Assembly: GCF_008195825.1 (NCBI RefSeq) | Contig: NZ_CP043329.1 | Span: 2,790,001-2,854,000 of the forward strand | Direction: 5' to 3' | Length of the DNA stretch: 64,000 nucleotides | From: Pedobacter aquae | Lineage (GTDB): Bacteria > Bacteroidota > Bacteroidia > Sphingobacteriales > Sphingobacteriaceae | Shown: piece by piece, positions 1 to 64,000 of the stretch | Numbering within the stretch: position 1 is the first letter of the stretch | How the letters are laid out: the number at the start of each line of letters is the position of its first letter | Translations under genes and position numbers: made by a program | Notes under the pieces: generated by a model | What the model saw: the letters and a program-made list of their open reading frames with translations, nothing else | Told to the model about the DNA's origin: nothing | Database searches by the model: none

Positions 1-1098
1 TAGTCCCGTCAAACCAAATTGAGGTAAATCGTCAAATTGACCTCTTCTTATGTCATCAGGTCTCATAGTGTTATAGAGATTTTCATCTATGACTTTTGTA
101 TCTCCAACAGATGGGTAACCATAGGTAAATACATCAAAAGCACCCCACCAAGAAGTAATATCAACATTAGAAGCAATAGTGATATCTACACCCCACATCC
201 AACTTGGAGTAGCAACATTATTGAATCCTGATTGTGAATTTATTACATTACCATTTGCATCAAACCTTGCAACTGTCTCATCCTGATTAGTTAGGCGATA
301 ATCGTAATCTTCTATTATATCATTTGTGAGCGTAACCACCTGTTGTAAATCTGCATTAGTTCCTCTTGCAGATAGAGCATAAGCCAATAAGCCTTTTGCA
401 ACTGATTGATCAATTTGATCTTTTGATCTCCTATTAAAATCACTTAGATAATCTACAGCCTTAGTTAAATCATCAATTATTAAACTATAAATTTCAGCTG
501 ATGTACTTAATGGTACGTTATTAGATACCGTTTTATACAATGGGAGAATTTTTTCATTACCAGTTCCATATCCTTCTCTTGCATATAGCTGAGTTAAGTA
601 AAAATATGCATAGGCTCTCATAGCTTTGGCTTGCCCCATGATATGCTTTTGAGCAGTTGCAGTTGGTACGGCATCTGTTCCACCTAAGGCGTCAATAACA
701 TTATTAGCACCGAATATAATCCTGTAGTAATAACGCCATGGCATATAAGCCTCATTTCGAGTAAAATCCCTTGTTGGTTGAAGCTGTGCAATACCAGAAT
801 ACCAACCATAAGTGACACCTCCTACAGCAACATCGGCAGACAAAATATCACTGAAAAGATCATAAGATTTTTGTCCAAAATCATCATCTCCTGATGTACC
901 ACCAGTATATTCTGTATACATTGTTGCATAAAGTCCAGCAATACTTCCATTCAACAAAGATGGATCTTGCTTTGCAGCTTCACTAATTTGCTCAGTAGAA
1001 AGGTCCTCATTTGGTAATTTTTCCAAAAAATCCTTTTTACAGCTTACCATTAAAATGGAAAAAACTGTAGTTATAGAAATATAAAATATTTTTTTCAT
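1..1098 (-). CDS. SusD/RagB-family outer-membrane lipoprotein, C-terminus cut by window edge
   Basis: Reads leftward from an ATG at 1098; 366 codons lie in the window and the frame stays open to base 1, so the C-terminus is missing. The N-terminus is a lipoprotein signal with a lipobox ending VSC, followed by KKDFLEKLP, typical of SusD. The helical TPR-like body contains AYAYFYLTQLYA, the usual SusD signature of a repeatedly sampled nutrient-binding lipoprotein. SusD proteins cap the SusC channel on the cell surface and bind the substrate. It starts 13 nt after the stop of the SusC gene at 1112-4342 and is surely co-transcribed with it. The substrate cannot be told; no enzyme genes are visible beside it. 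Confidence 0.9.
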   Translation of the reverse strand, partial: MKKIFYISITTVFSILMVSCKKDFLEKLPNEDLSTEQISEAAKQDPSLLNGSIAGLYATMYTEYTGGTSGDDDFGQKSYDLFSDILSADVAVGGVTYGWYSGIAQLQPTRDFTRNEAYMPWRYYYRIIFGANNVIDALGGTDAVPTATAQKHIMGQAKAMRAYAYFYLTQLYAREGYGTGNEKILPLYKTVSNNVPLSTSAEIYSLIIDDLTKAVDYLSDFNRRSKDQIDQSVAKGLLAYALSARGTNADLQQVVTLTNDIIEDYDYRLTNQDETVARFDANGNVINSQSGFNNVATPSWMWGVDITIASNVDITSWWGAFDVFTYGYPSVGDTKVIDENLYNTMRPDDIRRGQFDDLPQFGLTGL

Positions 1099-1111
1099 CG
1101 TAATGTATTTT

Positions 1112-4100
1112 TTAAAGTTTAACTCTCAAACCAGCAGAAATAGTTGTTAAAGGAGCATATAAATATCTACTTTGACTACCGGCTCTTGCTGAACTACCTG
1201 CTTCTGCAACTGAAGGATTTAAACCATCTCTAGAAGTTGTAATCCATAAGTTGTCTCCTGAAACCCAAAGTGATAATCCGCTCACGCCATATTTACTTAT
1301 ATATTTCGCAGGTATAGTATATCCTAATCTAACATTATTTAAAGCTATATAATTGGCTTTTGTTAAGAAACGAGTTGATAAAGAGTTAGTATTTACATCA
1401 AAATCATTAGATAATCTAGGAACTTCTCCATTTCCGGGATTATCAACACTTTGCCATCTATTTAAGATATCAGTATGCCAATTATTACTACCTCCAAAAC
1501 CACTGTGCATTAAGTCAGCGTAGTTATAATCATATGCATAGCCTCCAAAACTATAAAGAAACTGTACATTAAGTTCTAATCCTTTATACCCTCCAAATAA
1601 ATTCAAGGCCCCTCTTAAATCTGGGATTGCTGATTTACCTGTATAATCTGAGGTAGCCTCAGAATAAGTTTTAGTAGTAGATTGTAAAATATCATTAGCC
1701 TGATTAGGATTTTGAGATAAGAAAAGCGGTAGATTAACAATTTCCTCTCCACTATCAAATGTAGAATTACCATTACCATCTATGTATTTGACAGTCCAAG
1801 TTGGTGCACCATCAGCAGGATCGACTCCAGCCCATTCTCTCATGTAGAAGTCAAATATTGACCTTCCTACACCTAAAGCATATGGAGATTGAACATCAAT
1901 AACCTTTGGAAGACCAGTAGCTGGCTCAATAGGCATTTTTGTTATTTTATTACTAAAAATCTCGCCGTTAATACTAACTCCTAATTTTGCATTGCTTTTT
2001 CTGATGAAATTAGATGTTAATTCAAACTCTAATCCATTATTTCTTAGTACTCCATCATTTACTTGTATAGAGGCGTAACCAGCAGAAGGACCAACACCTC
2101 TTAAGAAAATTAAATCTTTGGTATTCTTTAAATAATATTCTACAGTTCCTGATAAATATTGCCCTAAGTCAAATTCAAGTCCAGTTTGAAAAATTTGAGA
2201 TGTTTCCCAAGTTAAATCAGGATTACCAACTCTAGGAGGAGCGATTGCAGGTTGATCGTTCAAATTATCTATAGTAGATAAATTAAGTCCTGGATAAAAA
2301 CCTACACCAGCTTGATCTCCTATCAAACCATAACTAGCTTTTAGTTTTAAGCTTTCGAAGATATTCTGATTAGCCATAAAGTTTTCCTTCGTGATTAACC
2401 ATCCAGCACCTATTGATCCAAAAGTTTGCCATTTATCTTTGGTGAATCTTGAAGATCCATCTCTCCTTACAGTAGCTGATAAGAAATACTTCTTATCAAA
2501 GTCATAATTTAACTGTCCAAAATAACTTTCTATCGAATATCCCTCTGTATAACCCTCATTTGGATTTGAAACAACAGCATTGCTTAAATTAAGAAGATTA
2601 TTATCAACTAAATTAAACCCTGAACCTTCAGTAAAATCACGATTCCAATCTGTAGCTTCATGTGCTGCTAGAGCTTCAAAACTATGATTACCTAAAGTTT
2701 TATTATATCTCAATAAATTCAATAAATTATATGAAGATAAATCTGTAACCTGTTGAACTATTCTTCCATTAGAAGAAGATGCCGCTCCATAAAATTTATT
2801 AAATCTACTTATGCCCTTATTAGTAAAATATTGTACCCCTAACCTGTTTTCAAAGGTTAATCCCTCAGCAATTTTAAAATCTAAATTAGCATTTCCATTA
2901 ATTTCGTTCCTATTATTTCTTATAACATTATAAGTAGCATCGGCTATTGCATTAGTTAACCCGGCAAAACCTCTACCTGAACCATAATCAAATTGATTAC
3001 CTCCAAATATTGGATCTGCAACGAAGCCTCCACTAGCATCTCTTAAGAATAGCGGATAAACTGATGGCATATTATCTGCCAACCAAAAAATACTATTTGA
3101 AGTCTCTCCTTGACCATTATTATTACTCTCAGATCTAGCATAGTTAATATTTAGACCAGCTTTAATCCATTTATTAACTTGCTGAGTCAAGTTTAAACGA
3201 GCAGATAATCTTTCAAAATCTGTATTTATTGAATAACCTTGATCGTTTAAATAGCCGAAAGATGTGTAATAATTAGTTTTATCTGATGACCCACCAAATT
3301 TTAAATTGATTTCCTTTCTGTTAGAAGCTTGAAAAGCATAATCTTCCCAATTTTCTGGATCATATTTCCTTGTTATACCTGCTCTTACAGACTTAGTTGC
3401 TGGATCAATTAAAGCAGCGGCGTTAGCAGCATTCCATATATTATACGGGCCAATTCCTTGGCTAGTGAACAATCTGGCGTTAGCATAATTCACAGGATTT
3501 GCATTATTTATAATCCTACCTCTATTAAAAATACTTTCCCAGCTTAAACCTATATGCTGTTCAGGAGATCTGATAACATCATATCTTGGCAATTCAGCGC
3601 TATTAGTTCCAAAGTTTGCATCAACTTCTATAAAAGATTGCTGACCTAACCCATTTTTTGTAGTTATAACAACAACACCATTTGAACCTCTAGCACCATA
3701 GATAGAGGTTGCGGCAGCATCTTTTAATACAGTTACAGATTGAATATCTGAAGGATTAATTGAATTTAATCCTCCGGAAAAAGGGACCCCATCAACAACA
3801 TATAATGGATCTCTATTTCCATTAACAGAACCAAGCCCTCTAATACGAATTGTAGCTACCGTTCCTGGCTGACCACTAGTATTAATAACTCTTACACCGG
3901 CAACTTCACCCGCTAATGCTTGAGAAACATTTGAAACATTTTTTCTATCTAAAGCTTCTCCGCTAACTACTTTAGCAGAACCAGTAAATGCTTCTTTTGT
4001 ACTAGTTCCATAACCAACAACAACGACTTCACTTAATTCTGAAGAACTTGCTTTTAGACTAACATTGATTAAACTTAATGTAGAAACATTTACTTCTTTA

Positions 4101-4342
4101 GTTTCTGTTCCTATAAAAGAGAAAACTAATACCGCAGAAGAAGAAGAAGAAATACCAATACTGTATTTACCATTGGCATTCGTTTGGGTAGCTGCACTAC
4201 CTCCTTTAACTTTTACACTTACACCAGGAAGAGGCAGTCCATCCTCAGTGGAAGTTACTGTACCAGTTACGGTACGCTCTTGCGCAATTACATTTACTGC
4301 AAAAAGCAACAAGATGAATAAACTCTGTACAAGTTTTTTCAT
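1112..4342 (-). CDS. SusC/RagA-family TonB-linked outer-membrane protein (second pair)
   Basis: 1076 residues. Signal peptide at about 1-20, then a CarboxypepD_reg-like domain (about 22-105), a TonB-box-like stretch SELSEVVVVGYG (about 101-112), a plug domain with SIYGARGSNGVVVITTK, and a C-terminal beta-barrel. It is the TonB-energised import channel that pairs with SusD (1-1098). There is no extra N-terminal signalling domain, so coupling to an ECF sigma/anti-sigma pair is not suggested. The first 30 or so residues and the upstream leader are almost identical to those of the neighbouring SusC (6080-9235), although the rest has diverged. Substrate unknown. Confidence 0.95.
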   Translation of the reverse strand: MKKLVQSLFILLLFAVNVIAQERTVTGTVTSTEDGLPLPGVSVKVKGGSAATQTNANGKYSIGISSSSSAVLVFSFIGTETKEVNVSTLSLINVSLKASSSELSEVVVVGYGTSTKEAFTGSAKVVSGEALDRKNVSNVSQALAGEVAGVRVINTSGQPGTVATIRIRGLGSVNGNRDPLYVVDGVPFSGGLNSINPSDIQSVTVLKDAAATSIYGARGSNGVVVITTKNGLGQQSFIEVDANFGTNSAELPRYDVIRSPEQHIGLSWESIFNRGRIINNANPVNYANARLFTSQGIGPYNIWNAANAAALIDPATKSVRAGITRKYDPENWEDYAFQASNRKEINLKFGGSSDKTNYYTSFGYLNDQGYSINTDFERLSARLNLTQQVNKWIKAGLNINYARSESNNNGQGETSNSIFWLADNMPSVYPLFLRDASGGFVADPIFGGNQFDYGSGRGFAGLTNAIADATYNVIRNNRNEINGNANLDFKIAEGLTFENRLGVQYFTNKGISRFNKFYGAASSSNGRIVQQVTDLSSYNLLNLLRYNKTLGNHSFEALAAHEATDWNRDFTEGSGFNLVDNNLLNLSNAVVSNPNEGYTEGYSIESYFGQLNYDFDKKYFLSATVRRDGSSRFTKDKWQTFGSIGAGWLITKENFMANQNIFESLKLKASYGLIGDQAGVGFYPGLNLSTIDNLNDQPAIAPPRVGNPDLTWETSQIFQTGLEFDLGQYLSGTVEYYLKNTKDLIFLRGVGPSAGYASIQVNDGVLRNNGLEFELTSNFIRKSNAKLGVSINGEIFSNKITKMPIEPATGLPKVIDVQSPYALGVGRSIFDFYMREWAGVDPADGAPTWTVKYIDGNGNSTFDSGEEIVNLPLFLSQNPNQANDILQSTTKTYSEATSDYTGKSAIPDLRGALNLFGGYKGLELNVQFLYSFGGYAYDYNYADLMHSGFGGSNNWHTDILNRWQSVDNPGNGEVPRLSNDFDVNTNSLSTRFLTKANYIALNNVRLGYTIPAKYISKYGVSGLSLWVSGDNLWITTSRDGLNPSVAEAGSSARAGSQSRYLYAPLTTISAGLRVKL

Positions 4343-4402
4343 ACGATTTGAAATAAGTTAGTTAATAAAAAGTGTTAATTAATGTTAAATATAATGTTAT
4401 TT
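4343..4402 (-). promoter_or_regulatory. Leader/promoter block shared by both SusC genes (copy 1)
   Basis: The 60 bases upstream of the SusC ATG at 4342 match the block upstream of the other SusC (9236-9300) almost base for base, differing by a 4-nt AGTT insertion and a short A-run change. On the minus strand it contains TATATTTA (4386-4393), one mismatch from the Bacteroidota -7 element TAnnTTTG, about 45 nt before the start codon. A convincing -33 TTG is not seen, so the promoter call is tentative; the conservation itself is plain. Confidence 0.45.
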
Positions 4403-4506
4403 TTTATTTTTTATAATGTTATTAAAAAAAAAATATTGATATCATAATAAAAGAGGCTTAACAATACAATAATTTTATTATTAAGGTTTAACATATTTAA
4501 GGTAAA

Positions 4507-4543
4507 TTAAAAAAGTCCTTTAGAATTAAATTCTAAAGGACTT
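4507..4543 (-). terminator. Intrinsic terminator after first SusCD pair
   Basis: A perfect 14-bp stem (4513-4526 with 4530-4543) and a 3-nt loop; on the minus strand it is followed by a run of six T. It sits 21 nt past the stop of the SusD gene at 4565 and separates the two SusCD transcription units. Confidence 0.85.
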
Positions 4544-4564
4544 AAGCTTTAATATAAATAACTA

Positions 4565-6070
4565 TTAAGGATTTTGCTGTCCTACTAAACCAGTATTAGA
4601 TTCCATTTCTCTTCTAGGAATTAAAAACTGCCATTGATTAGTTCCGGCAGGTTCTGAAATTTTATTTAGAAATGATGCAGAAACAAAATTAGGAAATGCA
4701 GTTGCTGATCTATCCAATGGTAAGTTTAGTCTTTTTAAATCTAAGAATCTAAATCCTTCACCCCAAAGTTCAACTCTTCTATTTAAAAGAATCTCTTCGA
4801 TTAAAGCATCTCCGGTATTTGTAGACTTAACTGTACTAGCTTCTCTCCTTGATGTTAATACAAATAGAGCATCTTGTGCTAAGGAAGTTTGCGCAGGAGT
4901 AGATCTTGCATACGCTTCTGCTAAAATTAAATGCAACTCAGCAGATCTCAATAAAGGTACATCACCTAAAGTTGGCTGCCCTACCACTTTTACAGAGAAT
5001 TTTCTACTCATGAAAGGAGCTCTTGAAAAAGTAGCTGCTGGTAAAGGAAAATTTGTAGCAGTTGCCACTGGCTCCCACATTCTCCTTCTAACATCAGTTG
5101 AAGACATTCTATTGTAGGTTGCAGAATTGATACTTTTTGGATTCCCTCTCATGTAAGTTGTATTGGCATTAAAAGCAATTTGAGAAAAGAATGAACCAAA
5201 AGTATCGGCTTGATCTGCTGATGGCATTGATGCCCACATCCATTCAGAAGAAGCAGTTGCATCATTAAAACCAGATTGATAAACAGCGCTAGTCATTAAA
5301 GGAAAAAGATTAGCATCAATAACTTCTTTAGCAAATCTAATGGCATTAGGATAGTCTTGCATAGTTAATGCAACCCTTGCTCTTAGACCTTTAGCTACAT
5401 TAACATTAATATGACTTTTATTTACTCTAGTAGAAACATTTAAAGCAATTACATCATCTAAATCCTTTACTATTTGAGCATAAACTTCTTCAACAGTTGC
5501 TCTTGGTTTATTAGATTCAGTTGAAGAAATCATTAAAGGAACACCTAATTGAGTATTTGGCTTAGCAGAAGCATCATATCTTTTGCCATATAATTGCACT
5601 AAAAAGAAGTGAGCATAAGCTCTTAATGTCAAAGCTTCCGCTTTAATTCTTGTTTTTTCACTATCAGTACCTGTTGCCCCATCAATATTATCAATGATAT
5701 AATTGGCATTACCAATTACACGATAAAAGAAACGGTAACAATAGCTAGTAAAAGCGCTTATTTCATTTCTATGAGAAACCCAAGAACCAGAGTCGTTCGA
5801 ATACCAAGCTGCACCTGGCTGTGTAATATCGTCACCCATAAAATCCATGTGTAGCATAATACCTCCAACCCCTGGTTGATTTTGAGCATCATATCTTTCG
5901 AACATATATCTCAAAATTCCATTTAGAGCAGTATTTGCATTAGTAGTTGTTGTAAATACTGATGCATTATCAACCTGATTCGTAGGTGTTGTTTCTAAAT
6001 AATCTTCTTTACAAGAAGCGAGCGAGAGGATTAAAGCCCCCGCAACTGTAACAAATATTTTATTTTTCAT
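4565..6070 (-). CDS. SusD/RagB-family outer-membrane lipoprotein (first pair)
   Basis: 501 residues, full length for the family. Lipoprotein signal with lipobox SLASC (Cys about 20), then KEDYLETTPTN, the usual SusD start. The RAYAHFFLVQLYGKRYD motif at about residue 150 and the C-terminal NRRVELWGEGFRFLDLKRL motif mark the SusD_RagB domain. It would bind the ligand on the cell surface and hand it to the SusC channel encoded just upstream (6080-9235, 9-nt gap). Followed by a strong terminator. The ligand is unknown and no glycoside hydrolase, sulfatase or peptidase gene lies next to the pair. Confidence 0.95.
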   Translation of the reverse strand: MKNKIFVTVAGALILSLASCKEDYLETTPTNQVDNASVFTTTTNANTALNGILRYMFERYDAQNQPGVGGIMLHMDFMGDDITQPGAAWYSNDSGSWVSHRNEISAFTSYCYRFFYRVIGNANYIIDNIDGATGTDSEKTRIKAEALTLRAYAHFFLVQLYGKRYDASAKPNTQLGVPLMISSTESNKPRATVEEVYAQIVKDLDDVIALNVSTRVNKSHINVNVAKGLRARVALTMQDYPNAIRFAKEVIDANLFPLMTSAVYQSGFNDATASSEWMWASMPSADQADTFGSFFSQIAFNANTTYMRGNPKSINSATYNRMSSTDVRRRMWEPVATATNFPLPAATFSRAPFMSRKFSVKVVGQPTLGDVPLLRSAELHLILAEAYARSTPAQTSLAQDALFVLTSRREASTVKSTNTGDALIEEILLNRRVELWGEGFRFLDLKRLNLPLDRSATAFPNFVSASFLNKISEPAGTNQWQFLIPRREMESNTGLVGQQNP

Positions 6071-6079
6071 AATTATCTT

Positions 6080-9000
6080 TTATAAATTAACACTTAACCC
6101 AAATACAACAGTACGGCTTGGTACATACGTAGTACTATTAACACCTGTGAACGCCTCTGTTGGGTTTAATCCTTTTCTTTTAGCAAATAATGCTAAATTT
6201 TCTCCAGAAGCAAACACTCTTACATTACTTAAATCTAACTTACTGATGTACTTTTTAGGTAATGTATATGATAAGTTAACATTACTAATTGATAAATAAG
6301 AAGCATCTATTAACCATCTTGAAGATTGAGCTGTAAAGAAAGTGGAGCTACTAACATCCAGTCTTGGGAAAGGAGAATTAGTATTTGTCTCCGTCCATGC
6401 GTTTAAAGCGTCTGTATGTAAAGATTTACCATAAGTATTGATAGCCATTAAACCTGCGTACTGGCCATCATAAAACTTGCCACCAATTTGGTAATTAATC
6501 AACACAGATAGTTGAAGATTTTTGTAATTAAAGGTATTAGTTACAGCACCAAACAAGTCTGGTATAGCAGAACCCATATAAGCAAATTCAGCATTATTAA
6601 AATTTGTGGTATACGTTTTTCCATCAATTGTTCTTAACTCTGTTGTAGCAGTTGCTGTAGGGATAAATAAAGCCGAACCATCCGAAGGATCTACCCCAGC
6701 ATACTGACGTAAATAGAATTGATAAAGATCTTGACCTACCTCATAACGCTTAGTTCCAGCTGTTATGGTTGGAGTCTCAGCTGGTAGCTTGGTAATTTCA
6801 TTTCTAATAATAGAAGAATTAGTTAAAATATTCCAAGTAAAATTTTTCTTTCTTATAAGATCACCACCCAATTGTAATTCAATCCCTTTATTACTCATGT
6901 TACCCACATTTTGCCTTATTGAAGTAACAGGATTAGACAAAGGTAGTGGAACAGAAAATAATAAGTCTGTAGTAGCTCTATTAAATACTTCTAACTCCCC
7001 TGTCAATCTACTTTTAAATAATGAAAAAGCTACGCCAACATTCAAAGTTTGAATAGTTTCCCACTTCAAATTAGGGGTAGGTAAGCTACTTAATAGATAA
7101 CCTGGTTCTGTATTATTATTAAATCCTAAATCATATAGCGCTTGATAATTATAATAGCTATCTAAATTATCATTTCCTACTTCTCCAAATGATGCTTTTA
7201 ATCTTAAATCATCAATCCATGTAGCTTTCTCCATAAAACTTTCTTTATTGATTGACCATGAACCGCCTAAAGAAAAGAATGTTCCAAATCTTGCATCTTT
7301 AGAAAATCTAGAAGAACCATCTCTCCTTAATGAAGCATCAAAAAAGTATTTCTCATCGTAGTTATAAGAAGCTTTACTTAAATAAGACTCTATTCTATAA
7401 GTATCCCTAAAACCACCTGTACTTAGAGGAGTTACGAAATTTGCAAACTCTGTATTACCAGCAGATGCCTGATTTACTTTTGAAGCATCATTTCTTTGAA
7501 AGAGATAATCATAATTTTCATGTCCTGCTAAAACATTTATATTATGTTTTCCAAAAGATTTATCATAAGTTAAAATTTGGTTAAATGTATATGAAGTTGT
7601 TAAATCATTTCTTCTAAATACAAAACCATTACTCCCGTTTCCATCACCTACAATTGGATTTCTAAATTCTGTAGAATTAGATTGACGCAAATCAATATTA
7701 ACACTAGGTCGAAATGTAAAATCTTTTAAAAATTTAATCTCGGCATAAGTTCTTGCATTTAATGCTACACGTTTGTTTAACACATCATTTAATAAGGTTT
7801 CATAAATTACATGTCTACCCGGACTTGCACCAGCAGGTCTATTAACAGCGCCTGGATGTTGTCCATAATCATAAAAATGTTGACCTGTAGGAGTTAGAAC
7901 TGGCTGACCAGTTGAATTATACGCTCTTACAGGATATATTGGTCCCATGTTCCTAGAAAACTGAAAAGGGTTCACAAAAGAAGCTGCATTATCTGTAGAA
8001 GCATCTTGTGCTAAGCTAGCATCAGAAAGATTACCGGCTAAATTTAAACCAGTTTTAAACCATTTCTTAACCTGCGTATTAACGTTCATACGAGCGTTAA
8101 ATCTTCTAAAATCAGACTTTTCTAAATAACCCTTATCATTCAAATAGCCTAATGATACGAAGTAATCAGATTTCCCGTTGCTACCACTATAACTTAAATC
8201 AGCATTAGTTCTAGAACCAGTTCTTTCTAATGGGGCAAACCAATCGAAATCATTGTATAGTAGAGTTGCATTAGGGTTCATTTTACCACTAGCATCTAAT
8301 ATTTGATTAGCTGGAACATTAAACGGATTATATACCAACTGTGTTGGTGTATTATTAGATGCGAAAGTAGCTGCTGCTGCCGGCGTTAAGGCTGTATTAC
8401 CTGGTCTTGGATAAACTCTACTATTTCTTAAAGCTTGCCAATACAATGGATAATAGTCGTAAGCACCAACAGTTTCATATTCTTCTATTCCTCTCTCAGA
8501 GAAACCTTGAGTAACATTAACATTTAGCTTACTTTCACCTAATTTACCTCTCTTAGTATTAATAATGATAACCCCGTTTGCACCTCTTGCCCCATATAAC
8601 GCAGAAGACGAAGCATCTTTCAATAAGGAGACACTTTCAATATCGTTTGCATTAATATCTCCAATATTCCCATCATAAACAGAACCGTCTAATACGTATA
8701 ATGGAGAATTGGAGGCCGAAATTGAGCCAAATCCTCTGATTCTCACAGCAGAACTAGTACCAGGTTGCCCGTTTGTTGCGCCAATTTGTATACCCGGAGC
8801 AACACCTGCTAGAACATTTGTAATATTAGTTACAACACGGTTTTCTATAGCACTTGCATTAAGTGTTGCAACAGAACCCGTAATAGCTTCTTTCTTGGCA
8901 GATCCGTAAGCTACAACAACAACTTCAGAAAGCTGTTTAGCATCCTCCTCTAAAGTAACATTTAAATTACCTGAGTTAGGGATAGATACATCCTTAGTTA

Positions 9001-9235
9001 CAAACCCAATAAAAGAAAATGTTAAAGTATTGGTAGATGATGGAACTTTTAAAGTGAATTTACCATCAAAATTGGTTTGAGTTGAGGTATTAGCTCCTTT
9101 TACTCTTACACTTACTCCCGGAAGGGGCAATTTGTCTCCTGCGGAAGTTACCGTACCAGTTACGGTACGCTCTTGTGCTATTGCATTTACCGCAATAAAC
9201 AACAAGATGAATAAACTCTGTACAAGTTTTTTCAT
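6080..9235 (-). CDS. SusC/RagA-family TonB-linked outer-membrane protein (first pair)
   Basis: 1051 residues with signal peptide (about 1-20), CarboxypepD_reg-like domain (about 22-105), TonB-box-like QLSEVVVVAYG, plug domain containing ALYGARGANGVIIINTK, and a long barrel. It forms the import channel for the SusD at 4565-6070. The signal peptide and first part of the regulatory domain are near-identical at DNA level to the other SusC, while plug and barrel differ clearly, suggesting different ligands. It has no fused signalling domain. First gene of its operon, with the shared leader block upstream. Confidence 0.95.
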   Translation of the reverse strand: MKKLVQSLFILLFIAVNAIAQERTVTGTVTSAGDKLPLPGVSVRVKGANTSTQTNFDGKFTLKVPSSTNTLTFSFIGFVTKDVSIPNSGNLNVTLEEDAKQLSEVVVVAYGSAKKEAITGSVATLNASAIENRVVTNITNVLAGVAPGIQIGATNGQPGTSSAVRIRGFGSISASNSPLYVLDGSVYDGNIGDINANDIESVSLLKDASSSALYGARGANGVIIINTKRGKLGESKLNVNVTQGFSERGIEEYETVGAYDYYPLYWQALRNSRVYPRPGNTALTPAAAATFASNNTPTQLVYNPFNVPANQILDASGKMNPNATLLYNDFDWFAPLERTGSRTNADLSYSGSNGKSDYFVSLGYLNDKGYLEKSDFRRFNARMNVNTQVKKWFKTGLNLAGNLSDASLAQDASTDNAASFVNPFQFSRNMGPIYPVRAYNSTGQPVLTPTGQHFYDYGQHPGAVNRPAGASPGRHVIYETLLNDVLNKRVALNARTYAEIKFLKDFTFRPSVNIDLRQSNSTEFRNPIVGDGNGSNGFVFRRNDLTTSYTFNQILTYDKSFGKHNINVLAGHENYDYLFQRNDASKVNQASAGNTEFANFVTPLSTGGFRDTYRIESYLSKASYNYDEKYFFDASLRRDGSSRFSKDARFGTFFSLGGSWSINKESFMEKATWIDDLRLKASFGEVGNDNLDSYYNYQALYDLGFNNNTEPGYLLSSLPTPNLKWETIQTLNVGVAFSLFKSRLTGELEVFNRATTDLLFSVPLPLSNPVTSIRQNVGNMSNKGIELQLGGDLIRKKNFTWNILTNSSIIRNEITKLPAETPTITAGTKRYEVGQDLYQFYLRQYAGVDPSDGSALFIPTATATTELRTIDGKTYTTNFNNAEFAYMGSAIPDLFGAVTNTFNYKNLQLSVLINYQIGGKFYDGQYAGLMAINTYGKSLHTDALNAWTETNTNSPFPRLDVSSSTFFTAQSSRWLIDASYLSISNVNLSYTLPKKYISKLDLSNVRVFASGENLALFAKRKGLNPTEAFTGVNSTTYVPSRTVVFGLSVNL

Positions 9236-9300
9236 ACGATTTGAAATAAGTTAGTTAGTTAATAAAGTGTTAATTAATGTTAAATATAATATTATGTTAT
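9236..9300 (-). promoter_or_regulatory. Leader/promoter block shared by both SusC genes (copy 2)
   Basis: Counterpart of the block at 4343-4402. On the minus strand TATATTTA (9281-9288) lies about 46 nt before the ATG, with a TTG about 21 nt further upstream (CAA at 9310-9312 on the plus strand), a spacing slightly longer than the usual 19. The block begins right at the start codon and ends where the two upstream regions lose similarity. Confidence 0.45.
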
Positions 9301-9545
9301 GCTTACATACAAATTTTTTACACAAAAAATTTGTTTTTTAACATTAAAACCTTAAAAATCAGCTATTTAAAAAATTTTAATATTTACAATCATCAAATAA
9401 TATTATTGATGAATTTTCAATAAAACAATTGATTTATTAAAAAAAATCATTTTTAAAGATTAAATTATTAAATTATTATGATTTAAATCATGATAATTCA
9501 ATAAAATCACCAAAAAGAATTATTTAATTTAAGCTTTAGTATTCT
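9301..9545. other. AT-rich intergenic region without a gene
   Basis: This is the remainder of the 310-bp gap between SusC and exonuclease III. It is extremely AT-rich, has no plausible reading frame, and holds a 28-bp near-palindrome at 9471-9498 plus the far upstream part of the SusC promoter region. Nothing else is seen. Confidence 0.6.
9471..9498. repeat. 28-bp near-perfect palindrome downstream of xth
   Basis: Two 14-nt arms (9471-9484 and 9485-9498) match as inverted repeats with one mismatch and no loop. It lies 47 nt past the end of the exonuclease III gene. It could help terminate that transcript or be a binding site for a dimeric protein; its AT content makes it a weak terminator stem and there is no clean T-run. 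Confidence 0.5.
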
Positions 9546-10313
9546 TTATAGGCTTAACTCTAAAACTATAGGGCAATGGTCAGAATGTTTGGCTTCTGGT
9601 AATATAGAGGCTCTTTTAAGATGAGGCTCTAAGGCTTTGGTAGCTAGGTGGTAATCTATACGCCAGCCTAAATTTTTAGCTCTGGCTCCAGCTCGGTAGC
9701 TCCACCAAGTATAATGGTGCGGGTCTTCATTAAAATATCTAAAAGTATCTATATAGCCACTTTCTATGAATTTCTCCATCCAAGCTCTTTCTTCGGGTAA
9801 AAACCCAGATGAATTAGCGTTAGATTTTGGATTGTGTATATCTATAGCTTTATGGCAAATGTTATAATCGCCGCAAATGATGAGTTTTGGGAACTGCTCT
9901 TTTAATTCTTGTGCGTAAACATAAAAGTCATCCAAAAATTTAAATTTAAAATCCTGACGCTCTTCTCCGCTAGAGCCTGAAGGGAAATAAGCACTCATTA
10001 CAGAAAAATCATCAAAATCTGCTCTTATGGTTCTTCCTTCTGCATCATACTCGGCTATACCGCAACCATACTCAACATGATTGGGTTCTTTTTTACTTAA
10101 AATAGCGGTACCACTATAGCCCTTTTTTTGTGCCGGATACCAATAATGATGATAACCTAATTGTTCTATTAAAAATAAATCTGCTATTTGGTCTGGCGTA
10201 GCTTTTATCTCTTGTAAGCAAACAATATCAGCATTTGTAGCTTGCAACCATGATAACCATTCTTTATTTATAGCTGCTCTTATTCCGTTTACGTTATAGG
10301 ATATAATTTTCAT
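9546..10313 (-). CDS. xth: Exodeoxyribonuclease III (AP endonuclease)
   Basis: 255 residues, normal size for the ExoIII/AP-endonuclease family. Starts MKIISYNVNGIRAA; metal ligand Glu35 in LQEIK, Asn7, the GDYN motif with Asp149 and Asn151, and the C-terminal SDHCP with Asp245/His246 are all present, so the enzyme should be active. It cuts DNA 5' to abasic sites and has 3'-5' exonuclease activity in base-excision repair. It lies 58 nt after the cyclophilin gene on the same strand and may be co-transcribed; that gap holds two copies of a TTGTCTGTTA-type motif. Confidence 0.95.
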   Translation of the reverse strand: MKIISYNVNGIRAAINKEWLSWLQATNADIVCLQEIKATPDQIADLFLIEQLGYHHYWYPAQKKGYSGTAILSKKEPNHVEYGCGIAEYDAEGRTIRADFDDFSVMSAYFPSGSSGEERQDFKFKFLDDFYVYAQELKEQFPKLIICGDYNICHKAIDIHNPKSNANSSGFLPEERAWMEKFIESGYIDTFRYFNEDPHHYTWWSYRAGARAKNLGWRIDYHLATKALEPHLKRASILPEAKHSDHCPIVLELSL

Positions 10314-10371
10314 GATTGTTGTCTGTTATTGGTTGTCTGTTATGAGTTTAAACTAAAAGAGATAAGCTTCT

Positions 10372-11070
10372 TTAAATTTTCAATTTTAGTTTCTTAACTT
10401 CTTTTGGTTTCATAAGCGTCACTTGCATTTTTATGTCTTCTAAAGGTCGGTTATTTCCATCAACCTTTACATCAGCGATAGCGTCTACCATTTCTAATCC
10501 TTTTACAACTTCCCCAAAAACGGTATAATTTCTATCTAGGAAAGGGGTACCACCAATGCTTTTATAAATTTCTCTTTGGTAGGCTGGTATTTTTTTACCT
10601 TCTAATCGATATTGCTCTATCTGATCAAGCTCTTTATCTGTATACTTTTTACCTTGCACAATGTAAAACTGACATGAGCTAGATGCTTTAGCCGGATTGT
10701 TATCTCGGGCAGCAGCCAAAACTCCTCTTTTATGAAAAAGGGTAGTATCAAATTCAGCATCAACACGGTAACCTAAATCTCCTTCGCCTAAAACATCTCC
10801 TGCTTTAGCTGTTTTTGATGTTGGATCTCCGCCTTGTATCATAAAATTCTTAATAACTCGGTGGAAAAGTGTTTGATTAAGCGTTCCATCTTTAACTAAT
10901 TTCAAGAAATTATCTCTATGCTTTGGTGTTTGATTGTACAACATCAAATAAACCTCACCTTTGCTTGTACTAATTTTTACATATTGATTTTTAGGTTTTG
11001 CTGCAAAAAGAAAAGTACTTATACAGATGAAAATGAATATTAAAGAGGTGGTTTTTGATAATTTATACAT
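10372..11070 (-). CDS. Secreted cyclophilin-type peptidyl-prolyl isomerase
   Basis: 232 residues: signal peptide (about 1-23) then a cyclophilin domain with FHRVIKNFMIQGGD and the SSCQFYIV motif, plus an insertion in the middle (QIEQYRLEGKKIP) seen in Bacteroidota cyclophilins. It would catalyse proline isomerisation in the periplasm to help fold exported proteins. The upstream gap is unusual: a 256-bp array of 8-bp repeats begins 2 nt before its ATG, so its leader or promoter lies in repeat DNA or it depends on read-through from the gene at 11325-11672. Confidence 0.93.
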   Translation of the reverse strand: MYKLSKTTSLIFIFICISTFLFAAKPKNQYVKISTSKGEVYLMLYNQTPKHRDNFLKLVKDGTLNQTLFHRVIKNFMIQGGDPTSKTAKAGDVLGEGDLGYRVDAEFDTTLFHKRGVLAAARDNNPAKASSSCQFYIVQGKKYTDKELDQIEQYRLEGKKIPAYQREIYKSIGGTPFLDRNYTVFGEVVKGLEMVDAIADVKVDGNNRPLEDIKMQVTLMKPKEVKKLKLKI

Positions 11071-11072
11071 GT

Positions 11073-11328
11073 TTAGTTTGTTAGGTGGTTAGTTGGTTAG
11101 GTGGTTAGTTGGTTAGGTGGTTAGTTTGTTAGGTGATTAGTTGGTTAGGTGGTTAGTTTGTTAGGTGGTTAGGTGATTAGTTTGTTAGGTGGTTAGTTGG
11201 TTAGGTTATTAGGTGGTTAGGTGATTAGTTGGTTAGGTGGTTAGGTGGTTAGTTGGTTAGGTGGTTAGTTTGTTAGGTGGTTAGGTGATTAGTTTGTTAG
11301 GTGATTAGTTGGTTAGGTGGTTAGTTAC
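11073..11328. repeat. Minisatellite of 32 tandem 8-bp units
   Basis: An uninterrupted, perfectly phased array of 8-bp units. With 1=TTAGGTGG, 2=TTAGTTGG, 3=TTAGTTTG, 4=TTAGGTGA, 5=TTAGGTTA, 6=TTAGTTAC the order is 31212134 21314312 51421121 31434216. The plus strand has no C except in the last unit. Units 9-14 and 23-28 are the same 48 bp (11137-11184 and 11249-11296), showing block duplication. The array fills the whole gap between two genes: it begins 2 nt before the cyclophilin start codon and its last unit contains the stop codon of the 115-residue gene. Confidence 0.97.
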
Positions 11329-11672
11329 AAATCAAATAAATTTTCAAAATAGGAGACAATCAAAGATTTTAAAATCATTTCTTGTTCTAATAAAGTGTAA
11401 TTAGGAATGGGTTTTATTTTTTTCCAATGTGGCCAGCCGTCTTGGTCTAAACCTTCTAACTTGTAAAAACCCATTTCAGAAAATAGACGACAAGTTGCAA
11501 TATGCATCAATTCTTCTTTTTGTCTTTTACTAAACTTTTTTGGGCCTTTTCCTAACTCTTGTACACCAATAAGAAAGAGAATTACTTTCATATCTGGCTT
11601 TTCATTATCAAAATCGCTAGCCAGAATTTGCTGTAACTTATTAAACTTATGATTGATTTCTGCTGGTATCAT
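11325..11672 (-). CDS. Conserved-type small cytosolic protein, function unknown
   Basis: 115 residues, no signal peptide or membrane segment. Mixed charged helical sequence with GVQELGKGPKKFSKRQKEE and a C-terminal aromatic stretch. I do not recognise the family beyond a Bacteroidota-type small hypothetical. The start ATG at 11672 lies 5 nt after a TATCTTTG -7 element, implying a leaderless or nearly leaderless message. Its stop codon is embedded in the last unit of the 8-bp repeat array, and the cyclophilin gene follows on the other side of the array. Confidence 0.75.
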   Translation of the reverse strand: MIPAEINHKFNKLQQILASDFDNEKPDMKVILFLIGVQELGKGPKKFSKRQKEELMHIATCRLFSEMGFYKLEGLDQDGWPHWKKIKPIPNYTLLEQEMILKSLIVSYFENLFDL

Positions 11673-11677
11673 TACAA

Positions 11678-11685
11678 CAAAGATA
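11678..11685 (-). promoter_or_regulatory. Candidate -7 element TATCTTTG
   Basis: Matches TAnnTTTG on the minus strand and ends 5 nt before the ATG at 11672. No TTG is found at the 19-nt distance, so only half of the promoter consensus is seen. Confidence 0.4.
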
Positions 11686-11755
11686 ATTTAATACCTACAA
11701 ATAAAGAGAGAAACTATGTATGATTAATTTTACAAAAACCTGTAATGAAACATTG

Positions 11756-11785
11756 TTGCATGTTATGCGTTAATAACTATATTTG
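11756..11785 (+). promoter_or_regulatory. Bacteroidota-type promoter TTG-N19-TATATTTG
   Basis: TTG at 11756-11758, exactly 19 nt, then TATATTTG at 11778-11785: a full match to the Bacteroidota primary sigma consensus. Predicted transcription start is only a few nt before the ATG at 11798, giving a very short leader, and it drives the small His/Cys protein and TonB receptor operon. Confidence 0.75.
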
Positions 11786-11797
11786 CAGCAGTTTATA

Positions 11798-12118
11798 ATG
11801 ATGAGTAATAAAAAAGGAATAAAGTTATTAAGTTTATTACTGCTAGTAGCAGTAATGCTTTCTGCCATTCCTTTGCACCAGCTATTACATCAGCATCAAA
11901 ACTTAAAAGAGCAAACCCATACTTGCGAGCTGAATAAATATGAGCAACATTGCTGTAAACCTGCAAATGTATTTCATAAAAATGCTGCTCTTCTAAAGCA
12001 AGATTTTTTTCTTTTTGTATTGCAACAAGAAACGGTTTATCACAGGATTTACCAAGATGCTATCATTACAAAAAGCTTATCTTTTTCTAATAAAGCCCCT
12101 CCTTTCTATCTGTCTTAA
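11798..12118 (+). CDS. Small exported His/Cys-rich protein upstream of TonB receptor
   Basis: 106 residues from the ATG at 11798 (a second ATG follows at 11801). An upstream TTG at 11783 is rejected because it falls inside the -7 promoter element. Signal peptide LLSLLLLVAVMLSAI, then a cluster of possible metal ligands: HQLLHQHQ, HTCELNKYEQHCCK. Such small proteins often sit before TonB receptors in Bacteroidota metal-uptake loci, so a metal-binding or sensing role is plausible but not shown. The C-terminal half has no recognisable motif. First gene of an operon with 12159-14459 and 14492-15052. Confidence 0.75.
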   Translation: MMSNKKGIKLLSLLLLVAVMLSAIPLHQLLHQHQNLKEQTHTCELNKYEQHCCKPANVFHKNAALLKQDFFLFVLQQETVYHRIYQDAIITKSLSFSNKAPPFYLS

Positions 12119-12158
12119 AACATCTCTTTAGTTTTTTACAGATAATTTTTTGCACTTA

Positions 12159-14459
12159 ATGAGGTATTTATTAATACTTATTAACCTATTTATTTTTACA
12201 GAATTGAGCTTGGCTCAAAATTGCGACTTCTCCATCTTTGGAACTGTTAAAGATGCTGCAGATGGCAAAGTTTTGCCTGGTGCTAGCATTAAACTGATAA
12301 AAGAAAACCAGGCTACAGTTTCTGAAATTGATGGGCATTTCCACTTTTATAAGTTATGCCCCGGAAATTACACTCTGGAAGTATCTTTTGTAGGTTATAG
12401 CTCAAAAATGGTTGCTATTGATGTTAAAGGAAAAACAGACTTAACCATCAGTTTAGAGCCTTCTTCATCTTTATTGAATACCGTAAAAATTATTGGTTCT
12501 AAAGTTAATGAAACGCCACTGCAAAGTACAGCTAAATTAAAAGACCGTGACTTGGCTTTAACCAGAGGCGAATCTTTAGGCGAATCTCTTAAAAAAATAC
12601 CCGGCTTAAACTCTATTCAAACCGGACCAAGCGTTTCTAAACCCGTGATACATGGCATGCACTCTAACAGGGTATTAATTTTTAATTCGGGAGTGCGTTT
12701 AGAAGGCCAACAATGGGGAAGCGAACATGCACCAGAAGTTGACCCATTTTTAGCTCATGAGATTAAAGTAGTAAAGGGAGCTGCTAGTGTGCAATACGGA
12801 CCAGATGCACTAGGCGGAGTAATTTTAATAGAGCCTGCTTCACTTGACTTTCACAATACATTTAAAGGTGAAGTAGATTTTGCTGCCATGAGTAATAACC
12901 AAATGGGAGCCTTATCTGCCAAAGTTGAAGGTGCTAACAAAACCCATACTTTTGCGTGGCGCTTACAAAGTACCGTAAAACAAGCTGGAAACGCCAAAAC
13001 AGCAGATTATGTTTTAGCAAATACCGCTTTTAGAGAACTTAATGGTTCTTTAACATTAGGTTATCAAAAGGGACATTTAAGTACAGAACTTTTTGCGAGC
13101 TCTTTTAATACTAAATTGGGCATTTTTACAGGCTCTAATATTGGCAGTACTACAGATTTACAAGAAGCTATCCAAAGACCTCGCCCAGATATTATTGGAG
13201 AACGTTCTTATAAAATAGGCAGGCCTTATCAGGATGTGCAACATCAAACTATAAAATTAAAATCAACATATTTATTTGATAAGCTTGGTAAAGCTGGTTT
13301 ACAATATAGCTTTCAGCGTAATATACGCGAGGAATATAGCTTGGTAAGAGCCGCTAGCAGAAGTGGTTACCAATTACAATTTGAACTAAATACTCAGAAT
13401 CTTGATTTATATCTTGAGCATAAACCCATAGGTAATTTTACCGGAAAAGTTGGCCTTACAGGTATGTTTCAACAAAATTTTTATGATGGAAGTTACCTGA
13501 TACCATTTTTTGACAGCTATAATACCGGAGCTTACTTTATAGAAAAATGGTCTAAAAAGCGCTGGGAAATTGAGGCTGGATTAAGGTTCGATTATAAACA
13601 TATGCAGGCTAAATTAAGAGAAGTTCCGCTTGATAATAATAGCCCAATTATTACACCTGCATTTAATTTCAACCAAACAGTAGGTACTTTAGGAAGCTCT
13701 TATTTATTGAAAGAAGGTTTAAAAGTTCATGCTACTATTGCTCAAGCATGGCGTCCGCCTGCAATAAGCGAGTTGTTTATTGATGGGATTGTACAAGCAC
13801 AAGCAGCTTATATTATTGGAGATAGGAATTTAAAGGAAGAATCTTCTTTGAACCTAAGTACTGGAATAAGTAAAACATCGGGTAAACTTACCGGAGATTT
13901 AAACTTTTATTATGATTTTAATCAAGATTATATCTACCTACAACCTACCCAAGAATTAAAACTTACCACCAGAGGCGCTTACCGGGTTTTAAGATATGTA
14001 CAGGTTGATGCTCGCTTTTATGGTACCGATGCTTTTTTAGCGTATCAGCTTCATGATAATTTAAATATTAGCGTAAAATATTCTGGTGTAAGGGCTTATA
14101 ATAAGGCAAACAATAACTTTTTAGAACTTATACCGGCAGATAGAACATCAGCTACTTTGAGCTTTAAAATCCCTGATTTAAAAATCATGAAAAGCAATCT
14201 TTTAGATTTTAATGTACAGCATGTTGCCCAACAAACCAGAGTAAACCCTAATGCAGAACCCTTATTACCACCGGCAGCCTACACACTTTTTGGTGCTGAT
14301 TTTACCAGTAACATCAAATTTGCTAAGCAAATGATTGGTTTAGGCTTAAGTGCACAAAATTTATTTAATAAAAGTTACAGAGACTATTTAAACAACTTCA
14401 GGTATTTTAATGATGACCTCGGACGAAACATCATTGTAAGATTAAACATGAAAATTTAA
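12159..14459 (+). CDS. TonB-dependent receptor, ZnuD-like, probable metal uptake
   Basis: 766 residues from the ATG at 12159; an in-frame TTG at 12150 is less likely because the hydrophobic signal follows MRYLL directly. Signal peptide to about 20, CarboxypepD_reg-like domain (about 20-105), plug (about 110-220) with KPVIHGMHSNRVLIFNSGVR and QWGSEHAPEVDP, then a barrel ending NIIVRLNMKI. The plug motif with HxxxE-type residues resembles the zinc/metal receptor group related to ZnuD rather than SusC. It would import a metal or metal complex across the outer membrane using TonB. The His/Cys-rich protein upstream and His-containing lipoprotein downstream support metal handling; which metal is unknown. 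Confidence 0.85.
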   Translation: MRYLLILINLFIFTELSLAQNCDFSIFGTVKDAADGKVLPGASIKLIKENQATVSEIDGHFHFYKLCPGNYTLEVSFVGYSSKMVAIDVKGKTDLTISLEPSSSLLNTVKIIGSKVNETPLQSTAKLKDRDLALTRGESLGESLKKIPGLNSIQTGPSVSKPVIHGMHSNRVLIFNSGVRLEGQQWGSEHAPEVDPFLAHEIKVVKGAASVQYGPDALGGVILIEPASLDFHNTFKGEVDFAAMSNNQMGALSAKVEGANKTHTFAWRLQSTVKQAGNAKTADYVLANTAFRELNGSLTLGYQKGHLSTELFASSFNTKLGIFTGSNIGSTTDLQEAIQRPRPDIIGERSYKIGRPYQDVQHQTIKLKSTYLFDKLGKAGLQYSFQRNIREEYSLVRAASRSGYQLQFELNTQNLDLYLEHKPIGNFTGKVGLTGMFQQNFYDGSYLIPFFDSYNTGAYFIEKWSKKRWEIEAGLRFDYKHMQAKLREVPLDNNSPIITPAFNFNQTVGTLGSSYLLKEGLKVHATIAQAWRPPAISELFIDGIVQAQAAYIIGDRNLKEESSLNLSTGISKTSGKLTGDLNFYYDFNQDYIYLQPTQELKLTTRGAYRVLRYVQVDARFYGTDAFLAYQLHDNLNISVKYSGVRAYNKANNNFLELIPADRTSATLSFKIPDLKIMKSNLLDFNVQHVAQQTRVNPNAEPLLPPAAYTLFGADFTSNIKFAKQMIGLGLSAQNLFNKSYRDYLNNFRYFNDDLGRNIIVRLNMKI

Positions 14460-14491
14460 CTCAAATTATTAACATTAAAACAAGTAAGAAC

Positions 14492-15052
14492 ATGAAGAAC
14501 AAATTTAAATTTTTAGCTTTTGCAGCCCTATTAGTTGGAAGTATTTCGGCATGTAAAAAAGATGAATTGCCACATGTGCATGAAGAAGAATTAATTACAA
14601 CTGTAACTTTAAGATTTACCAACACAGCCAATGCTAATGATGTGGTAACGGTTACAGCTAGAGACATTGATGGAGATGGTGGAAATGCTCCAGTTATTGG
14701 CGCATTAAACTTACGTCCTAATACAACTTATAATTGGTCTGTAACACAGATTTTAGATGAATCAGAAAGCCCTGCTGAAGATGTCAGAGAAGAAATTGTT
14801 GAAGAAAATTATGAGCATTTATTGGTTTACACGGCTACACCAGCAAACTTAATCACTGTAAATATTACTGATAGAGATAGAAACAATTTACCCGTAGGCT
14901 TAACCGGAACAGCAACCACAACGACTGCCGGAACTGGCACTTTAAGAGTTACTTTAAAACACCAGCCAAATGGTACTAAAAACGGTACAGCTGCTCCTGG
15001 AAGTACTGATTTTGAATTTACTTTCCCTTTAAATGTGGTAAATCCTATTTAA
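14492..15052 (+). CDS. Lipoprotein of the TonB receptor operon
   Basis: 186 residues. Lipoprotein signal with lipobox SISAC (Cys21) followed by KKDELPHVHEEE, an acidic/His patch that could bind metal. The remainder is predicted beta-rich with a GDGGNAPVIGALNLRPNTTY stretch and a second conserved-looking EEIVEENYEHLLVY segment. I cannot name the family with confidence, but this kind of protein travels with metal-type TonB receptors in Bacteroidota. It follows the receptor by 32 nt and is followed by a strong terminator, closing the operon. Confidence 0.8.
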   Translation: MKNKFKFLAFAALLVGSISACKKDELPHVHEEELITTVTLRFTNTANANDVVTVTARDIDGDGGNAPVIGALNLRPNTTYNWSVTQILDESESPAEDVREEIVEENYEHLLVYTATPANLITVNITDRDRNNLPVGLTGTATTTTAGTGTLRVTLKHQPNGTKNGTAAPGSTDFEFTFPLNVVNPI

Positions 15053-15074
15053 TACGAAGATTTTGAAAAACATA

Positions 15075-15107
15075 AAAAAGCCCTAGGATAAAATCTTAGG
15101 GCTTTTT
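15075..15107 (+). terminator. Intrinsic terminator, probably bidirectional
   Basis: 15-bp stem (15075-15089 with 15093-15107, one G-T pair), 3-nt loop, T5 on the plus side and A5 on the other. It lies between convergent genes ending at 15052 and 15132. Confidence 0.85.
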
Positions 15108-15131
15108 GATTTAGAATTACGAATGTTGTGC

Positions 15132-16322
15132 TTAAAAAGCTAATTGGAATTTGGCTGCATAATCACTAGGGTTATCGCCTATAACAGCCTTAAAAGTTTT
15201 ACTAAAAGCACTTCTACTAACAAAACCACATTCCCAAGCTAAAGCTTCTATTGTGCTTTCGCACAAAAAGCCCTCTTGTATTAATTTTATTGCATGCTCC
15301 ATTCTTAATTTATTACGATAGGCAGCAAAACTTAAATTATAGTGCTGATTTAAAAAATATGATAAATGATGAATAGGTATTTCAAGATAGCTTGCCAAAA
15401 CATTAATATCAAAGTTTTGTGATAGATATAACTGTTCATTTTCAAACTTATTGAGCTTATCCTTAAAGATTTCTATATCTAAACCGAATTTTATTTTATC
15501 ATCCTCAGATTTACAAATCTTCAATGCCTGAACATCATTTTTTAAACCTTCTAGCTGTACTTTAGCCTCAAAAAAACCATATAAAGTATTGGGAAAATAA
15601 AAAGGAAGTGCCGATAAGAGTATAAAGCCAACAAATAATACTGTTAAGATTTTTGAATAATGAACGCCTATTATAACGAGACTTAGAGGATAGCAATTTT
15701 GCAACACCAAAAGAAAAGTAGAAAACACTATAGCAGATAAAACTATAAGAAAACTCAAAATCCATTTATTAGTAGTTTTTTGATGCTTCTCTAAACCTTT
15801 ATTTAGTAAAAGAGGCATAAATTTGATCCAAATTAAGGCAAGAGCAAACAGAGACCAAGTATAACGTATCAAAAAATGCTCTTTTAAAGCAAACAGTCCA
15901 TATTGCTTTTCAAATCTATCTGCCGGATTTAAAATAGCATCATTGATGATAGCTATTTTTTCTGTAGCTGGTTTTAAGGAGAATAAGAAAACATCTAGCA
16001 ATGCTAAAAGAAAAGGAATAAAAAGGAGTATATATGATGCCTTCCAAGTAATACTTTTATCTAAGATGCATTTAAAATAGAAGAATATAACCACATGCAT
16101 TAATGCATAAATGGGTAGTGGCCAAACGTAAAACCAAGGTAAATCTTTTAAATACCCAGCTTCAATAACAAAACCTTGAAGCGAATATAAAAATACAATG
16201 AAAAAGAAAATTGATAGTAAAGAATTGGCTTTTTTATCGCCCGCTTTTCTCAGTAATAGGATAGAAACCTTTACTAAACTTAATACAGCAACAATGATTA
16301 AAACTGAACTAAAGAAACCCAT
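15132..16322 (-). CDS. Membrane-bound AraC-family transcriptional regulator
   Basis: 396 residues. The N-terminal 250 residues hold about seven hydrophobic segments (for example VLIIVAVLSLVKVSILLL and IYALMHVVIFFYFK), then a linker and a C-terminal AraC double helix-turn-helix (about 295-390) with ALAWECGFVSRSAFSKTFK and GDNPSDYAAKF. This is the Bacteroidota type with an integral-membrane sensor and cytoplasmic DNA-binding domain. Its signal and targets are unknown. It is convergent with the metal-uptake operon and separated from it by a terminator, so a regulatory link is not indicated by position. Confidence 0.9.
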   Translation of the reverse strand: MGFFSSVLIIVAVLSLVKVSILLLRKAGDKKANSLLSIFFFIVFLYSLQGFVIEAGYLKDLPWFYVWPLPIYALMHVVIFFYFKCILDKSITWKASYILLFIPFLLALLDVFLFSLKPATEKIAIINDAILNPADRFEKQYGLFALKEHFLIRYTWSLFALALIWIKFMPLLLNKGLEKHQKTTNKWILSFLIVLSAIVFSTFLLVLQNCYPLSLVIIGVHYSKILTVLFVGFILLSALPFYFPNTLYGFFEAKVQLEGLKNDVQALKICKSEDDKIKFGLDIEIFKDKLNKFENEQLYLSQNFDINVLASYLEIPIHHLSYFLNQHYNLSFAAYRNKLRMEHAIKLIQEGFLCESTIEALAWECGFVSRSAFSKTFKAVIGDNPSDYAAKFQLAF

Positions 16323-16411
16323 TAAGCCTTATTATTTTGATTATCAGCAGATTAAAAACTAAAAACATCACTTTAAAAAGAGATATTTTATGCTACGATT
16401 TTAATCAAAAT

Positions 16412-16476
16412 AAAAAGGGGCTTTCTCCCTTAAATTAGGCATACCCTTTTAATGTAATCTAAACATTACAAAAGGG
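16412..16476 (-). terminator. Stem-loops downstream of hisS
   Basis: Two hairpins follow the hisS stop codon on the minus strand. The first pairs CCCTTTT (16444-16450) with AAAAGGG (16470-16476) plus an inner GTAAT/ATTAC. The second is a short AAGGG/CCCTT stem (16415-16431) followed by TTTTTATTTTG. The second has the T-run expected of an intrinsic terminator. Confidence 0.5.
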
Positions 16477-16480
16477 AGTC

Positions 16481-17863
16481 TTAAGAAACCATCACTTTTT
16501 TCATTATTTCATCAACGCTTAACTGCTCTTGGGTGCCGCTTTGCATGGTTTTGAAAGTCAATTTTCCGCTTTGCATTTCATCGCCACCAATAACAATAAC
16601 ATAGGGAATGTTTTTGTCATTAGCATATTGCATTTGCTTTTTAATTTTAGCTCCAAATGGGTAAAGCTCTGCATGAATATTTTGTGCTCTTAATGACGCC
16701 AGGAGCGGTAAAGCGTATTTTTCTTCTTCTTTACCAAAAACACATATCAAAACTTTGGTGCTTTCTTGTGTAGTATGAGGGAAAAGGTTTAACTCTTCTA
16801 AAACGTCATAAATTCTATCGGCACCAAAAGAAATACCAGCACCAGTGAGGTTTTGTAAACCAAACATCCCGGTAAGGTCATCATACCTGCCGCCGCCACC
16901 AATAGAACCCATAGCAACTTCGTTGGTTTTAACTTCAAAAATACAGCCTGTGTAATAATTTAAGCCACGGGCAAGTGTTAAATCGAGTTCAATTTTAGCT
17001 TTGTTGAGCTTAAAACTAGCTAGGTAATCAAATACTTCTCTTATTTCTGCAATACCTTTTAAACCACTATCTGATGCTTCTAAAATAGTATCTAATTGCG
17101 CTAATTTTTCTTCGTTAGAGCCAGCTAATAATATGACAGGTTTAAGCGTTTGCAAATCTTCGGCTGTAAAGCCTTTGCTTAGAAGCTCTTTTTCTACCCC
17201 TTCTAAGCCAATTTTATCTAGTTTATCTATCGCAACTGTTAAATCAACAATTTGTGATGGTTTGCCAATAAGTTCTGCAATGCCGGTTAAAATTTTTCGG
17301 TTATTGATTTTGATGGTGAAATCTGTTAAGCCTAGCTTGCTTAAAGCTTCATCGTAAATGCAAATAAACTCGGCTTCATTAAGTAAAGAGTTTGAGCCAA
17401 CCACATCGGCATCACATTGGTAAAACTCGCGGTAACGCCCTTTTTGTGGTCTATCCGCCCGCCATACGGGCTGTATCTGGAATCTTTTAAAAGGAAAAGC
17501 TATTTCGTTTTGATGCATCACCACGTACCTGGCAAATGGTACGGTTAAATCATATCTTAAGGCTTTTTCTGAGATTAGTGGTAATAAGTTTTTAGATGAT
17601 AACTCTTCGCCTTTTTGCTTTAAGCCATCCGCTTTAAGCATATAATCTCCACTATTCAAGATTTTGAAAATCAATTTATCGCCTTCATCGCCATATTTAC
17701 CGGTTAAAGTATCTAAGTTTTCCATCGTCGGCGTTTGTATTTCTTGGTAGCCAAACTTTTTGAAAACGCTTTTAATGGTATCGTAAATATGGTTTCTACG
17801 AATCATTTCTACCGGACCAAAATCTCTTGTACCTTTTGGGATGGATGCTTTAATACTTGCCAT
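16481..17863 (-). CDS. hisS: Histidyl-tRNA synthetase
   Basis: 460 residues, class II synthetase. Motif 1 region near KGTRDFGP, motif 2 with [27 protein letters not shown], the histidine-specific [14 protein letters not shown] and [14 protein letters not shown], and a C-terminal anticodon-binding domain (about 370-455). It charges tRNA-His. The ATG at 17863 is supported by the usual start [13 protein letters not shown]. Single-copy housekeeping gene; next gene upstream on the same strand starts beyond a 55-nt gap. Confidence 0.97.
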
Positions 17864-17918
17864 GCGGCAAAAATAGAAAAAAAGCTTTAGGAAAGCACAG
17901 GCCTAAGCCGATGTTGTT

Positions 17919-18338
17919 TTACTTCAACATATCAGAAAAATACCATTTATCTATGATATTTTGTCTTTCTGCTGGTGTGAGTTTATAAAATTCTGGATTT
18001 TTCTTGATGAAAGTTTTAAGTGCATTTAACTGGTTAAACCAGATTTTGGCATAATCGCCGCCGTTTTTCATTCCGTATTTATTTAGAAACTCGGCATAAC
18101 TTTTCTCATTTTTAAGAATTTTAGCCTCATTAGCCTCTAATTCTTTTACGGCTTCCTTTGAAACCGGAAGTTTAAAATCGACCTTTTTACTTTCAAATTC
18201 TTTTCTTGCTTTAAGGTAAGACATAAAGCTTTCATCCTGATTAAGATAGTAATAAAAGTATTTGATGTCTTTTTCCTGCTTTTGAGCAAAAACTTGTAAG
18301 CCTGCAAATAAGAATAATAGTAAAATGAGATTTTTCAT
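17919..18338 (-). CDS. Small secreted protein, function unknown
   Basis: 139 residues with a clear signal peptide (MKNLILLLFLFAGLQVFA) and a charged, mostly helical mature part rich in Lys and Glu, with NKYGMKNGGDYAKIWFNQL near the middle. No catalytic motif is recognised. It follows the phosphatase gene on the same strand by 31 nt and may share its transcript. Assigned only as a probable periplasmic or secreted protein. Confidence 0.75.
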   Translation of the reverse strand: MKNLILLLFLFAGLQVFAQKQEKDIKYFYYYLNQDESFMSYLKARKEFESKKVDFKLPVSKEAVKELEANEAKILKNEKSYAEFLNKYGMKNGGDYAKIWFNQLNALKTFIKKNPEFYKLTPAERQNIIDKWYFSDMLK

Positions 18339-18369
18339 TAAAGCGCTATTTTTTACAATGCTAAAGCTT

Positions 18370-18807
18370 TTACTTACTTAATTCTTGCAAAAGTTTTTCA
18401 CATTGTGTGTAAACCAAATCAAAAACAAGGGGAAATTCTTCGTCGTTATAATAAGGGTCTGGCACAAAACCATCAGGAATAAAGAGCTTTACTTTTTCTT
18501 CTTGTTCAGGCGTTTTGGCTTGTGCTATAACATCGCGGTAGTTTTGCTTATCCATCACCAAAATAAGATCAAAAGTCTCAAAATCTGCAGAGCTAAATTG
18601 CCTTGCTCTTTGGTTGGTAATATCTATGCCGTTTGCTTTAGCTACTGCAATAGAACGTCTATCTGGCTGGCAACCAATATGCCAAGAACCTGTACCGGCC
18701 GAGTCTATTTCCCATTTAAAACCTTTTTGTTTAACCAAATCCTCCATCACGCCATGGGCTAAAGGCGATCTGCAGATATTGCCTAAACAAACCATTAAAA
18801 TTTTCAT
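18370..18807 (-). CDS. Low-molecular-weight protein-tyrosine phosphatase
   Basis: 145 residues, normal family size. The P-loop CLGNICRSP gives nucleophile Cys7 and Arg13; the general acid loop is VPDPYY with Asp117. The family hydrolyses phosphotyrosine and sometimes arginine phosphate on proteins. No tyrosine kinase or capsule genes lie beside it, so its partner is unknown. It lies 11 nt after the lipoprotein gene at 18819 and 31 nt before the small secreted protein, suggesting one transcript. Confidence 0.93.
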   Translation of the reverse strand: MKILMVCLGNICRSPLAHGVMEDLVKQKGFKWEIDSAGTGSWHIGCQPDRRSIAVAKANGIDITNQRARQFSSADFETFDLILVMDKQNYRDVIAQAKTPEQEEKVKLFIPDGFVPDPYYNDEEFPLVFDLVYTQCEKLLQELSK

Positions 18808-18818
18808 AAAAGCTTTAC

Positions 18819-19316
18819 TTATAATTTACAAGAAGTTCTTTCTTTAAGAACTATGAAGTGTGGCAAGGTTTGTAGTTTACTTTTAATTTGTAGGGTATCC
18901 TGATGTTTTTTAAGCATCAAAAAATCATACTCAAACTTTCCAAAGCGGTAGCAACTGTTCTCGGGCTTATACTTGTAATCTTGGTTTACAAAAGCTCCGT
19001 TAAGTTTCAAAGTATCGGCTACAACAGTGTATGTTCCTTTTACATACTCTCTCCATGTATCGGTATTATAACACTCGCCACCATATAAATTTACTTTAGA
19101 GTGGGTGTTTATCTGGAGGTAAAAAGAATCGCAAGTAAATTTAAATTGATATTGCTCGTAATTAACCAATTGGTTTTTAAGCGGGATGCTATCTTCTGTC
19201 CAGCTACCTTGTAAAAAAGCATCTCCTGCACTAGGTACTTGCTCATTAAAAGAACATGCTTGTAGAGAAATAAAAAATACGGCATACAGTACCCTAGATT
19301 TATGATATCCTATCAT
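18819..19316 (-). CDS. Lipoprotein downstream of fumC, function unknown
   Basis: 165 residues from the ATG at 19316; an in-frame ATG 36 nt upstream would put a polar extension before the signal peptide and is less likely. Signal peptide with lipobox SLQAC. The mature part starts SFNEQVPSAGDAFLQGSWTED and looks lipocalin-like or beta-sandwich-like (GTYTVVADTLKLNG), as in many small Bacteroidota lipoproteins with a GxW motif. It follows fumC by about 100 nt. No function assigned. Confidence 0.75.
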   Translation of the reverse strand: MIGYHKSRVLYAVFFISLQACSFNEQVPSAGDAFLQGSWTEDSIPLKNQLVNYEQYQFKFTCDSFYLQINTHSKVNLYGGECYNTDTWREYVKGTYTVVADTLKLNGAFVNQDYKYKPENSCYRFGKFEYDFLMLKKHQDTLQIKSKLQTLPHFIVLKERTSCKL

Positions 19317-19418
19317 CATCTCATTAAAAAACCCAACCGTAAAATTTAGCATGTATTTGTACTTTTTATAAAAGCAGAGGCTTTTTCAAACCTCTGCTGT
19401 ATGAAATTACTTATGTAA

Positions 19419-20816
19419 CTATTTAAGCGAGCCCACCATATCTTCTGGCTTAACCCACTCTGTAAACTGCTCGCTGGTTAATAAACCAAGCTCTACAGCA
19501 GCTTCGCGTAATGTTTTATTTTCTTTATGCGCCTTTTTAGCAATTTTAGCAGCATTTTCATAACCAATATATGGGTTTAAAGCGGTAACCAACATTAAAG
19601 AGTTTTCTAAATGCTTTTTAATTTCTGGTAAGTTAGGCTCTATACCAACCGCACAATTGTTATTGAAAGATACGCAAGCATCTCCAATTAAACGGGCAGA
19701 TTGCAATACGTTAGACGCTATTACAGGTTTGAAAACGTTAAGCTCGAAATGTCCATTTGAACCTCCAAAAGAAACGGCTACATCATTACCTATAACTTGT
19801 GCACAAACCATTGTTAAAGCCTCTGGCTGTGTTGGGTTTACTTTACCTGGCATAATAGAAGAACCTGGTTCATTATCTGGGATAATGATTTCGCCAATGC
19901 CGCATCTTGGGCCAGAGCTTAACATCCTCACATCATTACCTATCTTCATTAAAGAAACTGCCGCTCTTTTTAATGCTCCTGATAATTCTACCATAGCATC
20001 ATGTGCTGCTAAAGCTTCAAATTTATTAGGCGCTGTTACAAAAGGTAAACCTGTTAAATCTGCAATATGTTTAGCTACCAAAACATCATAACCTTTTGGT
20101 GTATTTAAGCCTGTACCAACTGCTGTGCCACCTAAAGCCAACTCTTTTACTGCCTCTAAAGCTTGCTTAACAGTTTTTATGCTATTGGTAAGCTGTTGCG
20201 CATAACCAGAAAACTCTTGCCCTAAGGTTAAAGGTGTAGCATCCATAAAATGGGTGCGCCCGGTTTTTACAATTTCTGCAAAATCTTGTGATTTTTTTAC
20301 CAAAGTAGCTCTTAAAAGTTCTAAGCCTGGTAAAGTAATTTCAACCACTTGCTTGTAAGCAGCAATATGCATGGCTGTTGGAAAAGTATCGTTAGATGAT
20401 TGTGATTTATTTACATCATCATTTGGATGCAACACTTTTTTATCATCATTTAAAGACCCACCGTTTATAACATGTGCTCTGTAAGCGATTACTTCATTAG
20501 CATTCATGTTAGACTGCGTACCAGAACCTGTTTGCCAAATCACTAATGGAAACTGATCATCCAATTTACCTTCTAAAATTTCTTCACAAGCTTTTGCAAT
20601 TAAATCTCTCTTTTCTGTAGAAAGTACACCTAAATCGCAATTAGCCATTGCTGCTGCCTTTTTTAAATAGGCAAAAGCATAGATAATTTCTTTAGGCATA
20701 GATGCCTCTGGACCAATTTTGAAGTTGTTTCTTGAGCGTTCTGTTTGTGCTCCCCAGTATTTATCTGCCGGAACTTTAACTTCGCCCATGGTATCATGTT
20801 CTATTCTGTATTCCAT
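19419..20816 (-). CDS. fumC: Fumarate hydratase, class II
   Basis: 465 residues, iron-independent class II fumarase of the aspartase/fumarase superfamily. Visible signatures: [14 protein letters not shown], the [10 protein letters not shown] segment and [15 protein letters not shown]. It interconverts fumarate and malate in the citric acid cycle. Starts [22 protein letters not shown] as usual. Divergent from the serine hydrolase at 20976, with a candidate -7 element about 27 nt upstream of its start. Confidence 0.97.
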
Positions 20817-20842
20817 TTCGCTAATTAATTTTTAAATGCGTT

Positions 20843-20850
20843 CAAATTTA
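20843..20850 (-). promoter_or_regulatory. Candidate -7 element TAAATTTG for fumC
   Basis: Matches TAnnTTTG on the minus strand, 27 nt before the fumC ATG. A TTG at the expected distance is not seen. The 159-bp gap between the divergent genes must hold both promoters; none is obvious for the rightward gene. Confidence 0.35.
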
Positions 20851-20975
20851 TAATTTTTGTCCGTTTTATATGATATAAACAAACAAATACCCGAATGTTT
20901 AAAACTCATTTCTGTTTTCTTTTATATAATTTCTAATTTTCCCTCGTTTACAATTGCGAACCATATTTTTTTTAG

Positions 20976-22196
20976 ATGATACAACGTAGCTTTTTCATAG
21001 CCTCTATTTGCGCCATTTTATGCTCTTCCTGCTCTTCTAACACAGAAAACAAGGATAAAGACCCTAAAGTTAGAACTATTGATGATGATAAAACTGATAG
21101 CCTTCTTTTAGTTTACGATCAAAAAAAGGAAGATAAATATATTGCCGAGTTTGCCCAAAGACTTCATAAACGCTCTGGTTTTAACGGAAATATACTGGTA
21201 GCTAAAAAAGGAAAAATCATTTATCAGAAATCTTTAGGCTGGGCAGATTACCTTCATCGCGATAGCTTAAAAATAAATTCGGTTTTTGAACTGGCTTCTG
21301 TTACCAAAACTTTTACCGGCGTAGCCATTATGCAGTTGATAGAACAAGGAAAACTTTCTTTAACTGATGATGTAAAAAAGTTTTATCCAAACTTCCCTTA
21401 TGATGGCATTAACGTAAAGCTATTACTTACCCACAGAAGCGGTATGATGAATTATGTTTACTTTGTTGATGATATCTGGCGTAAAGAAAAGCGAGACATG
21501 AAAAAAGGCATCACCAATGATGAGGTGATGCATATTATTGCAGAACGTAAACCCAACCCTTATACCAAACCCGATAATCGTTTCCATTATAACAACTCTA
21601 ACTATATGGTTTTAGGCGCTATCATAGAAAAAGTTACAGGTATGAGCTACGCCGATTATATGATGGAAAATGTTTTTAAACCAGCAGGGATGAAAAATAC
21701 CCACGTATATTCTAAAGCGGTTTATGATAAAATTCCGGTAGATGTTGTTGGGCATGACCGTACTTGGCGCTACTCGGTTGCACAAAATTTCTTAGATGGC
21801 CCAGTGGGCGACAAAGGTATTTACAGCACCATTCATGATTTAGTTTTGTACGATAATGCCTTAAAAACTGGCAGATTATTAAGTAAAGAAAGTTTAGACT
21901 CGGCCTATACCGGAAGAAATACCCCAGTTAACGGTCATTTTAACTACGGCTACGGCTGGAGAATTTTTGATGGCGATAAAGGCGAAAAAGTAGTTTACCA
22001 TACCGGATGGTGGCATGGATTTAGACACATCTATGTAAGAGATATTAAAAAAGACATTGTTATTGTTTTGTTAGGCAATTTAACCAATGGCAGCTTGCTA
22101 CATTTAGATGATTTATACAAACACCTAAAAGTACCTGTGATTAGAAAAAATGCTTATCACGGCAGCGGAAGCCTACCCGGAAGCGATGAAGATTAA
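20976..22196 (+). CDS. Serine hydrolase lipoprotein, class C beta-lactamase-like fold
   Basis: 406 residues. Lipoprotein-type signal with Cys19 (LCSSC), linker of Asp/Lys, then the penicillin-binding-protein-like serine hydrolase domain: SVTK (Ser108, Lys111), HYNNSNYMVLG for the YxN motif, and HTGWWHGF for the third (HxG) motif. Proteins of this kind are D-amino-acid peptidases or esterases; true beta-lactamase activity cannot be claimed. Probably attached to the envelope facing the periplasm. Divergent from fumC; YbaB follows after 58 nt. Confidence 0.9.
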   Translation: MIQRSFFIASICAILCSSCSSNTENKDKDPKVRTIDDDKTDSLLLVYDQKKEDKYIAEFAQRLHKRSGFNGNILVAKKGKIIYQKSLGWADYLHRDSLKINSVFELASVTKTFTGVAIMQLIEQGKLSLTDDVKKFYPNFPYDGINVKLLLTHRSGMMNYVYFVDDIWRKEKRDMKKGITNDEVMHIIAERKPNPYTKPDNRFHYNNSNYMVLGAIIEKVTGMSYADYMMENVFKPAGMKNTHVYSKAVYDKIPVDVVGHDRTWRYSVAQNFLDGPVGDKGIYSTIHDLVLYDNALKTGRLLSKESLDSAYTGRNTPVNGHFNYGYGWRIFDGDKGEKVVYHTGWWHGFRHIYVRDIKKDIVIVLLGNLTNGSLLHLDDLYKHLKVPVIRKNAYHGSGSLPGSDED

Positions 22197-22254
22197 CATG
22201 ATTTAAAACATTTCACCCATAAAATTTATTTAATCCTTTAACAAAAGAGCCAAC

Positions 22255-22578
22255 ATGTTTGATAAGTTATTTGAAGCACAAAAGAAAGCAGAAGAAGTTA
22301 AGAAAAGACTAGAAACCATTAGCGTAACTGGCGAGGCAGAAAACGGTGCTATAAAAGTTATTGCTACTGCTGGTAAAACCATTAAATCTATAGCTATTGC
22401 CGATGATTTTTATACATCAACAGATAAAGAGGCTTTAGAAGAATTAATAGCCCTTGCCGTGAATAAAGCTTTAGAACAAGCAGAAAAAATTTCGCAAGCA
22501 GAAACTGCCGCCATGACACAAGAAATGCTAGGCAGCATGGGTGGCTTAGGTGCATTAGGCAATCTATTTGGTAAATAA
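22255..22578 (+). CDS. ybaB: YbaB/EbfC-family nucleoid-associated protein
   Basis: 107 residues, typical of the family: a charged N-terminal helix (MFDKLFEAQKKAEEVKKRL), a central beta segment with GAIKVIATAGKTIKSIAI, and a C-terminal helix with Gly/Met-rich tail. YbaB dimers bind DNA and are linked to nucleoid structure and recombination. Here dnaX and recR are not adjacent. It is followed after 11 nt by the metallo-hydrolase gene, likely the same transcript. Confidence 0.92.
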   Translation: MFDKLFEAQKKAEEVKKRLETISVTGEAENGAIKVIATAGKTIKSIAIADDFYTSTDKEALEELIALAVNKALEQAEKISQAETAAMTQEMLGSMGGLGALGNLFGK

Positions 22579-22589
22579 ATAAACATTTT

Positions 22590-23282
22590 ATGAAGGTAAA
22601 TTATTTAGGACACTCTTGCTTTTTACTACAAACAGGAGGAAAGAAAATTTTAATTGATCCATTCATTTCTCCTAATGAATTGGCAAAACATATTGACATC
22701 AATACCATTGAATGTGATTATATTTTAATCTCTCACGGCCACGGAGACCATGTAGCTGATGTACAAAGCATAGCGCAAAGAACAGGAGCAAAATTGGTAA
22801 GCTCCTATGAAATTGTAGAGTGGTTTGCCAAACAAGGTGTAGCTGGCGGGCATCCATTAAACATAGGCGGTTCTTGGAATTTTGATTTCGGGACGGTTAA
22901 AATGACTTATGCCGCACATTCTAACTCTTTACCAGATGGCACTTACGGAGGCACAGCAGGTGGTTTTATCATTAAAACAGAAGGAAAATCTTACTACTAC
23001 GCTGGCGATACCTCTCTTACCCAAGACATGAAGTTAATTGGCGAGTTTCATGATATTGAACATGCCTTTCTGCCTATAGGCGATAATTTTACTATGGGTG
23101 TTGAGGAAGCCACCATTGCTGCAAAGTTTGTAGGCTGCAAAAAAGTTATTGGTATGCATTACGATACTTTTGGCTATATCAAAATAGATAGCGATGCTGC
23201 TAAACAAAAATTTACTGATGCCGGGCAAACGCTTACGCTGATGAAAATAAGTTTAAAAGATGAGGATAGTATAGAGATTTAA
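22590..23282 (+). CDS. Metal-dependent hydrolase, UPF0173/UlaG-like metallo-beta-lactamase fold
   Basis: 230 residues. Starts MKVNYLGHSCFLL, with the metal motif SHGHGDH (His49, His51, Asp53, His54), YAAHSNSLPDG, YYAGDTSLTQDM and IGMHYDTF, all standard for UPF0173 proteins. A two-metal cytosolic hydrolase whose natural substrate is not known. Immediately downstream of ybaB, ended by a terminator at 23301-23340. Confidence 0.93.
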   Translation: MKVNYLGHSCFLLQTGGKKILIDPFISPNELAKHIDINTIECDYILISHGHGDHVADVQSIAQRTGAKLVSSYEIVEWFAKQGVAGGHPLNIGGSWNFDFGTVKMTYAAHSNSLPDGTYGGTAGGFIIKTEGKSYYYAGDTSLTQDMKLIGEFHDIEHAFLPIGDNFTMGVEEATIAAKFVGCKKVIGMHYDTFGYIKIDSDAAKQKFTDAGQTLTLMKISLKDEDSIEI

Positions 23283-23300
23283 GTAAATCCCAACTCCATA

Positions 23301-23340
23301 AAAAAAGCGTATCTCATTAATTTGAAACACGCTTTTTTTT
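23301..23340 (+). terminator. Intrinsic terminator
   Basis: AAAAAAGCGT (23301-23310) pairs with ACGCTTTTTT (23329-23338), followed by more T; it ends the ybaB/hydrolase unit 19 nt after the stop codon. Confidence 0.8.
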
Positions 23341-23495
23341 GAATTTTTTTATCCTTCACACAAGGCTTTCCTACTTCATGACCGGCCATCTTGATATTTA
23401 AGTGATTGGAAATGTTGAGAGTTAAAATTTTAATGGTCTTATTTTAATTGTTTTTGTCATCTTTAAATATTATTATAATCATTGTTTTTAAGCTC

Positions 23496-24470
23496 ATGAA
23501 TCAACAATTTTCTGAAATAGTACAACTAATTAGACAATCCCGAAATAACGCTTTAAAAGCTGTTAATACTGAACTGATTAATTTATATTGGAATATTGGA
23601 GCTTACATAGCCAAACAAATTGATAATGCAAATTGGGGGCAATCAGTTGTAAAAGAATTAGCTGATTTTATAGCGCATAAAGAACCAGAACTAAAAGGTT
23701 TTTCTGATAAAAATCTTTGGAGAATGAAACAGTTTTACGAAGCTTATAAAGATTTTCCAAAACTCTCACCACTGGTGAGAGAAATTAGTTGGACAAATAA
23801 TTTAATCATTCTTTCAAGAACCAAAACAAAAGAAGAAAAAGAGTTTTACTTAAATATTTGCAAACAAGAAAATTATAGTAAAAGAGAATTAGACCGCCAA
23901 ATTTCAGCAGGTCTTTTTGAGCGCACTATGTTAGGAAATACAAAACTCTCACCAGTGTTGAGAGAATTACACCCTAACTTTAATAACAGCTTTAAAGATG
24001 CTTACATCTTAGAATTCTTAAACCTCAAAGAAACACATAAAGAAAGCGATTTACAAAAAGGATTAATCAAACAAATGAAAGATTTTGTTTTAGAGTTAGG
24101 AAAAGACTTTTTGTTTATTAGTGAAGAATATAAAATACAGGTAGGCAACAGTGATTTTTATATTGATCTTTTGTTTTATCACAGAGGCTTACAATGTTTG
24201 GTAGCGTTTGAATTAAAAGCCGATAAATTTAAGCCAGAGCATTTAGGTCAACTTAACTTTTATCTAGAGGCTTTGGATAGAGATGTTAAAAAGCAAAATG
24301 AAAACCCAAGCATTGGAATACTTCTTTGTAAAGATAAAGACAATGAAGTAGTAGAATATGCTTTGAGTCGCAGCCTTTCTCCTACCATGGTTTCAGAATA
24401 TCAAATTCAACTGCCTGATAAAAAATTGCTTCAACAAAAGCTGCATGAGTTATTTGAGGAGAAAAACTAG
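23496..24470 (+). CDS. YhcG/DUF1016-type PD-(D/E)xK nuclease domain protein
   Basis: 324 residues from the ATG at 23496; an upstream TTG at 23448 would add a hydrophobic tail foreign to the family. N-terminal DUF1016 helical domain (about 1-150) with YWNIGAYIAKQI, then a PD-(D/E)xK nuclease domain with Asp224 in SDFYIDLLFYH and Glu239/Lys241 in VAFELKADKF. The family occurs near restriction systems and mobile DNA, but no methylase or restriction gene is here, so it stands alone with its own flanking gaps. Two related palindromic stretches encode LSPLVRE (90-96) and LSPVLRE (151-157). Function unproven; possibly defence or DNA processing. Confidence 0.88.
   Translation: MNQQFSEIVQLIRQSRNNALKAVNTELINLYWNIGAYIAKQIDNANWGQSVVKELADFIAHKEPELKGFSDKNLWRMKQFYEAYKDFPKLSPLVREISWTNNLIILSRTKTKEEKEFYLNICKQENYSKRELDRQISAGLFERTMLGNTKLSPVLRELHPNFNNSFKDAYILEFLNLKETHKESDLQKGLIKQMKDFVLELGKDFLFISEEYKIQVGNSDFYIDLLFYHRGLQCLVAFELKADKFKPEHLGQLNFYLEALDRDVKKQNENPSIGILLCKDKDNEVVEYALSRSLSPTMVSEYQIQLPDKKLLQQKLHELFEEKN
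23763..23781 (+). repeat. 19-bp palindrome inside the nuclease gene, copy 1
   Basis: Perfect inverted repeat: CTCTCACC, 3-nt loop, GGTGAGAG. It encodes LSPLVRE in frame and is related to the copy at 23946-23964; the flanks AAAA before and AA after are also shared. Confidence 0.8.
23946..23964 (+). repeat. 19-bp imperfect palindrome inside the nuclease gene, copy 2
   Basis: CTCTCA at one end and TGAGAG at the other, differing from copy 1 at four central positions. It encodes LSPVLRE in the same frame, 183 bp downstream of copy 1. Confidence 0.75.
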
Positions 24471-24618
24471 CCTAAGTAAAATCGAAACAATTAAAACATG
24501 ACTATAATTCAGTTCTGCAAAATGGATGTAGTATTTTAAATTGGTTTATCGCTAACAAATGAATTGATAAAACAATACGAGAATAAATATAGATTAAACT
24601 AACTGTAAAAATTTAAAA

Positions 24619-24657
24619 AAACCCTTGAAAAATATTTATTTACAAGGGTTTATTTTT
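24619..24657. terminator. Terminator between convergent nuclease gene and glgC
   Basis: AAACCCTTG (24619-24627) pairs with CAAGGGTTT (24643-24651), followed by ATTTTTG on the plus strand. The rest of the 246-bp gap (24471-24716) is AT-rich without further recognisable features. Confidence 0.7.
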
Positions 24658-24716
24658 GTTAAAGTGATTCCAAAGAAACTTTCTTTGAAGGAAAGGGATT
24701 GAGGGTAAGACTATCT

Positions 24717-25988
24717 CTACCCTATAACCGTTCCATCCGCAATGATTGCTTTTTTCTTGATGACGATGATACCATCTTTACAAGTATGGGTATCAAAATC
24801 TCCATCTTGTAAATGTGGACCACCATTAATTACAACGTTATTACCAATAAAGCAATTCTTATCTAAAATGGCATTGTTAATCGTACAATTTTCGCCAATA
24901 CCGGTTAAAGGTTTATGGGTTTGCTTTAAACCTTCAATTTCTTCAAGGGTTTGGTAATAATCGCTACCCATAACATAACAGTTAGAAATTTTTGTGCCTG
25001 CGCCTATTCTGGTTCTGATACCTATAACCGCTCTGCTAATTTCTTCTGCATTAATGATACAACCATCAGCAATAACCGTGTTGTTTAATTTTGTTCCTGA
25101 TATTTTTGATGGTGGAAGCATCCTAGCTCTGGAAAAAATAGGGCAAGGACTAAACAAATTAAATTCTGGAACTTCATCTGTGATGCCTAAATTGGCTTCA
25201 AAGAACGAGTCTATATTTCCGATATCTGTCCAATAACCTTCGTATTGGTAACTAACAATTTTATTTACACCAACAGCCTGTGGGATAATTTCTTTACCAA
25301 AATCATGACGCTCATTACCCTCCAACATACTAATCAATACATCTTTATTGAAAAGATATATACCCATAGATGCTAGGTAATGTCTACCTTGTTTTGCCAT
25401 CTCCTCGCCTACTTCAGATTCCCAACCAATAATTTTCTCGGCATTTGGTTTCTCTGTAAAAGCTGTTATAGAAAGGTTTTCATCAGCCTTTAAAATGCCA
25501 AAACTGGTTCCGTCTTTAGCGTTAACCGGGATGGTAGCAATAGAAATATCAGCTCCTTTTTCAACATGCGAATCAACCATAGCTTCAAAATCCATTTGGT
25601 AAAGCTGGTCGCCAGATAAGATTAATACATATTCAAAATCATGCTGTTTTACATGATGTAAACTTTGTCTTACAGCATCAGCTGTACCTTGGTACCAGGT
25701 TGTATTTAAAGGAGTTTGCTCTGCTGCCAAAATATCCACAAAAGCATCACTAAAAACACTAAAATGATAGGTGTTTTTAATGTGTTTATTTAAAGATGCC
25801 GAGTTAAACTGAGTTAAAACGAAAATCCTTTTTAAGTTAGAATTTATACAGTTAGAGATAGGAATATCAACCAAACGATATTTACCAGCAATAGGAACTG
25901 CCGGTTTAGAACGTGTTGCTGTAAGAGGATAAAGACGAGAGCCTTGCCCGCCACCTAGGATAATTGAAATGACTTTAGATGGTACCAT
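24717..25988 (-). CDS. glgC: Glucose-1-phosphate adenylyltransferase
   Basis: 423 residues. N-terminal nucleotidyltransferase with GGGQGSRLYPLTATRSKPAV, GTADAVRQ and EGYWTDIGNIDSFFEAN, and a C-terminal left-handed beta-helix with hexapeptide-like repeats. It makes ADP-glucose from glucose-1-phosphate and ATP, the committed step of bacterial glycogen synthesis. It overlaps the end of glgA by 14 nt and is the second gene of that operon. Branching enzyme and phosphorylase genes are not in the window. Confidence 0.96.
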   Translation of the reverse strand: MVPSKVISIILGGGQGSRLYPLTATRSKPAVPIAGKYRLVDIPISNCINSNLKRIFVLTQFNSASLNKHIKNTYHFSVFSDAFVDILAAEQTPLNTTWYQGTADAVRQSLHHVKQHDFEYVLILSGDQLYQMDFEAMVDSHVEKGADISIATIPVNAKDGTSFGILKADENLSITAFTEKPNAEKIIGWESEVGEEMAKQGRHYLASMGIYLFNKDVLISMLEGNERHDFGKEIIPQAVGVNKIVSYQYEGYWTDIGNIDSFFEANLGITDEVPEFNLFSPCPIFSRARMLPPSKISGTKLNNTVIADGCIINAEEISRAVIGIRTRIGAGTKISNCYVMGSDYYQTLEEIEGLKQTHKPLTGIGENCTINNAILDKNCFIGNNVVINGGPHLQDGDFDTHTCKDGIIVIKKKAIIADGTVIG

Positions 25989-27405
25989 GTTGTAGTGTTA
26001 AGCTGCTGTATAAATGAATATATTGCTGTGCCGATTTATTCCATGAAAAGTCTAAACTCATCATAGATTTTCTTATTTGTGTTAGTTTTTTATTGTCTTG
26101 ATAGAGGTAGATAGCCCTTTCGATAGCTTTTACTATATCGCTTACCTCACAATTATCAAATCTTATACCATAGCCACCGGTATCATCAATATCAATAATA
26201 GAATCTTTTAATCCGCCGGTTGCCCTTACAATAGCTACTGTGCCGTATTTTAAAGCGTATAATTGGTTTAAACCGCAAGGCTCTACTCTTGATGGCATCA
26301 AAATAAAATCTGCCGCTGCATAAATCTGATGGGAAAGCTCCTCGTTGTAACCGATATAAACATTATAGTCTTTAAATTCTTCTTTTAAATCTACAAGTTG
26401 CTGCTCTATGTATTTCTCGCCAGAACCTAAAACCAACACACTTATTTGCCCATCAAAAGCTTTTAAGCTATCTCTTATAGCATCGGCAAGTTTATCTGCC
26501 CCTTTCTCTAAAACTAACCTACCTATAAATGTAAAAAGTGGTTTTGTTTCATCTAAACCAAAAGCTCTACAAATTTCTGCCTTATTAAAAGCTTTACCTT
26601 GCACTACACTGCTAGCCGTATAAGTTTTAGCAATCATTTTATCTTTAGCAGGATTCCAAACGGCTGGGTCTATACCATTTAAAATACCTATTCCTTTTTG
26701 CTGCTCCAACTCGAATAAAAATTCTAGTCCGTTTGCTTGATGTTTTAGCTCGGCCAAATAACTTGGCGAAACGGTAGTGTAAGCCCAACAACATTTTACT
26801 GCTGCGGCCAAAGAATTAATACAGCCACCCCAATCTAGAAGACCTGTTTTGCTCGTATCGGCATCTGGTAGATAGTAGAATTTATCCCATCCCAACCAAC
26901 CTTGGTATTGCCCATTATGTATAGTTAAAACTGTAGGGATATCTTTTAAGGAGTTAAATCTGGATGAATGCTGCATGAGAAAAGGCACTAAACCAGCATG
27001 ATGATCATGACAATGTACCAAATCTACTTCAACATTTGCTTTTACCAGCCAATCTACCACAGCAATTTGATAGGCTACAAACTGCTCTATTTCATCTGGA
27101 TAGCAATATATTTCTTCGCGATCTAATAAACTTGGTATTTTAACCAAATAAAGCTCAAAACCTAGTACATCTTTTTCTTCTTTCAGGATTTCATAATCGA
27201 AAACCCTTTGCCCTAAATGAGAAGAACTGCTAAAAACGTTTATTAAATGATGCTCTTGCGTAAATTTCCGATTATAAAAAGGCATCACAACGCTTGCTTG
27301 TACGCCTTCTTGTTTTTGATATTTTGGAAGTGCACCCACAACATCGCCCAGGCCGCCTGCCTTGGCTACCGGATAACATTCTGCACTTAAATGTAATACA
27401 TTCAT
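25975..27405 (-). CDS. glgA: Glycogen synthase (ADP-glucose type)
   Basis: 476 residues, GT5 family. Starts MNVLHLSAECYPVAKAGGLGDV with the ADP-glucose-binding Lys15-x-Gly-Gly motif; the C-terminal Rossmann half has FIGRLVLEKGADKL and the acceptor/donor motif MPSRVEPCGLNQLYALKYGT. It adds glucose from ADP-glucose to alpha-1,4-glucan chains. First gene of the glgA-glgC operon, with a 73-nt gap from polA, which lies upstream on the same strand. Confidence 0.96.
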   Translation of the reverse strand: MNVLHLSAECYPVAKAGGLGDVVGALPKYQKQEGVQASVVMPFYNRKFTQEHHLINVFSSSSHLGQRVFDYEILKEEKDVLGFELYLVKIPSLLDREEIYCYPDEIEQFVAYQIAVVDWLVKANVEVDLVHCHDHHAGLVPFLMQHSSRFNSLKDIPTVLTIHNGQYQGWLGWDKFYYLPDADTSKTGLLDWGGCINSLAAAVKCCWAYTTVSPSYLAELKHQANGLEFLFELEQQKGIGILNGIDPAVWNPAKDKMIAKTYTASSVVQGKAFNKAEICRAFGLDETKPLFTFIGRLVLEKGADKLADAIRDSLKAFDGQISVLVLGSGEKYIEQQLVDLKEEFKDYNVYIGYNEELSHQIYAAADFILMPSRVEPCGLNQLYALKYGTVAIVRATGGLKDSIIDIDDTGGYGIRFDNCEVSDIVKAIERAIYLYQDNKKLTQIRKSMMSLDFSWNKSAQQYIHLYSSLTLQHGTI

Positions 27406-27478
27406 TAAAGATAAATTGGTGCTTTAATTTAGTATTTTGTTATTTAAATGAAGAATTATTTCTTAATAAATTATGATT

Positions 27479-30280
27479 TTAATGTGCCTCTAACCAGTTT
27501 TGTCCTTCGCCAATTTCTACCACAATAGGTACAGTTGTTTTAAGGGCATTTTTCATCCTGTTTTGGATAATGGTTTTCATTTGCTCTTTCTCAGAAATCA
27601 GCACATCAAAAACCAACTCATCATGTACCTGCATGGTCATTTTAGATTGCAGCTTTTGGCTGATGATATCTTGATGTATTTGAATCATGGCAACCTTAAT
27701 CATATCTGCCGCAGAACCTTGTATAGGTGCATTAATGGCATTTCGCTCTGCAAAACCTCTTACAGTTTGGTTGGCCGAGTTGATATCTCTTAAATATCTT
27801 CTACGCCCCATAATGGTTTCTACATATCCATTTTCACGAGCAAAATTCATGGTATCTGCCATATATCTTTTGATGCCTGCGTATTGTGTGAAGTAGTTTT
27901 CTATAATTTCTGCCGCTTCTTTTCTTGGGATACCTAAATTTTGCGATAAACCAAAAGCAGATTGGCCGTATATAATTCCAAAGTTTACCGCCTTAGCATT
28001 TCTTCTTTGTTCTGATGTTACTTCTGATAACGCTACACCATAAACCTTAGCTGCGGTTGCGGTATGGATATCTAAACCATTTACAAAAGCTTCCATCATG
28101 TTTTCATCTTTACTTATTTCTGCAATGATGCGTAGCTCTATTTGAGAATAATCGGCAGATAAAAGGATATGATTTTCATCTCTAGGGATAAATGCTTTTC
28201 TTACTTCTCTGCCTCTTTCTGTCTTTATGGGGATATTTTGCAAGTTTGGATTATTAGAACTTAACCTACCTGTTGCAGCTACCGCTTGATTATATGAAGT
28301 ATGCACCCTATTGGTTTTAGTATTTATCATCAGCGGAAGCGCATCTACATAAGTAGACTTTAACTTACATAACTGGCGGTAATCTAATATATCTCTAACA
28401 ATGTCTGATTTATTGGCGAGTGCAAGTAAAACATCTTCACCAGTTTGGTATTGCCCGGTTTTAGTTTTCTTGGCTTTATCATCAAGCTTAAGCTTATCAA
28501 ATAAAACCTCGCCTAGTTGTTTTGGCGAGCCAATATTAAATTTAACACCCGCTTTATCAAAAACTGTGGCTTCTAAACGGTTTATCTCTACCTCTAAATC
28601 TTTAGAATAGGTTTGCAATTGCTGAATATCTATACGCACCCCTTCTTTCTCCATATCTGCTAAAACGTAGATTAATGGATTTTCCAAGTTTTGAGCTAAA
28701 TTATCGGCTTGAACTTCTTTAAGTAAGGGCTCAAAAACTTCTTTTAGTTGTAGCGTAATATCGGCATCCTCGGCAGCATAATCTTTTGCTTTCTCTAGCT
28801 CAACATCACGCATATTGCCCTGGTTTTTTCCTTTTTTACCAATCAGTTCGGTAATAGAAACAGGCGTATAACCCAAATAATTTTCTGCCAATACATCCAT
28901 ATTATGGCGGGTATCAGGGTCTAGCAGGTAATGGGCCAGCATGGTATCAAACAATTCGCCTTTTAGGTTAATGTTATACCATTTTAGAATAAGTAAATCG
29001 TACTTAATATTCTGACCAATTTTTCTGATGTTTTCATTTTCAAAAACAGGTCTAAACTCCTCTAAAATAGCTTTACAATCATACTGATTCTCTGAAAGCG
29101 GCACATAATAGCCATCGCCAACTTTAAAACTAAAAGATAAACCCACCAATTCGGCTTCATGCGCATCTAAACCAGTGGTTTCTGTATCAAAACAAATTTC
29201 TTTTTGTTTTAAAAGTTCTTGGATAAGGTTTTGCCTACTGGCTGCATCATTAACCAAATGATACTCATGTGGCGTATTATCAATATTTTTTGATGGTATT
29301 ATAGCTTCTGCTAGCTCTGTAACTGGTTTTTGTACTAAATTGCCAGCTGCTGGGCTGCTAAACAAATCCATTTGTCCGCTGCTGCTGATTTTTGCATCAT
29401 TTACAGAAAAATCTTCTCCGAAAACACGTTTACCTAAAGTTCTAAATTCCAACTCGGCAAATAGAGGTTCTAATTGCTCTTTATCTGGTTTATCTAACCT
29501 AAAGCTTTCTTCATGAAACTCTACCGGAGCATCTAATAAAATTGTTGCTAACCTTTTAGACAACAAACCTTGAGCCGCAAAAGCCTCCACATTTTCTCTT
29601 TGTTTGCCTTTAAGCTCATGACTGTTGGCTATGATATTTTCCATAGAGCCGTATTGCTTAATTAAAGCTTTAGCGGTTTTTTCTCCAATACCTGGTATAC
29701 CCGGGATATTATCTACAGCATCGCCCCAAAGGCCTAAAATATCTATCACTTGGTGGATATGTTCTATCTCCCATTTTGCCAAAACTTCTTTCACCCCTAA
29801 AATCTCCATATCATTACCCATTCTGGCGGGTTTGTAAATGAAGATATTTTCTGATACAAGTTGGGCAAAATCCTTATCCGGTGTCATACAAAAAACGGTA
29901 AAACCTTCTTTTTCTGCCTTTTTAGCTAGGGTTCCAATCACATCATCGGCTTCGTAACCATCAGAAGTAATTACTGGGATGTTAAAACCTTCTATCAGTT
30001 TTTTCACATAAGGCAAGGCAAGAGATAAATCCTCTGGCATGGCTTGCCTATTGGCTTTATAAGCTAAAAAATCGGTATGCCTTTCTGTTGGAGCTTCAGT
30101 ATCAAAAACTACCGCAATATGCGATGGATTTTCTTTCTTTAAGACTTCTAATAAGGTATTAGCAAAACCCATTACTGCCGAGGTATTGATACCCGTTGAA
30201 GTAAAACGTGGGTTTTTACTTAATGCAAAATGGGCTCTATAAATTAAAGCCATCCCATCTAAAAGAAAGAGTTTTTTCAT
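27479..30280 (-). CDS. polA: DNA polymerase I
   Basis: 933 residues with all three domains: 5'-3' nuclease (about 1-290, GYEADDVIGTLAKKA, GIPGIGEKTA), 3'-5' exonuclease (about 340-520) and polymerase (about 550-933, DYSQIELRI, VHDELVFDV). The proofreading acidic pair Asp365/Glu367 in CFDTETTG, GQNIKYDLL and YAAEDADIT are kept, so proofreading should be active, unlike in some Gram-positive homologues. Needed for Okazaki fragment processing and excision repair. Confidence 0.97.
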   Translation of the reverse strand: MKKLFLLDGMALIYRAHFALSKNPRFTSTGINTSAVMGFANTLLEVLKKENPSHIAVVFDTEAPTERHTDFLAYKANRQAMPEDLSLALPYVKKLIEGFNIPVITSDGYEADDVIGTLAKKAEKEGFTVFCMTPDKDFAQLVSENIFIYKPARMGNDMEILGVKEVLAKWEIEHIHQVIDILGLWGDAVDNIPGIPGIGEKTAKALIKQYGSMENIIANSHELKGKQRENVEAFAAQGLLSKRLATILLDAPVEFHEESFRLDKPDKEQLEPLFAELEFRTLGKRVFGEDFSVNDAKISSSGQMDLFSSPAAGNLVQKPVTELAEAIIPSKNIDNTPHEYHLVNDAASRQNLIQELLKQKEICFDTETTGLDAHEAELVGLSFSFKVGDGYYVPLSENQYDCKAILEEFRPVFENENIRKIGQNIKYDLLILKWYNINLKGELFDTMLAHYLLDPDTRHNMDVLAENYLGYTPVSITELIGKKGKNQGNMRDVELEKAKDYAAEDADITLQLKEVFEPLLKEVQADNLAQNLENPLIYVLADMEKEGVRIDIQQLQTYSKDLEVEINRLEATVFDKAGVKFNIGSPKQLGEVLFDKLKLDDKAKKTKTGQYQTGEDVLLALANKSDIVRDILDYRQLCKLKSTYVDALPLMINTKTNRVHTSYNQAVAATGRLSSNNPNLQNIPIKTERGREVRKAFIPRDENHILLSADYSQIELRIIAEISKDENMMEAFVNGLDIHTATAAKVYGVALSEVTSEQRRNAKAVNFGIIYGQSAFGLSQNLGIPRKEAAEIIENYFTQYAGIKRYMADTMNFARENGYVETIMGRRRYLRDINSANQTVRGFAERNAINAPIQGSAADMIKVAMIQIHQDIISQKLQSKMTMQVHDELVFDVLISEKEQMKTIIQNRMKNALKTTVPIVVEIGEGQNWLEAH

Positions 30281-30371
30281 TTTTATTGAATTGAGTGATG
30301 ATACCCGCTTGGTTTAAAAGAGGCATCTTCCAAATTTATAAATATATTAAAGATTATGGCTGTTGCCGATG

Positions 30372-30941
30372 CTATTTATGTGTACAAGTAATTAAATGAT
30401 CATTTACCATACCAGTTGCCTGCATGTGTGCATAACAAATGGTTGTACCAAAAAATTTAAAGCCTCTTTTTTTCATATCCTTGGCGATAGCATCAGAAAT
30501 TTCTGTACGGGCAGGAACATCCGCCATACTTGAAGGGAAATTTATCACGGGTTTTTGGTTAGGCATAAAGGAGTACAAATAGGTATCAAAAGAACCAAAC
30601 TCTTGCTGCACCTTTAAAAACAGCTTTGCATTGTTAACCGCCGAAACTACTTTTAAACGATTACGAATGATGCCCGGGTCTTGTAAAATACGTTCTATAT
30701 CGGCATCCGTAAATTGAGCCACTTTTTCTGCATCAAAATTGGCAAAAACCCTGCGGTAATTTTCTCTTTTACGCAATACAGTTATCCAACTTAAACCTGC
30801 CTGTGCTGCTTCAAGAATTAAGAATTCAAAAAGTATTTTATCATCATGAACTTCTTTTCCCCACTCTTCATCGTGGTATTTTACATAAAGGGAATCTGTG
30901 CCACACCATGGGCAACGAGGGTTTAATTGGGGGTGGTTCAT
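30372..30941 (-). CDS. tag: DNA-3-methyladenine glycosylase I
   Basis: 189 residues. Begins with RCPWCGTDSLYVKYHDEEWG, the classic Tag start with zinc-binding Cys residues; LSWITVLRKRENYRRVFANF and the C-terminal FFGTTICYAHMQATGMVNDH complete the zinc site and fold. It removes 3-methyladenine from alkylated DNA. Its start codon overlaps the stop of the small antitoxin-like gene at 30938-31150 (ATGA overlap), so the two are translationally coupled. An alkyltransferase-like gene lies about 700 nt upstream. Confidence 0.95.
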   Translation of the reverse strand: MNHPQLNPRCPWCGTDSLYVKYHDEEWGKEVHDDKILFEFLILEAAQAGLSWITVLRKRENYRRVFANFDAEKVAQFTDADIERILQDPGIIRNRLKVVSAVNNAKLFLKVQQEFGSFDTYLYSFMPNQKPVINFPSSMADVPARTEISDAIAKDMKKRGFKFFGTTICYAHMQATGMVNDHLITCTHK

Positions 30942-31150
30942 GAGATGATAGCTTTCATTTCATCCAAGCTAATGAATTTACCTTCAGCAATTTGCTGTTG
31001 ACTTTTTTTTACTTTTTGTACAACAACATCTGGAAGTTGTTCTTCTACACCAGCTTTTAGACACTCAAAATCTACTTTAAGCGCTTCTAAAACCGCTTTT
31101 AATGCCTTTTCTTGAGCTTTAGTTTGAGGATGTATGATATAAGAATCCAT
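30938..31150 (-). CDS. Small antitoxin-like protein without a toxin partner
   Basis: 70 residues: an N-terminal beta-like segment (MDSYIIHPQTKAQEKAL), a helix, and a C-terminal AEGKFISLDEMKAIIS. This resembles the DUF2683/RelB-type antitoxins of Bacteroidota, which normally precede a RelE-like toxin. Here the following, overlapping gene is tag, not a toxin, and no toxin-like gene lies upstream. It is either an orphan antitoxin or a co-opted regulator. The match is by general pattern and length, so confidence is moderate. Confidence 0.65.
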   Translation of the reverse strand: MDSYIIHPQTKAQEKALKAVLEALKVDFECLKAGVEEQLPDVVVQKVKKSQQQIAEGKFISLDEMKAIIS

Positions 31151-31193
31151 GAATTAAATTTAAGCTTTTATAGTAAAAGAAACAAACAGTGTA

Positions 31194-31538
31194 CTAACCG
31201 GCATTCAACTCGTCCCAATACTCTACTGCCCTTCTATAATGTGGAATAACAATAGAGCCGCCAACCAAATTGGCAATCATAAATATTTCGTTCATTTCGG
31301 CGTGGTTTACGCCAGCTTCATAGCATTTTCCTAAATGATATTTGATGCAATCATCACAACGTAAAACCATAGAGGCAACCAAACCCAGCATTTCTTTGGT
31401 TTTTACATCTAAAGCACCATCAGCATAAGTGGTAGTGTCTAGTGCAAAAAAACGTTTGATATTAGTATTTGCACTTTCCATTATCCTATCGTTCATTTTT
31501 GTACGATAGCTATTAAAATCATCAACCAGTTTTCCCAT
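31194..31538 (-). CDS. Carboxymuconolactone decarboxylase/AhpD-like protein
   Basis: 114 residues, all-helical CMD fold. The redox motif RCDDCIKYHLGKC has the two Cys of CxxC followed by His, as in AhpD-like disulfide reductases, and EIFMIANLVGGSIVIPHYRRA is the second family block. It may act as an alkylhydroperoxidase-type thiol protein; decarboxylase activity is unlikely without pathway genes. Stands alone between the antitoxin-like gene (43-nt gap) and the alkyltransferase-like gene (73-nt gap). Confidence 0.9.
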   Translation of the reverse strand: MGKLVDDFNSYRTKMNDRIMESANTNIKRFFALDTTTYADGALDVKTKEMLGLVASMVLRCDDCIKYHLGKCYEAGVNHAEMNEIFMIANLVGGSIVIPHYRRAVEYWDELNAG

Positions 31539-31611
31539 GTTATTTTTTTATTACGAATATAAAGATGCTACAACCTAACCTTGCTATAGCCTTGTGTAAA
31601 AAAGATGATGC

Positions 31612-31953
31612 TTACTTTTCTAAATCAATTTCTACTGCCGGATCCCAAAAAAGCTGTTTAAAGTTTATAATTTGGTCGTTTTCTACCTTGATACCCTCTT
31701 TTTCTAATAATTCTTGCATCGCGGTAGCAGTACCAAAATAAAACTTACCGGTTAGTAAACCATTTCTATTCACTACCCGATGCGCCGGAACTGGCGGATG
31801 CGCTGTAAAAGAACTATTCATGGCATAACCTACCATTCTGGAAGAACCCTTTGCACCTAAAAAACCTGCAATTGCCCCGTAAGAAGTAACCCTACCTTTT
31901 GGAATAAGCCTCACCACCTGATAAACCTGTTCAAAAAAAGTAGCTTTATCCAT
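31612..31953 (-). CDS. Alkyltransferase-like (ATL) protein, MGMT fold lacking the active Cys
   Basis: 113 residues, matching only the DNA-binding domain of O6-alkylguanine alkyltransferases: YQVVRLIPKGRVTSYGAIAG and the helix-turn-helix. Where the enzymes have PCHRV, this has PAHRV (residues 56-60), so Ala57 replaces the acceptor Cys and it cannot transfer alkyl groups. ATL proteins bind O6-alkylguanine and hand the lesion to nucleotide-excision repair (known for the family). Start is directly adjacent to the trmB stop (0-nt gap), so the two are co-transcribed. mfd, another excision-repair link, is 5 kb away. Confidence 0.9.
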   Translation of the reverse strand: MDKATFFEQVYQVVRLIPKGRVTSYGAIAGFLGAKGSSRMVGYAMNSSFTAHPPVPAHRVVNRNGLLTGKFYFGTATAMQELLEKEGIKVENDQIINFKQLFWDPAVEIDLEK

Positions 31954-32604
31954 TTAAATAAATTTAAACCTTACGTAATTGATGTTTTTTCCCTTTTGCA
32001 GATACAAACGTTCGTAATGCGTTTTTATAGATAAAATCTCATCAGTGGGATGCGTTTTGTAAACATCTGTAGTTTGCTCTTCTATAGGGAAATTAAGTTC
32101 TGTAATTTTTTCTAGCGTGTAATCGTAAAAACCATCATTATCGGTTTTTAGATGCATAGCACCATTGGCTTTGGTTACGGTTTTATACTTTTCTAAAAAT
32201 GTAAGATTGGTTAATCTTTTTCGCTCTAAAGGGCTTTGCGCTTGTGGGTCTGGGAAGGTAAGCCATATTTCATCAACTTCGCCAACCTCAAAATAATCTA
32301 ATAAATTTTGAATTTGTATTCTTAAAAAACCTACGTTATCCAAATTTTCATCTAGTGCCATTTTTGCACCAACCCAAATTCTGTTGCCTTTATAATCTAT
32401 CCCTAAAAAATTCTTATCAGGATATTTACGGCCTAAATTAACGCTATACTCGCCTTTTCCACAGGCCAGCTCCAATATCAAGGGATTATCATTTTTAAAA
32501 AACTCTTTCTTCCAATTTCCTTTATAAGGCTTTCCGTTTTCTAGCTGCACCACATTTTTAAAAGTGCCTATCTCTGTAAAACGCTGTAATTTTCTTTTTG
32601 CCAC
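31954..32604 (-). CDS. trmB: tRNA (guanine-N7-)-methyltransferase
   Basis: 216 residues. SAM-binding motif LELACGKGEYSVNLG, then NFLGIDYKGNRIW and the family block LTFPDPQAQSPLERKRL, where the usual basic PWPKKRHHK stretch is altered to PQAQSPLERK, a form seen in Bacteroidota TrmB. It methylates G46 of tRNAs at N7. First gene of a two-gene unit with the ATL protein; the start ATG at 32604 fits MAKRKLQRF. The neighbouring GDP-fucose synthase is divergent. Confidence 0.94.
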   Translation of the reverse strand: MAKRKLQRFTEIGTFKNVVQLENGKPYKGNWKKEFFKNDNPLILELACGKGEYSVNLGRKYPDKNFLGIDYKGNRIWVGAKMALDENLDNVGFLRIQIQNLLDYFEVGEVDEIWLTFPDPQAQSPLERKRLTNLTFLEKYKTVTKANGAMHLKTDNDGFYDYTLEKITELNFPIEEQTTDVYKTHPTDEILSIKTHYERLYLQKGKNINYVRFKFI

Positions 32605-32680
32605 GTATCAAGTATTTCCACAAAAATAACCTTTCTTTAAAATTTAGCGCTAACAATAATAGCAACTGCCAAAAGAATTA

Positions 32681-32688
32681 TATTTTTG
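32681..32688 (+). promoter_or_regulatory. Candidate -7 element TATTTTTG for the GDP-fucose synthase gene
   Basis: Matches TAnnTTTG and lies 22 nt before the TTG start codon at 32710. No TTG at the 19-nt position was found, so only the -7 half is supported. Confidence 0.4.
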
Positions 32689-32709
32689 CACACATCTTAA
32701 TATAAAGTT

Positions 32710-33639
32710 TTGGAAAAATCAGCAAAAATTTATGTAGCAGGTCACCGTGGTATGGTTGGCTCTGCCATCACCAGAAAACTTCAAAAAGAAGGTTATACCC
32801 ATATCATTACCAGAACATCTGCCGAACTTGATTTAAGAAACCAGCAAGCCGCTACTGATTTTTTTGCTGCCGAAAAGCCAGAATATGTTTTTCTTGCCGC
32901 TGCAAAAGTAGGTGGTATTGTGGCTAATAATACTTACCGGGCCGAGTTTCTGTATGATAATTTACAGATACAAAACAACATCATCCATAACGCTTATTTA
33001 AATGGCGTAAAGAAATTATTGTTCTTAGGTTCTAGCTGTATTTATCCTAAATTGGCCCCTCAGCCTTTAAAAGAAGAGTATTTATTAAGTGGCTATTTAG
33101 AAGAAACTAACGAGCCTTATGCTATTGCCAAAATTACAGGCATAAAAATGTGCGATGCTTACCGCAGTCAGTATGGTTGTAATTATATTTCTGCCATGCC
33201 TACCAATTTATATGGCTATAACGATAATTATCATCCACAAAACTCGCATGTTTTACCTGCTTTAATTCGTAAATTTCATGAAGCTAAGGTTAATAACTTA
33301 CCTGATGTTACCATTTGGGGAACCGGAAGCCCTATGCGTGAGTTTTTATTTGCTGATGATTTAGCAGATGCTTGTTATTACCTGATGTTAAATTACAATG
33401 AGCCTCATTTAATTAATATTGGTACTGGTGAGGATATTACCATTAAAGATTTGGCTTTAACCATTAAGGAAATTGTAGGTTTTGATGGCGAATTAAATTT
33501 TGATACTTCTAAACCCGATGGTACGCCACGTAAATTGATGGATGTAAGTAAACTACACAGCAAAGGCTGGAAATATAAAATAGAGCTAAAAGAAGGCATC
33601 CAATTAGCTTATGAAGATTTCTTAAGCAAATATGCTTAA
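32710..33639 (+). CDS. fcl: GDP-L-fucose synthase, TTG start
   Basis: 309 residues. Short-chain dehydrogenase fold: NADP motif [10 protein letters not shown] (11-20), GSSCIYPK with Ser108/Ser109, catalytic Tyr137 and Lys141 in NEPYAIAK. It converts GDP-4-keto-6-deoxymannose to GDP-L-fucose for surface glycans. The start must be the TTG at 32710: an in-frame TAA lies at 32698-32700 and the first ATG is inside the nucleotide-binding motif. The partner gmd gene and glycan genes are not adjacent. Ended by a strong terminator. Confidence 0.94.
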
Positions 33640-33642
33640 AAC

Positions 33643-33676
33643 AAAAAAGGTGGTTGAAATTTCAACCACCTTTTTT
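33643..33676. terminator. Perfect 34-bp palindromic terminator
   Basis: Perfect inverted repeat (33643-33659 with 33660-33676) with A6 at one side and T7 at the other. It lies between convergent genes fcl (+) and the zinc-ribbon gene (-) and should stop both. Confidence 0.88.
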
Positions 33677-33691
33677 TATGCATTCTGCAAA

Positions 33692-34441
33692 TTAAACTGC
33701 TTCGCTTTTAATATCTTCAGACATCGTCTCGTCAATTAAGATACGTCCGCAATGCTCGCAAACAATAATTTTCTTACGTTGACGAATGTCAGACTGACGC
33801 TGAGGTGGAATTTTGTTAAAACAACCAGAGCAAGAATCTCTCTCGATAGTTACTACCGCTAAACCATTTTTAAAGTTTCCTCTTAAACGGTTATAAGCAA
33901 ATAATAAACGCTCATCTATTTTCTCATTTGCTTTCTCAGCTTGAGTTAATAAAACTTCTTCTTCTTTTTGAGTTTCAGAAGTAATAGTTGCTAGCTCTGC
34001 TTTTTTTACTTCTAAGTCTTTTTTACGGTCTTCTAAGTTTTGTGCAGCACTTTCATAAACATCAGTTTTAGTTTTAATCTCATACTGATATTCTTTAATC
34101 TTCTTCTCGCAAACTTGTATTTCTAAACCTTGAATTTCAATCTCTTTAGCAAGAGCATCAAACTCACGGTTATTTTTTACATTGTTTTGCTGAGTTTCGT
34201 ATTTCTTGATTAAAGCCTGAGCTTCTTTAATCATATTTTTACGATTTACAATCGCATCTTCCAGATCATCAAGCTCTGCTTTGATTTTTTGTATACGGGT
34301 TTCTAAACCAGCAACATCATCTTCTAAATCAGCAACTTCCATTGGAAGCTCGCCTCTTGTCTGACGAATTTTATCAATTTTAGTATGAATTGTCTGCAGT
34401 TCGTATAAAGCTTCAAGCTTTTGTTCTACGGTTTGTTCCAT
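33692..34441 (-). CDS. Coiled-coil protein with C4 zinc ribbon
   Basis: 249 residues. Long heptad-rich coiled coil (about 1-185), then a C-terminal zinc ribbon with CSGC and CEHC pairs separated by about 24 residues. This is the widespread family found next to Nif3-like genes, as here (1-nt overlap with 34441-35544). It is proposed to bind nucleic acid or help ribosome or RNA processes, but its function is not settled. No signal peptide, so cytosolic. Confidence 0.9.
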   Translation of the reverse strand: MEQTVEQKLEALYELQTIHTKIDKIRQTRGELPMEVADLEDDVAGLETRIQKIKAELDDLEDAIVNRKNMIKEAQALIKKYETQQNNVKNNREFDALAKEIEIQGLEIQVCEKKIKEYQYEIKTKTDVYESAAQNLEDRKKDLEVKKAELATITSETQKEEEVLLTQAEKANEKIDERLLFAYNRLRGNFKNGLAVVTIERDSCSGCFNKIPPQRQSDIRQRKKIIVCEHCGRILIDETMSEDIKSEAV

Positions 34442-35544
34442 TAAGACAAATATTTTATTGGGTTTGTATTATGTACAGTTAAACGGAGTGCAAAGTTAGG
34501 AAAATTATTTTGAATTATTTCCAATAGTAAGTCTTGCGTAAATTGCTCACTTTCAAAATGTCCGATATCGGCAATTATAATTTTTCCATCGGCATCAAAA
34601 AACTCATGGTACTTAAAATCTGCGGTTATAAATATATCGGCCCCAGCCTGTATAGCTTGTTGTAATAAAAAGCTTCCAGAACCACCACAAACCGCTACTT
34701 TACTTATTTTTTTGCCTAAAAGTGCGGTATGTCTAATCACAGAAACCTGCATATTTTGCTTCAAAAGCTTTAAGAACTCTGCCTCATCCATAGCTACTTC
34801 TAATTGGCCAAACATACCTGCACCTACTGTTTTTAAAGTATTAGAAAGTGGAAATAAATCGTAAGCTACCTCTTCATAAGGGTGCGCTTGCAACATAGCG
34901 GCTACAATTTTATGCTCTAAATGTGCAGGAATTAATACCTCTAAACGATACTCTTCCTCGGTATGTCGCTTATTTTTTTCGCCTAAAAACGGCTTAGCAC
35001 TTTCATTGGCCTTATAATTCCCTTGCCCTGCTTGTTCAAAACTACACTCGGTATAATTGCCAATACTACCCGCACCAGCGGTAAACAGAGCTTCTTTTAC
35101 TTGTTCTTTATGCTGCGTAGGCACAAAAACAACCAGTTTTTTTAAAAGTGCTTCTCTAGGAGCTAGTATTTGGGTATTTATTAAACCTAGCTTATCGGCT
35201 ATTTTTTTATTTACACCATTGTAGACATGATCCAAATTGGTGTGGATGGCATAAATGGCAATATCATGTTTAATGGCTTTTATAACCACACGCTCTACAT
35301 AATTTTTGCCATTAAATTTCTTCAGCCCTTTAAAAACGATAGGATGATGAGCAATAATGATATCACATTGCTCATCAATAGCTTCTTGCACAACGGCTTC
35401 TGTACAATCTAAACATATTAAAGCTTTTTTTATTTCTTGATGAGGATGACCAACTATTAAACCTGCATTATCATAAGCCTCCTGATAAGAAGCTGGTGCT
35501 ATACTTTCTAAAAAAGTGCTAAGTTCTTTAATCTTCATAAGCAC
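34441..35544 (-). CDS. Nif3-like dinuclear metal centre protein
   Basis: 367 residues: the long Nif3 form with a PII-like insertion in the middle (about 125-235). Metal ligands lie in IIAHHPIVF, IHTNLDH and IADIGHFESEQF. Forms toroidal hexamers in known homologues; the enzymatic role is debated (cyclohydrolase-like or hydrolase). Its stop overlaps the start of the zinc-ribbon gene, a pairing conserved across Bacteroidota and Firmicutes. The start ATG at 35544 gives MLMKIKELSTFLES; the second Met two codons later is also possible. Confidence 0.92.
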   Translation of the reverse strand: MLMKIKELSTFLESIAPASYQEAYDNAGLIVGHPHQEIKKALICLDCTEAVVQEAIDEQCDIIIAHHPIVFKGLKKFNGKNYVERVVIKAIKHDIAIYAIHTNLDHVYNGVNKKIADKLGLINTQILAPREALLKKLVVFVPTQHKEQVKEALFTAGAGSIGNYTECSFEQAGQGNYKANESAKPFLGEKNKRHTEEEYRLEVLIPAHLEHKIVAAMLQAHPYEEVAYDLFPLSNTLKTVGAGMFGQLEVAMDEAEFLKLLKQNMQVSVIRHTALLGKKISKVAVCGGSGSFLLQQAIQAGADIFITADFKYHEFFDADGKIIIADIGHFESEQFTQDLLLEIIQNNFPNFALRLTVHNTNPIKYLS

Positions 35545-35619
35545 TAAGTTAGTTTTTTATGGCAAATCATCTGCAATAAAAGCTAGCGCTAATGCCTCGT
35601 AACATCAAATCAATAAAAA

Positions 35620-35988
35620 TTACATGGCCGCCATGCCAACAAAATGACGACTTTCTAAAGCCATTTTATGGTTATACTCGTTTGCTAAGCTTTTATAATT
35701 GATTAAATCTACGATAGTACCTATAAAGCATAAACCTGCTGTAAGGAAATATAAAATGCCCATACCCATTTGGTTGGTTACAAAACGTTGTATACCTGCT
35801 ATCCCAAAAAAGCCCAGAATAGTAAATAACAAAACGTGTTGCGGGTCGCGGCGTTTACCTGTATAAACCAATTCAAAGTTTCTTACTTGGTTTTCATTTA
35901 AGTCTTTCGTTATCTCTTGTATGAAGATCATTTCTTCAGTTGTAACGTTAGCTAGGTGAAAAAGGAAATTATGTTTCATTTGCTCCAT
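35620..35988 (-). CDS. TM2-domain membrane protein
   Basis: 122 residues. N-terminal cytosolic helix, then a TM2 domain with two membrane segments joined by the conserved FFGIAGIQRFVTNQMGMG turn and GLCFIGTIVDLI. The role of TM2 proteins is unknown. It is the last gene in a tightly packed set with DUF2752 (3-nt gap) and DUF4199 genes, all on the same strand. Confidence 0.88.
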   Translation of the reverse strand: MEQMKHNFLFHLANVTTEEMIFIQEITKDLNENQVRNFELVYTGKRRDPQHVLLFTILGFFGIAGIQRFVTNQMGMGILYFLTAGLCFIGTIVDLINYKSLANEYNHKMALESRHFVGMAAM

Positions 35989-35991
35989 TTT

Positions 35992-36279
35992 TTAAGGTTC
36001 AGAAAAATATGTTTTTCTAATTAGAGTATAAATGCGAACAATTATTACAACAAAAGCAAAAAAACCTAATGGATGCATTTTCCAGGATGCCGAAAACTGA
36101 AAATGTAACAGATAATAAATAGAGCGGCCTAAGCCACAGCCGGGGCAAAAACCTATCTCAAAATAGGCTAAAGGGCAAATAGAATGATGCTCTTGACTAG
36201 GATTTAAAAAGTATAAGGCAATAATTGCCGTAGAAAAAAATAAAAGCTCGAGCGGAATTTTTACTATTTGTTTAATCAC
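35992..36279 (-). CDS. DUF2752 membrane protein
   Basis: 95 residues with two or three membrane segments and the DUF2752 core CPLAYFEIGFCPGCGLGR, containing Cys residues and the PGCGLGR turn. Function unknown. Lies 1 nt after the DUF4199 gene and 3 nt before the TM2 gene, so the three form one operon. Confidence 0.88.
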   Translation of the reverse strand: MIKQIVKIPLELLFFSTAIIALYFLNPSQEHHSICPLAYFEIGFCPGCGLGRSIYYLLHFQFSASWKMHPLGFFAFVVIIVRIYTLIRKTYFSEP

Positions 36280-36280
36280 T

Positions 36281-36694
36281 TTACAACTGCTTTGGCTTTG
36301 TCATTAATAGCAATGAGCTAGCTAAGGTAACTAAGAAACCTATAATTGCAGCACCAAAAATACGCTCCATATAATCAGAAGAAAACTCTAAGTTTAAAAA
36401 ACTAAAATAAAGCGAGCTAAAAGCGCCTGCAATTAAACCACCAATAGCCATTATTTTAAAGCCTTCAAATACGCCCTCAAAAAAAGTTAAGCTATTGTTG
36501 TTTCTATTTTTAAAGCCTTTTATCCCTAAATATAAACCAATTATTGGGATAATAACAGAGGTGTATTCTAACCATCTATTATCGCTTTCTTGTACATTTT
36601 CTGGGTTTATACCTGCAAAATGCATGATGATTACCCATATAACCGAAACTACACCAATGATGATTCCTGATAGTATTGCGTTTTTCATTTTCAT
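36281..36694 (-). CDS. DUF4199 membrane protein
   Basis: 137 residues from the ATG at 36694 (MKMKNAILSG); the frame extends upstream but with no family-like sequence. Four membrane segments and the SLTFFEGVFEGFKIM motif between the second and third are typical of DUF4199 of Bacteroidota. Function unknown. First gene of the DUF4199-DUF2752-TM2 set, divergent from mfd. Confidence 0.82.
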   Translation of the reverse strand: MKMKNAILSGIIIGVVSVIWVIIMHFAGINPENVQESDNRWLEYTSVIIPIIGLYLGIKGFKNRNNNSLTFFEGVFEGFKIMAIGGLIAGAFSSLYFSFLNLEFSSDYMERIFGAAIIGFLVTLASSLLLMTKPKQL

Positions 36695-36776
36695 AATAAG
36701 ATGTTTTAATGTTGAAAGGTATTGATAATTGAAGAAGCTAATTTGATGCCATTTACAGATTATAATTATGCTTTGG

Positions 36777-36784
36777 TATATTTG
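36777..36784 (+). promoter_or_regulatory. Candidate -7 element TATATTTG for mfd
   Basis: Exact TAnnTTTG match, 17 nt before the GTG start of mfd, predicting a short leader. No -33 TTG at 19 nt was found. Confidence 0.45.
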
Positions 36785-36801
36785 TAGCAAGAGATTGTAA
36801 A

Positions 36802-39800
36802 GTGAACATCAGAGAGATTTTAGAAAGATATAAGCAAGATAACCGGGTTGAGCAATTAACCCAGGCCTTACAGCAAAAGAAATCGCGTGTACATTTAAAG
36901 GGTTTAATTGGTGCTCAAGATGCTTTTATTGTGGCCGCCAATTATTTTCTTACCCATAGAAATATGGTTTTTGTACTGCCAGACAGAGAAGAAGCTAATT
37001 ATTTTCAGGCCGATTTAGAGAACCTTATGGATAAAGATATTCTGCTTTTTCCATCGTCTTACCGCAAATCTTTTGATTTTACCCAAACAGATTCTGCCAA
37101 TGTACTTTTAAGAGCTGAAGTATTGAACGAGCTTAACCATACACATGAGTATGGAAATTTAATTGTTACCTACCCAGAAGCATTAGCAGAAAAAGTTATT
37201 GATAGAAACGCACTTGAAAAAAACACGCTTGAAATTATCTTAAACAACAAACTCAGCATTGATTTTATCAACGAGTTTTTAATTGAATATGATTTTGAAC
37301 GTACCGATTTTGTATATGAACCAGGACAGTTCTCGGTTCGTGGAGGTATTGTAGATATATTTTCTTTCTCTAACGAGTTACCTTATCGGATAGAGTTTTT
37401 TGGCGACCATGTAGAATCTATCAGAACGTTTGAAATAGAAAGTCAGCTTTCTGTAGAGCAAGTAAAATCTGTTACCATAGTTCCAAACGTACAAGCTAAA
37501 TTTCTTACAGAAAGCAATATCTCTTTATTAGAATTTATTGATGACGATGCAGCTATTTGGTTTAAAGATGTGGTTTTCACTTTAGATACCATCAAAACCG
37601 GATACAAAAAAGCTACAGAACTTTGGAAAGCTTTATCAGCAAATGATAAGCAAACTAACCCAGACTGGCTAGACCCAAAGTTTTCTTTTACGGATGAAAA
37701 ACTACTGGCAGACCAACTGAGCGATTTTCCTCTGATAGAATTTGGGAAGCAGTTTTTTTATCCGGCAACGCAAACAATCTTGTTTGATACTAAGCCTCAA
37801 CCTTCTTTTAATAAAGATTTTAATCTGCTTATCCACAACCTAAAAGAAAACGAAAAGCAAAAAATAGAGAATTTTATCCTAACAGATTCTTCTAAACAAC
37901 AAGAACGTTTATTTGCCATTATAGAAGATTTAGGCAAGCAAATTACCTTTACGCCTATCAATATATCTATCAGAGAAGGTTTTATAGATTACGAGCAAAA
38001 ACTGGCTTGTTATACAGACCATCAGATATTTGACCGTTACTATAAATACAAGCTTAAAAGAGGCTATACTAAATCTCAAGCCATCACCCTTAAAGAACTT
38101 AGAGATTTAAAACCCGGAGATTTTATCACCCATATAGACCATGGTGTTGGTAAATACGGTGGCTTAGAAAAGGTTGAAGTAAACGGTAAAATACAGGAAA
38201 TGATTAGGCTTATTTATGCCGATAATGATTTGCTGTATGTAAACATCAACTCTTTAAACCGCATTTCTAAATATTCTGGTAAAGATGGGCACATTCCTAA
38301 AATGAATAAATTAGGAACCGATGCTTGGGATAAACTCAAGAAAACAACAAAAAAAAAAGTTAAAGACATTGCCCGCGACTTGATAAAACTTTATGCCCTG
38401 CGTAAAGCACAAGAAGGTATGGCTTTCTCGCCCGATACTTATTTACAAAACGAACTGGAAGCTTCTTTTATTTATGAAGATACCCCAGATCAAGAAAAGG
38501 CTACCGCCGATGTGAAAAAAGACATGGAATCGCCACACCCAATGGACCGTTTAGTTTGTGGCGATGTTGGCTTTGGAAAAACAGAAGTAGCTATCAGAGC
38601 AGCTTTTAAAGCCGCTACAGATGGTAAACAGGTTGCTATTTTGGTACCTACAACCATTTTGGCTATGCAACATTACAAAACCTTTAATGAGCGTTTAAAA
38701 GATTTCCCGGTAAGGATAGATTATATCAACCGATTTAAATCTACCAAGCAAGTAAAAGATACTTTAGAAGCCTTAAAAGCCGGAAAAGTAGATATCATTA
38801 TTGGCACCCATAAATTGGTGAGTAAAGATGTTAAGTTTAAAGATTTAGGCCTTTTAATTATAGATGAGGAGCAAAAATTTGGTGTTACCGTTAAAGAAAA
38901 ATTAAAGCAGTTTAGAGCCAATGTAGATACGCTTACGCTAACTGCAACGCCAATTCCGCGTACTTTGCATTTTTCTTTGATGGGTGCTCGGGATTTATCT
39001 ATCATCCAAACGCCACCACCAAACCGCCAACCTGTTTTAACAGAGCTACATGTTTTTAATGAGAAATTGATTAAAGAAGCTGTAGAGTTTGAGTTAGATA
39101 GAGATGGGCAGGTTTTCTTTATCCATAACCGTGTTGCAGATTTACGTCAGCTAGGTGGTTTAATACAAAAGCTGGTTCCAAAAGCAAGAATAGCTATTGC
39201 ACATGGTCAGTTAGAAGGCGATAAGCTTGAAGATATCATGCTTGATTTTATTGAAGGAAAGTATGATGTTTTAGTTGCTACTACCATTATTGAGGCTGGT
39301 CTTGATGTACCAAATGCCAATACCATGTTGATTAACCATGCACACATGTTTGGTTTAAGCGATTTACATCAGATGCGTGGGCGTGTTGGCCGCTCTAACA
39401 AAAAGGCGTTTTGTTATTTGTTAAGTCCGCCTTTGTCTACCCTTACGCCAGAAGCCAGAAAGCGTTTAAGCGCCATAGAAGAGTTTTCTGATTTAGGTAG
39501 CGGATTTAACGTGGCTATGCGAGATTTAGACATCCGCGGAAGCGGAAACCTTTTAGGTGCAGAGCAAAGTGGTTTTATTGCCGAAATTGGCTTTGATATG
39601 TACCACAAAATCTTGGATGAAGCTATACAAGAACTTAAAGAAGAAGAGTTTAAAGGTTTATTTCAGGATGAAAAACCTCGTCCTTTTGTAAGCTTTACCC
39701 AAATAGAAACCGATATGGAACTGCTTATTCCTGATGAGTATGTAACCAATATCCAAGAACGTTATAATTTATATACCGAGCTTTCTAAAATGGAGAATAA

Positions 39801-40152
39801 AACAGCTTTAGATGCTTTTGAAAAAGAACTTCATGACCGTTTTGGACCACTACCAAGACAAGTGAAAGACCTACTCAGAACGGTAGAATTACAATGGATT
39901 GGAAAAGAAATAGGCTTAGAAAAAATCAGCTGGAAAAAAGGAACTTTAAGGGGTTATTTTATTACCGATAAACAATCTAAATATTTTGAAACCGATATGT
40001 TTGGTAGTATCCTACAATATGCGCAACAGCATCCACGTAAAGTAAACCTGAAAGAGGTTAAAAACACCTTGCGTATTGCTGTTGAAGACATCAAAAATAT
40101 TGATGAAGCCATTTGGGCACTAGAGCAAATGAGAGACCCGGTAGTGATCTAG
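36802..40152 (+). CDS. mfd: Transcription-repair coupling factor, GTG start
   Basis: 1116 residues: UvrB-like N-terminal module, RNA polymerase-interacting domain (about 430-510, with PGDFITHIDHGVGKYGGLE), SF2 translocase with Walker A GDVGFGKTE, DEEQ box, RecG-like TRG region (about 890-960, MRDLDIRGSGNLLGAEQSGF) and a C-terminal domain. It removes stalled RNA polymerase and recruits UvrAB to template lesions. A TAA directly precedes GTG 36802 and the first ATG is at about codon 55, so GTG is the start. Its TAG stop is directly followed by a repeat block. Confidence 0.97.
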   Translation: MNIREILERYKQDNRVEQLTQALQQKKSRVHLKGLIGAQDAFIVAANYFLTHRNMVFVLPDREEANYFQADLENLMDKDILLFPSSYRKSFDFTQTDSANVLLRAEVLNELNHTHEYGNLIVTYPEALAEKVIDRNALEKNTLEIILNNKLSIDFINEFLIEYDFERTDFVYEPGQFSVRGGIVDIFSFSNELPYRIEFFGDHVESIRTFEIESQLSVEQVKSVTIVPNVQAKFLTESNISLLEFIDDDAAIWFKDVVFTLDTIKTGYKKATELWKALSANDKQTNPDWLDPKFSFTDEKLLADQLSDFPLIEFGKQFFYPATQTILFDTKPQPSFNKDFNLLIHNLKENEKQKIENFILTDSSKQQERLFAIIEDLGKQITFTPINISIREGFIDYEQKLACYTDHQIFDRYYKYKLKRGYTKSQAITLKELRDLKPGDFITHIDHGVGKYGGLEKVEVNGKIQEMIRLIYADNDLLYVNINSLNRISKYSGKDGHIPKMNKLGTDAWDKLKKTTKKKVKDIARDLIKLYALRKAQEGMAFSPDTYLQNELEASFIYEDTPDQEKATADVKKDMESPHPMDRLVCGDVGFGKTEVAIRAAFKAATDGKQVAILVPTTILAMQHYKTFNERLKDFPVRIDYINRFKSTKQVKDTLEALKAGKVDIIIGTHKLVSKDVKFKDLGLLIIDEEQKFGVTVKEKLKQFRANVDTLTLTATPIPRTLHFSLMGARDLSIIQTPPPNRQPVLTELHVFNEKLIKEAVEFELDRDGQVFFIHNRVADLRQLGGLIQKLVPKARIAIAHGQLEGDKLEDIMLDFIEGKYDVLVATTIIEAGLDVPNANTMLINHAHMFGLSDLHQMRGRVGRSNKKAFCYLLSPPLSTLTPEARKRLSAIEEFSDLGSGFNVAMRDLDIRGSGNLLGAEQSGFIAEIGFDMYHKILDEAIQELKEEEFKGLFQDEKPRPFVSFTQIETDMELLIPDEYVTNIQERYNLYTELSKMENKTALDAFEKELHDRFGPLPRQVKDLLRTVELQWIGKEIGLEKISWKKGTLRGYFITDKQSKYFETDMFGSILQYAQQHPRKVNLKEVKNTLRIAVEDIKNIDEAIWALEQMRDPVVI

Positions 40153-40232
40153 ATTGACTGAATTAACGTAAATTGAGTCAGTTGATTGACTGAATTAACG
40201 TAAATTGAGTCAGTTAATTGACTGAATTAATG
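40153..40232 (+). repeat. 2.5 tandem copies of a 32-bp inverted-repeat unit
   Basis: Units at 40153-40184 and 40185-40216 differ only at their last base; a half unit (40217-40232) follows. Each unit is itself an inverted repeat: TGACT-G-AATT ... AATT-G-AGTCA. The array starts at the base after the mfd stop codon and runs into the promoter of the ATPase gene. Confidence 0.95.
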
Positions 40233-40248
40233 TTTTTTATTATCTTTG
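40218..40248 (+). promoter_or_regulatory. Promoter TTG-N20-TATCTTTG within repeat array
   Basis: TTG at 40218-40220 belongs to the third repeat unit; TATCTTTG (40241-40248) matches TAnnTTTG and ends 4 nt before the ATG at 40253. The transcript would be essentially leaderless. Because the -33 element is part of the repeat, a dimeric protein binding the repeats could regulate it (inference). Confidence 0.6.
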
Positions 40249-40252
40249 GGAT

Positions 40253-41404
40253 ATGAAAATTCAAAGATTAGCTGCTTTACAACTGGCGAAACGTATCCAG
40301 CAAAATAAAGTTTTACTGCTATTTGGTACTCGTAGGGTGGGTAAAACGCATTTATTAAAATCTATTGAAAGCTCTTTAAATATACCCTTCTTACACCTTA
40401 ACGCCGAAGATACTGATACAGCAACGCTATTAGAAAATAGAAGTATTGCCAATTATAAAAGGTTATTAGGAGAGAATCGCTTATTAATTATAGATGAAGC
40501 ACAAGTAATTCCAGAAATAGGCAAGATATTAAAGTTGATGATTGATGAATTTGAGGATTTAACCATTATAGCCACAGGTTCATCTGCTTTTGATTTATCA
40601 AACCAAACCGGCGAACCTTTAACAGGAAGAAGCTATACCTATTATTTATACCCTATAGCCCAAGCCGAACTTGCACAACATGAGAATATATTGCAAACAA
40701 GACAAAACCTGGAAGAAAGATTAATCTACGGCTCTTATCCTGAGATTTTCTCTTTAGATAGTCTTAAAGAAAAAGAGGAATATTTAAAAAATCTGGTAAA
40801 CTCTTACCTTTTAAAAGATATTCTAAGGTTTGAGAACATCCAAAACAGTAATAAAATTTTTGATTTGATGAAACTTATCGCTTACCAAGTTGGTGCAGAA
40901 GTTTCTTTAGACGAGTTGGGTAAGCAGTTAGGCATGAGTAAAAATACCGTTGAGCGCTATTTAGACCTTTTAGCTAAAGTGCAAATCTTATTTAAATTAA
41001 GTGGTTACAGTTCTAATCTTAGAAAAGAGGTCACAAAATCCTCTAAATGGTATTTTTTTGATAATGGAATTAGAAACGCCATCATTAATGATTTTAGACC
41101 TTTAGCAATAAGGCAAGATACTGGCTTACTTTGGGAAAATTATTGTATTTACGAGCGTATTAAGATAAACCGCTACCAAAAAACAGATGCTGAGTTTTTC
41201 TTTTGGAGAACGTATGACCAGCAAGAAATAGATTTAATAGAAAAAGTAGGTCATAACATTCATGCTTTTGAGTTTAAATACAGCAACCACAAGAAGGTAA
41301 AAGTACCTGTCTTCTTTCAAAAAAATTATCCCGATGCTGAGTTTAACCTCATCCATCGGGATAATTATATAGATTTTATTGTGGCAGAACTACTTAAACC
41401 TTAA
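40253..41404 (+). CDS. AAA ATPase with DUF4143 (AAA_14 family)
   Basis: 383 residues. Walker A GTRRVGKTHLL (about 26-36), Walker B LLIIDEAQ (about 82-89), sensor ATGSSAFDL, then a winged-helix-like segment (LGMSKNTVERYLDLLAK) and C-terminal DUF4143 with a nuclease-like motif region EIDLIEK and AFEFKYS. The family is common, often mobile, and of unknown role. Its 3' end overlaps the convergent DUF3570 gene by 15 nt. The near-leaderless promoter and repeat array upstream suggest individual regulation. Confidence 0.92.
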   Translation: MKIQRLAALQLAKRIQQNKVLLLFGTRRVGKTHLLKSIESSLNIPFLHLNAEDTDTATLLENRSIANYKRLLGENRLLIIDEAQVIPEIGKILKLMIDEFEDLTIIATGSSAFDLSNQTGEPLTGRSYTYYLYPIAQAELAQHENILQTRQNLEERLIYGSYPEIFSLDSLKEKEEYLKNLVNSYLLKDILRFENIQNSNKIFDLMKLIAYQVGAEVSLDELGKQLGMSKNTVERYLDLLAKVQILFKLSGYSSNLRKEVTKSSKWYFFDNGIRNAIINDFRPLAIRQDTGLLWENYCIYERIKINRYQKTDAEFFFWRTYDQQEIDLIEKVGHNIHAFEFKYSNHKKVKVPVFFQKNYPDAEFNLIHRDNYIDFIVAELLKP

Positions 41405-42616
41405 GTTCATACTTATAATGTTAGAGCTTAAACCATTGCTTCTGCTGTAGTGCCCGTAGCGTAGCTCAACCATGGTAATTCTTTGTAATTTTAATACGCC
41501 TGCCGGAGGTGCAAACCTTACACCTGCTCCAAAATAATTGCTATTAAATTTAGATAAATCGTAATCACTGGTATAAAAAGTATTAGACAGCTGATGCTGA
41601 TTGATACCTGCAAAATATTCAGAAGCACTTTGCTGATAATATCTGTAAAACGGACTTACAGATGCAAATGGAGTAATTTTAACCACTGTCTCTAACTCGG
41701 CAGTACTAGAGTTTATTCCCCAATTATCTGTATAATATCTTGCAAAAGACCTAAGAACTATATGATCTCCCCAGAAATAATTTAGCCTAGCACCTATAGG
41801 TAATTTCAACCTATTATCGGGCAAAAATTCTGATTTTAATGTCCCTCTTGAACCATCTGGATTAAAGTTATTGATATCATTAAAATAAACCCTTTGGTAA
41901 CGTGTAGAAAGTAAACCGCTTTGATAAGCCGGTTCAACCATAATTAAAACCTGTAAATCTTTACTGATAACCTGTGCTAAAGACAGTGCTGCACTAAAAG
42001 AATTTCGAGGGGCGTTATCGCCTTGCGTATAGCCTTCAAACCGATAATTAGACCGAAGTTCTATAGGCATAATAACCGCCCAAGTATCAAAAAAGGCCTG
42101 TAATTTTACAGAAAAATCGCGGTTTTTATCTTTGGATGATTTGGTATAATTTAAACCTCCGCCTATAGAAGTGTAATCATACTCGCCAGAGAAAGAGGCT
42201 GAAAAGCCAATGCTATTTCCTTTCTGTTCGTTTGCGATATTCCAGCTTAAAGAAGGGTAAATTCTTACATCAGAATAAGATGCTGAGGTTACGGTAGCCG
42301 GGTCTATGTTATCAGACGATGCCGAGGTATAAGTATCAAAACCTACTTCAAATGTATAAGTATGCTTTAAACCCGTTTTTCCGTAACGGGATAATTTTAA
42401 ATCAAAGCTATTAGAAACATCGGTTAGTTTTTCTGTGCCAACACCACCCGTTACGGCAGAATTATTACCATCTTGACTGTAATAGCTGTTTACCAAGTTA
42501 GCCTCTTCAAACTTCAGCTTTCTTTTCTCAAAAGAAGCCTCTGATGACTTTATTTGAGCAAAACTTGCTACAATACTGAGGTAGAAAAATACAATGGTTA
42601 ATGATATAAATTTCAT
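41390..42616 (-). CDS. DUF3570 outer-membrane beta-barrel protein
   Basis: 408 residues with signal peptide (about 1-20) and a beta-barrel: alternating amphipathic strands with aromatic ends, and a final strand ISMNLRFK. The early segment SYYSQDGNNSAVTGGVGTEKL is the DUF3570 signature. Probably an outer-membrane porin-like protein. Last gene of the thioredoxin-ApbE-DUF4266-DUF3570 operon; it begins 9 nt after the DUF4266 stop. In this linkage it may be the outer-membrane part of a redox module, but no function is established that I can cite. Confidence 0.9.
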   Translation of the reverse strand: MKFISLTIVFFYLSIVASFAQIKSSEASFEKRKLKFEEANLVNSYYSQDGNNSAVTGGVGTEKLTDVSNSFDLKLSRYGKTGLKHTYTFEVGFDTYTSASSDNIDPATVTSASYSDVRIYPSLSWNIANEQKGNSIGFSASFSGEYDYTSIGGGLNYTKSSKDKNRDFSVKLQAFFDTWAVIMPIELRSNYRFEGYTQGDNAPRNSFSAALSLAQVISKDLQVLIMVEPAYQSGLLSTRYQRVYFNDINNFNPDGSRGTLKSEFLPDNRLKLPIGARLNYFWGDHIVLRSFARYYTDNWGINSSTAELETVVKITPFASVSPFYRYYQQSASEYFAGINQHQLSNTFYTSDYDLSKFNSNYFGAGVRFAPPAGVLKLQRITMVELRYGHYSRSNGLSSNIISMNLRFK

Positions 42617-42625
42617 ATTTCTACC

Positions 42626-42847
42626 TTAATTACATCCACAACCACCACCACTTTTACCGCCATTTGCGCCAGAAGAGCCCTCGCGGTAGAGCTGAGCATT
42701 TTGTTCAAATTTTTCTGCCTTACGGGCTGATAGCTCCATCTCAGAATCATTCAATTTTATTTTCTCATAGGCCTTTACTGCCGTACATGAGCTCATTCCC
42801 GAAACATAAAATGCCGCAAGAATAAAAAGCAAAGCTATTTTTTTCAT
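42626..42847 (-). CDS. DUF4266 small lipoprotein
   Basis: 73 residues. Lipoprotein signal with lipobox MSSC (Cys about 21), a charged helical middle (KIKLNDSEMELSARKAEKF) and a distinctive C-terminus REGSSGANGGKSGGGCGCN. The Gly-rich CGC tail is the DUF4266 hallmark. The SSGA stretch resembles, loosely, the Thr/Ser-Gly-Ala motif that ApbE flavinylates, and apbE is the next gene upstream (0-nt gap), so it is a candidate ApbE substrate (inference). Alternatively the CGC tail binds metal or is oxidised by the thioredoxin. Confidence 0.9.
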   Translation of the reverse strand: MKKIALLFILAAFYVSGMSSCTAVKAYEKIKLNDSEMELSARKAEKFEQNAQLYREGSSGANGGKSGGGCGCN

Positions 42848-43801
42848 CTAACTGATATTGATATTATTAGAAGTATGCAACCTATTATCATCATCTATAA
42901 CAATACAAGCCACACCTTTTAATTGGTTTATTAAATCTAAACCAACATGAACGCCCATAACCATAACTGGTGTAGCTAATGCATCGGCAAGCTCTGCTTG
43001 CGGACAAATGATACTTACGCTTTTTATCCCGCTAACGGGAAAACCAGTTTTAGGATTTATCGTGTGCGAGTATTTTCTTCCTTTTATAACAGCAAATTTT
43101 TCATAGTTACCAGAAGTAGCTATGGCCATATTACTGATGTTTAAATAAGAAAAAGCTTGTAGTTTTTGGTCGGGGTTTGCAATGGCGGCTGTCCAAGGTT
43201 TACCATCAATTTGGGCACCCCATGTTACTAAATCTCCAGAAGCGTTAACTATACCACTTTTTATGCCCAACTTTTGTAAAACTGATTTTGCTTTATCCGC
43301 CGCATAACCTTTTCCTATACCACCAAAGCCAATACGCATTCCCTTTTGCGTTAAAAAAACAGTTTGTTGGGCTTCATCTAGCATCACATTTCGGTAGTTG
43401 ATTAAAGCAACTGCTTTCTTAGCCGTTTCTGCATCTGGTAAAGCCGTCATGTTTACATCAAAATTCCATAGACTTTTATCTATAGAACCATAAGTAATAT
43501 CAAAAGCACCTTGTGTAATTTCCGATATTTTTAAGGCTCTTTTTATCAAATCAAAAACCTCTTTATCTACTTTAACAGGTTTAATTCCAGCAAAATCATT
43601 AATTAAATTGGTTTGACTATGAGCTTTAAAAGTGCTTAATAAATCTTCTATTCTACTTATCTCTGCAACTGCTTTTGCTATACAGTCGTAGGCTTCTTGC
43701 TCTTGGTGATGAACCACACTTATCTCAAAATGGTTACCCATTAATTTCATCTCCCTTTTAAAAACTTGGGGAGTTAGTATTTCATCCTCAGTTTTTAGCA
43801 T
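42848..43801 (-). CDS. apbE: FAD:protein FMN transferase (ApbE family), no visible signal peptide
   Basis: 317 residues. Family motifs: GGIGKGYAADKA, NASGDLVTWG, HTINPKTGFPV and ADALATPVMVMG. ApbE moves FMN from FAD onto a Thr/Ser of target proteins, normally outside the cytoplasm. Here the N-terminus MLKTEDEILTPQVFKREM is charged and shows no signal peptide or lipobox, unlike most ApbE proteins. The start is fixed by a 14-nt overlap with the thioredoxin gene; no upstream alternative in frame gives a signal. Next gene, DUF4266, starts at the base after its stop. Confidence 0.92.
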   Translation of the reverse strand: MLKTEDEILTPQVFKREMKLMGNHFEISVVHHQEQEAYDCIAKAVAEISRIEDLLSTFKAHSQTNLINDFAGIKPVKVDKEVFDLIKRALKISEITQGAFDITYGSIDKSLWNFDVNMTALPDAETAKKAVALINYRNVMLDEAQQTVFLTQKGMRIGFGGIGKGYAADKAKSVLQKLGIKSGIVNASGDLVTWGAQIDGKPWTAAIANPDQKLQAFSYLNISNMAIATSGNYEKFAVIKGRKYSHTINPKTGFPVSGIKSVSIICPQAELADALATPVMVMGVHVGLDLINQLKGVACIVIDDDNRLHTSNNINIS

Positions 43802-44225
43802 GCTGAGTTTTATCTATCTGAGCGGTAAACTCTTGAGCATTTGCTTGGGGGAAACCATCCCATTTTTTTATGATTTTCCCTTGCTCGTCTAGCAATAGCG
43901 TAAGCGGAAAAACACCATCAGGATTATACTTTAAAGCTAAATCGTTATTTTTCTTAAGCTGTTCTGCTGGCAATTGATTTTTCTTTAAGCGAGGAAAATC
44001 TGCCCTAACAAGCACTAAATTTTCAGATGCATATTTTTGAAAGTCATTAGCTTCAAAAATCTCTTTATGCATACGGATACAAGGTCCACACCAATCAGAT
44101 CCGGAAAAATTTAAAAGGATATATTTTTTTGATGCTACCGCTTTCTGCTGCGCTACATTAAAATCGTTCTCCCAAATATTTCCGAAGAAAAACATGGATA
44201 TAAAGAGTGTGAGTATTAATTTCAT
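43788..44225 (-). CDS. Exported thioredoxin-family protein
   Basis: 145 residues: signal peptide (about 1-16) and thioredoxin-like fold with SDWCGPCIRMHKEIF (CxxC) and the cis-proline region GVFPLTLLLDEQGK. Predicted periplasmic thiol oxidoreductase. Co-directional with the Rieske gene upstream (86-nt gap) and overlapping apbE by 14 nt. Linked to an ApbE/DUF4266 pair, it may reduce the Cys of the DUF4266 tail or of another envelope protein (inference). Confidence 0.92.
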   Translation of the reverse strand: MKLILTLFISMFFFGNIWENDFNVAQQKAVASKKYILLNFSGSDWCGPCIRMHKEIFEANDFQKYASENLVLVRADFPRLKKNQLPAEQLKKNNDLALKYNPDGVFPLTLLLDEQGKIIKKWDGFPQANAQEFTAQIDKTQHAKN

Positions 44226-44311
44226 TTTGAAAATTTTCTACCGAATTTAAGCAATAAAATGCCAACTAAAAGTGATTTTCATCACAGTAAGCATCTATTT
44301 ATGAAAATTTC

Positions 44312-44740
44312 TTAAGAAAAAACTCTTAAAGTTGTGCCGTTTAAAGAAGTGTTATACCTTCTTAAAGCTACCGTAGCAGGCCCTAAATTTACAGCGCCAT
44401 TTTCTGCAAACTGTGCCCCATGGTTTGGACATACAAAAAGTCTAGCATTTGAATTATAAGTTACTGATGTACCTTCATGCGTACAAGCTTGTGCTACAGC
44501 CAAAAAAGCTCCACTCATGCTTTTTGCTACAATGATCCGGTTGGTATAGATAAAGCCTCCATTATTATTTAAAGCGGCATTGGGTGCTGCTGTTAAATCG
44601 ATAGTAAAATCTACTCCAGTTGGTGGATTGTTAGAGTTTGAAGGCCCTTCATTGTCTGATTTAGAACAACCAACGCAGCTAAAAACAACTGCCGATGCGG
44701 CGGTAAGGCCAATAGCAGATAAAAATTCTTTACGGTCCAT
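44312..44740 (-). CDS. Rieske 2Fe-2S lipoprotein
   Basis: 142 residues. N-terminus MDRKEFLSAIGLTAASAVVF is signal-like, with RK in place of the Tat twin arginine, and a Cys-containing cleavage region (SCVGC). The Rieske cluster ligands are CTHEG (Cys-x-His) and CPNHG (Cys-x-x-His), separated by about 18 residues, so it should hold a 2Fe-2S cluster outside the cytoplasm. No cytochrome b or other complex III gene is present, so this is not a bc1 subunit. Likely first gene of the redox operon running to 41390. Confidence 0.92.
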   Translation of the reverse strand: MDRKEFLSAIGLTAASAVVFSCVGCSKSDNEGPSNSNNPPTGVDFTIDLTAAPNAALNNNGGFIYTNRIIVAKSMSGAFLAVAQACTHEGTSVTYNSNARLFVCPNHGAQFAENGAVNLGPATVALRRYNTSLNGTTLRVFS

Positions 44741-44826
44741 AATATTTGGTTTTTAATTTCCTTAAAGAAACGTGAAAATTGAGCTTTGAGTTTTTAATTT
44801 TTCAAAATAATTACAATATTTTTTAT

Positions 44827-44861
44827 AAAAAAAGCCAGTCAGCATTTTAAGCTAACTGGCT
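44827..44861 (-). terminator. Intrinsic terminator after gltX
   Basis: 11-bp stem (44833-44843 with 44851-44861, one mismatch/GT), 7-nt loop, followed on the minus strand by seven T. Sits 19 nt past the gltX stop codon. Confidence 0.85.
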
Positions 44862-44880
44862 CCTTATCAAAAAGATAGTT

Positions 44881-46398
44881 TTAAGCTAACTTAAAAAAAG
44901 CTAAAGCATTTTTAATCCTGCTTATTGTTTCTGCTTTGCCAAGCATTAAAGCGATATCAAATACTTGCGGACCAAATTTTCCGCCTACCAACATCACCCT
45001 AAAAGGCAGCATAACTTCACCAACTTTTAAGTTTTTATCAGCAGCTAAAGCTTTAAACAAAGTCTCTAAACTAAGGCTATCTTGAAATTCAGTTTCTTCA
45101 AATTTTTCTATCAAGCTAGAGAAAAATGCTGCTTTTTCTTCGTTCCATTTCGGCTTTACAGCATCTTCATCATAAGCCGTTGGTGCAGTAAAAAAGAAAG
45201 CACTTTGCTGATAAAAATCAGGCAATAAGGTACAACGTTCTTTTACGGCATCCATAACTTTCTCTAAGTAAACATCTTCCGCAGCAATACCTTTTTCTGC
45301 TAGAAGTGGTTTTACATAAGGCAATAAATGGCTTGCTGTACTTCTCTTTATCCACTCGGCATTGTACCATTTAGCTTTCTCATAATCAAATTTAGCACCG
45401 CCTTTATGGATACGTTCTAAAGAAAACTTTGAAATCAATTCATCCAAAGAAAAAAGCTCTTGATCTGTCCCATCATTCCAACCTAGCATAGCCAAAAGGT
45501 TTATCATGGCTTCTGGCAAGAAGCCTACATCTTTAAAACCATCTGCTTTTTCCTGAGTTTTTGGGTCTATCCAATCTATAGCGTAAACAGGGAATCCTAA
45601 TCTTTGACCATCACGCTTGCTTAATTTACCATGGCCATCGGGCTTTAATATCAAAGGTAAATGTGCCCATTCCGGCATATCTGCCTCCCAACCTAAATAT
45701 TTCCATAATAAAATATGTACCGGGGCAGATGGTAGCCACTCCTCGCCTCTAAAAGCATGAGATATCTTCATCAGATAATCATCAACCACTACTGCTAAAT
45801 GGTAAGTAGGCATACCATCGGCTTTAAGCAAAACTTTATCGTCAACATCGTTACTGTTGAAACTTACATCGCCGCGTATTAAATCGTTAAAATAAACCTG
45901 CTCATCCTTAGGCATTTTTATCCTAACCACATGTGGAGCGCCTTCTTTAATTAAACTTTCTGCCGCTTCATGAGGTATGGTTAAAGAATTTCTCATTTGC
46001 ATACGATGGTTATGGTCGTACTTAAAGTTTTCTATAACCTGTCTTTTGCTTTCTAATTCTTCTGGTGTATCAAAAGCATAATAGGCATAACCGTCTTTTA
46101 CCAATTGTTCTGCATAAGCCCTATAAATCTCTTTACGTTCGCTTTGTCTGTAAGGGCCATAAGCGCCACCAACATGCGGACCTTCATCTGGGTTTAATCC
46201 GCACCATTTTAAACAATTGATAATATAATCTTCTGCACCTTCAACAAAACGGGTTTGGTCTGTATCTTCAATTCTTAAAATAAACTCGCCTTGTTGTTGT
46301 TTTGCAAAAAGGTAATTAAACAAAATGGTACGCACACCACCTATATGTAAGCCTCCAGTTGGGCTTGGGGCAAATCTTACCCTAACTTTTTTATCCAT
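44881..46398 (-). CDS. gltX: Glutamyl-tRNA synthetase
   Basis: 505 residues from the ATG at 46398 (MDKKVRVRFAPSPTG); an upstream in-frame ATG at 46419 would add seven residues not usual for the family. Class I synthetase: HIGG signature in GGLHIGGVRT and KLSKRDG for KMSKS, plus a C-terminal anticodon-binding domain. It charges tRNA-Glu; whether it also serves tRNA-Gln depends on gatCAB, not visible. Terminator follows. Confidence 0.96.
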   Translation of the reverse strand: MDKKVRVRFAPSPTGGLHIGGVRTILFNYLFAKQQQGEFILRIEDTDQTRFVEGAEDYIINCLKWCGLNPDEGPHVGGAYGPYRQSERKEIYRAYAEQLVKDGYAYYAFDTPEELESKRQVIENFKYDHNHRMQMRNSLTIPHEAAESLIKEGAPHVVRIKMPKDEQVYFNDLIRGDVSFNSNDVDDKVLLKADGMPTYHLAVVVDDYLMKISHAFRGEEWLPSAPVHILLWKYLGWEADMPEWAHLPLILKPDGHGKLSKRDGQRLGFPVYAIDWIDPKTQEKADGFKDVGFLPEAMINLLAMLGWNDGTDQELFSLDELISKFSLERIHKGGAKFDYEKAKWYNAEWIKRSTASHLLPYVKPLLAEKGIAAEDVYLEKVMDAVKERCTLLPDFYQQSAFFFTAPTAYDEDAVKPKWNEEKAAFFSSLIEKFEETEFQDSLSLETLFKALAADKNLKVGEVMLPFRVMLVGGKFGPQVFDIALMLGKAETISRIKNALAFFKLA

Positions 46399-46485
46399 AG
46401 CCTTTGAAAATTTAAGCAAATATTAATGCTTTTCTCAGAAGCCAAAGTTAAGAGATAAGCTTGTACAAACCAGCTTTTTTAATCA

Positions 46486-47508
46486 TTAATCAGGATTTTT
46501 AAGTCCTAAACCTGGTTCATCGCTTAAAATATATTTACCGTTAAGAAAATCGGGTGTTTTAAAGGGATTATTGGTAGTCATGAAAGGCCCGTCTAAATCG
46601 GCCCAATCACATAAAGGAGCCAAAGCCGCCCCGGCTAATGTTGCCACGCTGGTTTCGCTCATGCAACCCATTAAGATTTTTAAATCATTTGCTCTTGCGA
46701 TTTTTATCATCTCATAAGCTTCGTACAAACCAGCAGATTTCATCAATTTGATATTAATACCATGATAAACACCTTTAGCTTTTGCAACATCTGCTAAGCG
46801 TTGTATGGCTTCATCGCCGATAATTGGGATAGGACTGTGAGATGTAATCCAGGCATTTCCATCTATGTTGTCTTTGGGCATAGGTTGCTCTATTAACACA
46901 ACACCTTGCTCTTTTAGCCAAAAAGCCATCTCTAAGCCTTCCTTTTTATCGGTCCAGCCTTGGTTAGCATCAACATACAAAGGTAAATGGGTAATATTTC
47001 TTATGGTTTGGATGATTTGCTTATCGTTCTCTCTACCTAATTTCACTTTTAATAGTTTGAAATCATATTGTAAAGCATCTTCTACTTTTTTGATAATCAT
47101 TTCGGGCTCATCAATACCGATGGTGTAAGTTGTAGCTGGCATATGTTGTGGCCATGTGTCAAAAAAAGTATAACAGGGTTTTTGTGCCAACTTACCCGCC
47201 AAATCATACAAGGCAATATCAACGGCGGCTTTTATAGCTGGCATTCCGGGTGTTATATCATCCATATACTGATGAATAGCGGCAAAATCAAAAGGAAAAA
47301 TAAATTTTGATAAATCTAGTTTTGACAAAAAAGAACTTGCTGTTTCTTCATTTTCACCCATATAAGGTACCATAGAAGCCTCACCAATACCTGTGTATCC
47401 TTCATGAAAAACCTCTACCAGCATGATGGGGGTACTGGTTCTAGAGAATTTAGCTATGGTAAAAGGAAATTTTAGTAAAAGATTAAAACTATTGTAACTT
47501 ATTTTCAT
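46486..47508 (-). CDS. Enolase-superfamily dipeptide epimerase (muconate-lactonizing subgroup)
   Basis: 340 residues. Capping domain then a barrel with catalytic Lys in LLKVKLG (KxK), metal ligands in VDANQGW, EQPMPKDN and GDEA, and MKSAGLYEAY with the second Lys. This pattern fits L-Ala-D/L-Glu or related dipeptide epimerases of murein peptide turnover; o-succinylbenzoate synthase is an alternative and cannot be excluded by motif alone. No menaquinone or murein genes are adjacent. Divergent from the lipoprotein at 47562 with only 53 nt between. Confidence 0.88.
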   Translation of the reverse strand: MKISYNSFNLLLKFPFTIAKFSRTSTPIMLVEVFHEGYTGIGEASMVPYMGENEETASSFLSKLDLSKFIFPFDFAAIHQYMDDITPGMPAIKAAVDIALYDLAGKLAQKPCYTFFDTWPQHMPATTYTIGIDEPEMIIKKVEDALQYDFKLLKVKLGRENDKQIIQTIRNITHLPLYVDANQGWTDKKEGLEMAFWLKEQGVVLIEQPMPKDNIDGNAWITSHSPIPIIGDEAIQRLADVAKAKGVYHGINIKLMKSAGLYEAYEMIKIARANDLKILMGCMSETSVATLAGAALAPLCDWADLDGPFMTTNNPFKTPDFLNGKYILSDEPGLGLKNPD

Positions 47509-47561
47509 GTATTTTCGTCTAAAAATTAAATGTAAAAAATTACCTTTTAATTTAACCTTAA

Positions 47562-48698
47562 ATGATTAAGAAATACTCTCTAAATATTGTTCTTATTCTG
47601 CTCATTACCATTATAGGCGCTTGTAGCAGTGGAAAAAAACTATTAGAACAGGGCGATTATGACAGAGCTGTTTACACTGCTGTTGACCGCTTAAAAAGCA
47701 GCCCAAGCAACAGAAAAGCCCGCCAAACCCTAGACGCAGCCTTTTCTTATGCCGTACAAAGGCATCTAAAAAGAATTGATGAAGCTAAAATGAGTACAAC
47801 GCCTTTTAAATGGGAAAGTATAGCTAATGATTATAGTGCATTAAACAATTTAGCCAATACAGTTGAAAACTGTCCGGCTTGTTTAGCGCAAATTCCTAAT
47901 ACTAGAAAATTTATTAAAGAGCTAGATGATGCCCGTTTCTACGCGGCAGAAGAACGCTACAATGCCGGAAAAAAATTATTAGCACAAGGCACCAGAGAAT
48001 CTGCCAGAGCAGCTTATGACAATTTTGACAGGGCAAACCAATTATTTCCTGAATATAAAGATGTAAGAAAACTTTTAGATGAGGCTTATTTGGCAGCCGT
48101 ATTAAAAGTTATTGTTGAGCCTGTGCAGGTAAACTCTAGACTTTACCAATTGAGTAATGAGTTTTTTCAAGGTAAAATAGCAGAGTTTATGGCGGCTTAT
48201 GAATACCGTAGTTTTGTTAAATTCTATAGCCCAGAAGAGGCTAAAAAAGTAAAGCTTAAAGCAGACCATTTATTAAGCTTAAGCTTTGATGATTTTGTGG
48301 TTGGCCAAACCTACGTGAAAGAGCGTGTACAAGATGTAAAAAGAGACAGTGTAAAATTAGGTGAAACCTCACAAAAAAGACCTGTTTATGGCACAGTAAA
48401 AGCGCAAGTTACTACTTTCGAGAAAACCATCAGCTCATCTGGCTTATTAGATTTTAGAATAAGAGACTTTAATAATGGCAGAATTATATCTCAAGAAAAA
48501 ATGCCTGGAACTTTTATCTGGAGAGATGTTTGGGGTACCTTTAACGGCGATGAAAGAGCTTTAACAGAAGAAGAAAGAAGAATTTGCAGAAGAAGAGAAA
48601 TTATGCCTCCGCCACCTCAAGATTTATTTATTGAGTTTACAAAACCTATTTACAGCCAATTAACTACCAAAATAAGAAGTTTTTATAACCGCTATTAA
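47562..48698 (+). CDS. Lipoprotein with TPR-like helical repeats, function unknown
   Basis: 378 residues. Lipoprotein signal with lipobox IIGAC (Cys about 21), followed by GKKLLEQGDYDRAVYTAVDRL, a TPR-type start, and a second repeat around YNAGKKLLAQGTRESARAAYDNFDRAN. The C-terminal half has PPPPQDLFIEFTKPIYSQL and is of unknown fold. A scaffold or assembly role at the envelope is plausible but unproved. Followed by TerC on the same strand after 60 nt. Confidence 0.8.
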   Translation: MIKKYSLNIVLILLITIIGACSSGKKLLEQGDYDRAVYTAVDRLKSSPSNRKARQTLDAAFSYAVQRHLKRIDEAKMSTTPFKWESIANDYSALNNLANTVENCPACLAQIPNTRKFIKELDDARFYAAEERYNAGKKLLAQGTRESARAAYDNFDRANQLFPEYKDVRKLLDEAYLAAVLKVIVEPVQVNSRLYQLSNEFFQGKIAEFMAAYEYRSFVKFYSPEEAKKVKLKADHLLSLSFDDFVVGQTYVKERVQDVKRDSVKLGETSQKRPVYGTVKAQVTTFEKTISSSGLLDFRIRDFNNGRIISQEKMPGTFIWRDVWGTFNGDERALTEEERRICRRREIMPPPPQDLFIEFTKPIYSQLTTKIRSFYNRY

Positions 48699-48758
48699 TT
48701 TTGGTATAATTTTATATTTAAACTTGTAAAAAATTAACGCACATAAATAAACACACAT

Positions 48759-49532
48759 ATGGAATGGATTACTAATCCGGAAATCTGGATTTCACTTTTA
48801 ACCTTAACAGTTTTAGAAATCGTATTAGGTATAGATAATATTGTATTTATATCTATTCTTGCTGGTAAATTACCGGTAGACCAACAAAAAAGAGCCCGCT
48901 CCATTGGCTTGGCTTTAGCCATGATTACTAGAATTTTATTGCTGCTTTCTTTAAGTTGGGTTATGTCTTTAACAGCTACACTTTTTAACCTTGCCGAATG
49001 GTTTGGCGTTAGCAATGATACTTTATTATCAAAATTTGCAATCTCTGGTAGAGATCTTATTCTACTTTTGGGGGGCTTATTCTTGATTTACAAAAGTACC
49101 ACTGAAATTCATGAGAAACTAGAAGGCGATGAAGGAGACCATTCTGTAAAAAAAGTATATTCTTTTTCAGGCGTTATCATCCAAATATTAATCTTAGATA
49201 TCGTATTCTCTTTAGACTCAGTTATAACTGCCGTTGGTATGGCCAATGAAATCATGGTCATGATAGCTGCTGTAACCATAGCCGTAATTGTAATGATGTT
49301 CTCTGCGGCCTCTATTTCAAATTTCGTAAATCAACATCCTACAGTAAAAATGCTAGCCTTATCTTTCTTATTACTTATAGGTTTCTCTTTAGTAGCAGAA
49401 GGTTTAGACCAGCACATCCCTAAAGGATATATTTATTTTGCAATGGCTTTCTCTGTACTGGTAGAAGTACTAAACTTAAAATCAAAGAAAAAAAGAAAAC
49501 CGGTTGAGTTAAGAAATACGCCACACGAATAA
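48759..49532 (+). CDS. TerC-family integral membrane protein
   Basis: 257 residues with about seven membrane segments. Family motifs with buried acidic residues: LEIVLGIDNIVFISIL near the N-terminus and LDIVFSLDSVITAVGMA in the middle. TerC proteins are linked to metal (manganese) export and to tellurite resistance; the substrate here is not shown. Starts MEWITNPEIWISL, usual for the family. A clean terminator follows at 49537. Confidence 0.93.
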   Translation: MEWITNPEIWISLLTLTVLEIVLGIDNIVFISILAGKLPVDQQKRARSIGLALAMITRILLLLSLSWVMSLTATLFNLAEWFGVSNDTLLSKFAISGRDLILLLGGLFLIYKSTTEIHEKLEGDEGDHSVKKVYSFSGVIIQILILDIVFSLDSVITAVGMANEIMVMIAAVTIAVIVMMFSAASISNFVNQHPTVKMLALSFLLLIGFSLVAEGLDQHIPKGYIYFAMAFSVLVEVLNLKSKKKRKPVELRNTPHE

Positions 49533-49536
49533 TTTT

Positions 49537-49563
49537 AAACCTCCTTTATGGAGGTTTTTTTTT
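49537..49563 (+). terminator. Intrinsic terminator after TerC gene
   Basis: AAACCTCC (49537-49544), 5-nt loop, GGAGGTTT (49550-49557), then T-run. Begins 5 nt after the stop codon. Confidence 0.85.
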
Positions 49564-49646
49564 GACATTCAGTTTAAAAACTTCTATCTTGATAGCTTGT
49601 TATTATACCGTCTGTTTATACAATCTGCATCCTTAACATATTCAAA

Positions 49647-51332
49647 ATGTACAAAAAATTTAAGCTTTTACTCGTTTTGTTTAGCGTTGCTTTTATAGCA
49701 TTCTCTTTCAAAACAGACTTATTTCAAGTTTCTAAGAATCTGGATATTTTCGCGTCTGTATATAAAGAACTTAATCTTAATTATGTAGATGAAGTAAATT
49801 CTGCCAAGCTTATCAGAACCAGTATTGATGCTATGCTGAATGATTTAGACCCCTATACAGAGTTTGTACCAGAATCTGAAATTGAAGATTACCGTATGAA
49901 GTATGTAAGCACCCAATATGGCGGTATTGGTGCAGCAGTTATTCATAGAGATGGACGTGTTTTTATATCAGACCCTTTTGAAGGTTACCCGGCACAAAAA
50001 GCAGATTTAAAAGCTGGCGATGAAATAATTGCTATTAATGACCAAATACTGAAAGGCAAAAATAATGAACAAGTAAGTTTATTGTTGAAAGGCCCAAAAG
50101 AAACTCCTGTTAAGTTAAAGCTAGCCAGAGATGGTAAAATTTTAGAAAAAGAAATTAAAAGAGCTGATATTAAACAACCCAATGTGAGCTATTATGGCAT
50201 GATTGGTAATACAGCCTACATCAGATTAGATAAATTTCTAGAAAATTCTGCTCAAGAAGTTAAAGATGCATTGGTAGAGCTTAAGAAGAATAATCCAACA
50301 GGCTTAATCATAGATCTTAGAAATAATGGTGGTGGTATTTTACAAGAAGCTGTAAAAATTGTAAATCTGTTTGTAGGTAAAGATATTGAAGTGGTTTCTC
50401 AGAAAGGAAAAAATCCTGAAAAGAATATCAATTATAAGACCTTTTTATCGGCCATAGAGCCAGATTTACCTTTAGCCATTTTAATCAATAACAGGTCTGC
50501 ATCGGCATCAGAAATTGTAGCTGGCTCTTTGCAAGATTTAGACAGAGCTGTTATTATTGGTCAGCGTAGTTTTGGAAAAGGCCTGGTGCAACAAACTTTT
50601 AATTTACCTTATAATACTTTGGTAAAAGTAACGGTGGCTAAATATTATACCTCGTCTGGAAGGTGCATCCAGGCTTTAGATTATACCCACCGTACAGAAG
50701 ATGGTGTGGTAGAAAAAGTATCAGATTCTTTAATAAACGAGTATAAAACCAAAGGTGGGCGTTTAGTTTACGATGGTAGTGGTATTTACCCAGATATTCA
50801 TATAGAGCCTTATAAGTTTCACCAAATAACGCAAACTTTAGTGTCTAAATACCATGTATTTGATTTTGGAAATGAGTTTGTAAAAAACAACCCTAGTATA
50901 GCAACTGCTTCAGATTTCAAATTATCTGAAACTGATTATAACACTTTTTTAACTTTTATAAAGGATAAGAATATCACCTACAAAACATCATCAGAAAGAG
51001 TTTTGGCTAACCTGAAAGAAGAAGTACAAAAAGAAAAGAAATTAAACGAAGTAAAAGCAGAAATAGAAGCTTTACAAAATACGTTAAGCAATAGTAAAAA
51101 AGTAGATTTAATAACGCACAAAGCAGAAATTATGCGAGTTTTAGAGTCTGAAATTGTACAACGTTATTATTATGAAAAAGGGCGTATTGTACAAACTTTC
51201 CAGTACGATGAAGAGATAAAAAAAGCAAAAGAGTTTTTTAACGATAAACAAAAATATAACGCTGTTTTAGCTGGTATGGGTAACTATAAAACCATTGGCA
51301 AGCCAGTAAAAGTTGTAGCTAAAGCTGATTAA
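49647..51332 (+). CDS. S41-family C-terminal processing protease
   Basis: 561 residues: signal peptide or anchor (about 4-22), N-terminal helical domain, PDZ (about 90-175, YGGIGAAVI), protease core with NNRSASASEIVAG (Ser286/Ser288 region) and GQRSFGKG (Lys311) for the Ser-Lys dyad, and a long C-terminal helical region. CtpA-like tail-specific periplasmic protease that trims or degrades envelope proteins. Stands alone between two terminators. Confidence 0.94.
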   Translation: MYKKFKLLLVLFSVAFIAFSFKTDLFQVSKNLDIFASVYKELNLNYVDEVNSAKLIRTSIDAMLNDLDPYTEFVPESEIEDYRMKYVSTQYGGIGAAVIHRDGRVFISDPFEGYPAQKADLKAGDEIIAINDQILKGKNNEQVSLLLKGPKETPVKLKLARDGKILEKEIKRADIKQPNVSYYGMIGNTAYIRLDKFLENSAQEVKDALVELKKNNPTGLIIDLRNNGGGILQEAVKIVNLFVGKDIEVVSQKGKNPEKNINYKTFLSAIEPDLPLAILINNRSASASEIVAGSLQDLDRAVIIGQRSFGKGLVQQTFNLPYNTLVKVTVAKYYTSSGRCIQALDYTHRTEDGVVEKVSDSLINEYKTKGGRLVYDGSGIYPDIHIEPYKFHQITQTLVSKYHVFDFGNEFVKNNPSIATASDFKLSETDYNTFLTFIKDKNITYKTSSERVLANLKEEVQKEKKLNEVKAEIEALQNTLSNSKKVDLITHKAEIMRVLESEIVQRYYYEKGRIVQTFQYDEEIKKAKEFFNDKQKYNAVLAGMGNYKTIGKPVKVVAKAD

Positions 51333-51334
51333 AA

Positions 51335-51367
51335 TAAAAGCGGCTAAAAATAAAATAGCCGCTTTTA
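51335..51367. terminator. Bidirectional terminator
   Basis: TAAAAGCGGCTA (51335-51346) pairs with TAGCCGCTTTTA (51356-51367), loop of 9 nt. It lies between convergent stops at 51332 and 51372. Confidence 0.8.
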
Positions 51368-51371
51368 TCAT

Positions 51372-52217
51372 TTATCTTTTCAATGGTTCTAATATTTCTA
51401 TAGTTTTAAAGGATGTAAATTTAAAAGCCATACTTTTACTACTCTTTACTGGAATTTCATTGATAGAACCTGACACCCATTTAGGAGATAGAGCTAATAA
51501 CCTTGTTATTTCCTCATCAAAACCAAAACCGCCAGGTCTTAATACTTTTATATCTGTTAAACTACCCTCTTTATCTACAACAAAATTTACTATCACCACT
51601 TTTTCTAAGTCTTTGTTTAATGCTCCTGCAGGATATTGTAAATTTTTATTTAAGAAACCCTCAAATTCTTTAGAGCCTTTAGCTGGCTCTGCCTGATTAT
51701 GGTTTAATGTATAAACTACATCTAAATTTTCAGGTAAGGGAGGAATAACAAGTTTAATTTTAATATCAGGATTAGTATTTTCTAAAGAAAATACAACATT
51801 TAATCTTCTATTTACCCGAACTTTTTCTCCATTTCTAACTCCTCTTTTCCATTTCTTTGCTAAGGATAACAATCTTTTAGCTTCTTCTCCTAAGCCAGAG
51901 CCTTTTACATCTTTTACAACCAAAATATTACTTATACGTCCATCTTTCTCTATTATAAAATCTAATGAAATGGAGCCGGAGACATTATTACTTAGGGCAT
52001 TCTTAGGATATTTAAGATTTTCTCTCATCAACTTTTCAAGTCCTTCTAAACCATCATCAGCATAATCTGGGTCTTCGTCTACCTGTACATAAACGTAATC
52101 TGTTTTGTTTTTAGCCTCTTTCTGCTGAAGATGAGTATCATTTGCTTTTAAGGGATAAGCAAAAGATAATAAGCATAAGCATGCTAAACATGCTATTGTT
52201 GTGGTTAATTTTTTCAT
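51372..52217 (-). CDS. Exported protein with two TonB C-terminal-like domains
   Basis: 281 residues. Signal peptide (about 1-25), then two TonB-CTD-like domains: one around 58-145 (ENLKYPKNALSNNVSGSISL) and one around 185-270 (NLQYPAGALNKDLEKVVIVN), each with the YPxxA core and KDGRIS/KEGSLT turn. No transmembrane anchor or proline-rich spacer remains after signal cleavage, so it is not a normal energy transducer. It may bind TonB receptors or act as a competitor or adapter in the periplasm (inference). Confidence 0.82.
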   Translation of the reverse strand: MKKLTTTIACLACLCLLSFAYPLKANDTHLQQKEAKNKTDYVYVQVDEDPDYADDGLEGLEKLMRENLKYPKNALSNNVSGSISLDFIIEKDGRISNILVVKDVKGSGLGEEAKRLLSLAKKWKRGVRNGEKVRVNRRLNVVFSLENTNPDIKIKLVIPPLPENLDVVYTLNHNQAEPAKGSKEFEGFLNKNLQYPAGALNKDLEKVVIVNFVVDKEGSLTDIKVLRPGGFGFDEEITRLLALSPKWVSGSINEIPVKSSKSMAFKFTSFKTIEILEPLKR

Positions 52218-52311
52218 AAATAGGTTTATAAATTTGTTGTTTCCAAAGAAACATATTGTTTTCTAAAATATCAATACATAATAGCTAAATTGCTTTTTTA
52301 AAAAATCTTAT

Positions 52312-53712
52312 ATGAAAATAACGTTTCATGGCGCTGCACAAACAGTTACCGGAAGTAAACATGTATTAGAGCTAGCTAATGGCAAAAAAATTCTTCTCGA
52401 TTGTGGCATGTTTCAAGGGCATGGAAAACAAACCGGAGAATGGAACTTGCATTTCGGTTTTCAACCTTCTGAAATTGATTTCCTTGTCTTATCCCATGCA
52501 CATATAGACCATTCTGGTTTAATACCACGCTTAGTTGCCGAAGGTTTTACTGGTGATATTATTTGCACACCTGCTACCAGAGAGCTATGTAAAATTATGC
52601 TTCAGGATGCTGCTAAAATTCAAGAATCTGACGCTAAATTCATCAATAAAAAAAGATTAAAGCTCAATAAAACTTTAGTAGAACCCCTTTATACCATGGA
52701 AGATGCTTTATTAGCACTTTCATTTTTTAAGAGGGTAAAATACAATCAGCCTTATACTTTAACGGAAGGGGTTGAACTATTATTTACCGATGCTGGACAT
52801 ATCTTAGGTAGTGCAGCCGTTCATTTAGACATCACAGAGAATAATAAAACCACCAAAATAACTTTTAGTGGCGATGTTGGCCGTTATAACGATTTACTAT
52901 TAAAATCTCCGGCAGCTTTTAGGCAGGCAGATTATGTGATTCTAGAAAGCACCTACGGTGATAGTTTACACGATATGGCTATGCCAACAGAAGGCAGGCT
53001 TTTAGAGGTTATACAAGATACCTGTATCCAAAGAAAAGGGAAAGTTATTATCCCAGCTTTTAGCGTTGGGCGCACCCAAGAGATATTATATGCGCTTAAC
53101 GGTTTAGAATTAAAAGGTGTATTGCCTAAGGTAAAATACTATGTAGATAGCCCTTTATCAGAAAAAGCTACTTTGGTGGTAAAAGCGCACCCTTGGAATT
53201 TTAACAACAAAGTACAAGAGGTCTTAAAACAAGATGATGACCCTTTTGATTTTGAGGGTTTATCTTTTATTGAAGATACCGAAGCTTCAATAGCTTTAAA
53301 TGAAGACCAAACACCAATGGTTATCATTTCTGCATCGGGTATGGCCGAGGCTGGCAGGGTAAAACATCATATCAAAAACAATATTGAGAATCCAAATTGT
53401 ACCATTTTATTGGTTGGTTATAGTGAGTCTGGCTCTTTAGCCGGACGTTTAAAAAGTGGGGTTAACCCGGTATCTATCTTCGGCGAATATTATCAAGTTA
53501 ATGCTAAAGTTACCAGCATACAAACCATGAGCGCCCACGGAGATCAAAATGATTTAATCCGTTTTATTGAAAATCAGGATAAAAACCTCACTAAAAAAAT
53601 ATTTTTAGTGCATGGCGAGCCTGATACACAAGAAATTTTTAAGCAAAAATTACATGAAAAAGGCTTTCAGAACGTAGAAATACCCTATCGCCACCAAAGT
53701 TTTGAGCTTTAA
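52312..53712 (+). CDS. Beta-CASP metallo-beta-lactamase RNase-like protein
   Basis: 466 residues. MBL motif SHAHIDHSGLIP (His62, His64, Asp66, His67), later GHILGSAAVHL and SGDVGRYND, and beta-CASP and RMMBL parts with ISASGMAEAGRVKHHI and SAHGDQNDLIRF. This group resembles CPSF-73/archaeal and bacterial RNA-processing nucleases, so an RNA endonuclease/exonuclease role is probable but not proven. Cytosolic, no signal peptide. Next gene pdhB has its own promoter. Confidence 0.92.
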   Translation: MKITFHGAAQTVTGSKHVLELANGKKILLDCGMFQGHGKQTGEWNLHFGFQPSEIDFLVLSHAHIDHSGLIPRLVAEGFTGDIICTPATRELCKIMLQDAAKIQESDAKFINKKRLKLNKTLVEPLYTMEDALLALSFFKRVKYNQPYTLTEGVELLFTDAGHILGSAAVHLDITENNKTTKITFSGDVGRYNDLLLKSPAAFRQADYVILESTYGDSLHDMAMPTEGRLLEVIQDTCIQRKGKVIIPAFSVGRTQEILYALNGLELKGVLPKVKYYVDSPLSEKATLVVKAHPWNFNNKVQEVLKQDDDPFDFEGLSFIEDTEASIALNEDQTPMVIISASGMAEAGRVKHHIKNNIENPNCTILLVGYSESGSLAGRLKSGVNPVSIFGEYYQVNAKVTSIQTMSAHGDQNDLIRFIENQDKNLTKKIFLVHGEPDTQEIFKQKLHEKGFQNVEIPYRHQSFEL

Positions 53713-53756
53713 GCCACAATTTGGTAAAAAATAGATTTTGAAGCTTGTTTCACTAA

Positions 53757-53786
53757 TTGCAATTCAGGCAACAATCTTTATATTTG
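53757..53786 (+). promoter_or_regulatory. Bacteroidota-type promoter TTG-N19-TATATTTG for pdhB
   Basis: TTG at 53757-53759, exactly 19 nt, TATATTTG at 53779-53786. Predicted start of transcription is about 25 nt before the pdhB ATG at 53818. Confidence 0.75.
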
Positions 53787-53817
53787 CGTTCCGTAAATTC
53801 AGATTTAAGACATAGTA

Positions 53818-54804
53818 ATGAGAGTAATACAATACAGAGAAGCACTTCGTGAAGCCATGAACGAAGAAATGCGTAAAGACGATAAAATTTTCTTAATGGG
53901 CGAAGAAGTTGCCGAGTATAACGGTGCTTACAAGGTAAGTCAAGGTATGCTTGATGAATTTGGCCCGAAAAGAGTAATTGATACGCCTATTGCCGAGCTT
54001 GGTTTTGCGGGTATTGCTATTGGAGCTGCCATGAATGGCTTACGCCCAATTGTAGAATTCATGACTTTTAACTTCTCTTTAGTTGCAATAGACCAAATTA
54101 TTAATGGTGCAGCTAAAATATTATCTATGTCTGGTGGCCAAATATCGGTGCCAATTGTTTTTAGAGGCCCAACTGGTAATGCTGGACAATTAGGTGCGCA
54201 ACACTCTCAAAATTTCGAGAACTGGTTTGCTAACTGCCCTGGCTTAAAAGTGGTAGTTCCATCTAACCCATATGATGCAAAAGGTTTATTAAAATCATCT
54301 ATTATAGATCCAGATCCAGTTATTTACATGGAGTCTGAAGTGATGTATGGCGATAAAGGCGAAGTACCAGAAGAAGAATACTATATTGAAATAGGAAAAG
54401 CAAAAGTTACCAAAGTTGGTTCTGATGTAACTATTGTTTCTTTCGGTAAAATGATGAGCAGAGCCGTACAGCCTGCCGTAGAAGCTTTAGAAAAAGAAGG
54501 TATTAATGTAGAAGTTATAGATTTAAGAACTGTTAGACCAATTGATTTTGAAACTATTTTAACTTCTGTTAAGAAAACAAACAGATTAGTTGTAGTTGAA
54601 GAAGCTTGGCCTTTGGCTTCTATTTCATCAGAAATAGCTTTCCATGTACAAAGAAATGCTTTTGATTATCTAGACGCACCAGTTTTGCGTATTACTTGTG
54701 CTGATGTTCCTTTACCTTATGCTCCAACCCTAATTGCAGCAAGCTTACCAAATGCTGAGCGTATTGTTAAAGCGGTAAAAGAAGTCATGTATATTAAAAA
54801 GTAA
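53818..54804 (+). CDS. pdhB: Pyruvate dehydrogenase E1 component, beta subunit
   Basis: 328 residues, E1-beta of the alpha-ketoacid dehydrogenase family: FLMGEEVAEYNGAYKVSQGM, GAAMNGLRPIVEFMTFNF, the QLGAQHSQNFENWFA segment and C-terminal transketolase domain (about 190-320). With the alpha subunit it forms the thiamine-diphosphate E1 that decarboxylates pyruvate (or a branched keto acid). The alpha and E2 genes are not adjacent. It has its own full promoter and strong terminator, so it is a single-gene unit. Confidence 0.93.
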   Translation: MRVIQYREALREAMNEEMRKDDKIFLMGEEVAEYNGAYKVSQGMLDEFGPKRVIDTPIAELGFAGIAIGAAMNGLRPIVEFMTFNFSLVAIDQIINGAAKILSMSGGQISVPIVFRGPTGNAGQLGAQHSQNFENWFANCPGLKVVVPSNPYDAKGLLKSSIIDPDPVIYMESEVMYGDKGEVPEEEYYIEIGKAKVTKVGSDVTIVSFGKMMSRAVQPAVEALEKEGINVEVIDLRTVRPIDFETILTSVKKTNRLVVVEEAWPLASISSEIAFHVQRNAFDYLDAPVLRITCADVPLPYAPTLIAASLPNAERIVKAVKEVMYIKK

Positions 54805-54826
54805 TTTCTTTTAAGATATAAATACC

Positions 54827-54861
54827 AAAAAGCCGAGTTGTGAAAAACAACTCGGCTTTTT
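54827..54861. terminator. Strong bidirectional terminator
   Basis: 15-bp stem (54827-54841 with 54847-54861), 5-nt GAAAA loop, A5 and T5 ends. Located between convergent pdhB and the M56 peptidase gene. Confidence 0.88.
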
Positions 54862-54880
54862 CTATGCATTTGGCTCCTAA

Positions 54881-56473
54881 CTATTGTTTTTCCTTTAAGG
54901 TAATGATAACAACCCCATTCTTACCTTGCTCGCCATATTTATCTGTAGCACTTTTATCTTTCAAGACTTCTATTTTATCGATATTTTCTGGCTTAAGTTT
55001 TTTCATCTCTTCTTCCGATATTGCTTTTCCATCTAGCATAAATTGAGGTTTAGGATTATAGCCTGTTAGATTAAAAGAAATAGGTAAAGCAAAGCTTACT
55101 CTTACAGCTTTACCATTTTGTTGACCAGGCTCCCAATTTGGAGAAAGTTTTATAACTCTTAAAGCTTCTTCATCTAATTCTTTACTTACACCTCTTAAAA
55201 TTTTAACATCACTTAAAGAGCCATCTTTTTCAACAATAAAATTAACAATAACCCTTCCTTCTCTTTTATTTGCTTTCGCTTCTGCTGGATATTGCAAGTT
55301 CCTCTGTAAAAATTCGGGGAATTTTTGAGGTCCGCCTTTAAACATCGGTAAAACATCAACATGAGTTAATGCATCTTCTTCATTTTTATAACCATACACT
55401 TTTACTTCTTTTAAAATAGGAGCGTTTAAAGCGGGTTCCTTAGCAAGCTCTTTTTTTATGGTATCCGCATTAAAAGAAGGAGCCATTTCAGCATCTTTTT
55501 GGGTAAGCTTAGGTGTATCTTTCGAATTTGCAGATAAAGGCTGTGTTGTGGTTTTATAAAGCGTAATTTCTTTAAAAGTAGGAATCAAAGTTTGAACTGA
55601 TTCTTTAAATTCTATTTCACTAGTAATATTTTTTAGTGTTTTATTTTCATTGATGGTAGCAGAAGATAATATCAATGCTAATAGAAATAATGGTACAGAC
55701 AAACCATACTTTAGGATGGCTGCTTTTCTTGATTTTTGTTTTTGTAACATCTGGATTCTCCTTTTTAATAAAGATTGGTTAAAAAATGTGTTGGTTAATT
55801 TATGTGGGTTTATACCGAAGCTCTCACTAAATATTAATAAAGCATATTCCTTTTTACTGCTTTCTGATTGTACAACTGCCTCATCAGCAATAAATTCATG
55901 AATTTGCTTTATAGCAACTTTATAGAAATATACTATTGGGTTAAACCAATTCATGATGCTGATGATCTCGAATAATAAAACGTCGGCAGTATGTAATTGC
56001 TTGGCATGTGTAAGCTCGTGTTTCAGGATTATATCTTTCTGCGGAAGGTTTTCATCAATCTTAATTTGATTGAAAAATGAAAATGCTTGCTGATGGCTAT
56101 TTGCCTTCAAAAGCATCCACACTTTTAAAAGCCTATAAAGAAATCTTATAGCACAGCTAAGAACTCCGGCTAAGTAAATGAAAGTAATAGAAATGCTTAA
56201 CGTATGGGCTTGTGTATTTAAGGGTGTAGCAAAACCTTCTGAAACTGCAATATAAACGCCAGACCATCCTTCCTCTACCTGCTCTGCAATAAAAAATTGG
56301 CGTATCCATTCTAGGTAAAACAATGGTATACCTAAAGAAAGTAAAGCCGAGCCTACCAAGTATATCCTGTTAAGCTGAAAAAAGGTTTCATTTCTTAAAA
56401 ACAAGAAGTAAAATCCGTAAAACAACATCAAGTAAATATTGATTTGAATAAGATAGTTTGCCCAGTTCATCAT
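54881..56473 (-). CDS. M56 (BlaR1-type) peptidase fused to TonB C-terminal domain and plug-like tail
   Basis: 530 residues. N-terminal membrane segments and M56 zinc peptidase with HELTH (His152, Glu153, His156), another membrane segment around 265-285, then a TonB-CTD (about 385-480, NLQYPAEAKANKREGRVIV), and a tail KIEVLKDKSATDKYGEQG-NGVVIITL resembling the plug segment of SusC receptors. BlaR1 proteins sense an envelope signal and cleave BlaI; the TonB part suggests the signal relates to TonB receptors (inference). Overlaps blaI by 4 nt. Confidence 0.92.
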   Translation of the reverse strand: MMNWANYLIQINIYLMLFYGFYFLFLRNETFFQLNRIYLVGSALLSLGIPLFYLEWIRQFFIAEQVEEGWSGVYIAVSEGFATPLNTQAHTLSISITFIYLAGVLSCAIRFLYRLLKVWMLLKANSHQQAFSFFNQIKIDENLPQKDIILKHELTHAKQLHTADVLLFEIISIMNWFNPIVYFYKVAIKQIHEFIADEAVVQSESSKKEYALLIFSESFGINPHKLTNTFFNQSLLKRRIQMLQKQKSRKAAILKYGLSVPLFLLALILSSATINENKTLKNITSEIEFKESVQTLIPTFKEITLYKTTTQPLSANSKDTPKLTQKDAEMAPSFNADTIKKELAKEPALNAPILKEVKVYGYKNEEDALTHVDVLPMFKGGPQKFPEFLQRNLQYPAEAKANKREGRVIVNFIVEKDGSLSDVKILRGVSKELDEEALRVIKLSPNWEPGQQNGKAVRVSFALPISFNLTGYNPKPQFMLDGKAISEEEMKKLKPENIDKIEVLKDKSATDKYGEQGKNGVVIITLKEKQ

Positions 56474-56850
56474 TTATCGGTTTTAAGTTTTTCAATAAGT
56501 TTTAATATCTCATCTGCTTCTTTTAAATCAATTTTTTGCTTTTTCACAAAGAAAGAGAACATACTTTCTACCGAGTTTTCAAAATATCCGTTCAGTAGTT
56601 TGTCAGTAGCATAGTTTTTATATTCTTCTTTTGTTATTGCTGGTAAATATTGATGACTTTTACCAAAAGCTTTATGCTTAACAAAACCCTTAGTTTCTAA
56701 AATTCTGATGATGGTTGATACTGTATTATACGCCGGTTTAGGTTCTGGCAAATACGCTATCACATCTTTAACAAAGCCATGTTGTATTTCCCATATCACC
56801 TGCATAATTTGTTCTTCTGCTTTTGTAAGTTCTTTAAATTCCTTTTCCAT
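56470..56850 (-). CDS. BlaI/MecI/CopY-family transcriptional repressor
   Basis: 126 residues: N-terminal winged helix (AEEQIMQVIWEIQHGFVKDV, YNTVSTIIRILETKGFV) and C-terminal dimerisation helix region. The family represses its own operon and is inactivated by cleavage through the partner M56 peptidase, encoded here by the overlapping next gene. Two AACTAA-N4-TTAGTT operators lie 27-65 nt upstream of the start, supporting autoregulation. Confidence 0.94.
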   Translation of the reverse strand: MEKEFKELTKAEEQIMQVIWEIQHGFVKDVIAYLPEPKPAYNTVSTIIRILETKGFVKHKAFGKSHQYLPAITKEEYKNYATDKLLNGYFENSVESMFSFFVKKQKIDLKEADEILKLIEKLKTDK

Positions 56851-56876
56851 ATGATTTGCTAACGTTTAAACTAATA

Positions 56877-56915
56877 TATAACTAATTTTTTAGTTATACA
56901 ACTAAATTCTTAGTT
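56877..56915 (-). promoter_or_regulatory. Two BlaI-type operators, AACTAA-N4-TTAGTT
   Basis: Site 1 (56877-56898) has 9-bp arms TATAACTAA and TTAGTTATA around TTTT. Site 2 (56900-56915) has 6-bp arms AACTAA and TTAGTT around ATTC. Their centres are 20 bp apart, about two helical turns, so two dimers could bind the same face upstream of blaI. Confidence 0.75.
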
Positions 56916-57096
56916 AATACAAAACAACATTATTTAATATATTGAAAATCAATTCATTAAAATCATCATTATGATAACAGGCTTAATCATGACGGGCTTC
57001 AGAAAAATATCAGACCCATAAGATTAATACAAACAGACCCGAATAACAGCCAAAAATTTGTTTACATTTATATAAAACCAATGAAACCTGTTTGAT

Positions 57097-57513
57097 ATGC
57101 AAGAAATGAACAGACCAGTAAGAGTTTTAGTTGCCAAAGTTGGCTTAGATGGGCATGACCGCGGCGCAAAAATAATAGCCACTTCTTTAAGAGACGCCGG
57201 TATGGAGGTTATTTATACAGGCTTAAGACAAACTCCAGAAATGGTGGTAAACGCTGCCTTACAAGAAGATGTAGATGCTATAGGTGTATCCATATTATCG
57301 GGTGCGCACATGACTGTTTTTCCTAAAATCATCAATCTGATGAAAGAAAAAGGAATGGATGATGTTCTGGTAACAGGTGGTGGCATTATTCCTGATGAAG
57401 ATATGCAAGCGCTCAGGAAAATAGGTGTTGGCGAGTTATTTCCGCCGGGCACCAATACCCTAGCCATTGTAAATTATATAAAAGATTGGGTTGTAACACA
57501 CAGAGACTTTTAA
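57097..57513 (+). CDS. Stand-alone cobalamin-binding protein, methylmalonyl-CoA mutase C-terminal type
   Basis: 138 residues: only the B12-binding Rossmann-like domain, with the DGHDRG motif (Asp18-x-His20-x-x-Gly23; His20 is the Co ligand) and [22 protein letters not shown]. As a separate gene this matches small subunits of acyl-CoA mutases; the large catalytic subunit is not nearby and may be elsewhere. Followed after 2 nt by enoyl-CoA hydratase, so a shared acyl-CoA pathway is implied. Confidence 0.9.
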
Positions 57514-57515
57514 TC

Positions 57516-58292
57516 ATGAAAAACTATCTTAACCTTCTTACAGACATACAAAACAGCATACTTTATCTAACCATAAATAGAGAAGATAAACTTAATGCAC
57601 TTAATAAAGATACTTTAGCAGAAATACATGATTGTATTTTAGCTGCACTACATGATGAATCAATAAAAGGTATCATCATCACCGGAAAGGGTGAAAAAGC
57701 TTTTGTAGCTGGCGCAGATATTAAAGAATTCTCTAATTTTAATGCAGAAGAAGGCAAAAATTTAGCTAAAGAAGGGCAAGAAAAGGTTTTCGATTTAATT
57801 GCTAGCAGTAAAAAACCTGTTATTGCTGCCATGAATGGCTTCGCACTAGGTGGTGGTTTAGAATTAGCTATGGCTTGCCATATCAGAATAGCATCTCAAA
57901 ATGCCAAATTAGGGCTTCCAGAAGTAAGTTTAGGATTGATTCCGGGTTATGGAGGCACCCAAAGACTAACAGAACTAGTGGGTAAAGGAAAAGCTTTCGA
58001 AATGATTTTAACTGCCGATATGATTTCTGCCGAAGATGCTGAAAAAGTAGGCTTAGTCAATTATGCGGTAGAATCAACAGATTTATTACCCAAAGCAACA
58101 GCTTTAATGCAAAAAATACTTAGTCGCTCGCCAGAAGCTATAGCAGCAGCCATAAAAGCGATAAACGCTTTTGACCACACCCAAAGTGGTTACCAAGCAG
58201 AAATTGAAGCTTTTGGAACTTGCTTCGTTACCCAAAATTTTAAAGAAGGCGTAGCTGCATTCTTAGAAAAGCGTAAACCAAATTTTCATTAA
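57516..58292 (+). CDS. Enoyl-CoA hydratase/isomerase family protein
   Basis: 258 residues from the ATG at 57516, 2 nt after the B12 protein's stop; an upstream TTG in the other gene is rejected. Crotonase fold with oxyanion segments AFVAGADIKEF and NGFALGGGLELAMACHIRIA, and catalytic Glu region GLPEVSLGLIPGYGGTQRL with both glutamates present, consistent with true hydratase activity. Acts on short-chain enoyl-CoA in fatty acid or amino acid breakdown. Confidence 0.93.
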   Translation: MKNYLNLLTDIQNSILYLTINREDKLNALNKDTLAEIHDCILAALHDESIKGIIITGKGEKAFVAGADIKEFSNFNAEEGKNLAKEGQEKVFDLIASSKKPVIAAMNGFALGGGLELAMACHIRIASQNAKLGLPEVSLGLIPGYGGTQRLTELVGKGKAFEMILTADMISAEDAEKVGLVNYAVESTDLLPKATALMQKILSRSPEAIAAAIKAINAFDHTQSGYQAEIEAFGTCFVTQNFKEGVAAFLEKRKPNFH

Positions 58293-58433
58293 TATGATTT
58301 TATATATTTTTTGAATTAATTTTCAGATAATTAAAATTAATTATGTAGAATTATTTTCCCATTTAAAATAAATATCTATATTCGCTTATAAGAATTTTAC
58401 TAAAGCTTCTTATTCTGGTAAGTAAATACAGAT

Positions 58434-59864
58434 ATGAAAAAAATACTAATCGTTGATGATGAAGTTAACATTGGGTTGCTTCTCTCTAAATTCCTATCAA
58501 GGAACGGTTTTGAAATAAAGACTGCAACTTCAGGAACTTCAGCATTTGATATCCTCAGCAAAGAAACTTTTAACCTCGTACTTTGCGATTTTAGGTTAGA
58601 AGATACCGACGGACGAGAAGTATTAAAAAAAATAAAATTACTTTATCCAAGAACAGGTGTTATCATCATTACTGGTTATTCTGATATAAAATTAGCTGTA
58701 GAACTCATTAAAATGGGTGCTTACGATTATATTACTAAACCACTTTACCCTGATGAAATTCTAAACACCATCAATAAAGCTATTGAAACTCAACAAGCTT
58801 TAAATGAAGAATTAGACAACCCTTCTCCTGTTACGGAAGAAACACCTAAAACAAAAGAGGCTAAAAAAACTTCAGGAAGTTTTGATGAGTATGTTATTGG
58901 TCAAAGTTCTCCTGCTAGAGAGCTTATTAGGCAAATAGAACTTGTAGCCCCTACCAATTATAGTGTTATTTTAATTGGAGAAAGCGGAACCGGTAAAGAA
59001 TCGGTAGCTAAAAGTATCCATATGAAAAGTAATAGAAGAGATAAACCTTTTATTGCTATGGATTGCGGTTCTCTAACCAAAGAGTTAGCAGGTTCTGAAT
59101 TTTTCGGGCATGAGAAAGGCTCTTTCACTGGCGCATTATACACCAAAATTGGTCACTTTGAAATGGCAAATGGCGGTACTTTATTTTTAGATGAAGTAGG
59201 AAACCTGTCTTATGAAATACAAGCTGCTTTATTAAGAACTGTACAAGAAAGAAAAGTAAAAAGAATTGGCTCTACCAAAGAAATAGACCTTGATGTAAGA
59301 ATAATTGTTGCTACCAATGAAAACTTAATTGATGCTATATCTAAAGGTAAATTTAGAGAAGATTTATACCACAGATTTAACGAGTTTGGTATTTACATGC
59401 CTCCATTAAGAGAGCGTGGTAAAGATATTTTAATTTTTGCCGAACACTTTTTAAATGCGGCCAATGCAGAGCTTAATCGTGATGTTAAAGGCTTTAGCGA
59501 GGAAGTAGAAGAGTGTATTCTTACCTATACTTGGCCAGGTAATGTTAGAGAGCTAAAAAATGTTATGCGTAGAGCGGTTTTACTAACCGAAGGAGATTAC
59601 ATCCTGCTTAAAGCTTTGCCTCTAGAAATTTCAACCTTCACCAAGTTATCAGCACTAGAAAACATTTTAGATAAACCAGCAGGTGGCGGAGAAGGCAGAA
59701 GAGAAAAAAAACTCGACCTAAAAAATGCTGCTTTAGAAGCAGAGTATGAAACTATTCTAAAAGTACTTAAGGAAGTAAATTTCAACAAAACTAAAGCTGC
59801 TAAACTGTTAAATATTGATAGGAAAACGCTTTACAACAAAATGAAAGCCATTAATCTAGAATAA
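58434..59864 (+). CDS. NtrC-family sigma-54-dependent response regulator
   Basis: 476 residues. Receiver domain (1-120) with phospho-acceptor Asp52 in CDFRLED; AAA+ domain (about 155-395) with Walker A GESGTGKE, GSFTGA loop for sigma-54 contact, and Walker B GGTLFLDEVG; C-terminal Fis-type helix-turn-helix NKTKAAKLLNIDRKTLYNKM. Activates sigma-54 promoters when phosphorylated. The sensor gene starts at the base right after its stop codon, so the two form a two-component pair. Confidence 0.95.
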   Translation: MKKILIVDDEVNIGLLLSKFLSRNGFEIKTATSGTSAFDILSKETFNLVLCDFRLEDTDGREVLKKIKLLYPRTGVIIITGYSDIKLAVELIKMGAYDYITKPLYPDEILNTINKAIETQQALNEELDNPSPVTEETPKTKEAKKTSGSFDEYVIGQSSPARELIRQIELVAPTNYSVILIGESGTGKESVAKSIHMKSNRRDKPFIAMDCGSLTKELAGSEFFGHEKGSFTGALYTKIGHFEMANGGTLFLDEVGNLSYEIQAALLRTVQERKVKRIGSTKEIDLDVRIIVATNENLIDAISKGKFREDLYHRFNEFGIYMPPLRERGKDILIFAEHFLNAANAELNRDVKGFSEEVEECILTYTWPGNVRELKNVMRRAVLLTEGDYILLKALPLEISTFTKLSALENILDKPAGGGEGRREKKLDLKNAALEAEYETILKVLKEVNFNKTKAAKLLNIDRKTLYNKMKAINLE

Positions 59865-62685
59865 ATGATTACTTCTAACCTCTCATTTTTAAAATCTAGA
59901 AAAGGATTTGATATCCCTATACCCTATTTTCTTGCGGTATTTACCTTATGTATCATTCCTTTTTTGCTTTCGGTTTTACAACTCGATATAGATCTTCTTG
60001 GATATCATATCATCTCTTTTGAAAAAGCAAATGCTTTTAAAGACCTTCTTGTAGGTAAAGCATTTAATACCGCATGGATCTTATTTAGCGTTGCAACAGG
60101 CTTGTTTACTTGTATTTTAACTCTTATAGATTTTAAGGTAAAAAAAGACATTTCCGCACCTATTATTGGTATTGTCTTACTATGTACAGCTATTATAGAT
60201 TTGCTACATCTCACAATTGCTTCTAATCTTATTAAGTTAGCTATCAATTATGATGACGCACTTTATATTACTTGGTTTACCAGCAGGCTATTACAAGTTA
60301 CTTTCCTGATTTTAGGTACAGGCTTAATTTTAGTAGTTAAAACCAAAACCATCAGGAAAATTGAGCAGAAAGTTAAATTATTACAGGCTTTAACCCTTTT
60401 ATTCGGACTTATAACTGTAGCAGCATTATATTTTTACTTACCGTAAAAACATTACCTAGTTTTTTTATTGCAAGTAATTCTTTCCTTATACATCCAACAG
60501 AATTAATTATCATAGGCTTATTCTTTTTATGGGGTTCTGTTATCATGCCTAACGTTATAAAGACATATCCTAGCATATTTTCACAACTTTTAGTTTTAAG
60601 TATGATACCTGCAATTTTTGCAGCTGTTCATATGTCTATTGCATCATTTCCTTTTGATGCTAATTATAATGTAGCGCAATTTTTAAGGCTCATCACCTAT
60701 TTTATTCCCTTAACAGGAATTAGCTTAAACTATTCAAGAAGTATCTCTAAACAGCACCAAACCAATTTAAAACTCGATAGAGAAATTCAGGAAAAGAAAA
60801 AAATACAACAAAACTTAGAAAGCAGACAAAACTTACTTAAGTATGCCGAGTCTATGGCTAATATGGGTAGCTGGGAAATGCAAACTGCAACGGATAAAAT
60901 GATTTGGTCTGATGCACTTTACCATGTTTTAAATTTAAATCCACACCAAACCCAACCAACTCTTGACGCTATTCTTGAGCTTTTTCAGGATGATGACAAA
61001 AACAACTTTAAACAAGCTATACAAAACTGTATAAAAACTCAGGGTTCTTTTCAGCTAGAATATCAAATTACAGATCATCAAACATCAATACAACGCTTTT
61101 TACAAATAAAAGGGCAGTATATCCAAACAGAAAATAAAATTATAGGTACCTGTCTTGATGTTACCAAACTAAAAGAAGCCACTTTTAAGCTAGAGCAAAA
61201 TGAGGCTATTTTAAAAGAAGCAGAATCTATATCCCATAATGGAAGTTTTGAATGGAACCAAGGCTCTTCTTCTATCTTTTGGTCTGATGAACTTTACAGG
61301 ATACACGGTTTAGACCCACAAAACATCAAATTAGATTTTGGATTTTACAAAACTTTAATCCACCCAGAAGACCTTAAAAGATGCGAATCTACGGTAGAAA
61401 AAGCCTTTGATTTGAAGCGTAACTTTGTTATAGAATACCGCATCATCAAACCAGATAAAGAAGTTAGATTCTTATATGGCACAGCAAAAATTATTATTGA
61501 TAAAAAAACCGATGCCGTAAAAGTTTTAGGTACTATTCAGGATATTACAGAGCTTAAAAATACAGCCATACTTTTAGAAAAAACAGAAAGTATTTATAAA
61601 ACTATTGCCAAAAATGTTCCAGATTCTGCTGTGATGATGTTTGATAAAGATTATAAATTAATCTTATTAGACGGCCCTATAGTAAAAGACTTAAACTTTA
61701 AAACACAACCACAAACCGGCATTTTCTTACCCGATTTATATCATGATGACCTTGCAGAAAAAATTAGAAAATCTCTTGATAAAGCATTCTCAGGTTTAGA
61801 AGTATCTTTTGAAAAGAAGAGAATAATCGTTTTTACAAGATAGATTACGTTCCGGTAAGAAACGTGGCGGGAGATATATTTAGTGTGATGGTTGTGAAGC
61901 ATGATATTTCTGAAATAAAAGCCGCACAAAAAGATTTAGAGTCGAAGGTTGATGAGCTGAACAGGTCTAACCAAGATTTAGAACAATTTGCTTATGTAGC
62001 CTCTCACGATTTACAAGAACCATTAAGAAAAATCAGAGCTTTTGGAGACCGCCTACAAAACAAATATGCCCAAGAAATTTCCGAAGAAGGTTTAGATTAT
62101 ATCAAGAGAATGCAAAGTGCATCAGAAAGAATGCAAACGCTTATTGATGATTTGCTTACTTATTCTAGGGTTACCCGCGGAGATGAAGGTTTTGAAGAGG
62201 TAGATTTACATGAGCAAATACAAATGACATTAGAGAACCTTGAATTTGCTATAGAGAAAAAAGGTGCCACCATAGATATGATGGTGAACCATACCGTAAA
62301 AGCTATACCTGGGCAAATTAGACAGCTTTTCCAGAATTTATTTAGCAACGCTATCAAATTCAGCAAAGAAAATGTTGCTCCTGTAATAGAAGTAAAATCA
62401 GAAATAATAAGTGGTTCTTTATTGAATATGCCAGGGATTTATCCAAATAAAGATTACTGTGTAATTAAAATAAAGGATAATGGTATTGGTTTCGACCCAC
62501 AATACGGAGATAAAATATTTGCGCTCTTCCAAAGGCTACATACCAGAAATGAATATGAAGGAACCGGTATAGGATTAGCTGTTTGTAAAAAAATAGTAGA
62601 AAAACACGATGGATTTATACAAGCCGACAGTAAACCCGGAGAAGGCACTCAATTTACCATCATTTTACCTTATCAGGCTTCATGA
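59865..62685 (+). pseudogene. MASE3-like/PAS sensor histidine kinase, broken by two single-base deletions
   Basis: Read as one gene with one base restored at about 60443 and one at about 61816, it gives 940 residues (2821 nt plus 2 = 941 codons). Order: MASE3-like membrane sensor (about 1-290, with MSIASFPFDANYNVAQFLRL), three PAS domains, HisKA with ASHDLQEPLRKI, and HATPase with LFQNLFSNAIKFSKE and GTGIGLAVCKKIVE. In the given sequence the frame stops at 60446 and 61843. The residues on both sides of each break are well conserved, so decay is very recent or the bases are sequencing errors. Overlaps the next gene by 4 nt (ATGA). Confidence 0.85.
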
Positions 62686-63087
62686 GTAAAAGAACCATAA
62701 ATAGTGCTATTTGGATTGCCGAGGACGACCCTGATGATAGGTTGATGCTTAAAGAAGCCTTTGAGGAATTTAATTATACCAAACCTTTAGTTTTTTTTGA
62801 GGATGGAGAAAAATTATTGAAAGCCTTAAAAAGAAGCGCATCAAATGGAAACCAAATCTCATTTTATTGGATTTGAATATGCCAAAAATTAACGGACATG
62901 AAGTGCTAGCTTTTATCAAAGCTAATGAAAACACTAAAAACATACCCGTTATCATTTTCACCACTTCTAAAAGTGAGGAAGAAAAAAAGAAAGTTTAAAA
63001 ATGGGTGCTCGTGATTTTATTACTAAACCCTATAAGTTTAAAGATATGCTAAAAATTACCGGAGATTTAATTAAATCATACGGATAA
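62682..63087 (+). pseudogene. Single-domain response regulator (Rcp1-like), broken by two single-base deletions
   Basis: Restoring one base at about 62852 (CC to CCC) and one in the A7 run at 62982-62988 gives 135 residues: IWIAEDDPDDRLMLKEAF, then [17 protein letters not shown] with the phospho-acceptor Asp, [13 protein letters not shown] and ITKPYKFKDM. 406 nt plus 2 is an exact multiple of three. Without repair the frame ends at 62876. Stand-alone receivers of this type pair with phytochrome- or PAS-type kinases; the kinase upstream overlaps it by 4 nt. Confidence 0.82.
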
Positions 63088-63098
63088 ATGATAATAAT

Positions 63099-64000
63099 AT
63101 GAAACCTGTTAAAGTATTATTAATTGATGATGATGAGGATGATTACATCCTTACCAAGGAAATATTTAGTGATATTCCGCAAAAAGAAAAATATCAGTTA
63201 AGCTGGATTAACAACTATGAAGAAGGTATTAATGCCATGCTGAAGAGCCATTATGATATTTACTTGGTTGATTACCGCTTAGGTAAATACACTGGCATTG
63301 ACTTGTTAAAAGAGGCCATTAAATCTAACGTTGGAGAACCTATCATTATCTTAACAGGAAAAGGTGATTCTAAAGTAGATGACGAAGCCTTACAAATTGG
63401 TGCGGCAGATTATCTTATCAAAGATAAAATAGACCCTTATACCATAGAACGCTCTATTCGATATGCTTTAAAACACACCTTAACTTTAAAAGCGCTAAAA
63501 GAGAGCGAAAATAAATTTAAAATTATTTTCGAGCGCTCTAAAGAACCTTTTGTTATTATAGATTCTTTTGGTGCTATTAGAGATATTAATGAAGCAGGTT
63601 TAAGATTTTTTAAATATACCAGAGAAGAACTTGAACTTATAAAAGGTGTCGATTTATACGTTAACCGTAAAGACAACGCCCAATTTGTTCAACAAATGGA
63701 TGAAAAAGGCTCTGTTAATGATTTTGAAACTCAACTGATCACCAAAGAAAAAGAGGTAAGAACAGTAGCCATATCCGCTTTTTTGCAAATAGACCAACAC
63801 GCTACACAAGAGCTTTATTACTGTATCATTCATGATATTACCAACAGAAAAAAGAAGAAAAAGCTATTGTAGATATTGAGAAACTAGCCGTAACAGAAAG
63901 AATTGTAAAAGGATTATCTAATGAAATAAGAAATCCTTTATCAAATATCAATTTATCTTTAGAACAGCTTAAGCTTGATTTAAATACAAGTGATGAAACC
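63099..64000 (+). pseudogene. REC-PAS hybrid kinase, one single-base deletion, 3' end beyond window
   Basis: Receiver domain (1-125) with Asp58 in YLVDYRLGK; PAS (about 145-255) with FKIIFERSKEPFVII. The frame stops at 63872, but adding one A to the A6 run near 63850 continues into EEKAIVDIEKLAVTERIVKG and then an H-box-like segment LSNEIRNPLSNINLSLEQL. That segment has Asn (codon 63920-63922) where kinases have the phosphorylated His. The C-terminus lies outside the window, so whether an ATPase domain follows cannot be seen. Starts 11 nt after the preceding regulator. Confidence 0.8.

What the first reader, a model, noticed from the sequence alone, without database searches (positions are those of the whole stretch)
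11073..11328. 256-bp, perfectly phased 8-bp minisatellite filling a gene-to-gene gap
Thirty-two 8-bp units of six types, with almost no C on the plus strand, start 2 nt from the cyclophilin ATG and end inside the stop codon of the neighbouring gene. A 48-bp block of six units occurs twice (units 9-14 and 23-28), so the array has grown by block duplication. The plus strand carries repeated GG tracts separated by TTAG, like telomere DNA, and might form two-layer G-quadruplexes; the transcript would be G-free and unstructured. Length changes would alter the spacing and expression of the cyclophilin gene.
Basis: partly seen in the sequence, partly recalled or inferred. Interest (0 to 1): 0.66.

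Follow-up and report, generated by a model that had tools for sequence, protein, structure and literature searches.

The report
Octamer repeat arrays anchored at genes
The repeat beside the cyclophilin gene is one of about forty related 8-letter repeat arrays scattered through this bacterial genome, most of which start right at the edge of a gene and run outward in one fixed direction; it is probably slippage-made spacer DNA rather than a switch, but the one-way placement recurs in unrelated bacteria and is unexplained.

Summary
The array is real: 256 bp, 32 phased octamers, one C, 2 nt from the cyclophilin ATG, overlapping the neighbour's stop codon, with a 48-bp block present twice. It is not a lone minisatellite: BLAST finds 43 matches in the complete 3.85-Mb genome (a Pedobacter, inferred). 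Three-unit arrays occur in 8 of 18 genomes of the genus (own included) and 0 of 42 other relatives. At the cyclophilin gap 4 of 14 genomes of the genus carry an array (about 32, 11, 5 and 3 units); 10 have none there.

The striking feature is polarity. In the own genome the 5' edge of the G-rich strand lies at a gene boundary in 25 of 34 arrays, the 3' edge in 3 of 34 (discordant 22:0). The array often supplies the adjacent stop codon (TAG in 15 of 19 genes; 89 of 514 in a genome sample). In titled non-Pedobacter loci the discordant count is 23:0. Units without GG obey the rule (7:0), so G-quadruplexes are not needed.

Rehm et al. 2015 reported the same placement rule for GGGNATC heptamers and left it unexplained. 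I call this a new variant of that kind. Most likely: slippage and tandem duplication in place, encroaching on the gene until selection stops it. No effect on cyclophilin was tested.

The parts
11073..11328 (+). octamer array, 32 units of TTAGKTKR type (31 clean, 11073-11320); G-rich strand is +
11137..11184 (+). first copy of the duplicated six-unit block (units 9-14)
11249..11296 (+). second copy of the duplicated six-unit block (units 23-28)
10372..11070 (-). cyclophilin-type peptidyl-prolyl isomerase gene (232 aa); the array's 5' edge is anchored 2 nt from its ATG
   Evidence: PF00160, E 2.7e-42
11325..11672 (-). 115-aa gene of unknown function (no Pfam match); its stop codon lies in the last repeat unit

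Best explanation
The array is one member of a dispersed family of octamer (TTAGKTKR) simple-sequence arrays in a Pedobacter clade. Shown: 43 genome matches, sites largely shared with related species, lengths that differ between species, an internal block duplication, and an array edge fixed at a gene boundary with the G-rich strand running outward from the gene. Inferred: the arrays turn over in place by replication slippage and tandem duplication, mostly in gaps without divergent promoters, where they are close to neutral. They encroach on the gene at the 5' side of the G-rich strand until selection on the coding sequence stops them. At the 3' ends of genes the array's own TAG then often serves as stop codon; at the 5' ends the array stops a few nt before the ATG. 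At cyclophilin this has put a 256-nt unstructured, G-free spacer between two genes that are nearly adjacent in most related species. Why encroachment is one-sided is not explained; an effect of replication direction is possible but weakly supported.
For: Family and sites; flanks of 34 of 41 own loci match an array-bearing locus of a relative (two gaps counted twice). Length change and array-free gaps at the cyclophilin locus. In-situ turnover: orthologous sites more alike in unit composition. Block duplication. Polarity: 25 versus 3 of 34, discordant 22:0, uniform placement expects 5.6 each; convergent gaps 10 versus 1 of 12. Stop takeover: TAG 15 of 19 versus 89 of 514, Fisher p=1.8e-8; in 13 of 19 the distance (-4 or +4) puts the stop on the TAG position of the first or preceding octamer. 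Cleaner units near the gene: 38 of 66 anchored arrays against 17, 11 ties, p=0.0065.
Against: Encroachment was not observed directly; pre-array gaps were seen at two loci only. Slippage alone predicts no polarity. The cleanliness gradient is not significant in non-anchored arrays (10 against 4, 5 ties, p=0.18). The C-terminus of the 462-aa gene is the same with and without arrays, so there nothing was eaten. The link to replication direction depends on the boundaries used: 24 of 34 (p=0.024) or 21 of 34 (p=0.23).
Confidence: 0.45

Rival explanations
1. Selection at the RNA level sets the orientation: before starts only the G-free, unstructured leader orientation survives; after stops only the C-free orientation survives, because a C-rich, G-poor trailer could load Rho. 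The arrays tune translation or 3' ends.
For: Gene-sense RNA of the window array folds with energy 0. Start-anchored arrays are C-rich in the sense strand and stop-anchored ones G-rich. Only 4 of 34 own arrays lie between divergent genes and none of these has its 5' edge near a gene.
Against: A long G-free leader before cyclophilin should itself load Rho. In convergent gaps both genes are equivalent, yet the anchored one is nearly always on the 5' side (10 versus 1 of 12). No transcript data were available.
Confidence: 0.2
2. The arrays descend from a mobile element (MITE- or REP-like): array arms as inverted ends around a palindrome or a gene, inserted into short gaps and then expanded.
For: Inverted pairs pointing inward from both genes in several gaps; one gap has a 23S rRNA intervening-sequence-type gene between two inverted arrays; a TTAG-headed palindrome in 16 of 139 array tails, shuffle control 0.35 per set, 3 of 139 heads, none in the 624-kb sample at 3 mismatches or fewer.
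Against: At the cyclophilin gap the palindrome-bearing relatives have no inverted arm. No transposase was found beside the arrays in what I inspected, but none was searched for genome-wide. Other congeners have other units at the same gene edges. In viral contigs only 9 stretches match.
Confidence: 0.15
3. End addition: a telomerase-like or other polymerase extends 3' ends leaving genes at breaks, as interstitial telomeric repeats are thought to form in eukaryotes (recalled), and the ends are then joined.
For: Polarity is the same at stops and starts, and inverted pairs look like two extended ends joined head to head. DRT10 reverse transcriptases make tandem-repeat DNA in bacteria (passages of PMC12632851).
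Against: The only RVT_1 match in the own genome scores best as UG5-nitrilase. Locus-specific unit types shared between species argue for local copying. A non-coding template was not searched for.
Confidence: 0.1
4. A G-quadruplex or length switch that controls cyclophilin.
For: GG tracts are present; array length differs between four species.
Against: Quadruplex gain is no larger than in shuffles, and GG-free arrays are placed alike.
Confidence: 0.05

Closest known systems
GGGNATC heptamer repeats of Xanthomonas and Nostoc (Rehm et al. 2015, PMC4692102; abstract and sections 13, 14, 16 read)
   Same: Dispersed intergenic short-unit arrays; nearer the 5' neighbouring ORF irrespective of its orientation; antisense before starts, sense after stops, overlapping stop codons; inverted pairs; conserved gene context with length variation; rare between divergent genes; no known function.
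   Different: Unit is 8 nt, not 7, with at most GG and no GGG; up to 32 units here; other phylum; stop-codon takeover counted here; the rule also holds here for GG-free units.
TAACTGA heptamer repeats of Beggiatoaceae, Cyanobacteria and five Bacteroidetes (MacGregor 2015, PMC4679880; passages read)
   Same: Dispersed, mostly intergenic, within a few nt of start codons, stop codons in all frames, some overlapping the end of an ORF.
   Different: Other unit, two to six copies in the main genome, mostly before starts; no general 5' polarity rule was stated in the passages seen.
BrickBuilt MITE minisatellite of Porphyromonas gingivalis (Klein et al. 2015, PMC4596501; abstract and outline only)
   Same: Dispersed intergenic tandem repeat in a Bacteroidota genome.
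   Different: 23-nt unit, leader and tail with inverted ends, 49-591 nt from coding sequences.
DRT10 tandem-repeat cDNA (PMC12632851; passages read)
   Same: Short tandem-repeat DNA made in bacteria.
   Different: Protein-primed cDNA in phage defence with a ncRNA and a SLATT protein; not shown to enter chromosomes in the passages seen.

Membership tests
GGGNATC heptamer repeats (Rehm) | 7-nt unit with GGG or GGGG tract | tested here: not met
   8-nt TTAGKTKR units with at most GG
GGGNATC heptamer repeats (Rehm) | nearer the 5' neighbouring ORF irrespective of ORF orientation | tested here: met
   25 versus 3 of 34 arrays, discordant 22:0
GGGNATC heptamer repeats (Rehm) | same gene context in a related species, with length variation | tested here: met
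   flanks of 34 of 41 own loci match array-bearing loci of relatives; lengths differ
GGGNATC heptamer repeats (Rehm) | preference for four units | not tested
   unit numbers were not tallied for a peak at four
GGGNATC heptamer repeats (Rehm) | G-quadruplex by CD spectroscopy | not testable with these tools
   only energy prediction
TAACTGA repeats (MacGregor) | TAACTGA unit | tested here: not met
TAACTGA repeats (MacGregor) | stop codons in all three frames of the forward strand | tested here: met
   stops in all six frames of the window array
BrickBuilt MITE | 23-nt repeat unit | tested here: not met
BrickBuilt MITE | leader and tail with inverted-repeat ends | tested here: inconclusive
   flanks printed and read by eye; palindrome in 16 of 139 tails only
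BrickBuilt MITE | at least 49 nt from coding sequences | tested here: not met
   25 of 34 arrays within -28 to +10 nt of a gene
REP element with RAYT transposase | palindrome with a conserved tetranucleotide head | tested here: inconclusive
   TTAG-headed palindrome in 16 of 139 tails, not in the window array
REP element with RAYT transposase | RAYT gene in the genome | not tested
   no search made
DRT10 product | DRT10 reverse transcriptase in the genome | tested here: inconclusive
   one RVT_1 match, best PADLOC model RT_UG5-nitrilase; no DRT10 model was used
DRT10 product | template ncRNA and SLATT protein | not tested
   no search made

The most novel reading that the evidence does not exclude
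A strand-polar DNA process shared by many bacterial phyla lays down or extends 7-8-nt repeats outward from gene edges (or eats towards genes from one side only), independently of G-quadruplexes, of the gene's transcription direction and largely of unit sequence, rewriting stop codons as it goes. These arrays would be its footprint.
Probability: 0.15. Interest if true: 0.85.

Novelty: new variant of a known kind. Interest (0 to 1): 0.52.

Why it matters
An unexplained 2015 observation, that intergenic heptamers in Xanthomonas and Nostoc sit at the 5' neighbouring gene whatever its direction, is seen here in a Bacteroidota genome with another unit, in loci of unrelated taxa, and without GG tracts. 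That argues against the G-quadruplex as the common cause and makes a replication, repair or encroachment mechanism testable by counting. It also shows simple repeats taking over stop codons.

Tried and rejected
Lone minisatellite: rejected by genome-wide matches. Phage-borne repeat: only 9 stretches in viral contigs match four units. G-quadruplex as cause of the placement: not supported. Telomerase-like RT: the single RVT_1 match is UG5-nitrilase-like; whether relatives carry it was not searched. Homogenisation of arrays across the genome: not favoured. Polarity of other tandem repeats oriented by G>C: 30 versus 6 of 104 near a gene; I give this little weight, because on inspection several of those units have no stop codon on the reverse strand, so a gene reads through them, whereas TTAGKTKR has stops on both strands. 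Replication direction: suggestive only. Density of the family in ordinary gaps: 1 of 538 sampled gaps, the window's own, is no fair estimate, because I placed the samples knowing the array loci. Nine paper searches were made; none of their listings showed a paper on these octamers in Pedobacter, and only the four papers cited were opened; the listings are short and the library lacks most subscription journals. A joined multi-gene query to find more array-free sites was considered and not run.

Rows dropped: arrays with fewer than 4 exact units in the main counts, 8 Pedobacter loci, 14 arrays lacking a gene on one side and 1 inside an ORF, three more untitled loci (L177, L188, L192) left out as Pedobacter by my own match of gene sizes; other untitled loci there may still be Pedobacter, so I rely. 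One search failed on a script error and was redone. Gene G006 could not be read.

Full report
What is there. Positions 11073-11328 hold 32 phased octamers (31 clean, one degenerate), one C in 256 bases, with a six-unit block present twice. Reading the minus strand, the order is a 115-aa gene without a Pfam match, the array, then a cyclophilin (PF00160) whose ATG is 2 nt away. The neighbour's stop codon lies inside the last unit.

It is not alone. The window is part of a complete 3,854,044-bp chromosome. BLAST with the array finds 43 matches in it; stretches with at least three exact units number 46 and sum to 5,001 bp, six of them sub-arrays of one gap. Three-unit arrays occur in 8 of 18 genomes of the genus, own included, and in 0 of 42 other relatives.

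History of the cyclophilin gap. Full-length cyclophilin matches were found in 14 of 18 genomes of the genus, own included. In four (G000, G009, G011, G013) the gap holds an array that begins 2-6 nt from the ATG, with gene-to-gene gaps of 254, 120, 61 and 72 nt and about 32, 11, 3 and 5 units. The other ten have no such array, with gaps of 36, 25, 81, 25, 10, -14, 2, 80, 177 and -4 nt; in two of these (80 and 177 nt) the neighbour is a different gene. The 177-nt gap (G001) holds an A-rich degenerate repeat instead. So the array arose or grew in what is mostly a near-closed gap, within one clade, and its length has since changed.

Polarity. Each array was oriented by its TTAG strand and both edges measured to the nearest gene boundary; near means -28 to +10 nt. 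In the own genome (34 arrays with at least 4 exact units) the 5' edge is near in 25 and the 3' edge in 3; uniform placement in the same gaps expects 5.6 for each; discordant cases are 22:0, p=4.8e-7. The other species give 16 versus 1 of 22 (G009), 8 versus 1 of 15 (G011) and 12 versus 0 of 19 (G013); many sites are shared, so these are not independent. Both kinds of edge occur: the stop of a gene reading into the array and the start of a gene reading away. In convergent gaps, where the two genes are equivalent, the count is 10 versus 1 of 12. Several gaps carry two arrays, each starting at its own gene and pointing inward.

Is this an artefact of ORF calling? The window array has stops in all six frames, so an ORF can end in such an array from either side, yet it does so mostly from the 5' side. 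At the 462-aa/284-aa gap the C-terminus and N-terminus of the two proteins agree with congeners that lack the array, so those genes are not merely truncated. Gene starts elsewhere are first-ATG calls.

Stop codons. Of 19 stop-anchored genes in the own genome 15 end in TAG, 2 in TGA, 2 in TAA, against 89 TAG of 514 in a 624-kb sample (Fisher p=1.8e-8). In 13 of the 19 the distance of -4 or +4 places the stop on the TAG of the first exact octamer or the one before it. In other taxa the count is TAG 18, TGA 8, TAA 3 of 29.

Beyond Pedobacter. From those 80, less 8 Pedobacter, 62 usable arrays in 58 loci give 27 near at the 5' edge versus 4 at the 3' edge, discordant 23:0, p=2.4e-7; convergent gaps 5 versus 0 of 11. 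Anchored loci include Bacteroidales, Saprospiraceae, Chloroflexi, Stahlbacteria, Kiritimatiellae, Desantisbacteria, Moritella and Buchananbacteria (titles). More than half of these arrays (35 of 62) are not near a gene at the 5' edge. Adding untitled loci gives 41 versus 10 of 89, discordant 32:1. Split by unit, arrays without GG give 7:0 (n=23, p=0.016), mixed ones 20:1 (n=54), TTAGGTGG-rich ones 5:0 (n=12, p=0.062). Many are built of one perfect unit and probably arose independently (inference).

Dynamics. Unit composition is more alike at orthologous sites than between sites of one genome (0.63, n=55, versus 0.50, n=595), and flanks of 34 of 41 own loci match an array-bearing locus of a relative. 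Gene-proximal halves hold more exact units in 38 of 66 anchored arrays, distal halves in 17, with 11 ties (p=0.0065); in non-anchored arrays 10, 4 and 5 of 19 (p=0.18). A palindrome headed by TTAG marks 16 of 139 array tails; its exact 25-mer occurs in G009, G011 and G013, near matches in G000 and in six genomes of other genera, mostly in another context. At the 284-aa gene (metallo-beta-lactamase superfamily) some other congeners show other TTAG-containing repeats on the same side of the same genes: (TTAG)n in G003, mixed units at both genes in G001, a heptamer in G016; others show none (by eye).

Mechanism. I favour slippage and tandem duplication in place, with encroachment on the 5'-side gene stopped by selection. 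Shown: dispersal, length differences, shared sites, stop takeover, polarity. Inferred: slippage, near-neutrality, encroachment. Why one side only is open. The G-rich strand lies in the lagging-strand sense in 24 of 34 arrays with boundaries from gene strand (p=0.024), which rRNA orientation supports, but in 21 of 34 with boundaries from GC skew (p=0.23). This is a lead only. Four of 34 arrays lie between divergent genes and 12 between convergent ones, against 62 and 65 of 538 sampled gaps.

Comparison. Rehm et al. 2015 (abstract and sections 13, 14, 16 read) state that GGGNATC repeats are 'almost exclusively' at a shorter distance to the 5' neighbouring ORF irrespective of ORF orientation, with inverted pairs, conserved context and length variation, and report no identified function. 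MacGregor 2015 (passages) describes TAACTGA heptamers just before starts and overlapping stops. The window array behaves like these; by unit it is not a GGGNATC repeat, nor a TAACTGA repeat, nor a BrickBuilt MITE (abstract). I call it a new variant of a known kind. It adds that the rule holds for an octamer with at most GG, in distant taxa, and with takeover of the stop codon.

Limits. Gene calls are mine (hexamer-scored ORFs trained on the window for Pedobacter, plain ORFs of 80 aa or more for other taxa). Shared sites and several loci from one genome are not independent. There were no reads, transcripts or experiments. Replichores were estimated from about 624 kb of samples that I placed by hand.

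Noticed in passing
window 40152-40230: A 32-bp unit repeated 2.5 times (97% matches) begins at the last base of the stop codon of an 1116-aa ORF (36802-40152): another repeat starting at a gene's 3' edge.
   Followed up: no
window 40253-41404: A 383-aa ATPase-like ORF just after that repeat gives a weak match to the DnaA domain PF00308 (25.7 bits).
   Followed up: no
L049:1501-2300 (own genome about 2561503-2562302): A 126-aa 23S rRNA intervening-sequence-type gene (PF05635, E 4.4e-40; bAvd-like at 39.7 bits, just under its cut-off of 40) sits between two inward-pointing arrays; the same order is seen in G011 (L248).
   Followed up: partly
L198 and L201 (own genome about 141.5 kb and 917.4 kb): Two copies of a segment with an identical 188-aa ORF without Pfam match, each preceded by a short TTAG array far (about 300 nt) from the start codon.
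   Followed up: partly
L267:922-3504 (own genome about 902 kb): The only RVT_1 match in the genome is a large reverse transcriptase scoring best as RT_UG5-nitrilase of the DRT group.
   Followed up: partly
tails of L057, L058, L075, L265: Beyond the octamers several gaps hold other degenerate, strand-asymmetric short-period repeats, for example runs like CTTCGGACAGCGGTC and TTTTGAATTTTTAATTTT, abutting the next gene.
   Followed up: no
L239, L320, L242 and other array tails: An 18-bp palindrome TCCCGATAGCTATCGGGA after TTAG interrupts or ends 16 of 139 arrays; its core also occurs in other genera of the family.
   Followed up: partly
L050, L294, L273, L250: The gene beside this array appears to end differently in different species (the last codons differ), as if the array edge had altered the C-terminus (by eye).
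   Followed up: no
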